From: Clostridiales bacterium | GTDB lineage: Bacteria > Bacillota > Limnochordia > Darwinibacteriales > B1SED10-159 | NCBI GenBank assembly: GCA_003551965.1 | Contig: PUOC01000011.1 | Span: 1 to 33,786, forward strand | DNA length: 33,786 nt | Reading direction: 5' to 3' | Shown: positions 1 to 33,786 of the stretch, piece after piece | Layout: every line of letters begins with the position of its first letter | Position numbering within the stretch: position 1 is the first letter of the stretch | Position numbers and translations under genes: made by a program | The notes under the pieces: generated by a model | What the model was told of the DNA's origin: nothing | The model's database searches: none | What the model saw: the letters and a program-made list of their open reading frames with translations, nothing else

Positions 1-1
1 A

Positions 2-1804
2 TTGCAGGAAGAACTTAAGGCTGTACAGCGCAAGATACAGCGACTGCAGGTGGATGCCCGGCAGGCTGTGGACGAACTGGACCGGGAAGTGGCTTTGTAT
101 GTCGTAGGAGAGCTGTTCACTGATTTGGAGGAGAAATACGCAGATCACCCTAAGGTAGTGGAGTATCTGGAAGCCTTGAAGGAAGATCTCCTCGATAACA
201 TTGAACTGTTCCGAACAAAACCTGAAGAGCAACAACAACAGCAGGCACAAATGCCAGCTCCGATGGGAGCTGGCGGCCAATCATCCGAGGAGTTGTTCCG
301 CAAATATGAAGTCAATGTGCTCGTGGATAACAGTGAGACCAAGGGCGCTCCTGTCTGGGAGGAATTGAACCCGACCCACAACAATCTCTTTGGGAGAATT
401 GAAAAGGAAGCCCGAATGGGTGCTTTGGCCACCGACTTCACTCTCATCCGGGCCGGCGCACTGCATAGGGCCAATGGCGGATTCCTTATCGTGCCGGCGG
501 AGGACCTTCTGCGCAATTTGTTTGCCTGGGAAGGCCTGAAGCGCATTCTCCAAAACCAGGAAATTGTTATCGAAGAAGCCAGTGAGCGCCTGGGTTTCAT
601 GGCTACGCGCAGTTTGAATCCGGAGCCGATTCCGTTGCAGCTGAAGGTCGTGATAGTTGGTGCTCCTGAGATCTACCATCTGCTGCATATGTACGATCCA
701 GACTTCAAAGAACTGTTTAAAGTAAAGGCAGAATTTGACACAGAAATGGACTGCATCAATGAAAATGTGCAGAAGTATGGGTCGTTCTTCCAGACCCTTT
801 GCCGGAAAGAGGATTTGCCGGTGTTGGATGAATCGGCCGTCAACCGAATGGTGGAGTACGGCTCGCGCTTGGCAGCGAATCAAAACAAACTATCAACCCG
901 CTTTGCTGATCTAGCGGACATCGTAAGGGAAGCGGCTCATTACGTAGTGGAAGAAGGCGGAGACAAGATCACCGATGAGCATATCAGGAAGACGATTGAA
1001 GAAAAACGCTATCGGTCCAACCTGCTCGAGGAGAAGATTCAAGAGCACATGCAGGAAGGGCGGATCCTGATTGAGACACGGGAAGATGTGATCGGGCAGG
1101 TGAACGGTCTTTCTGTGTTGGCTCTAGGAGACATTGCCTTTGGCCGTCCATCCCGCATTACGGCAACGGTCGGGCTAGGGCGAAAAGGTCTAATTGACAT
1201 TGAGAGAGAAGCGCAGCTTGGCGGCAATATTCACAGTAAGGGAGTCATGATCCTGTCGGGTTATCTCACCCAACGTTATGGACAGAAGACGCCAATCAAC
1301 CTCACGGCCCGATTGGTTTTCGAGCAGACCTACGGCATGGTGGAAGGTGACAGTGCTTCTAGTGCAGAACTGTATGCGCTGCTGTCTAGTCTGTCGGGTC
1401 TGGCTGTCAAGCAGGGTCTCGCGGTAACGGGCTCGGTAAACCAAAAAGGAGAGCTGCAGGCTATTGGCGGTGTGAACGAGAAGATTGAAGGGATCTACCA
1501 TGTCTGCAAACTGCAGGGATTCACTGGAGGCCAGGGTGTCGTGATCCCCGAGGCTAACAAAGACGATCTCATGCTGAAAGAAGAAGTGGTGGAGGCCATT
1601 CGCGAGGGCAACTTCCATGTCTATCCTTGTTCCACCGTTGATGAAGGCATCGAAGTCCTTACAGGCGTAGAAGCCGGAGAAGAAGGTGCGGATGAGGCCT
1701 ATCCGGAGGGAACCGTAAATGCCCTAGTCGAGCAGCGCCTGCGGGACATGTCGGAGCAGCTTCGGGACTTTGCCCGGGAGGGCACGCAAGAGAACGAATC
1801 GTAG
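2..1804 (+). CDS. Lon-like ATP-dependent protease (AAA_32/Lon_C type), 5' truncated
   Basis: C-terminal 600 residues of a Lon-family serine protease that degrades misfolded or regulatory proteins with ATP. The reading frame is open to the window edge and the family is about 800 residues long, so the TTG at the edge is not a real start; the N-terminal part lies outside. A coiled, charged segment (1-75) and a Gln-rich linker (77-82) precede the AAA_32-type region (about 95-330), which contains HRANGGFLIVPAEDLL, matching the Walker B region of this family. The C-terminal protease domain (about 355-560) has the Ser-Lys dyad: Ser451 in VEGDSAS and Lys494 in GVNEKIEG. The protein resembles the LonB/LonC-like branch rather than classical LonA. 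A strong hairpin follows the stop codon. Confidence in the family is high. Confidence 0.93.
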   Translation: MQEELKAVQRKIQRLQVDARQAVDELDREVALYVVGELFTDLEEKYADHPKVVEYLEALKEDLLDNIELFRTKPEEQQQQQAQMPAPMGAGGQSSEELFRKYEVNVLVDNSETKGAPVWEELNPTHNNLFGRIEKEARMGALATDFTLIRAGALHRANGGFLIVPAEDLLRNLFAWEGLKRILQNQEIVIEEASERLGFMATRSLNPEPIPLQLKVVIVGAPEIYHLLHMYDPDFKELFKVKAEFDTEMDCINENVQKYGSFFQTLCRKEDLPVLDESAVNRMVEYGSRLAANQNKLSTRFADLADIVREAAHYVVEEGGDKITDEHIRKTIEEKRYRSNLLEEKIQEHMQEGRILIETREDVIGQVNGLSVLALGDIAFGRPSRITATVGLGRKGLIDIEREAQLGGNIHSKGVMILSGYLTQRYGQKTPINLTARLVFEQTYGMVEGDSASSAELYALLSSLSGLAVKQGLAVTGSVNQKGELQAIGGVNEKIEGIYHVCKLQGFTGGQGVVIPEANKDDLMLKEEVVEAIREGNFHVYPCSTVDEGIEVLTGVEAGEEGADEAYPEGTVNALVEQRLRDMSEQLRDFAREGTQENES

Positions 1805-1835
1805 ACTCCTCGTCAACCGGTAACAATCTGCAGAC

Positions 1836-1885
1836 ACTGCGCCTCCCCGCCCATTGCCTTTCCTGCGGGAGGCGCAGTCCTTGTC
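1836..1885 (+). terminator. Strong hairpin after the Lon-like gene, possible terminator
   Basis: Perfect 12-bp inverted repeat, ACTGCGCCTCCC (1836-1847) and GGGAGGCGCAGT (1867-1878), with a 19-nt loop. The tail CCTTGTCTGG is poor in T, so it may be a weak intrinsic terminator or a 3'-end stabiliser. It separates the protease gene from the activase-like genes. Confidence 0.55.
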
Positions 1886-1932
1886 TGGCTTAGCCGCGCC
1901 AAACGGCGCCGGATCGAAGGAAGGCGGCAACT

Positions 1933-2859
1933 ATGATAATCGGAATACCACGGGCCTTTTTGTACCATCGCTACAGCACTCTTTGGAAGACGTTTTTCGA
2001 AGAACTGGGTATTGAGTATGTCATCAGCCCTGCTACAACCAGGGAAATAATGAGCCAAGGCATGGCATGTGCCATTGACGAGGCATGCCTCTCCTCTAAG
2101 GTGTATATCGGGCATGTGGAATGGCTGATAGACCGGTGTGATAAGATTCTCGTGCCACGGATTTCCTACTACGGTCCGCACGGCACCGTCTGCACCAAGT
2201 TCCAGGCCATCTACGATGTGGTCAGGAATACCTTTCGCAGCCGCTCGGCCGAATTTCTGGACTACAATATCGATACCCAGACCCCGGAAGGCGAGCCAAA
2301 GGCCTTTCTTAAGCTTGGCAAATCCTTGGGTCGCCGGACGTCTTCATCCATGCGCGCCTATCTTGTGGCCAGGCAAGCCCTGAAAGCAGACGAGCTTATG
2401 GAGCAGCGTCTGCAGGAAAAGCAGTTGGACGAACCAGGGATCAAGGTGTTGGTTGTATCGCACCGGTACAATATTTACGATAAGTTTATTGGAGAACCGA
2501 TTCTGCAAGATCTGCGAAGGATGGGGGTTGTCCCCGTGCTGGCTGACGCGGTTAACCGTCAGGAGGCCGTGAACGCTGCTGCTGAAATCAGCGGCACACT
2601 TCCTTGGGCTTTCAATAAAGAGCTGGTAGGAGCCATGGCGCTCTGGAAAGAGCGGGTGGATGGCATTATGCTGGTCAGTACCTTTCCATGCGGTCCGGAT
2701 TCGCTGGTCAATGAAATTGTGGTGCGCCGCATAGACGACATACCGATCTTGAATCTTGTCATTGACGGCCAAGAAGGCAGTGCAGGGCTGGAAACTCGCC
2801 TAGAGAGCTTCATTGATGTCATTAAGTTTAAGAGGGATGACTACAGTGCAGAAGTATAA
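1933..2859 (+). CDS. Acyl-CoA dehydratase activase-related protein (COG3580/DUF2229-like)
   Basis: 308-residue protein resembling the first part of the large 'CoA-substrate-specific enzyme activase' fusion proteins of Bacillota (DUF2229/COG3580). The substrate is unknown. Conserved-looking elements are the N-terminal IGIPRAFLYHRYSTLWKTFF, Cys-containing segments around DEACLSSKVYIGHVEWL and TVCTKFQAIYDV, and the C-terminal STFPCGPDSL...LVIDGQEG...TRLESF. These cysteines could hold an Fe-S cluster, by analogy with HgdB-like dehydratase subunits. The start is supported by AAGGAAGGCGG upstream. The 3' end overlaps the next gene, and the trio ends with a BadF-type ATPase, so the three probably form one complex. 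The family call is good; a biochemical function is not assigned. Confidence 0.85.
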   Translation: MIIGIPRAFLYHRYSTLWKTFFEELGIEYVISPATTREIMSQGMACAIDEACLSSKVYIGHVEWLIDRCDKILVPRISYYGPHGTVCTKFQAIYDVVRNTFRSRSAEFLDYNIDTQTPEGEPKAFLKLGKSLGRRTSSSMRAYLVARQALKADELMEQRLQEKQLDEPGIKVLVVSHRYNIYDKFIGEPILQDLRRMGVVPVLADAVNRQEAVNAAAEISGTLPWAFNKELVGAMALWKERVDGIMLVSTFPCGPDSLVNEIVVRRIDDIPILNLVIDGQEGSAGLETRLESFIDVIKFKRDDYSAEV

Positions 2860-3910
2860 AGTGAGCTTTCCTCACATTGCCAATTACTGGGTGCCCATGA
2901 AGATACTTTTTTCGGAAGGTCTGGACGTGGAGTATGTTGTACCGCCGCCGATAACCAAGCGTACCTTGGACTTGGGCAGCCGCTACAGTCCCGACTATGT
3001 CTGCGCGCCATTTAAGTACTGCCTCGGGAACTATATCGAAACCATGGAGGCAGGCGCTAATACACTGGTGCAGGCCGGCGGGGTATGCCGGTTGGGCTAC
3101 TATGGCGAGCTGCACGAACAGATCCTGCGGGATTTGGGATATGAGGTTCGCTTCGTCAATATGGCCCGTGCCCGCTTCTCCAAGCCGCTCATTATTTATA
3201 ATCATTTTCGAGAGATTAACCCTCATATGTCCGTAAAGCGCATTGCTCGAATTCTGCCGGTGGTCTTGAAGATGGTGGAGTGTATGGACGAAATAGAAGA
3301 CTATATGCGTAAGAATATTGGTTTTGAAGTCCAAAACGGATCGCTGGCGGCTGTCTATGAAGAGTTTCTGACAGATATATCGCAAGTGCGGACCAAACGC
3401 GAACTGCGCCGTGCTTACAACCGCTGCAAAAAACGGTTGCGGCGGGTTCCGTTGAACGTGCCGCAGCATCCCTTGCGGGTAGGTATTGTGGGTGAATATT
3501 ACACCATCATGGAACCGTTCAGCAACCACTATATTGAGCGGGAACTAGCACGCATGGGCGTGATAATCGATCGATGGATGAATATCACCAACTCGCTGCG
3601 CCCTTCTAGAAAACGGGACATCAGGAATCGCATCAAGCCCTACGCGAAGTATCACATGGGAGCTACCAGCATGTACACCATCGGAAAAGCGCTCGAGTTT
3701 GCCAAGCGGAAATATGACGGTATCATTCATGTCAAGTCCTTTGGGTGCACACCGGAAATGGATGCCATGCCAGCTCTGCAGAATATCAGCAGCGATCATA
3801 AGATACCGATTTTGTACTTCAGTTTCGATACCCAGACCAGCGACACCGGAATTCAAACCCGCCTGGAAGCATTTTACGACATGATGATCATGAGAAACGA
3901 GGCGAAGTAA
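2837..3910 (+). CDS. Acyl-CoA dehydratase activase-related protein (COG3581/DUF2229-like)
   Basis: About 357 residues, related to the upstream protein and to the second HgdB-like part of the big activase fusions (COG3581). It has Cys-rich segments near the N terminus (PDYVCAPFKYCLGN and AGGVCRLGYYGEL) and a C-terminal KSFGCTPEMDAMP...FDTQTSDTGIQTRLEAF block that parallels the C terminus of its neighbour, so the two look like diverged halves of one fold. The start is uncertain: ATG 2837 lies directly behind AGAGGG, whereas GTG 2846 is spaced 9 nt from it. Both overlap the previous gene, implying translational coupling, and the stop shares bases with the ATG of the activase gene. No substrate can be named. 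Confidence 0.83.
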   Translation: MTTVQKYKVSFPHIANYWVPMKILFSEGLDVEYVVPPPITKRTLDLGSRYSPDYVCAPFKYCLGNYIETMEAGANTLVQAGGVCRLGYYGELHEQILRDLGYEVRFVNMARARFSKPLIIYNHFREINPHMSVKRIARILPVVLKMVECMDEIEDYMRKNIGFEVQNGSLAAVYEEFLTDISQVRTKRELRRAYNRCKKRLRRVPLNVPQHPLRVGIVGEYYTIMEPFSNHYIERELARMGVIIDRWMNITNSLRPSRKRDIRNRIKPYAKYHMGATSMYTIGKALEFAKRKYDGIIHVKSFGCTPEMDAMPALQNISSDHKIPILYFSFDTQTSDTGIQTRLEAFYDMMIMRNEAK

Positions 3911-4860
3911 TGCGTAAGGCTTATCTAGGAATTGACATTGGTTCTATCTCCACAAAAGGAGTTATCATAGATGAAGACCAGGCCCTTCTGGCCCATGACT
4001 ACCTGGGAACGGAAGGCAATCCCATCGGTGCCGTGAAGCGCCTGCTGGCATCCATTGATGAACAGTTAGATCATGCCCGGTATAAAGTTGTTGCAGTGGG
4101 AACAACGGGAAGTGCGCGCAAATTGATTGGCGCCATGAACGGGGCGGCCATGGTCAAAAACGAGATCACCGCCCATGCCATTGGCACGGTTTCTCTGTAT
4201 CCTGATGTAAAAACGATTCTTGAGATCGGAGGCCAGGACTCAAAGATAATTCTCATTGACAATGGAGTTGTGGTGGATTATGCCATGAATACTCTGTGTG
4301 CCTCCGGCACCGGCGCGTTCCTATCCAGCCAGGCCCATCGGCTGGGGGTGAAGGTAGACCGTTTCGGCGAAATTGCACTGCGGTCCAAGAGCCCAACGCG
4401 CATTGCCGCCCGTTGTACGGTCTTTGCGGAGTCGGATTTGATCCATAAGGCCCAAATCGGCCATTCCCAAGAAGACATCATTGCCGGATTATGCCGATCT
4501 GTGGTCAGCAATTACTTAAACAACGTCGGGAAAGGCAAGGCGATTCGGCCGCCCCTTGTGTTTCAGGGCGGTGTCAGCAAGAATGTAGGGGTGGTAAGGG
4601 CCTTTGAAGAAGCTACGGGATATCCGGTGACCGTGGATGCCAACAGTCACCTCATCGGCGCCCTTGGGACAGCGATTTTGGCCAAGAAGTCGAAGTCGGA
4701 AACACCGTTCTCCTTCCAGATCACGGACATTAACTTTACCACTAAAGGCATGGAGTGTCAGCAATGCAGTAACCACTGCGAAGTGATATGCATATACCGA
4801 GACAATGAGTTGGTGGATGCATGGGGAAATCGCTGTGAACGCGGCGCCGTGCGGCCCTGA
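3910..4860 (+). CDS. 2-hydroxyacyl-CoA dehydratase activase-like ATPase (BadF/BadG/BcrA/BcrD, HgdC-type)
   Basis: 316-residue member of the ASKHA ATPases that drive low-potential electrons into 2-hydroxyacyl-CoA dehydratases, benzoyl-CoA reductases or double-cubane cluster proteins. The phosphate-1 motif is GIDIGSISTKG (7-17), with IGGQDSK at 106-112. Cys130 (CASGTGAF) and Cys169 (ARCTVFAES) match the two cysteines per subunit that bridge the [4Fe-4S] cluster at the HgdC dimer interface. An extra C-terminal group (C283, C286, C290, C294, C309), absent from short HgdC proteins, could hold a further cluster. The ATG overlaps the preceding stop. No HgdA/B dehydratase lies nearby; the two COG3580/3581-like proteins upstream are the likely partners. 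Confidence 0.92.
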   Translation: MRKAYLGIDIGSISTKGVIIDEDQALLAHDYLGTEGNPIGAVKRLLASIDEQLDHARYKVVAVGTTGSARKLIGAMNGAAMVKNEITAHAIGTVSLYPDVKTILEIGGQDSKIILIDNGVVVDYAMNTLCASGTGAFLSSQAHRLGVKVDRFGEIALRSKSPTRIAARCTVFAESDLIHKAQIGHSQEDIIAGLCRSVVSNYLNNVGKGKAIRPPLVFQGGVSKNVGVVRAFEEATGYPVTVDANSHLIGALGTAILAKKSKSETPFSFQITDINFTTKGMECQQCSNHCEVICIYRDNELVDAWGNRCERGAVRP

Positions 4861-4969
4861 TAGATACCATGGCGTTTGGCGTCCGCCTCCTGGCTGGTTT
4901 GCGATAGGGCATGGATCGCCCTTGGCCCGGCGATGGCACCGCAAAACCCCTGCCGTTGATCCTGAAATG

Positions 4970-6139
4970 AAGGTGATGGCATTGGAACCGCAAGTGTACG
5001 GGGATTTTGAGACCATTGTACTGCAGGAACGGCCTTTGATTGACGTGCGGGCTCCGGTAGAGTTTGAGAAGGGAGCATTTCGGAATGCTTGCAACCTGCC
5101 GCTCATGGGTGATGAAGAGCGGCACCGGGTAGGAAAGTGTTACAAGGAGTATGGCCGCGTCGCTGCGATTGCATTGGGTCACAGGCTTGTATCCGGGGAA
5201 CAGCGCCGAGAAAGGGTGCAGGCTTGGCTCTGCCACCTGAAACACCATCCGGACAGTTTGCTCTACTGCTTCCGCGGCGGCCTGCGCTCCCAGCTCGTAC
5301 AGCAGTGGGTCCGTGACGCCCAGGGCCGAGCACCCCTGCGGCTTCAAGGCGGCTACAAGGCGTTTCGGAATTACCTCCTGGGTCGATTGGCACCGGAGGC
5401 GCAGGTAAGCCTGCCGGTCATTCTCGGCGGTTTCACGGGAGCCGGCAAAACGAAGATTCTCAGGCAATTTCAGCACAGCGTCGATCTTGAGCAGATTGCC
5501 AACCATCGCGGTTCCGCCTTTGGCCAGCAAGTGTCGCCCCAACCTACACAAATCCAATTCGAAAACGACCTGGCCTATGCCCTGATACAGCACCGGCACC
5601 GCCGTTATCGGTTTTTGCTCTTGGAGGACGAGGGCAATCATGTGGGTAAACGCTTTATTCCAAGACCATTGGTCACTTATTTCCAGGGCGGCGCTTTTGT
5701 GTTCGTAGAGGCGCCGTTGCAGGAACGAATTGACAACACCTTCAACGAGTACGTTCTGGAGAGCCAGGCTGCCTACAGAGAAGCATTTGGTGAACAAGGT
5801 CTAGGTGTCTGGGCTGACTATGTCCGGCGTGCCATGGGGAAACTTCGAAAACGCCTTGGCAACCAACGCTGCAGCCATATGCTTGCCATCTTTGAGAGCG
5901 CCTTTGCGGCACAGCGGCAGAGTGCGGATAAGAGCTCTCACCGCCATTGGATTGAGAAGCTTTTGGTCGAGTACTATGATCCTATGTACCAATACCAGGT
6001 GCGAAAAAAGAGGCAGGAAGCGGTCTTCCGGGGAAGTCCCGCAGAGGTCCTGGAATTCCTCCAATACCATTACCCGGATACCGAACGAGTGTCCCTAGAC
6101 GCCGTGAACCAAACAACTCCATCGGTAGAAAGCCAGTAG
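4970..6139 (+). CDS. selU: tRNA 2-selenouridine synthase
   Basis: SelU/MnmH (YbbB) converts 2-thiouridine at wobble position 34 of Lys, Glu and Gln tRNAs to 2-selenouridine, via a geranylated intermediate and selenophosphate. From ATG 4970 it is 389 residues, near the E. coli length (364). An N-terminal rhodanese-like domain (about 15-130) has IDVRAPVEFEKGA and the catalytic Cys101 in YCFRGGLRS. A P-loop, GGFTGAGKT (154-162), follows, then LLEDEGNHVG and the family's C-terminal EYYDPMYQYQ...VVFRG-type segment (here AVFRG). The frame is open to 4805, overlapping the activase gene, but similarity begins near 4970. No strong ribosome site is visible, so ATG 4970, ATG 4979 and TTG 4985 are all possible. 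Its presence implies selenophosphate synthetase elsewhere, in line with the selenocysteine enzyme downstream. Confidence 0.95.
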   Translation, partial: KVMALEPQVYGDFETIVLQERPLIDVRAPVEFEKGAFRNACNLPLMGDEERHRVGKCYKEYGRVAAIALGHRLVSGEQRRERVQAWLCHLKHHPDSLLYCFRGGLRSQLVQQWVRDAQGRAPLRLQGGYKAFRNYLLGRLAPEAQVSLPVILGGFTGAGKTKILRQFQHSVDLEQIANHRGSAFGQQVSPQPTQIQFENDLAYALIQHRHRRYRFLLLEDEGNHVGKRFIPRPLVTYFQGGAFVFVEAPLQERIDNTFNEYVLESQAAYREAFGEQGLGVWADYVRRAMGKLRKRLGNQRCSHMLAIFESAFAAQRQSADKSSHRHWIEKLLVEYYDPMYQYQVRKKRQEAVFRGSPAEVLEFLQYHYPDTERVSLDAVNQTTPSVESQ

Positions 6140-6176
6140 ATCCCGCCCACCGTAGGCCGGAACGCTGGCTTTTTTT
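6131..6176 (+). terminator. Possible intrinsic terminator after selU
   Basis: AGCCAG (6131-6136, overlapping the selU stop) can pair with CTGGCT (6165-6170), followed directly by a T7 run (6170-6176). The stem is short and the loop long (28 nt), so this is moderate evidence only. Confidence 0.45.
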
Positions 6177-6347
6177 GTGACCGCATGAGCGGCCGTGCCA
6201 TAGTGCCGCCAAAGGAAAAAGCCAACTTCAACAAACCTAGGCGGAGTCTTATCTGTCCCCTGGCCGGATGTGGTATCATCTCTGCTGCCCGACCCGACTG
6301 CTGCGGGAGGATTCTGTGCATGGTCATGCGTGGCACTGCTGCCGGGG

Positions 6348-6989
6348 TCATGCCTCGGGTTGCTCAGAGTTTGCTCTAGCGGATCGGCGAAGATGCCTTT
6401 GGGCCGCAGCATAGTCTTCAGCCGAGTTCACATTGAAGAAAGACAAAAGATCCGGGTCATACAACCTCAGGCTGGACTCTTTGATCTCGCGGGCGGAGAC
6501 CTGGCTAAAGAGCTGGCCTACCTTGTATTCACCTCTTTCCAGCTGGTCGACGATGCGGTCGGCACAGCGGACATCGTAAACGGCACACAGCGGCTCACGA
6601 AAATTCCCGTGACGGGGAATGGTAACCCACGCGTCCGATGGTTGGTGAACGAGGTGACGTACCAACTGCGGATTCACAAAAGGCATGTCGCCGCCGATGA
6701 CAAACGCCTTGCAATTGGACACCGCCGTGAGTCCGGCATGGATGCCTACCAAGGCACAGCGCCTGTATGCCGAGAGGCGGTCGGAAACAACTCTTGTCTG
6801 CGGTTGCCGGTGCTTCTGGGGCTCCCTTGTCACCACAACGACTTCTTGGAAAAGCGACTGCATCAGCTGGGTAACATGGGACAGCAGCGTGCCATCTCCC
6901 AATGGAAGCAGAAGCTTGTCTCTCCCCATACGCCGGCTGTGACCCCCCGCAAGGATGACGGCCGAAACATCCCGGAAACGTTCGGACAT
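6348..6989 (-). CDS. mobA: Molybdenum cofactor guanylyltransferase
   Basis: MobA transfers GMP from GTP to molybdopterin in the cytoplasm, giving the (bis-)MGD cofactor that formate dehydrogenases need. The 213-residue protein begins with the nucleotidyltransferase signature AVILAGGHSRRMGRDKLLL, then has FVIGGDMPFVNP (metal/GTP site) and REPLCAVYD, all typical of MobA; its length is close to the usual about 200. ATG 6989 sits behind GGGGTGGG on the minus strand; a GTG at 6998 would add three residues. It is divergent from the fdhE-fdhA operon, so both may be expressed from the shared 6990-7381 region. The placement supports a supply role for the formate dehydrogenase. Confidence 0.93.
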   Translation of the reverse strand: MSERFRDVSAVILAGGHSRRMGRDKLLLPLGDGTLLSHVTQLMQSLFQEVVVVTREPQKHRQPQTRVVSDRLSAYRRCALVGIHAGLTAVSNCKAFVIGGDMPFVNPQLVRHLVHQPSDAWVTIPRHGNFREPLCAVYDVRCADRIVDQLERGEYKVGQLFSQVSAREIKESSLRLYDPDLLSFFNVNSAEDYAAAQRHLRRSARANSEQPEA

Positions 6990-7013
6990 GTTTCCCACCC
7001 CACTCTACTCAGG

Positions 7014-7033
7014 ATATACCACAGTATACCACA
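7014..7033 (-). promoter_or_regulatory. Tandem repeat containing a probable mobA extended -10
   Basis: Two abutting copies of TATACCACAG. On the minus strand this reads TGTGGTATACTGTGGTATA, giving an extended -10 (TGG then TATACT) upstream of mobA. No good -35 lies at 16-18 bp. The same TGTGGTATACT string occurs on the plus strand at 20638-20648. Confidence 0.4.
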
Positions 7034-7144
7034 GATGTTGCCCGTGCTGCGAAAAACGCCGTGGGGGGTAACGAACTATATTACAAAGCAAATAAGCAAG
7101 AAATCAACAAATTCTTTAATGTGTTATAAAAAAAGAAAGGAAGA

Positions 7145-7179
7145 GCAGGAATCGCCGCCGCTGCATAGAAGTATGTACT
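7145..7179 (+). repeat. Copy 1 of a GCAGGAA...GAAG...TATGTAC element
   Basis: GCAGGAA (7145-7151), a GC-rich spacer, then GAAGTATGTACT. A second non-coding copy with the same order of blocks lies at 17861-17899. The function is unknown. Confidence 0.4.
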
Positions 7180-7381
7180 AAAGTTTGTTCTATTAATAAC
7201 AATTATGAAGCCTAACGAAAGAATGCTGAAAAACAGGAGGAGCGGCCGGGCCGAAAGGAGCAGGTAACCGGTTTTGGACATTTGCCTGTTTCCGACAGCC
7301 TTTTCTGCTTGTGAACAAAACAACGCGTGTTGCTTCGGCAGAGTTGCGAGAGGACACGAAGGAAGGAGGTATCTGGCACCG

Positions 7382-8269
7382 TTGCTGGCAGCAGGAAGAG
7401 AGCGAATAGCCGACGAGATTGCACGCTGTCAGACAGTGTACAAAGGTTTCGGCGACGCGGGGAAGATGATACTGCGGTTGGTGGATGTGCTGGACAGATG
7501 TGCCCAACGGTACGGGGGTCTGGAGAAGAATACCCAGCTGCGGGACCTAGCTTTGGAGGAGCCGAAGGTTCGGTTGGCCCAGGGAAAGTCGTTGAACTAC
7601 GGGTTTACGGTCAGTGAAGAACTGTTTCTGTCCATGCTGCAGCGTGCTGCAGAGGCTTTAGGAGACAAGCATGCCATTGTCGCCGGCTGTCTTGGGGAAT
7701 TTCGTGAGTCGCACAGGTGCGGCGACAAGCAAGCGGCCGGGAAGCTGACCCTTGAGGATGGTCTTGATTTGTGGCAGTCCATGCGGCAGAAAGCCGGCTT
7801 AGCTCCAGACTTTACGTCACTCCTGTTTGCCGCTGTCCTATCGAAACTTTACCCGTCAAATGCCCATGGCAGCCAGGAAAATGAGGGCTTAGAGCACTGG
7901 CAGCAGGGTTTTTGCCCTATCTGCGGCCAGACACCCCACTATGGGCAGCTGTATTCGGAACAGGGGATCAAAGCATTGGAATGCTGGCTGTGCGGTACCC
8001 AGTGGAACCATATACGGCTGCAGTGTCCGTTTTGCGGAATTCGCGAGCATGATAAAATGGGATATTTTTCGGTGGAGGGGAGGGAATTTTGTCGGGTGTA
8101 CGTTTGCCACAGCTGCAGTCAATACTACAAAGTGTTTGATACCAGGGAAATGGCCGACCCTGCCGTCGTTTTGTCCATCCATCACCTAGCGTCCCTTGAA
8201 TATGATGTGATGGCTGAACAGGAAGGCTTTTGCCCTGGGTCGGGTCTTTCTTGGACGGTTGAGGCATAG
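7382..8269 (+). CDS. fdhE: Formate dehydrogenase accessory protein FdhE
   Basis: FdhE is a cytoplasmic rubredoxin-like protein needed for maturation of exported, Tat-dependent formate dehydrogenases. From TTG 7382 it is 295 residues (E. coli FdhE is 309). TTG 7382 is chosen because a strong GGAAGGAGGT lies at 7361-7370, 11 nt upstream; the frame is open back to a TTG at 7274, whose extra 36 residues look non-conserved. The C-terminal half carries the family's CxxC pairs: CPICG (about 178), CWLCG (about 200), CPFCG (about 215) and CHSC (about 242), which bind iron. It ends 25 bp before fdhA, so the two genes are almost certainly cotranscribed. Confidence 0.93.
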   Translation: MLAAGRERIADEIARCQTVYKGFGDAGKMILRLVDVLDRCAQRYGGLEKNTQLRDLALEEPKVRLAQGKSLNYGFTVSEELFLSMLQRAAEALGDKHAIVAGCLGEFRESHRCGDKQAAGKLTLEDGLDLWQSMRQKAGLAPDFTSLLFAAVLSKLYPSNAHGSQENEGLEHWQQGFCPICGQTPHYGQLYSEQGIKALECWLCGTQWNHIRLQCPFCGIREHDKMGYFSVEGREFCRVYVCHSCSQYYKVFDTREMADPAVVLSIHHLASLEYDVMAEQEGFCPGSGLSWTVEA

Positions 8270-8294
8270 GCGGCTTTAGGAGGAGGTTGATAGT

Positions 8295-11200
8295 GTGAGG
8301 ATTACCCGGCGAAGCTTTTTGAAAATAGGCGCCGCGACAGCAGCCTCCGCGTCGCTGAGCGGTTTAGGGTGGCCGCATGCGGCAGATGCATCCCAGAATC
8401 GATTGCGCATTCGCTACACCAAAGAATTTCACACCATCTGCACTTTCTGCGGTGTGGGATGCGGCATCATCTGTCACGTTCGAGACGGGGTCATCATAAA
8501 CACCGAAGGCGATCCCGACCATCCCATCAACGAAGGGACGCTCTGCAGCAAGGGAAGCTCCATCAGCAATATCTCGTACGTCTTCGACGAAGCGGGACGG
8601 CCGAAAGTGAATCCGAAGCGGCTGACCAAGGTTCTATATCGGGAGCCAGGCGGTGACAGTTATCAGGAAAAAGAGTGGGATTGGGCTTTAGATGCTATTG
8701 CCCGGCGGATCAAAGAAACCCGTGATGCCACCTTTGAAGTAGCGGCCACGGTCGGGGATAGGGAGGTGACGGTGAATCGAACACCCGCCATTGGATGGCT
8801 GGGGAGTGCTTTCTGCACGGGGGAGGAAAACTATTTATTCCACAAAATGGCCAGGGCCATTGGCGTTATTAGGATGGATCACTGTGCCCGGTTATGACAC
8901 TCTTCCACGGTCGCCGGTCTGGGCGCCACGTTTGGAAGAGGATGTATGACCAACCATTGGATTGACTATCAGCACAGCGACGTAATCATGGCCATAGGCG
9001 GCAATACTGCCGAGAACCATCCAGTTTCTATGAAATGGATTGAGCGCGCCCGGGAGAACAAAGGAGCGAAATTGATCTGTGTTGATCCCCGGTTCACACG
9101 TACAGCAGCGGTCTCAGACCTGCACGTGCCACTGCGGCCGGGCACGAACACAGCCTATTTGGGCGGTTTGATTCGCTACATCCTGGAGAACGAACTCTAC
9201 CATGAAGAGTATGTCCGCAGCTACACCAATGCTCCGTTCTTAATCCAAGGCGATTTCGGTTTTGATGCACTGACGGGTCTCTTTTCCGGTATCGAGGATG
9301 ATCCGCTGCGCAGTGCCAAACGATACGATCGCTCATCATGGCAGTACCAGAAAGACGAACATGGACATGATGCTGCCGATACCTCCATGCAGTCGCCCGA
9401 CTGCGTGCTGCAGCTGCTGCGAAAGCACTATGCCGATTATACAGTGGACAAGATTGCAGAGATTATCGGGTGTGACCGGGACGTGCTCGAAGAGTCCTAC
9501 CGTCTTTTTGCCACCACGGGAAAGCCCGGTAAAGCCGGGAATATTCTGTATGCCATGGGAATTACGCAGTTTACCCATGGGGCACAGAATGTTAGAGCTA
9601 TCGGCATCATCCAATCGCTACTGGGAAACATGGGTTTAGCAGGCGGAGGTGTCAATGCGCAACGAGGCCAGTCCAATGTGCAGGGTGCGACGGATATGGC
9701 CATACTCTATCACATAATGCCCGGTTATCTGGGCACTCCCCAACAGGCCCATCACGCCAGCCTCGCTGACTACCTGAGTCAGGAAACGCCCGAGGCCGGT
9801 TGGTGGACCAACAAACCCAAGTATTTTGTCAGCCTGCTGAAGGCGTTTTTCGGCAGGCATGCCGTGGAAGACAACGAGTTTGGTTACCAGTGGCTTCCCA
9901 AACTCGACGGCAACGACCATTCCCATATTGCCATGTACAAGTCCATGGCGGAAGGGGACATGGAAGGGTTGATCTGCTGGGCGGACAATCCGGCGGTGTC
10001 CGGTCCGACAGCAAGCGATAAACGTCGGTATACGGCCAACCTTAAGTGGCTGGTGTCCGTCGATCTCTTTGAAACCGAGACAGCTTCGTTTTGGAAAGAA
10101 ACGGGCAAGAACCCAGAGGACATTGACACGGAAGTATTCGTGCTTCCAGCGGCGGCATCGTATGAACGAGCAGGAAACAAGGCGAACAGCGGCCGCTGGA
10201 TTCAATGGCAGTGGAAGGTTCAAGATGCACCGGGAGAGTGTCAGTCGGATCTCTGGATTGTCAACGAGTTGTTTAAGCGCCTGCGGGATCTCTATGCCGA
10301 AGAGGGTGGTACGGTACCAGAGCCTATCGTCAACATGGCGTGGCAGTATGATGACAGCGGCGGGCAGATCGACATTGTGAAGGTCTGCCAAGAGATAAAC
10401 GGCTTCCACGTTGACAGCGGCAGCCTCGTCGAAAATTTCTTGGCACTACAGGATGACGGGTCCACGGCCTGCGGCAACTGGCTGTATAGCGGCTATTACA
10501 ATGATCTGAATAAGCCGCCGTGCCAGCGCCGGGAGCCGGAAACCGAAGGCATTGGCTCCCATCTGCAGTGGGCCTACGCATGGCCTCTCAACCGCCGTAT
10601 TGTGTATAATCGCTGTTCTGCTGACCCCGAGGGCAAACCTTGGAATCCAGATGTCCCCCAAGTTTGGTGGGATGATCAAACTTGGGAGTGGAAAGGCCAT
10701 GATGTGCCGGATTTCAATACCGGCCTGACACCGATTAATTCCAGCAGAGCTCCCTTTATCATGCTTCCCGAGGGCAAGGCGCGGCTGTTTTCCGCTTTTC
10801 TCAGTGACGGTCCATTGCCTTCGCACTACGAGCCAGCGGACAGTCCTACAGCCAACCTTCTCTACCCTGAAGCAAGCTTTAATCCCATCAGCCAGCGGTT
10901 CTACGAAAACCATGTGGTGGAAACGGATGCCGATAGAGAGAAGTATCCGCACGTGCTTACGACCTACAGGGTCGTGGAGCACTACCAAACAGGCATCATG
11001 ACCCGTAACATGCCGTGGTTGAACGAAATGATGCCTGAACTGTTCGTAGAAATCGATGAAGAGCTGGCGGCGGAATTAGGGATTGATAATGGCTGCCGGG
11101 TGGCCATTACGAGTAAACGGCTGGAAAACCAAGCCGGCATTGAGGCAAAGGCATGTGTAACACAGCGGCTGCGTCCTATGATGGTTAACGGGCGGAAGGT

Positions 11201-11351
11201 TCACGTGGTGGGTATGCCCTTCCACTGGGGATTCATGGGAATGAATAAGGGAGCGGTGGCCAATGATCTGACGCCATCCGTTGGTGATCCTAACACTACG
11301 ATCCCTGAGTTCAAGGCCTCTCTTTGCAGCATAAGGAGGTGCGATGAATGA
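8295..11351 (+). CDS. fdhA: Formate dehydrogenase catalytic subunit, selenocysteine-containing, Tat-exported
   Basis: Molybdo/tungstopterin enzyme oxidising formate to CO2. The gene reads through an in-frame TGA (8895-8897) as selenocysteine 201 and gives 1018 residues, like E. coli FdnG (1015, Sec196). The context DHCARL-Sec-HSSTVAGLGATFGRG matches FdnG DHQARV-Sec-HGPTVASLAPTFGRG. A twin-arginine signal (RRSFLK, residues 5-10, then a hydrophobic stretch and an Ala-rich cleavage region) indicates export. The [4Fe-4S] ligands are C49, C52, C56 and C84, followed by the SKG lysine. The bis-MGD domains and the C-terminal dinucleotide-binding domain are intact. GTG 8295 has AGGAGG 8 nt upstream. 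The stop overlaps the fdhB start (ATGA), so the subunits are translationally coupled. A standard gene finder would split it at the TGA. Confidence 0.96.
8895..8897 (+). other. Selenocysteine UGA codon of formate dehydrogenase
   Basis: TGA in frame between two ORFs that together align end to end with FdnG. It replaces the active-site Sec/Cys ligand of Mo/W and is followed by His, as in known enzymes. The two flanking frames are the same frame, so no frameshift is needed. Confidence 0.95.
8909..8927 (+). promoter_or_regulatory. Bacterial SECIS element of fdhA
   Basis: Stem GGT-(bulged C)-GCC paired with GGC-GCC (with one U-G pair), closing an apical loop that contains GGTCTG. It starts 11 nt after the UGA, as in E. 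coli fdhF, which has the same plan (GGU, bulged U, GC, loop AGGUCU). The GGUC loop and the bulged pyrimidine are the SelB-binding features. Confidence 0.88.
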
Positions 11352-12151
11352 GAAGCCAGATCTGTCTGATTGACACCTCCAAGTGTATAGGCTGCCGTGC
11401 CTGCCAATCAGCCTGTAAACAATGGAACCAGTTGCCGGCGGAAAGCACCACATTCCAGGGCAGCTACGAAAATCCACCATATTTTTCCTGCATGACCTGG
11501 ACGAAGGTGGTGTTTCGAGAGCACAACGACAATGGCCGCACTAGCTGGTATATGTCGAAGCAGGGATGTATGCACTGCACAGACGCGGCCTGTATTCTGG
11601 CCTGCCCGACAGGGGCCATTCATCACACGGATCATGAAACGGTGGCCATTAATGAAATAAAATGTATTGGCTGCAACTACTGTGCTGCTGCCTGTGCGTT
11701 TCGGGTGATCGGGTTCGATCGCAGTGCCAATTTCGCCAAGAAATGCACCTTCTGTTATGAACGGATCAGAAGCGGATTGAAACCTGCCTGCACGTCCGCC
11801 TGCCCCACGGGCTCTCTGGTGTTTGGAGAAGAACGGACCATCATCAGGCAAGCACAGGACCGAATCGAACAGCTGCGTGCCAATGGCCGGTCACAAGCTA
11901 GGATATACGGGCTCAATGAGGTGCAGGGAACGGCGATGCTGTACGTCTTGGAAGACTTCCCCGATCGATACGGCCTCCCAGCCGATCCTTCGGTCCCTAT
12001 TCAGACCCGAATTTGGAATGCCATCTACGGGCCGCTTCGGATTGCCGTTGTGTTGGCGGTTACGTTCAGTCTCTGGGCCAACTTCAACAAAAACCGCGAA
12101 TTGGACGAAGGGAAGGCATCACGCCAGGATGCGGGAGGTGGGAAGCGATGA
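11348..12151 (+). CDS. fdhB: Formate dehydrogenase iron-sulfur (beta) subunit with C-terminal membrane anchor
   Basis: 267-residue electron-transfer subunit of the FdnH/FdoH type. Sixteen cysteines form four [4Fe-4S] sites: C13/16/19/23, C74/77/82/86, C106/109/112/116 and C133/136/148/152. A single hydrophobic helix (about 227-246, YGPLRIAVVLAVTFSLW) near the C terminus is the family's membrane anchor; the Fe-S domain is exported together with FdhA through the catalytic subunit's Tat signal. AAGGAGGT lies 6 nt before the ATG, which overlaps the fdhA stop, and the TGA stop overlaps the next start by 4 nt. In FdnGHI the next gene would be the cytochrome b FdnI; here it is rnfC. Confidence 0.94.
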   Translation: MRSQICLIDTSKCIGCRACQSACKQWNQLPAESTTFQGSYENPPYFSCMTWTKVVFREHNDNGRTSWYMSKQGCMHCTDAACILACPTGAIHHTDHETVAINEIKCIGCNYCAAACAFRVIGFDRSANFAKKCTFCYERIRSGLKPACTSACPTGSLVFGEERTIIRQAQDRIEQLRANGRSQARIYGLNEVQGTAMLYVLEDFPDRYGLPADPSVPIQTRIWNAIYGPLRIAVVLAVTFSLWANFNKNRELDEGKASRQDAGGGKR

Positions 12152-13464
12152 CCATCAGGCATTTTCTGGGCGGTCTGCGAGTTCCGCATTACAAGACCTT
12201 TACGGAAGAGAAGTTCATTGAAGCCGTCGCTGCACCGTCGGAACTGGTGATCCCGCTCCAGCAGCACATTGGTGCTCCCTGCAGTGCCTTAGTGGAAGTG
12301 GGCGATACGGTGCAGGCGGGTCAGAAAATCGGCGAACCAACCGGTTTTGTCAGTGCTCCCGTGCATGCCAGCTTGTCCGGCCGGGTCAGCGCTGTGGAAA
12401 GCCGCCGCACACATTCAGGGCAGGAGGCCCTTTGCGTAGTCATTGACGTCGACAGTGAGCAGGTGCCGCGGCGTGCGCCAGAAAACCGCTCGAGTAACCT
12501 GACAAGGGAAGACATTATCACTGCGGTTCGAGATGCCGGGGTTGTAGGAATGGGCGGAGCTGGATTTCCCACCGCGGTCAAACTGCAGCCTCCTGCGGAC
12601 AAACCCGTTGATACTGTGATCCTCAACGGGTGTGAATGTGAGCCTTATTTGACATGCGATCACCGTATGATGGTGGAAATGCCGGAACAGATTCTCCAAG
12701 GAGCATCATATATTCGCCAAGCCCTAGATGCAGAGACAGTCTTGGTCTGTGTGGAAGATAATAAGAAGGACGCCATCGATGCTCTGCGGGCAAAGAATAC
12801 GGATCAGCAGACGCAGATTTTGAAAGTGCCTACGAAATATCCCCAGGGTGCGGAAAAGCAGCTGATCAAGGCCGCCACAGGCCGTGAAGTTCCTCCCCAG
12901 GGACTGCCCTTTGAGGTCGGCGTCGTTGTGCAGAATGTGGGTACCGCTGCCGCGGTCTGTGATGCTGTCGAATACGGCAGGCCCCTCCTGGAACGTGTGG
13001 TAACCGTCACCGGCCAGAATTTGGCTGAGCCCAAGAATCTTCGTATTCCCATCGGTACCCTGCTGTCCCATGTCATTGAACAGTGCGGCGGGATGAAGGA
13101 AAACCCGGCGAAGGTTATTGTGGGCGGGCCTATGACCGGTGCCGCTCAGGCTGACTTGTCAGTTCCCGTGACAAAGGCGGTGACTGGGATAACAGTGCTA
13201 GGCCCGGCCATGGCGGTCAGCGACAGGGAGTACGATCACTGCGTGCGCTGCGGCCGTTGCGTGGACAAATGTCCGATGCTGTTGTACCCCAATCAGATCA
13301 GTGTTTTCTGTGAAGCCAATCTCATTGAGCGGGCGCGGCAGTGGAACACCATGGACTGCATTGAGTGCGGCATCTGCGCCTTCGTCTGTCCAGCACAAAG
13401 GCCTATCGTCCGGTTTGTGCAGGAGATGAAACCGCAGATTCAAGCAGCACAGCGATCTTCGTAG
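12148..13464 (+). CDS. rnfC: RnfC-like electron transport subunit (NADH/FMN and two 4Fe-4S sites)
   Basis: 438-residue RnfC homologue; in Rnf complexes this cytoplasmic peripheral subunit exchanges electrons with NAD(H). ATG 12148 forms an ATGA overlap with fdhB; an upstream extension of the frame to 12013 is only overlap. The N-terminal barrel-sandwich domain (about 30-100) is followed by the Complex I 51K-like nucleotide/FMN domain (GMGGAGFPT at 134-142, LNGCECEPYLTCDHRMM at 159-175), an SLBB-like part, and two [4Fe-4S] motifs (C365/368/371/375 and C404/407/410/414). All RnfC parts are present, so it should be functional. Its place directly behind a formate dehydrogenase, coupled by overlap, suggests it is that enzyme's NAD-reactive module. 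Full-length RnfC proteins are often a little longer at the C terminus. Confidence 0.9.
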   Translation: MTIRHFLGGLRVPHYKTFTEEKFIEAVAAPSELVIPLQQHIGAPCSALVEVGDTVQAGQKIGEPTGFVSAPVHASLSGRVSAVESRRTHSGQEALCVVIDVDSEQVPRRAPENRSSNLTREDIITAVRDAGVVGMGGAGFPTAVKLQPPADKPVDTVILNGCECEPYLTCDHRMMVEMPEQILQGASYIRQALDAETVLVCVEDNKKDAIDALRAKNTDQQTQILKVPTKYPQGAEKQLIKAATGREVPPQGLPFEVGVVVQNVGTAAAVCDAVEYGRPLLERVVTVTGQNLAEPKNLRIPIGTLLSHVIEQCGGMKENPAKVIVGGPMTGAAQADLSVPVTKAVTGITVLGPAMAVSDREYDHCVRCGRCVDKCPMLLYPNQISVFCEANLIERARQWNTMDCIECGICAFVCPAQRPIVRFVQEMKPQIQAAQRSS

Positions 13465-13495
13465 GCGGCAACCGTTTTGAAAGGAGGCTGATCCG

Positions 13496-14470
13496 GTGAA
13501 AGGCGATGCAGACTTGGTCGTTTCGTCTGCTCCGCATCTGCGTGACAGACAGACTGTAGGACTGGCAATGCGCGATGTTTTCGTAGCGCTTATGCCGGTA
13601 ACGGCCGTTTCTATCTATTACTTCCATTGGAATGCGCTGTTTCTCATAAGCGTGTGCTTGCTGACCGCCGTATTGACAGAGGTTCTGTTTCGGCGGATGA
13701 TGAAGAAAGAACCAACACTCTATGATTGGAGCGCTGTGTTAACCGGGTTGTTTGTGGCCATGCTGTTCCCAGCCACAACGCCATGGTGGAAGGCGGCCCT
13801 GGCCGTGTTTATCGGGGTTGGCTTTGCCAAAGAACTAGCCGGCGGATTGGGTCGAAACCGCTTCAACCCGGCGCTGTTTGGATTGGTGGCTCTCATGTTA
13901 TTGGCCCCGTTGGTGGCGCTTCTGGATGAGCAGTTTGCCTCGCTGTATGTCAGTTTTGGTACAGTGGATGTCCTGACCCAAGCAACGCCCTTGGCCATGC
14001 TTCACCAAGGGATGGAGATGCCCAGCTATGGACGATTGCTGACGGCATTTCCCGGAGGAGCTTTAGGTGAAACATCACCGCTGTTTTTGCTGATAGGGGC
14101 AGCTTATCTATTTTTCCGCGGTCACCTAAACTGGAGGATTCCGGCGTCGATTTTGATTACCGTTGCAGCACTGACCACGGCCCTTGGCCAGAATCCTATC
14201 CAACATCTGTTGGTGGGGAGTCTTCCGCTGGGAGCATTTTTCATGGCCACCGATTGGGTGACCAGTCCGTTTACCAATAAGGGGAAGTACGTATTTGGCA
14301 TCTGCATTGGTATAGGGGTGGTGATGTTTCGGCTCGGCTTATCTCCCACTGAAGGAGTGGCGTACTCCATTTTGATCATGAACGGTTTTGTACCCATGAT
14401 TGAGCGCTGGACCCTCAGACCGCAGTTTGGACGCCACAGCCGTAGTGCAGTCAGTGCAGCAGAAAGATAG
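13496..14470 (+). CDS. rnfD: RnfD-like membrane flavoprotein subunit
   Basis: 324-residue polytopic membrane protein of the NqrB/RnfD family with about nine to ten hydrophobic helices. It keeps the GGLGRNRFNPALFG motif (116-129) and the covalent FMN site: VDVLTQATPL, where Thr164 corresponds to the Thr in the (S/T)xAT motif that binds FMN by phosphoester at the outer face of the membrane. GTG 13496 has AAAGGAGG about 10 nt upstream and lies 31 bp after rnfC. A strong terminator follows (14501-14530), so the operon ends here; rnfG, rnfE, rnfA and rnfB are not in the window. I infer that RnfD anchors RnfC to the formate dehydrogenase. Confidence 0.92.
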   Translation: MKGDADLVVSSAPHLRDRQTVGLAMRDVFVALMPVTAVSIYYFHWNALFLISVCLLTAVLTEVLFRRMMKKEPTLYDWSAVLTGLFVAMLFPATTPWWKAALAVFIGVGFAKELAGGLGRNRFNPALFGLVALMLLAPLVALLDEQFASLYVSFGTVDVLTQATPLAMLHQGMEMPSYGRLLTAFPGGALGETSPLFLLIGAAYLFFRGHLNWRIPASILITVAALTTALGQNPIQHLLVGSLPLGAFFMATDWVTSPFTNKGKYVFGICIGIGVVMFRLGLSPTEGVAYSILIMNGFVPMIERWTLRPQFGRHSRSAVSAAER

Positions 14471-14500
14471 CCGCCGAGGTGCGGCAGTGGAAACACACGG

Positions 14501-14530
14501 GGTGCCCTGGCAGACGGGCACCTCTTTTTT
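14501..14530 (+). terminator. Intrinsic terminator of the fdhE-fdhAB-rnfCD operon
   Basis: GGTGCC (14501-14506) pairs with GGCACC (14517-14522), followed by TC and a T6 run (14525-14530). It lies 30 bp after the rnfD stop. Confidence 0.85.
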
Positions 14531-14582
14531 CTGGTGTTTCACCGGCGCGGGACGCACCCATTCCTGACAGAGGCTTTTTTGC

Positions 14583-14764
14583 TTGGTTAAACTTGGAGGA
14601 ACTTAAGAACACTGGCGATTCTATAACCAAACGCAGTAACTGTGCCCCGGGAGAAGGAACCGGGGGCCTCTCTCCGGAAATAGGGAATGCGGCGATCACG
14701 TGGTGAACTAGGAGCTGCACCGCTCTTGTTGGATTCGCGAGGGTCCTCTTGGAGCGGTTTGTGC
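14583..14764 (+). promoter_or_regulatory. Structured leader upstream of the Fe-S protein gene
   Basis: Three helices can form: TTGGTTA (14583-14589) with TAACCAA (14624-14630); GCCCCGG (14644-14650) with CCGGGGGC (14660-14667, one bulge); and GCACCGCTC (14717-14725) with GAGCGG-TTTG-TGC (14752-14764). The last stem would bury the Shine-Dalgarno GGAG (14751-14754) of the ATG at 14766. I did not recognise a known riboswitch class. Confidence 0.4.
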
Positions 14765-14765
14765 A

Positions 14766-16076
14766 ATGTTGAAAACGCTGCTGCTGACACAAGGCGCATT
14801 TTATGACGGGAGAGGGGCCAACTTGGCACATCGTACAGCAAAAGGTGCATATAAGCAGTTGCAGGAGAGGTTGAACCGGTTCCCCCAGGGTGCTCCACCC
14901 TCGGATACCTTATATGAAATTCTTCGCATGTTGTTTGCAGAGAAAGAAGCTGCCCTGGTGGCGCAGCTTCCCATAAAGCCGTTTTCGGCGCTGACAGCAG
15001 CCAAAATCTGGGGCATGAAGCAGGCCGAGGCCGAGAAAGTCTTAGACACACTGGCGCGGCGAGCGGTCTTATTGGACACGTACGACGGCAGAACAAAGCG
15101 ATACACGCTGCCGCCTCCCATGGCCGGATTTTTCGAGTTTTCCTTGATGCGCACGCGGGGAGACGTTGACCAAGCGCTGCTCGCAGACCTACTCTATCAG
15201 TACCTGAATGTGGAAGAAGAGTTTGTTCGCGATCTGTTTCTCGGCAGTGAGACCAAATTGGGTAGAGTGTTTGTACAAGAAGAGGCGCTGACCCACGACA
15301 ATACCATTCATATTCTTGACTTTGAGCGGGCCAGCCATGTCATCGAAGAGGCAAACCATATTGGGATCAGTATGTGCTACTGCCGCCACAAACAGGAGCA
15401 TCTCGGGAGGGCATGCCATGCGCCTATGGATATCTGCATGACGTTTAACAATACCGCAACGTCACTGATCCGGCATGAATACGCTAGAAGGGTCGATGCA
15501 TCGGAATGCTTGGAACTGCTGCATTGCGCCTACGAAAACAATCTGGTGCAGTGCGGTGAAAACGTGCAGGAAAACGTGGCTTTCATCTGCAACTGCTGCG
15601 GCTGCTGCTGTGAAGCGATGATAGCAGCGCAGAAGTTCGGTATATTGCAACCGGTGGAAACCACGCACTTCCTTCCGAACGTGAAAGACGACATATGTTC
15701 CGGTTGCGGCCGCTGTGCGAATGCCTGTCCCATCGCTGCCATATCCTGTGACGGAGGGAATGCCGCAGTTGATGAACGGGTTTGCTTAGGCTGCGGCGTT
15801 TGCGTACGCGCCTGTTTGGCGGGTGCTTTGGTGCTTCGGCGGCGGGACAAAGAGGTCATAACACCGGTCAATTCTGTTCACCGGGTTGTCTTAATGGCCA
15901 TCGAAAAGGGCAAACTCCAGCACTTGATATTTGACAAGCAGGCATTCGCTAGCCACCGGGCAATGGCAGCGGTTATCGGCGTCATTCTTCGTCTGCCGCC
16001 GATAAAGCAGGCCATGGCCAGTCGCCAGATGAAGTCCGTCTATCTACAGCGGCTGATCCGAAAATTTACGCCGTAG
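14766..16076 (+). CDS. 4Fe-4S dicluster protein with N-terminal winged-helix-like region
   Basis: 436 residues with two ferredoxin motifs (C311/314/317/321 and C340/343/346/350), a CNCCGCCC run (C275-C282) and an earlier set (C204, C206, C217, C224: MCYCRH...CHAPMDIC). The N-terminal part (about 45-120) looks like a winged helix: a helical region (ALTAAKIWGMKQAEAEKVLDTLARRAVL) followed by a short basic wing (DTYDGRTKRYTLPPP). Ferredoxin-like proteins of this design occur in anaerobes; I know of no proven function. Possible roles are redox sensing or electron transfer; no catalytic domain is recognised. It stands alone between the FDH operon terminator and the MATE gene and may be controlled by the leader upstream. 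The ATG has GGAG 11 nt before it. Confidence 0.8.
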   Translation: MLKTLLLTQGAFYDGRGANLAHRTAKGAYKQLQERLNRFPQGAPPSDTLYEILRMLFAEKEAALVAQLPIKPFSALTAAKIWGMKQAEAEKVLDTLARRAVLLDTYDGRTKRYTLPPPMAGFFEFSLMRTRGDVDQALLADLLYQYLNVEEEFVRDLFLGSETKLGRVFVQEEALTHDNTIHILDFERASHVIEEANHIGISMCYCRHKQEHLGRACHAPMDICMTFNNTATSLIRHEYARRVDASECLELLHCAYENNLVQCGENVQENVAFICNCCGCCCEAMIAAQKFGILQPVETTHFLPNVKDDICSGCGRCANACPIAAISCDGGNAAVDERVCLGCGVCVRACLAGALVLRRRDKEVITPVNSVHRVVLMAIEKGKLQHLIFDKQAFASHRAMAAVIGVILRLPPIKQAMASRQMKSVYLQRLIRKFTP

Positions 16077-16215
16077 TGGGCATTTCGATTTCTTCCTATA
16101 GGCTCTGCTAGACTCTGCGTTCTGCTCTGCCCCACAATGTCCGGAGCGGTGACGATGTGGCAGCGGATCATGCAGGCCATGCTTCGATGGCATTGAAGAT
16201 ATCGAGGATTGTCCA

Positions 16216-16340
16216 AACAGCGCTGGCCGTTGGCCTAGTTCCTTCTGGCAGCGCCTGCCGAAAGAAGGCCAGACATGGGTGTTGCATTTGAACGAGTGGG
16301 ATCGGTTCTGCAGCCGATGCCGCAGAGGCGGTGTTTTTTT
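16216..16340 (+). promoter_or_regulatory. Structured leader with terminator/attenuator just before the MATE gene
   Basis: This lies in the 260-base gap 16077-16338. CCTTCTGGC (16241-16249) pairs with GCC-gaa-AGAAGG (16257-16268), ATCGG (16301-16305) with CCGAT (16314-16318), and GCCGC (16319-16323) with GCGGT (16328-16332), the last followed by G and T7 (16334-16340). CTGCAG/GCAG alternatives across 16308-16325 exclude the last two stems, as in an attenuator. It may instead simply be the terminator of the upstream Fe-S gene. Nothing else is seen in the gap. Confidence 0.4.
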
Positions 16341-16347
16341 GTCAAAG

Positions 16348-17724
16348 TCCATGCACCAAAATTTGATCAATCAACCTGTTTTGCCCACATTGATGCGCTT
16401 AGCATGGCCTATTGTGGTCGGCAATGCCATGCATTTGATGTACAATGTGGTGGATACATTTTGGGTTGGACGTCTCGGGCCGAAGCCCTTGGCAGCTGTT
16501 TCGGTGTCCTTTCCCCTTCTTTTTATCGTCTTTTCCGTGGCCGCTGGGTTCTCCATTGCAGGCATTGCCCTTGTATCACAGTATACAGGGGCGCAGGATC
16601 GGGAACGGGCCAGCCTGGCCGCCGGCCAGGTATTGGTATTTTGCACAGCCTTAGCGTTTGTGCTGAGTGCTCTAGGTTTATACTTTGGGCGTGATTTGCT
16701 CCGCCTCTTGGGAACCAATCCAGAGGTGATGCCTTATGCCTGGGAATATTTCCGGATCATTGTTGGCGGCATTCCCATGATTTTCATATTTTTCGTGTTC
16801 GCTGCTATTTTGGAAGGCATAGGCGATACGATCACACCCATGAAACTGAAAGTGGCCAGCCTGCTTTTGAATATTGCCCTTGATCCCTTCTTGATCTTTG
16901 GTTGGTGGTTCTTTCCCGACCTTGGTATCGCGGGTGCAGCAGCGGCGACGGTCCTGTCTCGTACCGGGGCAACGGCTGTGGGCCTTGCCATATTGCTTCG
17001 GGGACGGGGACGTTTGCGTCTGCGCTTGCGTCATATCCTTCCTAACGGCCCCATGATAGGGCAGATTGTACGGATCGGAATTCCCGGCTCGGTGGCCCTG
17101 TCCACTGTGTCGGTGACAATGGCTGTCGTTACCAGTCTGGTGGCACAGTTCGGAACCCATGCTTTGGCAGCTTGGGGGGTGGGGAACCGGGTGTTGGCCA
17201 TCATTCGCATGCCGTCCATGGGCGTTGCCCGAGCCACGGGCGTGCTGGTGGGGCAGCATCTAGGTGCCGATCAACCAGGCCAGGCGGAAAGGACCGCTTG
17301 GTTGGGCACCGGTGTCGTTTTTGGGTTCATGCTCTTTCTGGCAGGAATCTTCTTTCTTTTTTCCGCGCAGATCATGCTTGTCTTTACCCGGGAGCCAGCT
17401 GTTATTGAAATTGGTGTCCGCTTGCTGCGGATTGGAGCCTTTGCGTACGCCTTTCTGGGGATTCAACAGGTCTTGGGCGGAGCCCTGGAAGGAGCAGGAA
17501 AGACCATTGCCCAGTCTATGTTCAACGTCATCACGTTAGGTCTGCTGCAGGTTCCTTTAGCCTATGTCTTGGCTGTCACTCTCGACGCCGGTGTCCAGGG
17601 CGTCTGGTGGGGGATGCTGGCGGCTAAGGTGCTCGGGGCAACGGCGATTTCTATGTGGTTCCGGCGGGGCACGTGGCAGAGCAAGGTGATTCGGAAGGTT
17701 GGAGTGGACAAACGCGGAGTATAG
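16348..17724 (+). CDS. MATE family multidrug/cation efflux transporter
   Basis: About 458 residues with the twelve-helix MATE pattern: two six-helix halves, the first starting LMRLAWPIVVGNAMHLMYNVVDTFWVG, with the family's GRLG...AAVSVSFP and EGIGDTITPMKL segments, the second starting IGIPGSVALSTVSVTMA and including EGAGKT. Such transporters export drugs, toxic metabolites or flavins with Na+ or H+. The start is unsure: ATG 16348 has no Shine-Dalgarno because it follows a terminator-like T7 run; a TTG at 16339 lies 7 nt behind AGGCGG, and the frame is open to 16279. The gene overlaps nothing and is followed by a 299-bp gap. The substrate cannot be told. Confidence 0.92.
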   Translation, partial: SMHQNLINQPVLPTLMRLAWPIVVGNAMHLMYNVVDTFWVGRLGPKPLAAVSVSFPLLFIVFSVAAGFSIAGIALVSQYTGAQDRERASLAAGQVLVFCTALAFVLSALGLYFGRDLLRLLGTNPEVMPYAWEYFRIIVGGIPMIFIFFVFAAILEGIGDTITPMKLKVASLLLNIALDPFLIFGWWFFPDLGIAGAAAATVLSRTGATAVGLAILLRGRGRLRLRLRHILPNGPMIGQIVRIGIPGSVALSTVSVTMAVVTSLVAQFGTHALAAWGVGNRVLAIIRMPSMGVARATGVLVGQHLGADQPGQAERTAWLGTGVVFGFMLFLAGIFFLFSAQIMLVFTREPAVIEIGVRLLRIGAFAYAFLGIQQVLGGALEGAGKTIAQSMFNVITLGLLQVPLAYVLAVTLDAGVQGVWWGMLAAKVLGATAISMWFRRGTWQSKVIRKVGVDKRGV

Positions 17725-17860
17725 CCAGCTGATTGGTGATGGCATACGATGCTGTCCCGCAGCCAATGGCAGTGGTGGTGTCAAAAAGCGGGTCTTCGAT
17801 GGCGGCAGGGATATAATCTGCCGACCGTCGGCTCCTTTGGAGTTGTGCTGCAGGGCAGAG

Positions 17861-17899
17861 GCAGGAACTCGGCGCCTGCTAGACGAAGATTCTATGTAC
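17861..17899 (+). repeat. Copy 2 of the GCAGGAA...GAAG...TATGTAC element
   Basis: GCAGGAA (17861-17867), a spacer with GGCGCC, GAAG (17885-17888) and TATGTAC (17893-17899). The block order matches the copy at 7145-7179. GCAGG and CCTGC here can also form a small hairpin. Confidence 0.4.
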
Positions 17900-17932
17900 G
17901 TCAGCAGCTCTGCTCATCAAGCTTGCATAGGG

Positions 17933-18008
17933 CAATTGGCCCCCTATTCCGTCTGGCCCTCCCCGCGGGTGGCCAGGGGATAACAGGGGCCGACGGGCAA
18001 ACCAATTG
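17933..18008 (+). promoter_or_regulatory. Nested stem-loop immediately upstream of the GNAT gene
   Basis: Three nested pairings: CAATTGG (17933-17939) with CCAATTG (18002-18008), CCCC (17940-17943) with GGGG (17986-17989), and CTGGCC (17953-17958) with GGCCAG (17971-17976). It ends one base before the GAGGTG ribosome site (18010-18015). It could modulate translation; no class was recognised. The rest of the 17725-18023 gap holds only the repeat element. Confidence 0.4.
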
Positions 18009-18023
18009 TGAGGTGTTTTACAG

Positions 18024-18497
18024 GTGCAGATTATTTCAGCCCAGCCGCAGCACGAAATCCAGTGCCGGGACATTCTGATCCATTCTCCGCTGGGGGAGAC
18101 GTATTTTTCCCGGCGATCGCAGGATGAGATAACCCAATTGCTCCAGCAAGCTGTGAAAAACGTTGAACTGTTTGCAGCCGTGGATTCGGATGGCATCTGT
18201 CTGGGGTTTGTATGGGCCCATCCTCGGGGCGCGTTTCAGATATATCCGTACATTCACATGCTGGTGGTCAAGGAAGGCTTCCGGGGCAGAGGAGTGGGGA
18301 CAGAACTGCTCCGCTACTGTGAGGATGTCTGGTTTGCCGATGCAGGGAAACTATTCTTGGTCGTGGGTGAACACAATGTCCGGGCTCGGCGCCTATACGA
18401 GCGGTTGGACTATGTCCAGGTGGGGCGAATTCCCGGGCTGTATCGAGAAGATATTGTGGAGTGTCTCATGATGAAATCGAGACCGATTGAAGGCTGA
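18024..18497 (+). CDS. GNAT family N-acetyltransferase
   Basis: 157 residues with the GNAT fold. The acetyl-CoA-binding motif A is LVVKEGFRGRGVGTELLRYCE (Q/RxxGxG/A type, about residues 83-103), preceded by the IHML strand and followed by LVVGEHNVRARRLYERLDYVQVGRIPGLYREDI, the usual 'N..A..LYe..GF' region. Acyl acceptor unknown; the closing part resembles RimI-like and general small-molecule acetyltransferases. GTG 18024 has GAGGTG 8 nt upstream. It sits alone between the MATE and BCCT genes, so it could be coordinated with either, but nothing in the sequence shows that. Confidence 0.88.
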   Translation: MQIISAQPQHEIQCRDILIHSPLGETYFSRRSQDEITQLLQQAVKNVELFAAVDSDGICLGFVWAHPRGAFQIYPYIHMLVVKEGFRGRGVGTELLRYCEDVWFADAGKLFLVVGEHNVRARRLYERLDYVQVGRIPGLYREDIVECLMMKSRPIEG

Positions 18498-18717
18498 TCG
18501 AAGCAGCTGTTTTCTGAGACTTGGCCATGCTTTCCCTGGGTATAACCGAAAATCCCAGACGTACAAAGGGCATCGAACCGCTGGGTTTAAGACGCGGCTG
18601 CCATCTGCCGGCCGGTAACAAAAGTCGAGAATATACCACTTTCACGTGTGCTCGGTTGTCTATCCTGGACTGTTTCGCCGCAACGGGCATAATCCGAAAA
18701 AGGAGGCGCAGGCTTGT

Positions 18718-20520
18718 ATGGATCCCGAACGCAGAAGAGAACTGGTGTCCAAAAGGGAACTGGCGAAAAAACTGCGCAGAGCCGAGGCGGAAGCTAGAAA
18801 GAAGGCAATTCGAGAAAGGCCGCCGTTCAAGGGTTTGCAGATCCGCCCGACCGCCTCGCTGTTTGATGAGTCAGGGAAGCAGGAGCCGGGTGAAAACAAT
18901 TGGGCCGGCTTTGGCTTTGACATCCATCCTCAAGTGACCATCGTTTCGTCAATCCTTTTGGTTGCCTTTATTGCACTGACATTGAGTTTCCCATCTCGGG
19001 CAGAAGATTTGTTCGAGAATGCACTGCATGTGATCTCCAACAACGCCGGTTGGTTTTTGATCCTCGTGGCTAATGTATTCATTGTGGCAGCGCTGTATTT
19101 TGCCCTGGGCAAGTTTGGCGAAATACGCATTGGAGGACCGGATGCCCAGCCGGAATTCACAAAAGTGGGCTGGTACGCCATGCTCCTCAGTGCCGGCATG
19201 GGCATCGGACTACTGTTTTGGAGTGTCAGCGAGCCCCTGCTGCATTTGGGTACACCATCGCCGATGTTCGGCGGCATCGCTCCCGGTTCATCGGCGGCTG
19301 CGCAGGCTTCAATGGTTACAACCTACTTCCATTGGGGAATTCATCCATGGGCGATTTATTCCATTGTCGGTTTGGGGCTGGCGTTTTTTGCCTATAACCG
19401 CGCTCTGCCCTTGACCATTCGTTCGGTGTTCTATCCTTTGATCGGCAACCGCATCTACGGTTTCTGGGGAAATGCCATTGACGTTCTTTCTGTATTGGCG
19501 ACGTTGACCGGTCTGGCCACATCCTTGGGGCTTGGAGTGGCCCAGGTAAACGCCGGACTCAGTTTCTTGTTTGACATCAGCATTGATACTACCACGCAAG
19601 TCCTGTTGATTGCCGGCATCACTGGTTTAGCCACGATCTCCGTTATGCTGGGTTTGGATGGCGGCGTCAAGCGGCTTTCAGAGATGAACATGGCATTGGC
19701 CGGCATCTTTATGCTCTTTGTGCTGTTCGTCGGCCCAAGCGTGTACATCCTCAGCGGTTTCACCCAGAATATCGGGTATTATGTCGCCCAATTTGCGGAA
19801 ATGAGCATGTGGACCGAAACATTCCGTGAGACCAACTGGCAGGGTGGCTGGACAGTGTTTTACTGGGCTTGGTGGATTTCTTGGTCACCATTTGTCGGCA
19901 TGTTCATTGCACGCATATCCAAAGGCCGTACTGTGCGCGAGTTCATCCTTGGTGTGATGCTCTTTCCCACGCTTTTGTCGTTCCTGTGGATGTCCGTCTT
20001 CGGCGGCAGTGCACTTTCCATCCAGACCAGCGGCATCGCTGACCTGGTCTCGGCAGTGCAGATTGACGAAGCAGTGGCACTGTTTGCCATGCTTGAACAC
20101 CTGCCCCTGACGCAATTGCTGTCGGTGGTGGGGGTTATCCTGGTTACCGTCTTTTTTATCACGTCCTCGGACTCCGGTTCTCTGGTTGTGGATCACTTAA
20201 CGTCCGGCGGGAAGCTGGATTCCCCGGTTCCGCAGCGGGTGTTCTGGGCGATCATGGAGGGGGTTGTGGCGGCAACACTTCTAATAGGCGGCGGGCTTAC
20301 GGCTCTGCAGACGGCATCCATTACCACCGGACTTCCGTTTGCCTTTATTTTGCTCTTGATGATCTATTCCATGTATGCAGGTTTTGCCCAGGAGTATGAA
20401 GTGGAAGAGGCGGTGCGCAGAAAACTGCAGGAGGTGGAAGAAAAACACATGCTTGATGAAGCCATAACCGAGGCTGTCCAAGACGAAGCTTTAGTGGATC
20501 CAGACCAAAAAAGCTATTGA
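18718..20520 (+). CDS. BCCT family betaine/carnitine/choline transporter
   Basis: 600-residue secondary transporter for trimethylammonium osmoprotectants such as glycine betaine. About twelve membrane helices follow a basic N-terminal tail (1-70). Family marks are SAGMGIGLLFWSVSEPL (the GMGIG unwound helix of the Na+-coupled carriers BetP and relatives), YFHWGIHPWAIY, and the signature segment FYWAWWISWSPFVGMFIARIS with its Trp-rich substrate box. The C-terminal tail is acidic and helical (EYEVEEAVRRKLQEVEE), possibly osmosensory. ATG 18718 has AAAGGAGG 11 nt upstream; the longer frame from 18646 is not needed. A strong terminator follows. The gene heads a group with the N-acetyl-beta-lysine genes, supporting an osmotic role. 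The 220-base leader (18498-18717) holds no other gene. Confidence 0.95.
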   Translation: MDPERRRELVSKRELAKKLRRAEAEARKKAIRERPPFKGLQIRPTASLFDESGKQEPGENNWAGFGFDIHPQVTIVSSILLVAFIALTLSFPSRAEDLFENALHVISNNAGWFLILVANVFIVAALYFALGKFGEIRIGGPDAQPEFTKVGWYAMLLSAGMGIGLLFWSVSEPLLHLGTPSPMFGGIAPGSSAAAQASMVTTYFHWGIHPWAIYSIVGLGLAFFAYNRALPLTIRSVFYPLIGNRIYGFWGNAIDVLSVLATLTGLATSLGLGVAQVNAGLSFLFDISIDTTTQVLLIAGITGLATISVMLGLDGGVKRLSEMNMALAGIFMLFVLFVGPSVYILSGFTQNIGYYVAQFAEMSMWTETFRETNWQGGWTVFYWAWWISWSPFVGMFIARISKGRTVREFILGVMLFPTLLSFLWMSVFGGSALSIQTSGIADLVSAVQIDEAVALFAMLEHLPLTQLLSVVGVILVTVFFITSSDSGSLVVDHLTSGGKLDSPVPQRVFWAIMEGVVAATLLIGGGLTALQTASITTGLPFAFILLLMIYSMYAGFAQEYEVEEAVRRKLQEVEEKHMLDEAITEAVQDEALVDPDQKSY

Positions 20521-20532
20521 GAGCGTTGAATG

Positions 20533-20575
20533 CAACAGCTGCAGCCCCTATTGCCGGCGGCAGCTGTTGTTTCTT
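20533..20575 (+). terminator. Intrinsic terminator after the BCCT gene
   Basis: AACAGCTGC (20534-20542) pairs with GCAGCTGTT (20560-20568), followed by GTTTCTTT. The loop is 17 nt. It begins 13 bp after the stop. Confidence 0.75.
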
Positions 20576-20620
20576 TCAGCAGAAGTTCAGACAGCTAGAT
20601 GACTTGCTTGCTGACACAGT

Positions 20621-20648
20621 TTGCGGTTTTTCCTGCATGTGGTATACT
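20621..20648 (+). promoter_or_regulatory. Probable promoter of the 204-residue protein/ablAB group
   Basis: TTGCGG (20621-20626), a 16-bp spacer and TATACT (20643-20648) with an extended -10 TGG. It is followed by an untranslated leader of about 150 bases containing a CCTGTC/GGACAGG hairpin near 20697-20712. Confidence 0.55.
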
Positions 20649-20807
20649 AAAAGCCTGGATTATATACGGTGAAAACGATGGCATGGTTCTGTGGTCCTGT
20701 CTTTTGGACAGGCTGTCCATATCGGCCCGGAACCTGCTTGTCGCGCGCCGCTTGTCCCCGGGGACTGGACGGGTGCTGCCAAATACGGCGGGATATGAGG
20801 TGAAGCT

Positions 20808-21422
20808 GTGAAAACGACCTGCAAGGATATGCCTTTCCAGCTTAATGGTTACGGTGGAGTGCTCCAGGTGATCTATGAGGAAAACCGCAGCACTCATCGC
20901 TCTGGATTCGATTTGTTTGAACGACTGGGTTTCGATTCGCAGCGCTGTATTGGCTATCCTACTATGCGCGCCTTTGTCAAGAATTATGGCGGCACAGGGT
21001 ACTATACCATAAGCGCTTGGATTCAGATTATCACAAGCTTGCGGTATGCAAGCCAGGATGGAGAAGACGCTGCAGAGGTAGTCTCCGAAATCGACAGGTG
21101 TGAGACTATGGCTGCCTGTGGTGTGCCATTCTTTGCGCACGGTTATCCGACCGCCATCTATGATGCTCCCTGTGACAATCTGCGAGGTTCGTCCCGTCTG
21201 GAATGGATCGCCGATACGTTTTTTGTTACATACCCCAGCCGAATCAATGATGATTGCATTGCGTATCTTGCCGGTTTCCGCTGGGGGTATGATGAATGGG
21301 ATGACACTGACGGCCAGCGGCGTGTTTCCATTCGACCATTGCAGAAAACGAACCGTTCGGTTTGGCAGCACTTCGTTCCTGTCATGGAGCAGCACTGTCC
21401 CCGTTGGACTTTCCAGCGCTAG
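20808..21422 (+). CDS. Hypothetical protein, 204 residues, in the osmoadaptation group
   Basis: I do not recognise this protein. It is soluble-looking, without signal peptide or membrane helix, and rich in aromatic residues. The segments [39 protein letters not shown] and [14 protein letters not shown] look constrained. GTG 20808 has GAGGTGA 4 nt upstream. The opposite strand is open over 284 codons (20595-21449), but it lacks a ribosome site and reads like a shadow. The stop lies 107 bp before ablA and a promoter lies upstream, so it may be cotranscribed with ablA and ablB. A role in osmoadaptation is only an inference from position. Confidence 0.65.
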
Positions 21423-21529
21423 ATAGACGGTGCCGTGCTGCCCGTCCAATCAGGCTGCATCAGTTGAACAGCCGGGTTGCGATTGTTTTGGACTGTAAGC
21501 AAGTTGCGTGTTTAAGGAGGAACGTCGAA

Positions 21530-22828
21530 GTGAATAAATATCAAGCCAGTATCGCCCAACTTTTGGATGCGGGCGCCGGCGCGGACCAGTGGGCCGATTG
21601 GCACTGGCAGCTGCGTCATTCCATAGACACTGTGGAGTTGTTTGAGAAGGTTTTGGGGATTACCTTTTCCGATGCGGCCCGCAGCATTTTAGAGAAGACT
21701 GTCGAGCGATTTCCCCTCTCTATTACCCCTTATTATGCGTCGCTGATTGATAGGGAACACTATAAAGAGGATCCGGTATTTAAACAGGCATTTCCCATGC
21801 CCCAGGAGCTGCGCGTGCAGGAATACGATATGGAAGATCCGCTTACGGAGGATGCAGACAGTCCGGTGCCCGGCATAACCCACCGCTATCCCGATCGGGT
21901 ATTGTTCCATGTCAGCAATGTCTGCTCCATGTACTGCCGCCACTGTACCCGCAAACGAAAAGTCGGTGACGTGGATTCGATTCCCACCAAGGAAGTTCTA
22001 CGCCGAGGCGTAGAATATATCAGGTCGACACCGGCCGTGCGGGATGTTCTGCTTTCCGGAGGCGACCCATTCTTACTCCATACCGAATACCTGCAGTGGC
22101 TGCTCGACGAAATATCGGCCATTCCTCATGTGGAGATTATCCGCATTGGTACCCGTACGCCTGTCGTTCTGCCCAGCCGGGTCACCGATGAACTCGTGGA
22201 TATGCTGCGGCAATACCATCCGTTGTGGATCAATGTACATTTTAACCATCCCAAGGAAATGACCGCTGAGGCAGCCGCGGCTGTGGCGAAATTGGCCGAT
22301 GCCGGTTTTCCCTTAGGAAATCAGAGTGTCCTTCTAGCGGGAGTCAATGACTCTGTTGCCGTTATGAGAAGGTTGTGCCACATCCTCGTCCAGCACCGCA
22401 TTCGCCCTTACTATGTTTACCAATGTGACCTGTCTGAGGGTCTGGCGCATTTCCGAACGCCTGTGGGAAAAGGCATTGAGATCATGGAAAGTCTCATTGG
22501 TCATACCAGCGGCCTCTGTGTTCCCACCTATGTAATTGATGCCCCCGGCGGCGGCGGCAAGATTCCCGTGCTGCCGAACTATATTCTGTCTTGGTCCAGC
22601 AACAAGGTAGTACTGCGCAATTATGAAGGTGTGATCACAACTTATCAAGAACCGGAACGGTACCAGGTTACCCGCTCCGACGAGCCTTGGGACGAGGCAG
22701 TGGACAAAGTGCACGAAATGACACCCATCGGTGTCGAAAAACTGCTTTCCGATGAGGACGAAGCCATATCACTGGTACCTGAAAACACAGATAGAATAGG
22801 ACGGAGAAACGGCAATGGACAGGATTGA
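21530..22828 (+). CDS. ablA: Lysine 2,3-aminomutase
   Basis: Radical SAM/PLP enzyme that moves the alpha-amino group of L-lysine to give L-beta-lysine. It is 432 residues from GTG 21530, which has AAGGAGG 9 nt upstream (the longer frame to 21362 overlaps the previous gene). The cluster motif is C132-x3-C136-x2-C139 (CSMYCRHC). Lys344 in DAPGGGGK binds PLP. Asp300 (YQCDLS) and Asp337 (VIDAPGG) match the two aspartates that hold the epsilon-amino group of lysine in the Clostridium enzyme, which argues for lysine rather than glutamate as substrate. The overlap with the acetyltransferase gene identifies the pair as ablAB, making N-epsilon-acetyl-beta-lysine, rather than a lysine-fermentation enzyme. 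Confidence 0.96.
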
Positions 22829-23663
22829 AAGGATGGACGGCTGCCTTGTCCAGCATGGACCTGAAAACGAACGCATCTATCTGATGCGGGTGGATGGGGA
22901 CATGAGCAACGGCAGTATCGTGAAATTGGTTGCGGAAGCCGAAAAACGGCAGTACACGAAAATAACAGCGAAGATCCCCAAGCGGTTGGAGGCGGCGTTT
23001 GCGGCGGCGGGGTTTGTTCGCGAAGCGGTAATTCCCGGATTCTTCCTGGGTGAAGAAGAAGCGGTGTTTATGTCACTGTTCCTCTCCAAGCAGAGAAGTC
23101 GTTTGGGTGAGAACGAAGGCTTGATTCATGATGTTCTGCGCAAGGCAGAGGAACGGGAGTCGGGGGCCCGCCCTCAGCTGGCCAAGGGGTTCACCTGGAA
23201 AGTGGCCGATGCAGTCATGGCTCCGGAGATCGCGGAGCTGTACGGGAAAATTTTTGAGACCTATCCTTTTCCCATACATGATCCCTCTTATATACAGCGC
23301 ACCATGGCAGATGGTTCGGTGGTGTACTATGCTGCCCTGAGTTCTCCAGGAAGCATTGCTGCACTGGCGTCTTCGGAACTGGATCGCCAAGCCCTGGGCG
23401 TGGAAATGACAGATTTCGCCACCGACACCGGCGTGCGGGGAAACGGTTTGGCGGCCTTTCTGTTAGCGCAGATGGAACGGGACATGGCCGAAGAGGGCTA
23501 CCGCACCGCCTATACCATTGCCAGGGCGGTGTCCTACGGGATGAACCTGACATTTGCCGGTTTGGGGTATGCATACGGCGGAACCTTGGTCAACAATACC
23601 AACATTGGCGGCCAGCTCGAAAGCATGAACGTCTGGTACAAGCCGCTGCGTCCTCAGAGCTGA
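22815..23663 (+). CDS. ablB: Putative beta-lysine N6-acetyltransferase
   Basis: 282-residue GNAT protein of the AblB type that acetylates the epsilon-amino group of beta-lysine to give the compatible solute N-epsilon-acetyl-beta-lysine. The N-terminal domain (1-120) has [39 protein letters not shown], and the catalytic half has [21 protein letters not shown]...[26 protein letters not shown] (motif A) and the C-terminal [25 protein letters not shown], characteristic of AblB. It overlaps ablA by 14 bp, so the two are coupled. The 3' end overlaps the convergent esterase gene by 10 bp. Confidence 0.94.
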
Positions 23664-24400
23664 TACTCGTGCAAAAAGCTTGTGATTCGGTCAAACAGTT
23701 TCTGTTTCTGTGCCGGGCGCGGGTCAACGGTCAGGTTGTGCCCTGCGTCTTCCATCCAGTAGACATGACGGGCGTTGGTACCCAGATTTCGGCAGAGGAT
23801 AGTGACACTGGCTGCGTCGACCGATTGATCGTCCCTTGGGTGTACGATCAGAGTGGGGCACTGTATGTTTCCTAGCTGCTTCTTCACCTGCTTGGCCAAT
23901 AGGTGAACCTGGTAAGCAGCAGTAAGAGGAAATCGCTCGTAGCCTTGGAGAAACTGCTGCGCTTCCGCCGGCCGGGCTTTTTCGGGCCAGCGTTCGTACG
24001 GCTTGACTCTGCTGAGGATTCCTGCCAAAGGCAGTACGCGGTTTCTAGGCCTCACTGCTGCTGCCAATGTCACAAGAGCGTGCGGCTGCATCTTCGACGA
24101 CAGCTGCAGGGCCAATAGGCCTCCGAGGGAATGCCCAATCACGACAACACGGGTGCACTGCTGTTTCAGTACACTCAGACCTTCTTCAACGGAGTCATGC
24201 CAATCCTGCCACTGCACGCCTTCTAAGTCTTGGGGGCGCGTGCCGTGGCCGGCCAGCAGAGGACTGTGGACCCTGTAACCCTGTTGGTGAAGCCAGTGCC
24301 CCAAGGGATACAGTTCCGCAGGCGTACTCGTGAATCCGTGAATAAGCAGGCATCCGGTGGGTCCTCCTGTAAGGGTGTAACCATCTTTGATCGCAGACAT
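23654..24400 (-). CDS. Alpha/beta hydrolase, Est30-like carboxylesterase
   Basis: 248-residue cytoplasmic serine hydrolase resembling Geobacillus carboxylesterase Est30 and monoacylglycerol lipases. The oxyanion motif is IHGFTSTPAE (20-29), the nucleophile Ser91 in GHSLGG, the acid probably Asp190 in PRDDQSVD, and His220 in DAGHNLTVD. No signal peptide. AAGGAGG lies 8 nt before the ATG, and a promoter (TTGCTG, 18 bp, TATAAT) sits at 24439-24468. It is transcribed toward ablB and divergently from mnmA. The natural substrate is unknown. Confidence 0.92.
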   Translation of the reverse strand: MSAIKDGYTLTGGPTGCLLIHGFTSTPAELYPLGHWLHQQGYRVHSPLLAGHGTRPQDLEGVQWQDWHDSVEEGLSVLKQQCTRVVVIGHSLGGLLALQLSSKMQPHALVTLAAAVRPRNRVLPLAGILSRVKPYERWPEKARPAEAQQFLQGYERFPLTAAYQVHLLAKQVKKQLGNIQCPTLIVHPRDDQSVDAASVTILCRNLGTNARHVYWMEDAGHNLTVDPRPAQKQKLFDRITSFLHEYQL

Positions 24401-24438
24401 GGCAGGGCCTCCTTGGTCGCGCCGTATAATGCTTATTC

Positions 24439-24468
24439 ATTATAACCGAAGATCGCCATGGTCAGCAA
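24439..24468 (-). promoter_or_regulatory. Promoter of the carboxylesterase gene
   Basis: On the minus strand, TTGCTG (24468-24463), an 18-bp spacer and TATAAT (24444-24439). It lies in the divergent region with mnmA. Confidence 0.6.
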
Positions 24469-24511
24469 TGAAAGGTGCAGCCTGTGAAGTTGGAAGGGGG
24501 AGGTGCAATGA

Positions 24512-25633
<1,122 letters not shown>

Positions 25634-25705
25634 ATAGGCGAGTATACAAGATACCCTGTTTGGTAACATGATTGTCCAGGAAATATCCATGAGGAGAATG
25701 CAGCT

Positions 25706-26977
25706 TTGATCACGGCAGGAAAAAGCAGTCGACTACCTTTTGTTCCCCCGTTCTTTTACGGCTGGGTTATTGTGTTCATCTCGGCCCTGAGTATCTTCTT
25801 TTCGGGGCCTGGCCAGACCTACAGTGTTTCTGTTTTTATCGACTCCTATATCAGTGAATATGGATGGAGTCGCTCTTTCGTGTCCTCCCTGTATTCATTT
25901 GGCACATTGGCTGCTGGGTTTGGCATGGCGGTCATCGGACGCCAGATTGACCGCCGAGGGCACCGCACGATGATGCCGATCATTGCCGCCGCGTTTGCGG
26001 CGGCAACATTCTGGATGAGCATTGTGTTCCACCCCTTGATGCTTTTCATTGGCTTTTTTTCCATACGTTTGTTAGGACAGGGTTCCATGACGCTGGCCGG
26101 TTCTACATTGGCTCCGCAGTGGTTTGAGCGAAAACGGGGCAGAGCCATGAGTTTGATGGCCCTCGGTGGTGTCATCGGTGCTGCGGCCCTGCCTCCGTTT
26201 AACGCCTGGCTGATTGAAACCTGGAGCTGGCAGGTGGGATGGCGCTTCTGGACTGTGGCTCTGCTGGCCATTATGGTGCCGTTAGGCCGCTTTTTGGTAC
26301 GCAACCGACCAGAATCGGTGGGCCTCAATCCGGACGGAGCACCGCCTCCAAAGGATGGTGAGGAAGATACATATAGGGCAGTGGACTCCTGGACGCTTCG
26401 GCAGGCGCGAAGAACGCGGACCTTTTGGCTCTTCATGTTCTGCCAGTTTGTCCCGTCCATGGTAAATACAGGAATCACGTTTCATATTGTCTCGATCTTA
26501 GGTGAGCAAGGCATAACAAGGGTTCAGAGTTCCTTTGTTTTGGGACTGATAGCCTTGGTGGCACTTCCCTGTACCTTCGCCGCGGGCTATATCCTTGACC
26601 GCTTTCTTGTGCATAGGGTTATGACCATTACTAACATCTTTCAGGTACTGGTCATGGTCTGGCTGTTGATGATAGAGAACTATCCCATGGCGGTTGCATT
26701 TGGGGTCTTGCGGGGCATGGTACAGGGTTTTGAGATGATGAATTTCAATGTTATGTGGCCGAACTATTTCGGTCGCTTGCACCTTGGCAGTCTGCGGGGT
26801 TTTGCCATGATATTCATGGTGGCCGGCTCCGCCTTTGGTCCGCTTCCGTTTGGGTTTGCCTTTGACATGTTTGGCGGATATACGGAGATTATCGTCCTGA
26901 TGACGCTATTTCCGGTCCTGTCGATTGTTGCGGCAGCATTAGCTCGACCACCGCGATTGGAGGAAATCAAGAAATGA
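25706..26977 (+). CDS. MFS transporter, monocarboxylate/oxalate-formate antiporter-like
   Basis: 423-residue twelve-helix major facilitator protein. The N-terminal FFYGWVIVFISALSIFFSGPGQTYSVSVF and the loop RQIDRRGHR resemble the OFA/monocarboxylate branch (OxlT and MCT-like); MSLMALGGVIGAAALPPFNAWLIETWSW is also typical. The central loop is acidic (PPPKDGEEDTY). The substrate is unproven: formate, oxalate or another small acid is possible. The start is TTG 25706, with GAGGAG 9 nt upstream; the nearby ATG at 25698 hits a stop after three codons. The stop overlaps the DUF503 start (ATGA). Confidence 0.88.
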   Translation: MITAGKSSRLPFVPPFFYGWVIVFISALSIFFSGPGQTYSVSVFIDSYISEYGWSRSFVSSLYSFGTLAAGFGMAVIGRQIDRRGHRTMMPIIAAAFAAATFWMSIVFHPLMLFIGFFSIRLLGQGSMTLAGSTLAPQWFERKRGRAMSLMALGGVIGAAALPPFNAWLIETWSWQVGWRFWTVALLAIMVPLGRFLVRNRPESVGLNPDGAPPPKDGEEDTYRAVDSWTLRQARRTRTFWLFMFCQFVPSMVNTGITFHIVSILGEQGITRVQSSFVLGLIALVALPCTFAAGYILDRFLVHRVMTITNIFQVLVMVWLLMIENYPMAVAFGVLRGMVQGFEMMNFNVMWPNYFGRLHLGSLRGFAMIFMVAGSAFGPLPFGFAFDMFGGYTEIIVLMTLFPVLSIVAAALARPPRLEEIKK

Positions 26978-27255
26978 TTGTGGGAGTCATGGAAGTAACC
27001 TTTTGGATACCGGAGGCGCAGTCCCTGAAGGACAAGCGCAGTATCACGCAAAGTGTTATCCGGCGAGCTCGCAACCAAGCCAACGCAGCCGTCGCAGAAG
27101 TCGATGGTCAGGATCTTTGGCAGCGCTGCACCGTAGCAGCCGCTGTAATTGGTACCAATGAAGGCCATGCCAAGCATCAACTGCATGTTGTGCTGAAAAT
27201 CATTGAGCGGGAGCCTCGCCTGGAAGTGACGGACGTGGATTATTCCTATTGCTGA
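26974..27255 (+). CDS. DUF503 domain-containing protein (YlxP-like)
   Basis: 93-residue protein with the DUF503 pattern: VGVMEVTFWIPEAQSLKDKRSITQSVIRRARNQ at the N terminus, then a beta-rich middle and EREPRLEVTDVDYSY at the end. YlxP-type proteins often sit beside rbfA and infB; the function is unknown, with a link to ribosome assembly suggested by context elsewhere. Here it is coupled to the MFS gene by an ATGA overlap, which is an unusual location. The length is normal. Confidence 0.9.
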   Translation: MIVGVMEVTFWIPEAQSLKDKRSITQSVIRRARNQANAAVAEVDGQDLWQRCTVAAAVIGTNEGHAKHQLHVVLKIIEREPRLEVTDVDYSYC

Positions 27256-27262
27256 ACACTGC

Positions 27263-27480
27263 AGGACAGTTTAGTAATCTATCAGGCACAGATAACCACA
27301 TAGATTTGGAGAGACTGCCCTGAAGGGTACCGATTGACGGTCAGACCAGGATCTGGTTTCGGACTACAGTCTGCGCCAGCCGCGGCATGCTGAGCGACGC
27401 CCGGTGGATTACAGGCACTGAAGCAGCAACAATCTTACCGCAGAAACGTACCGCCGGACACCGCCGCCCGGCGGTTTCTC
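27263..27480 (+). ncRNA. Candidate structured RNA ending in an intrinsic terminator
   Basis: This fills most of the 323-base gap 27256-27578. AGG-CAGT (27263-27270) and AATCTAT (27276-27282) pair with ATAGATT (27300-27306) and ACTG-CCT (27314-27321). Then come GTC-ACCAG/CTGGT-GAC (about 27340-27363) and CGC-CAGC/GCTG-GCG (about 27377-27400). A terminator hairpin, ACCGCCGG (27450-27457) with CCGGCGGT (27468-27475) and TTCTCT, closes it. It may be the 3'UTR of the MFS-DUF503 transcript or an independent small RNA; no known family was recognised. Confidence 0.3.
27450..27480 (+). terminator. Intrinsic terminator upstream of the padR promoter
   Basis: 8-bp perfect stem ACCGCCGG/CCGGCGGT with a 10-nt loop and a TTTCTCT tail. 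Confidence 0.65.
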
Positions 27481-27516
27481 TACGTGCAACATTATAGGTG
27501 TGCTATCATTGTGCTA

Positions 27517-27546
27517 TTGACATCACTGTGTGTCACACAGTATAAT
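27517..27546 (+). promoter_or_regulatory. padR promoter with an overlapping 17-bp palindromic operator
   Basis: Consensus boxes TTGACA (27517-27522) and TATAAT (27541-27546), with an 18-bp spacer. The spacer is almost filled by the perfect palindrome ACTGTGTG-T-CACACAGT (27525-27541). A dimeric repressor bound here would block RNA polymerase; PadR itself, encoded directly downstream, is the natural candidate. Confidence 0.85.
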
Positions 27547-27578
27547 GGTAATGCAAGAAAATGTAAGGAGGAAACGCC

Positions 27579-27935
27579 ATGGACGACCAGACCCTCCGCA
27601 ACATGGAGCTGGAGATGCGGCGCGGGGTGCTGACCCTCAGTGTGCTCAGCCAGCTCAAGACGCCCCGGTATGGCTACTCCCTTTTGCAGCGGCTGGCCGA
27701 CCAGGGTATGGACATCGATCAGAACACCTTGTATCCGCTGCTCCGGCGGCTGGAAAAACAGGGGCTGCTAGACAGCGATTGGTCCGTCGAAGGAAATCGG
27801 CCCCGTCGCTACTACGTACTCAACGACCAGGGCCGTGAAGCCCTGCAGACGATGACCGAAGTCTGGCGTGACACCACCGCCGTAATGCAGCGTCTGTTGG
27901 ACTCGAGTGATTTTGGAGAGGATGTTGACCAATGA
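27579..27935 (+). CDS. PadR family transcriptional regulator
   Basis: 118-residue winged-helix repressor. The N-terminal helix-turn-helix (MRRGVLTLSVLSQLKTPRYGYSLLQRLADQG) is followed by the PadR signature NTLYPLLRRLEKQGLLDSDW and the wing NRPRRYYVLNDQGREAL, then a C-terminal dimer helix. AAGGAGG lies 7 nt before the ATG. It overlaps the HAAS gene by 4 nt, the standard PadR-HAAS pairing in Bacillota, where the regulator controls its own operon. The palindrome in its promoter supports autoregulation. Codon choice is richer in C-ending codons than in neighbouring genes. Confidence 0.95.
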   Translation: MDDQTLRNMELEMRRGVLTLSVLSQLKTPRYGYSLLQRLADQGMDIDQNTLYPLLRRLEKQGLLDSDWSVEGNRPRRYYVLNDQGREALQTMTEVWRDTTAVMQRLLDSSDFGEDVDQ

Positions 27936-28927
27936 AAGTGCATTGGATCGAACGCTACATTCAAGCTGTTGGGGAGCATCTCCCGGCGAAAGAACGGCAA
28001 GACATCGAAGAGGAACTGCGTTCTCTATTGCTGGATACGCTAGAAGATCGGACAGGCAGTTCCGGTCCCTACGACGATGAAACGGTACTAGCCGTCCTGC
28101 AGGAATTCGGCCCCCCGCGAGAAACAGCCAACCGTTACGCCGCGCGGCCGCGTTATGTGATCGGGCCGGCACTCTATGAGTCCTACTTGCACATAACCGG
28201 GATGTTGATTATTCTGGCACTCATCGGCCAGGCGGTGGCCTTCGTGATTCAGATCGCCCGCGGCGACCTGCAGGCCATGGCGGCAGTGAGTGCTTCCATA
28301 GGACGGGCAGTATCCACCGTCGTGGCCATCGTCGGATGGACGACGATCATCTTCGGGGCCATCCAATACTTTTCGAAGCCGGAAGAACAGCCCGGGGAGG
28401 ACAGCGAATCGTGGGATCCCCGCGAACTCCCGGATTTGCGCGGCGAAGAGCGTATCTCCCGGACCGAATCTTTCTTCGGTATCGCCATTTCGGTGGTGGC
28501 TCTGCTTGGAGCTAACTTCTTGGCCTTCCGTCTAGGAATCTATGGCGATGCGGCCCCCGACCCCAGCCTCGCCTTCGTCAACAGCGATGCCGTCAGCCGT
28601 CTGCTGCCATGGTGGAATCTGATCTGGGCTGCCGGCTTGATCCACGAAGCGGCCCTGCTTATCAAGGGCCGTTGGAACCGAGCCCACCGCTGGCAGGCCA
28701 TCGCTATCGATGTGGCCAGCATGGCTCTTCTGATTGTGCTATTTCGCAGCGAGCTCATAATCAGTGAGCAGTTCCTGGCCCTCGGCGGTCCTGAACAGGC
28801 CGAATCCCTGGCCAGGGCCGGACGCATCGTGCCCGCTGCCTTGCGAGGTGTCTTCCTCGGCGCCATGGCCTTCACCCTGTGGGATCTGATCGAAAACATT
28901 CGCGCTCTCGCCGCCAGACGGCTGTAA
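27932..28927 (+). CDS. HAAS domain-containing integral membrane protein
   Basis: 331 residues. The N-terminal 75 residues (MKVHWIERYIQAVGEHLPAKERQDIEEELRSLLLDTLEDR...VLAVLQEFGPPRETANRY) form the HAAS (DUF1700/DUF1129-like) helical domain found in partners of PadR regulators. About six hydrophobic helices follow (near 85-110, 120-145, 180-205, 220-240, 258-275 and 300-320). The role is unknown; such pairs are thought to respond to membrane or envelope conditions. It overlaps padR by ATGA and ends at a strong terminator. Composition is shifted toward GC and C-ending codons, as in padR. Confidence 0.85.
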   Translation: MKVHWIERYIQAVGEHLPAKERQDIEEELRSLLLDTLEDRTGSSGPYDDETVLAVLQEFGPPRETANRYAARPRYVIGPALYESYLHITGMLIILALIGQAVAFVIQIARGDLQAMAAVSASIGRAVSTVVAIVGWTTIIFGAIQYFSKPEEQPGEDSESWDPRELPDLRGEERISRTESFFGIAISVVALLGANFLAFRLGIYGDAAPDPSLAFVNSDAVSRLLPWWNLIWAAGLIHEAALLIKGRWNRAHRWQAIAIDVASMALLIVLFRSELIISEQFLALGGPEQAESLARAGRIVPAALRGVFLGAMAFTLWDLIENIRALAARRL

Positions 28928-28947
28928 CCCGACACGCGCTAAACGGT

Positions 28948-28979
28948 GGTGGCCTGCCCTTACCGGGCAGGCCACCTTT
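28948..28979 (+). terminator. Intrinsic terminator of the padR operon
   Basis: Perfect 12-bp stem GGTGGCCTGCCC (28948-28959) and GGGCAGGCCACC (28965-28976), with a 5-nt loop and a TTTG tail; T-poor but very stable. Confidence 0.7.
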
Positions 28980-29107
28980 GATGGAGATTATCTAGCGGGC
29001 GTCATGACCAGGGAGGGGGGTGCCAAATGGAGCAGCGGGCTGACAGCGCCTGTGCCGGAGTGTAATTCAAGGTTGGACATTGGCGTCTTCGTTAAGCGCC
29101 ACGGGTG

Positions 29108-29236
29108 CAGCAGACCTGACCAGCGAAGGGCATCAGCAATTTGATTCTGGCGTGCGAAACGTCGCTTAGGAGGCGTTTCGCCGCCTGGGCGGATCCATTG
29201 ATATCCTCGCAACCCTTGTTGGCCGAAGGTCTGCTG
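29108..29236 (+). ncRNA. Candidate multibranched structured RNA upstream of the ABC transporter
   Basis: This lies in the 486-base gap 28928-29413. A closing 10-bp helix, CAGCAGACCT (29108-29117) with AGGTCTGCTG (29227-29236), encloses AAGGG/CCCTT (about 29126/29213), GCGAAACG (29154-29161) with CGTTTCGC (29174-29181), and CCGCC/GGCGG just after it. Helices at this spacing suggest a folded RNA, either a long leader or an independent small RNA. No known riboswitch consensus was matched. The rest of the gap holds the terminator before and the ARG boxes after it. Confidence 0.35.
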
Positions 29237-29332
29237 GGGAATCTGTGAGCCACGTCCATCTGGGGGATAGAGTGTTTCGGTTCGATGAAAGATTTGAATG
29301 CACGGCAGGGATGGAGGCTTAGAGGTTGAATA

Positions 29333-29346
29333 TACATAATTATGCA
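29333..29346 (+). promoter_or_regulatory. ARG box-like operator, site 1
   Basis: TACATAATTATGCA agrees with the ArgR core TGMATWWWWATKCA except at one base (A for G at position 2). It lies 53 bp upstream of site 2, centre to centre, about five helical turns. Confidence 0.5.
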
Positions 29347-29385
29347 CAGCTGGCGACCTTCCGGCGTCCATATCCGAGCAGGTCG

Positions 29386-29399
29386 TGCATTAAAATGCA
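29386..29399 (+). promoter_or_regulatory. ARG box-like operator, site 2
   Basis: TGCATTAAAATGCA is a full match to the ArgR consensus TGMATWWWWATKCA. It abuts the AAAGGAGG ribosome site of the substrate-binding protein gene (ATG 29414). It supports arginine-responsive control of the transporter. Confidence 0.65.
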
Positions 29400-29413
29400 A
29401 AGGAGGAAGAACA

Positions 29414-30190
29414 ATGAAGCAATGGCAGAGAGCAGGATGGATTGGTTTCTTGGTTGTTATGGCGGCCCTGTTTTTGGTGGGGTCGGCCGCAGGACAGGAG
29501 ACTTGGGTGATTGGAACTTCGGCCGATTATCCACCGTTTGAAAGCGTCGATGAAGACGGTGAATTCGTCGGATTCGACATGGATCTTATTCGCGAGATCG
29601 GAGCCCGTCTCGATCGCGAGGTGGAGATCCAAGACATGGATTTCGGAGCTTTGATTGCTGCCCTGGAAAGGGGCCGTATTGATGCGGTGATTGCCAGCAT
29701 GAGCCCGACGCCGGAACGGCGCGAACGGGTCGACTTTACCGACGCCTATTACCAGTCCCGGCAGGGGATTCTGGTGCACCCGGACACGGATGTGGAAATT
29801 AACTCGTTGGAAGACTTCATGCAGTATGAGTTTGCCGTTCAGACAGGGACAACCATGGACGACTGGGCGACAAACCGCGTCGAGGAAGGCTTGATTGAGG
29901 ACGGTCAGATTCGCCGCTACGGCGATGTCACTGTGGCTGCCATGGACCTGAGAAACCGACGGGTTGAAGCTTTTATGCTGGACCTGGCCGTGGCCTATTC
30001 CCTGGCTGCAGATTTGGGCTTGGACGTGGCCGTAGAAGTACAGATTGAAGAAGCGGGCAACCCCGGCATCCTGCTGCCCAAAGGCTCGGACGAGGAGCTG
30101 GAGAAGATCAATGCCGTTTTGGCAGAACTCCGAGAAGAAGGTTTCATTGACGAGTTGATTGACACCTGGCTGCGGGGAGTGTACGAATAA
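29414..30190 (+). CDS. Polar amino acid ABC transporter, substrate-binding protein
   Basis: 258 residues of the SBP_bac_3 family (ArtJ/GlnH/HisJ-like). A signal peptide (MKQWQRAGWIGFLVVMAALFLVGSAAGQ) is followed by the typical first strand TWVIGTSADYPPFESVDEDGEFVGFDMDLIREIG; RIDAVIASMSPTPERRERVDFTDAYY is the family's conserved motif. There is no lipobox cysteine after the hydrophobic stretch, so the protein would be a soluble exported binder rather than the lipoprotein usual in monoderm Bacillota. ATG 29414 has AAAGGAGG 8 nt upstream; the longer frame to 29342 adds no signal-like sequence. The ARG-box-like sites suggest arginine or a related cation as ligand. Confidence 0.93.
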   Translation: MKQWQRAGWIGFLVVMAALFLVGSAAGQETWVIGTSADYPPFESVDEDGEFVGFDMDLIREIGARLDREVEIQDMDFGALIAALERGRIDAVIASMSPTPERRERVDFTDAYYQSRQGILVHPDTDVEINSLEDFMQYEFAVQTGTTMDDWATNRVEEGLIEDGQIRRYGDVTVAAMDLRNRRVEAFMLDLAVAYSLAADLGLDVAVEVQIEEAGNPGILLPKGSDEELEKINAVLAELREEGFIDELIDTWLRGVYE

Positions 30191-30199
30191 CGACATGAT

Positions 30200-30232
30200 C
30201 ATGGATTGGGCGGTGCAATCGCCCAATCCATG
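30200..30232 (+). terminator. Intra-operon hairpin between binding-protein and permease genes
   Basis: Perfect 13-bp stem: CATGGATTGGGCG (30200-30212) and CGCCCAATCCATG (30220-30232), loop GTGCAAT, followed by CCTTTAG. It lacks a long T run, so a partial terminator or 3' stabiliser is likely, giving more binding protein than permease. Confidence 0.6.
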
Positions 30233-30255
30233 CCTTTAGTTTGGAGATGAAAGCC

Positions 30256-30918
30256 ATGAGCATATTTGACGATAGGGCTGCGGAGGTCCTGCAGTCACTT
30301 CCGTATCTGCTCCAGGGCTTGGGAGTGACGATATCCGTAACACTACTGGCCCTTCTCTTGGGCGGGCTGATCGGTCTGATGGGGGCATTGGCAAGGGTTT
30401 ACGGGGCTGCGCCCCTTCGCGCTGCTGCCGCGGCTTACAGCCGTACCATACGCAGTCTGCCGCTGCTTGTCATTTTGTTCTTCTTATATTTCCTTGGGTC
30501 CGATATCTACGAGATGTCTGTGTTTACTTCCATGGTACTGGCTTTAGGTATTCACACCAGTGCCTATCAGGAGGGAATCTTCCGTGCCGGCATCCAGTCG
30601 ATTGAAAGAGGCCAGAGCGAGGCGGCGGCTGCCATTGGGATGACTCCCTTTCAGAACTTTTTTACGATTGTTCTGCCACAGGCATTGCGCCGCTGCATAC
30701 CGTATTGGGGCAATGAAGCGGCCATTGTGCTCAAGGATTCGTCCTTGGCCTATGTGTTGGGTTTGACAGAACTGATGCGACGCGGGCAATATGTCATTTC
30801 CCGCACGCATCAGGCGTTTTTAACCTATCTAATTATCGGCTTGATTTATCTTATTCTGACCTTGGTGTTAACACGCGGCCTGTCGTACATGGAAAAACGG
30901 GTAAAGATACCGGGATGA
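30256..30918 (+). CDS. Polar amino acid ABC transporter permease (first)
   Basis: 220-residue membrane protein of the HisM/HisQ-GlnP family with about five helices. The EAA loop that contacts the ATPase is EAAAAIGMTPFQNFFTIVLPQALRRCIP. Among possible starts (TTG 30241, ATG 30247, ATG 30256), ATG 30256 fits the GGAG at 30242-30245 best. It works with the second permease (31700) as a heterodimer; the two genes flank the ATPase gene, an arrangement that differs from the usual art/his order. Confidence 0.92.
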   Translation: MSIFDDRAAEVLQSLPYLLQGLGVTISVTLLALLLGGLIGLMGALARVYGAAPLRAAAAAYSRTIRSLPLLVILFFLYFLGSDIYEMSVFTSMVLALGIHTSAYQEGIFRAGIQSIERGQSEAAAAIGMTPFQNFFTIVLPQALRRCIPYWGNEAAIVLKDSSLAYVLGLTELMRRGQYVISRTHQAFLTYLIIGLIYLILTLVLTRGLSYMEKRVKIPG

Positions 30919-30936
30919 TTGAAGGGTGACCGATTG

Positions 30937-31707
30937 ATGACAAAAAGCATTGTAAGTATAAGAAACCTCCACAAAAGTTACGGCAAGGTCCCTGTTCTGA
31001 ATGATTTTTCGCTGGATGTGTACCCCAATGAAGTGGTTGTGGTGATCGGACCCAGCGGGACCGGCAAGAGCACACTCCTGCGGTGCATAAACTATCTCAC
31101 GCCCTTCGACAGCGGTGAGATCCATTTGGATGGACAGAAGATCGACCCCAGAAAGACAAACCTTAATCACGTCCGGCAGCAGATTGGCATGGTTTTCCAG
31201 GACTTTAACTTGTTTAACCATATGTCCGCGTTCCACAACGTGGCCGTCGGTTTGGTCAAGGTAAAGCGGGTGAATCGGGGGGAGGCCCGGAGCAGAGCCC
31301 TAGATGAGCTGGAGCGGGTAGGGATGCTGCAGTATAAAGACCAGTATCCCGCAGAGTTGTCCGGAGGGCAGAAGCAGCGTGTCGCTATTGCCCGCGCCCT
31401 TGCCATGAACCCCAAGATCATGCTGTTCGACGAGCCGACATCGGCCTTGGATCCTGAGTTGATCGAAGAAGTGCTGGCTGTGATGAAGTCTTTGGCCGCT
31501 GCAGGGATGACCATGGTTGTCGTTAGTCACGAAATGAGTTTCGCCCGCGAAGCGGCTGACCGAATTGTCTTCATGGATCAGGGCGCCATTGCTGAAATGG
31601 GCTCGCCGTCAGAACTATTTGCAAATCCGCACAAAGAGCGTACCCGCCAGTTCCTCAGTAAACTAGGTTACCGGGAGAACGAAAGGAAGGATGAATCCGA
31701 TGGATGA
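30937..31707 (+). CDS. Polar amino acid ABC transporter ATP-binding protein
   Basis: 256-residue ATPase of the GlnQ/HisP/ArtP class. Walker [10 protein letters not shown] (38-46), Q-loop VFQDFNLF, signature LSGGQKQR (141-148), Walker B IMLFDE (161-166), D-loop SALDPE and the switch His in VVVSHEM are all intact. ATG 30937 is preferred over TTG 30919 because AAGGGTGA lies about 8-10 nt upstream. It overlaps the next permease frame slightly, so the genes are coupled. Confidence 0.95.
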
Positions 31708-32377
31708 TCAATGGGCATTCTTCTTGCGGATCCTGCCCGAACTCTGGGAAGGTTTGAAGATGTCGATGTATCTCAGCGTCGGAGCCCTTTCTTTGGGACT
31801 GGTAATCGGACTTCCATTGGCGTTGGTCAAGACATATGGGCATGGGGTGCTGCGCTTTGTAGTTACCGCCTACATTGAGGTTGTGAGAGGTACACCGATG
31901 GTGGTCCAGTTGTTTATGGTTTACTTCGGTTTGCCGGAGCTGGGAATTGTCATCGACCGCGTTCCGGCAGCCATTATTGCTCTGGCCGTCAACAGCAGTG
32001 CGTACCAAGCCGAGTATTTCCGCGGTGCCATCCTTTCCGTCAGTGAAGGCCAGTATGCTGCCGGCCGTGCTATTGGTATGTCCCAAGGGCAGGCCGTGCT
32101 CCACATCATATTGCCGCAGGCTCTGCGAATTGTTATACCGCCTTGGTCCAATGAAATGGTGTATATGGTCAAATATACATCCATTGCCTTTTTGATTGCC
32201 GTTCCCGAATTGATGGCGCAGGGGCAAGTGATCATTACCAGAACGTTCCGTCCTATGGAGACCCTATTTTGGGTGGGGCTGCTTTATGTGATTGTGCTGG
32301 CCATATTGTCCCAAATTGTGGACTGGATCGAAACGCGTGTGCGGATCCCGGGATACCAAAGTGATCGCCGCGGTTAG
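31700..32377 (+). CDS. Polar amino acid ABC transporter permease (second)
   Basis: 225 residues with about five membrane helices. The helix starting [21 protein letters not shown], the segment [26 protein letters not shown] and the EAA loop [29 protein letters not shown] are typical of the HisM family. ATG 31700 sits 9 nt behind GGAAGG; ATG 31691 follows it with no spacing and adds three residues. It overlaps the ATPase gene. A strong terminator follows. Confidence 0.93.
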
Positions 32378-32392
32378 GTGCTGACGGACGGA

Positions 32393-32427
32393 AAGGGGAA
32401 TCGGATAACCCGATTCCCCTTCAAATC
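32393..32427. terminator. Bidirectional terminator between the ABC operon and the dehydrogenase gene
   Basis: AAGGGGAATCGG (32393-32404) pairs with CCGATTCCCCTT (32410-32421), loop ATAAC. Plus-strand tail TCAAATCTT, minus-strand tail TCCGTC, so neither has a long T run; the stem is very stable and lies between convergent genes. Confidence 0.75.
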
Positions 32428-32446
32428 TTGATGGTTCTTCCAACGG

Positions 32447-33688
32447 CTAGATCCAACTGCGCAGCTGTAGGGCTTCGTGCAATCGGTCCAGCGAAACCAT
32501 ATATGCAGCTGTGCGGAGGGGTACCCCTTTTAGCTCGCGCATTTCCCAAGTGGCGTTGAATGCTTCATGCATTGCGGTGCGGAGCTTCTTGTGCACTTCT
32601 TCCGCACTCCAGTAATAGCCCATTTGGTTCTGCACCCACTCATAGTATGACACAATCACTCCACCGGCATTGGCGAGAATGTCCGGAATGACGACAATAT
32701 CGCGTGCATAGAGGATGCTGTCAGCTTCCGGCGTCGTTGGCCCGTTGGCGGCCTCGGCGATGATCGCTGCTTTAATGTCGGCAGCATTTTGCTCTGTGAT
32801 CTGATTTTCCAGGGCGGCCGGTACAAGGATGGTGCAGTCCAGAGTCAAGAGCTCGTCGCTGCTGATTTCTTCACTGCCGCCAAATCCTTTCACACTTCCG
32901 GTGGAATCCTTATGTTGGATCAGTTCCTCGACATTCAGGCCATTGGCCGAATAGACCGCGCCAGAGGAATCGCTGGCCGCGAGAATGTCCACATCCCAAT
33001 CGGCCAATAAACGGGCAGCATGGGCACCGGCATTGCCAAACCCTTGAATCACTGCAGTGCTTTGACTGAGGCGAATGTCCAATTTCCTCGCGGCGTCGCG
33101 GATGGCAAATGCACAGCCCTGTGCCGTGGCCGAATCGCGCCCTTCTGATCCGCCCAAGATAATCGGCTTTCCGGTAATCACCCCAAATTGGTTGATTCCG
33201 GCTCGGCTTTTGGAATATTCATCCATCATCCACGCCATGATCTGGCTGTCGGTATAGACATCAGGTGCCGGAATATCCTGATCAGCACCGAGGTTTCTGG
33301 CTAGAATACGGATATACCCTCTGCTCAGCCGTTCTAGTTCGCCTTGTGACAGCTTGCGGGGATCGCATACAACGCCCCCTTTGCCGCCGCCATAGGGGAG
33401 GCCGACCACACCGCATTTAAAGGTCATCCACATGCTGAGGGCCATGACCTCTTCCTGGGTTACATCAGGATGAAACCGGATTCCGCCTTTGCAGGGCCCG
33501 AGGGCATCGGTGTGTTGAGAGCGGTATCCAACAAAGGTCTTGGTACGCCCATCATCCATTTTTACTGGAATCGATACCTGCAGACAGCGTTGCGGAAGTT
33601 TGAGGACTTCATAGACGTCCTCGCACAGGTTCATTACCGTGCACGCCTGTTGCAGCTGTTCTTGAACCATGGTTAGCGCATTTTTCAT
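32447..33688 (-). CDS. Glutamate dehydrogenase (Glu/Leu/Phe/Val dehydrogenase family)
   Basis: 413-residue cytoplasmic enzyme interconverting glutamate and 2-oxoglutarate plus ammonia, close in size to RocG/GudB. Substrate-site lysines are Lys67 (GPCKGGIRFHP), Lys91 (MTFKCGVVGLPYGGGKGG) and Lys103; the catalytic Asp is in DIPAPDVYTD, and the Rossmann motif is GFGNAG. The C-terminal segment PDILANAGGVIVSYYEWVQN is typical. ATG 33688 follows GAGGTGA on the minus strand. The gene is convergent with the ABC operon. Cofactor preference cannot be told safely. The AT-rich upstream segment (33700-33786) should hold the promoter, but I cannot place it with certainty. Confidence 0.95.
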   Translation of the reverse strand: MKNALTMVQEQLQQACTVMNLCEDVYEVLKLPQRCLQVSIPVKMDDGRTKTFVGYRSQHTDALGPCKGGIRFHPDVTQEEVMALSMWMTFKCGVVGLPYGGGKGGVVCDPRKLSQGELERLSRGYIRILARNLGADQDIPAPDVYTDSQIMAWMMDEYSKSRAGINQFGVITGKPIILGGSEGRDSATAQGCAFAIRDAARKLDIRLSQSTAVIQGFGNAGAHAARLLADWDVDILAASDSSGAVYSANGLNVEELIQHKDSTGSVKGFGGSEEISSDELLTLDCTILVPAALENQITEQNAADIKAAIIAEAANGPTTPEADSILYARDIVVIPDILANAGGVIVSYYEWVQNQMGYYWSAEEVHKKLRTAMHEAFNATWEMRELKGVPLRTAAYMVSLDRLHEALQLRSWI

Positions 33689-33786
33689 CTTCTCACCTCA
33701 GATAGTTGGACTAATATCTAAACACTTTTCGTGAAAAAACATGAATACCCTCTTGGTTTTCGCAATCGATAGTGTTAAAAAAATAA

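Follow-up and report, generated by a model that had tools for sequence, protein, structure and literature searches.

What might an activase and two HgdB-like proteins reduce when no dehydratase is recognized beside them? This question is raised by three genes, designated A, B and C, in the window, the 33,786-nucleotide stretch of Clostridiales bacterium DNA that we analyzed.

Three coupled genes encode two HgdB-like proteins and an activase

The ORF list places A at 1933–2859, B at 2813–3910 and C at 3910–4860, as three overlapping ORFs on the forward strand. Gene A encodes 308 a.a. The listed ORF of gene B begins with a TTG at 2813 and encodes 365 a.a., but the GTG at 2846 is the more likely start, since it lies behind an AAGAGG and fits the consensus start of the B family. 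Gene B (2846–3910) would then encode 354 a.a., with its start overlapping the end of A; the row of the window in alignment A2 begins at 2840, two codons ahead of this likely start. The ATG of gene C (316 a.a.) shares one base with the stop codon of B. Between a Lon-like gene and A, on the same strand, lies a perfect 10-bp inverted repeat (1837–1877), terminator-like by eye.

In the profile searches, A matched DUF2229 (E 8e-42) and gave no HGD-D match. B matched both DUF2229 (E 1.7e-7) and HGD-D (E 1e-6), the latter only over profile positions 281–342 of 342 and thus not at full length. C matched BcrAD_BadFG (E 4.6e-50) and scored 193.7 bits against TIGR00241 (cut-off, 125.4), as an activase of the ASKHA type. 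The A-B-C order was found again in many genomes, indicating that the gene set is not a product of chance, and relatives also occur in Woesearchaeota and Helarchaeota records.

Both A (pLDDT 92.1) and B (pLDDT 92.2) are modeled with the HgdB/HadC/DCCP fold. The A model aligned with DCCP (Z 16.1, rmsd 3.8, 259 residues) and HadC (Z 15.5, rmsd 3.7, 261 residues), with the next unrelated row at Z 9.3, and the B model with HadC (Z 16.8, rmsd 4.6, 299 residues) and DCCP (Z 16.5, rmsd 4.2, 292 residues), with the next unrelated row at Z 10.4. Across HadC, DCCP and BzdN, the two models gave Z values of 14.6–16.8. The overlapping ORFs, profile matches and predicted folds bear out the first-pass annotation, which had described three coupled genes for two HgdB-like proteins and an activase with an extra cysteine motif.

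According to a study on benzoyl-CoA reductase (PMC11971306), the N-terminal arm of BzdO and its helix 15:32 contact CoA. The first model residues of A and B align with BzdO residues 39 and 34, respectively, so both subunits are predicted to lack this arm and helix. Such a loss would not point to lipids alone, because DCCP, which has no CoA substrate that we are aware of, gives high fold scores as well.

Invariant cysteines match the three-cysteine [4Fe-4S] pattern

The two cysteines of C proposed earlier as cluster ligands, C130 and C169, were invariant in both sets of relatives (40/40 and 36/36). Among the five cysteines assigned to its C-terminal tail, C283, C286, C290 and C309 were equally invariant (40/40; 36/36), whereas C294 was not (8/40; 0/36). 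The tail (4756–4836, forward strand) is thus a Cys4 motif, CxxCxNxCE...GNxC, which would be a putative metal or cluster site. It also occurs on activase 2 of the PlsA-type proteins described below, and none of the three classical activases that we examined carries it.

In A, C52, C87 and C253 were invariant (46/46 and 40/40), as were C64, C92 and C312 of B in the 365-a.a. numbering (42/42 and 41/41). Three cysteines in each subunit is the pattern of the [4Fe-4S] site of BzdO (C95/C128/C380), whereas the double-cubane cluster of BzdN has six cysteine ligands, as given in the same study (PMC11971306). The double-cubane cluster suggested in the first-pass annotation is therefore unlikely, and we rejected it for A and B on these cysteine counts. 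In addition, B scored only 15.2 bits against the NCBIfam double-cubane model NF040772 (cut-off, 350), and A did not match this model.

A classical dehydratase was not found

Among the listed ORFs of the window, inspected by eye, and in the larger ORFs, a part of the total, that were scanned with Pfam or NCBIfam, we recognized no dehydratase, CoA transferase or acyl-CoA dehydrogenase, in agreement with the first reading of the neighborhood. A classical dehydratase elsewhere in the genome, named at that time as the counter-evidence, was not found either: a full-length HGD-D gene is missing from the draft genome, in which B is the sole HGD-D match. Full-length HGD-D was present in 3/60 relatives (G023, G029 and G034). 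C is 32–34% identical to activases adjoining full-length HGD-D genes, and none of the other five above-cut-off BcrAD_BadFG matches in the genome matched the C profile at E 1e-3. The earlier reading of an activase and two HgdB-like proteins without a classical dehydratase, probably acting on a different substrate, is thus supported.

Comparison with the characterized systems places A-B-C near, but apart from, each of them. HadBC with its activator (3o3m, 4eht) and the activator HgdC (1hux) have in common with A-B-C the A/B fold, the activase core and the three-cysteine [4Fe-4S] pattern, which the cluster ligands of HadBC follow, whereas A and B are predicted to lack the CoA-contacting arm, C carries the extra Cys4 tail and no CoA-pathway neighbors were recognized in the window. 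DCCP with DCCP-R (6eno, 7yyl) shares the fold and the activase partner, but is a homodimer rather than A plus B, and is related to BzdN with its six-cysteine double-cubane site. Like A-B-C, the class I benzoyl-CoA reductases BzdNO(PQ) and MbdONPQ (8s02, 9gai) combine two related subunits, including a BzdO-like three-cysteine set, with an activase; A-B-C differs in having no six-cysteine BzdN-like subunit, one activase gene and, by its models, no CoA arm.

The window set is a three-gene paralogue of the PlsA type by sequence

Plasmalogen synthase uses ATP and iron-sulfur clusters to make plasmalogens from ordinary membrane lipids; in the PlsA reaction, the sn-1 acyl ester of a phospholipid becomes a vinyl ether. 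Fused relatives of the window set have the order activase1-activase2-A-B (seven complete frames, 1420–1481 a.a.), with the same Cys4 tail in 26/26 and the same 3+3 cysteine set. PlsA is drawn as Act1, Act2, Red1 and Red2, and single-ORF PlsA genes span 4,248 bp in E. faecalis, 4,311 bp in L. cremoris and 4,920 bp in B. longum (PMC12838417). A two-gene form, activase-activase-A (971–1006 a.a.) followed by B (415–485 a.a.), was present in 5/6 loci read, consistent with the 4,199-bp plsA-plsR fragment of C. perfringens (PMC12838417). The large fused protein, previously annotated as being of unknown function, is therefore very probably PlsA, an assignment based on its length and on the order of its domains, as published for PlsA (PMC12838417), rather than on a PlsA of known activity. 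NCBIfam holds no model that names the fused protein. Thermotoga reportedly has a PlsA homologue that makes alkyl ethers (GeR), and Thermotoga maritima has a DUF2229 match.

The PlsA and PlsA-PlsR systems of E. faecalis, L. cremoris, B. longum and C. perfringens resemble A-B-C in combining activase, Red1 (A) and Red2 (B), and the PlsA-type sequences read here have the Cys4 tail and 3+3 cysteines in common with it. However, PlsA/PlsR occupies one or two genes and places two different activase domains first, whereas the window set has three genes, with one activase gene placed last. A, B and C are ~22–39% identical to the fused sequences over aligned stretches. In the activase tree, one branch separates split from fused sequences (SH-aLRT 86 in a quick tree without bootstrap), and in the A tree 29/30 fused rows group together, with the long-branched L084 outside them. 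The window set falls outside the PlsA-type clade in these trees, which hold no characterized PlsA sequence. Split and fused forms occur together in 26/60 genomes, including that of the window, which has two PlsA-type gene fragments besides A-B-C. The idea that the split set is simply the large protein in three pieces thus gave way to two separate lineages. Split-type A was detected in at least 145/199 genomes of the phylum sample (E up to 1e-60).

Relatives of A-B-C often lie behind spoVA genes

Unlike the PlsA type, relatives of A-B-C are often linked to spoVA. A lay behind spoVA genes in 27/40 phylum-wide loci, which were hand-picked from the upper part of the listing, one per genome, favoring high DUF2229 scorers. 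The upstream gene was spoVAF (15 loci), spoVAE1 (2), SpoVAEB-like (2), SpoVAD-like (1) or encoded a small membrane protein belonging to the spoVA cluster (5), and spoVAF lay one gene further in two loci; L149, which seemingly repeats the L049 region, was left out of this count. Two of the 40 loci (L136 and L155) had no adjacent C, L120 and L149 stopped before C, at or near the end of the contig or of the retrieved stretch, and in L065 A and C were present but no B was detected between the two. The lysA gene was downstream in 10/40 loci; since lysA also adjoins spoVA in B. subtilis, its position need not concern A-B-C.

In the 199 genomes, split A and SpoVA co-occurred with an odds ratio of 18 among the matches listed, paired by eye and ignoring descent, whereas the fused PlsA type showed the opposite association under the same conditions of listing and descent. 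None of the 9 rows in the clade of the window set is linked to spoVA in the quick tree without bootstrap, on which the spoVA label requires 6 changes. The first neighbor analysis, of 44 split loci, found nothing conserved, probably because these loci had been chosen by similarity to the window; spoVAF was directly upstream only in L051–L053, with spoVA further off in L049 and L050. It was in the second locus set that spoVA emerged. A link to selenium, suggested by an adjoining mnmH, was not supported: among the 100/154 neighbors of the 44 loci that were scanned, no linked gene class stood out. A CoA-substrate-specific activase does appear in the neighborhood of selenium genes in a STRING table (PMC5322559). 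In the literature searched, largely outside subscription journals, we found no link between spoVA and this family.

A proposed ATP-driven reductase and its alternatives

A-B-C is quite likely an ATP-driven [4Fe-4S] reductase, judging from its sequences. We propose that it belongs to the BCR/HAD (benzoyl-CoA reductase/2-hydroxyacyl-CoA dehydratase) superfamily, with a PlsA/PlsR-like build distributed over three genes. C would probably be a homodimer holding one [4Fe-4S] cluster through C130 and C169 of each chain, standing in for the two activase domains of PlsA, and, powered by ATP hydrolysis, would pass low-potential electrons one at a time to a heterodimer of A and B. Three cysteines in each of these subunits would bind a [4Fe-4S] cluster, and the substrate would be reduced at an open iron site on one of the two clusters. 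The Cys4 tail of C may hold either a structural zinc or a further cluster that relays electrons coming from ferredoxin or flavodoxin. We infer these cluster types, the stoichiometry and the electron path, and likewise the substrate, for which we tentatively favor a lipid ester over a CoA thioester, with a little less than even confidence: a membrane-lipid ester would become a vinyl ether or related ether. This choice is drawn from a paralogous group that is ~22–39% identical and forms a separate clade, and the two PlsA-type gene fragments in the same genome imply that A-B-C may have another substrate.

The same machinery might act on a non-lipid substrate in spore formation or the dipicolinate/diaminopimelate/lysine branch, such as an aromatic or unsaturated dicarboxylate. 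The spoVA genes ahead of A, lysA downstream and the ring-reducing enzymes of the superfamily fit this possibility, which we nevertheless consider rather unlikely given a window clade devoid of spoVA-linked members, the archaeal relatives and the B. subtilis arrangement of lysA. A second route to PlsA chemistry itself, in which the three genes form a plasmalogen synthase redundant with the fused gene, would agree with the common domain kinds and tail, and with the split-type matches without fused-type ones in the Lutispora thermophila and Syntrophaceticus schinkii records and a Clostridium thermobutyricum MAG; the coexistence with PlsA-type genes in 26/60 genomes and the opposite SpoVA association make it improbable.

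Equally improbable is a classical 2-hydroxyacyl-CoA dehydratase or aromatic acyl-CoA reductase using a CoA thioester. Membership in the same superfamily and the identity of C to dehydratase-linked activases speak for it, against which stand the partial HGD-D match of B, the absence of recognized CoA-pathway genes nearby, models without the CoA arm, and a Cys4 tail not seen in the classical activases examined. A double-cubane-cluster reductase resembling DCCP is highly improbable: although both subunits have DCCP, itself accompanied by an activase gene, among their top fold matches, A and B are two different subunits, each with three invariant cysteines instead of six, and neither reaches the NCBIfam cut-off.

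Implications for spore-forming Clostridia

The split set is common, yet the only names that family libraries give it are DUF2229 and a generic activase. Because it is tied to plasmalogen synthase, the set could be assayed concretely and at low cost in E. coli, by Schiff staining combined with mass spectrometry of lipids, and since its relatives are linked to spoVA, a phenotype may be sought in germination, in the dipicolinate content and in the membrane lipids of spores. As a speculation that we hold to be unlikely as a whole, A-B-C might represent a second lineage of ATP-driven lipid-ester reductases, one that is associated with sporulation and that spore-forming Clostridia would co-express with spoVA to convert spore membrane lipids into plasmalogens or other ether lipids, the window's clade being the version in an organism without recognizable SpoVA. 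If this is true, endospore formation in Clostridia includes a step that has so far been overlooked; otherwise, A-B-C would be an uncharacterized ATP-driven reductase with a new substrate.

A conserved activase and two HGD-D-fold proteins

In the window, a Lon-like protease gene is followed by A (1933-2859, 308 aa), B (2846-3910) and C (3910-4860), which overlap on one strand, and then by mnmH, encoding tRNA 2-selenouridine synthase (NF008751, 463.7 bits). A matched DUF2229 (8e-42) and C matched BcrAD_BadFG (4.6e-50); B gave a weak DUF2229 match (1.7e-7) and an HGD-D match (1e-6) over the 62 C-terminal profile positions. From the sequence, the probable start of B is GTG 2846, preceded by AAGAGG and lying within the 3' end of A; the B stop is overlapped by the ATG of C. 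A and B are homologous to each other (22.6% identity, E < 1e-8).

Modelled with AlphaFold2, A (44-row alignment, pLDDT 92.1) and B (40 rows, pLDDT 92.2) both matched the HGD-D fold across almost their full length in structure comparisons. The A model aligned with DCCP (Z 16.1, rmsd 3.8, 259 aligned), HadC (Z 15.5, rmsd 3.7, 261 aligned) and BzdN (Z 14.6, rmsd 3.8, 263 aligned), with the best unrelated row at Z 9.3, and the B model with HadC (Z 16.8, rmsd 4.6, 299 aligned), DCCP (Z 16.5, rmsd 4.2, 292 aligned) and BzdN (Z 16.5, rmsd 4.5, 287 aligned), with the best unrelated row at Z 10.4. The HadB and BzdO chains scored lower (Z 12.3-12.4 for A, 13.2-13.7 for B); BzdN and BzdO were told apart by chain length. 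In profile searches against PDB sequences, A and B each aligned their last conserved cysteine with a HadC cysteine.

Fused relatives and plasmalogen synthase

The first-pass annotation noted that these domains often form one very large protein of unknown function. Profiles of A, B and C showed that the fused proteins read activase 1, activase 2 with the CxxCxNxC...GNxC tail also seen in C, A and B. The tail and the 3+3 cysteine set were present in 26/26 fused proteins that are 1100 aa or longer, and the last B cysteine in 24/24 non-gap rows. Complete fused frames of 1420-1481 aa occur in seven loci (L167-L173), and five of six loci with shorter frames have an activase-activase-A frame (971-1006 aa) followed by a separate B frame (415-485 aa); in L163, one of the six, the B frame was not recovered. 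PMC12838417 assigns plasmalogen synthase, which makes plasmalogens in E. coli, to this same family, draws its domains as Act1, Act2, Red1 and Red2, and describes it as encoded by one gene in E. faecalis (4,248 bp), L. cremoris (4,311 bp) and B. longum (4,920 bp) and by the two genes of a plsA-plsR operon in C. perfringens (4,199-bp fragment). By these domains, gene forms and lengths, compared through the published description only, the large protein is very probably PlsA. PlsA contains two activase domains, whereas the split set has a single activase gene, C, with A and B, as three genes. DUF2229 was matched in 4 of 14 control genomes, including Lactococcus lactis, and a scan of the NCBIfam library found no model naming the fused protein.

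Two reports give hints on expression in other species: SMU_0438c of S. mutans, annotated as dehydratase-activator-related, rose 2.2-fold under manganese depletion (PMC6952196), and in L. oligofermentans a gene for a CoA-substrate-specific activase has a Rex-like motif (PMC4972977). Both may be PlsA.

The split set forms its own lineage

In a quick activase tree, split (40 rows) and fused (28 rows) sequences fell on opposite sides of one branch (SH-aLRT 86). The A tree required two changes between these labels, since L084, on a long branch, falls outside the group formed by the remaining 29 fused rows. Hand counts of the match listing gave a full split-type A in 47 of 60 genomes and both types in 26, comprising 24 whose fused frame scores high and spans at least 940 aa, G017 with a weaker-scoring 1436-aa fused frame, and the genome of the window itself, where the fused frames are cut. 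These cut frames are two different PlsA-type fragments (L115 on contig C157 and L116 on C121; 72.8% mutual identity), each cut by a contig start and 69-71% identical to the complete gene of genome G001; a profile search of this draft did not find the PlsA-type activase half. Three relatives among the 60 genomes have a full-length HGD-D gene, and the adjoining classical activases (261-262 aa) lack the tail; this control links the tail to the PlsA/split group. The window set is real, conserved and widespread, a three-gene paralogue within an enzyme family that was characterised recently. Second B-like genes were seen near A-B-C at L071:6181-7371 (396 aa) and L129:4309-5478 (389 aa).

Cysteines and the CoA site

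Across the window, the loci similar to it and L039, the kept cysteines are C52, C87 and C253 in A (46/46), C64, C92 and C312 in B (42/42), and C130, C169, C195, C283, C286, C290 and C309 in C (40/40). In 40 further loci from the phylum, the three cysteines of A and of B were invariant (40/40 and 41/41), as were C130, C169, C283, C286, C290 and C309 of C (36/36); C195 was kept in 32/36. The cluster cysteines proposed earlier for the activase, C130 and C169, are therefore confirmed as invariant, and its proposed additional set holds for C283, C286, C290 and C309 but not for C294 (cysteine in 8/40 and 0/36, respectively).

A double-cubane-type cluster had also been suggested. In PMC11971306, BzdO holds one [4Fe-4S] cluster by C95/C128/C380 and BzdN an [8Fe-9S] cluster by six cysteines. 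With three invariant cysteines each, in contrast to the six of BzdN, A and B both fit the three-cysteine type of BzdO, so a double-cubane cluster in either is unlikely. The same paper describes an N-terminal arm and helix 15:32 of BzdO that touch the phosphopantetheine and the 3'-phosphoadenosine part. Because residue 1 of the A and B models aligned with BzdO 39 and 34, respectively, we infer that these CoA-contacting parts are absent from both, which would argue against a CoA thioester substrate.

Other genes in the window

At 8295-14470, a formate dehydrogenase-N alpha gene with an in-frame TGA (TIGR01553, 1105 bits with TGA read as U) precedes an FDH-beta-like FeS subunit gene, rnfC and rnfD. 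Visual inspection of the window ORFs of at least 150 aa revealed no rnfG, rnfA, rnfB or rnfE, and the dehydrogenase may couple to an incomplete Rnf. A 436-aa protein (14766-16076) has C-terminal 4Fe-4S motifs, many additional cysteines and only weak ferredoxin-domain matches. The region 18646-23663 encodes a BCCT transporter (621.5 bits), a lysine 2,3-aminomutase (TIGR03820, 703 bits) and a 282-aa ORF without a Pfam match, acetyltransferase-like to the eye; these are a possible N-acetyl-beta-lysine osmolyte set, which would suggest a salt-adapted host. The 204-aa ORF ahead of the aminomutase gene (20808-21422) matched neither Pfam nor NCBIfam at 1e-5 and may not be a gene.

Linkage of relatives to spoVA

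Around the 44 loci picked by likeness to the window, each Pfam family matched at most 7 of the 100 neighbours scanned (GerA matched 3). In the 40 phylum-wide loci, A adjoins B in all 40 and C is next in 36; their 147 neighbours included 17 GerA/SpoVAF, 13 SpoVAE1, 12 SpoVAC/SpoVAEB, 3 SpoVAD and 10 diaminopimelate decarboxylase matches, with lysA downstream in some SpoVA-linked loci. In 27 of the 40, spoVA genes lie at the upstream end on the same strand: spoVAF directly before A (15) or one gene further upstream (2), spoVAE1 (2), a SpoVAEB-like gene (2), a SpoVAD-like gene (1), or a small membrane protein without a Pfam match adjoining SpoVAEB (5). The A gene of L051 shares 4 bases with spoVAF.

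Among the matches listed for 199 genomes, matched by eye, 140 had both a SpoVA match (PF03862) and a split-type A (E no higher than 1e-60), 33 SpoVA only, 5 split A only and 21 neither (odds ratio 17.8, p 1e-9, kinship ignored). PlsA-type frames (DUF2229 E < 1e-70, among the matches listed) showed the opposite trend, occurring in 38/173 genomes with SpoVA versus 18/26 without. In an A+B tree of 82 rows, all 33 loci labelled SpoVA-linked (the 27, L049-L053, and L119, labelled on lysA alone) fell inside one subtree of 53 (SH-aLRT 86), and the window belonged to a separate clade of 9 (SH-aLRT 100) with zero SpoVA-linked members. A profile search of the window's genome gave no SpoVAC/SpoVAEB match; despite this, the 98% complete draft has two Spo0A_C matches, and lost sporulation, a draft gap or an unusual spore former are alternative explanations. 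A literature search covering few subscription journals did not find the spoVA-operon link of this family in print.

Proposed mechanism and implications

Enzymes of this superfamily use an activase dimer with a [4Fe-4S] cluster for ATP-driven single-electron transfer. By analogy, the window's copy is likely an ATP-driven reductase, in which a C dimer built around one [4Fe-4S] cluster would be reduced by ferredoxin or flavodoxin and use ATP to push single electrons into an A:B heterodimer, where a three-cysteine [4Fe-4S] cluster with an open iron site would reduce the substrate. A 2:1:1 complex (activase:A:B) is suggested because the fused proteins hold two activase domains, one A and one B; the tail of C may bind either a relay cluster or zinc. 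A lipid ester is a plausible substrate, since plasmalogen synthase is, to our knowledge, the only characterised enzyme with this domain set, and the CoA arm appears to be missing. The substrate may also be a different one, given that PlsA-type genes coexist with the split set and that relatives are linked to spoVA, and the spoVA-linked split set of these relatives is a possible overlooked sporulation-associated enzyme.
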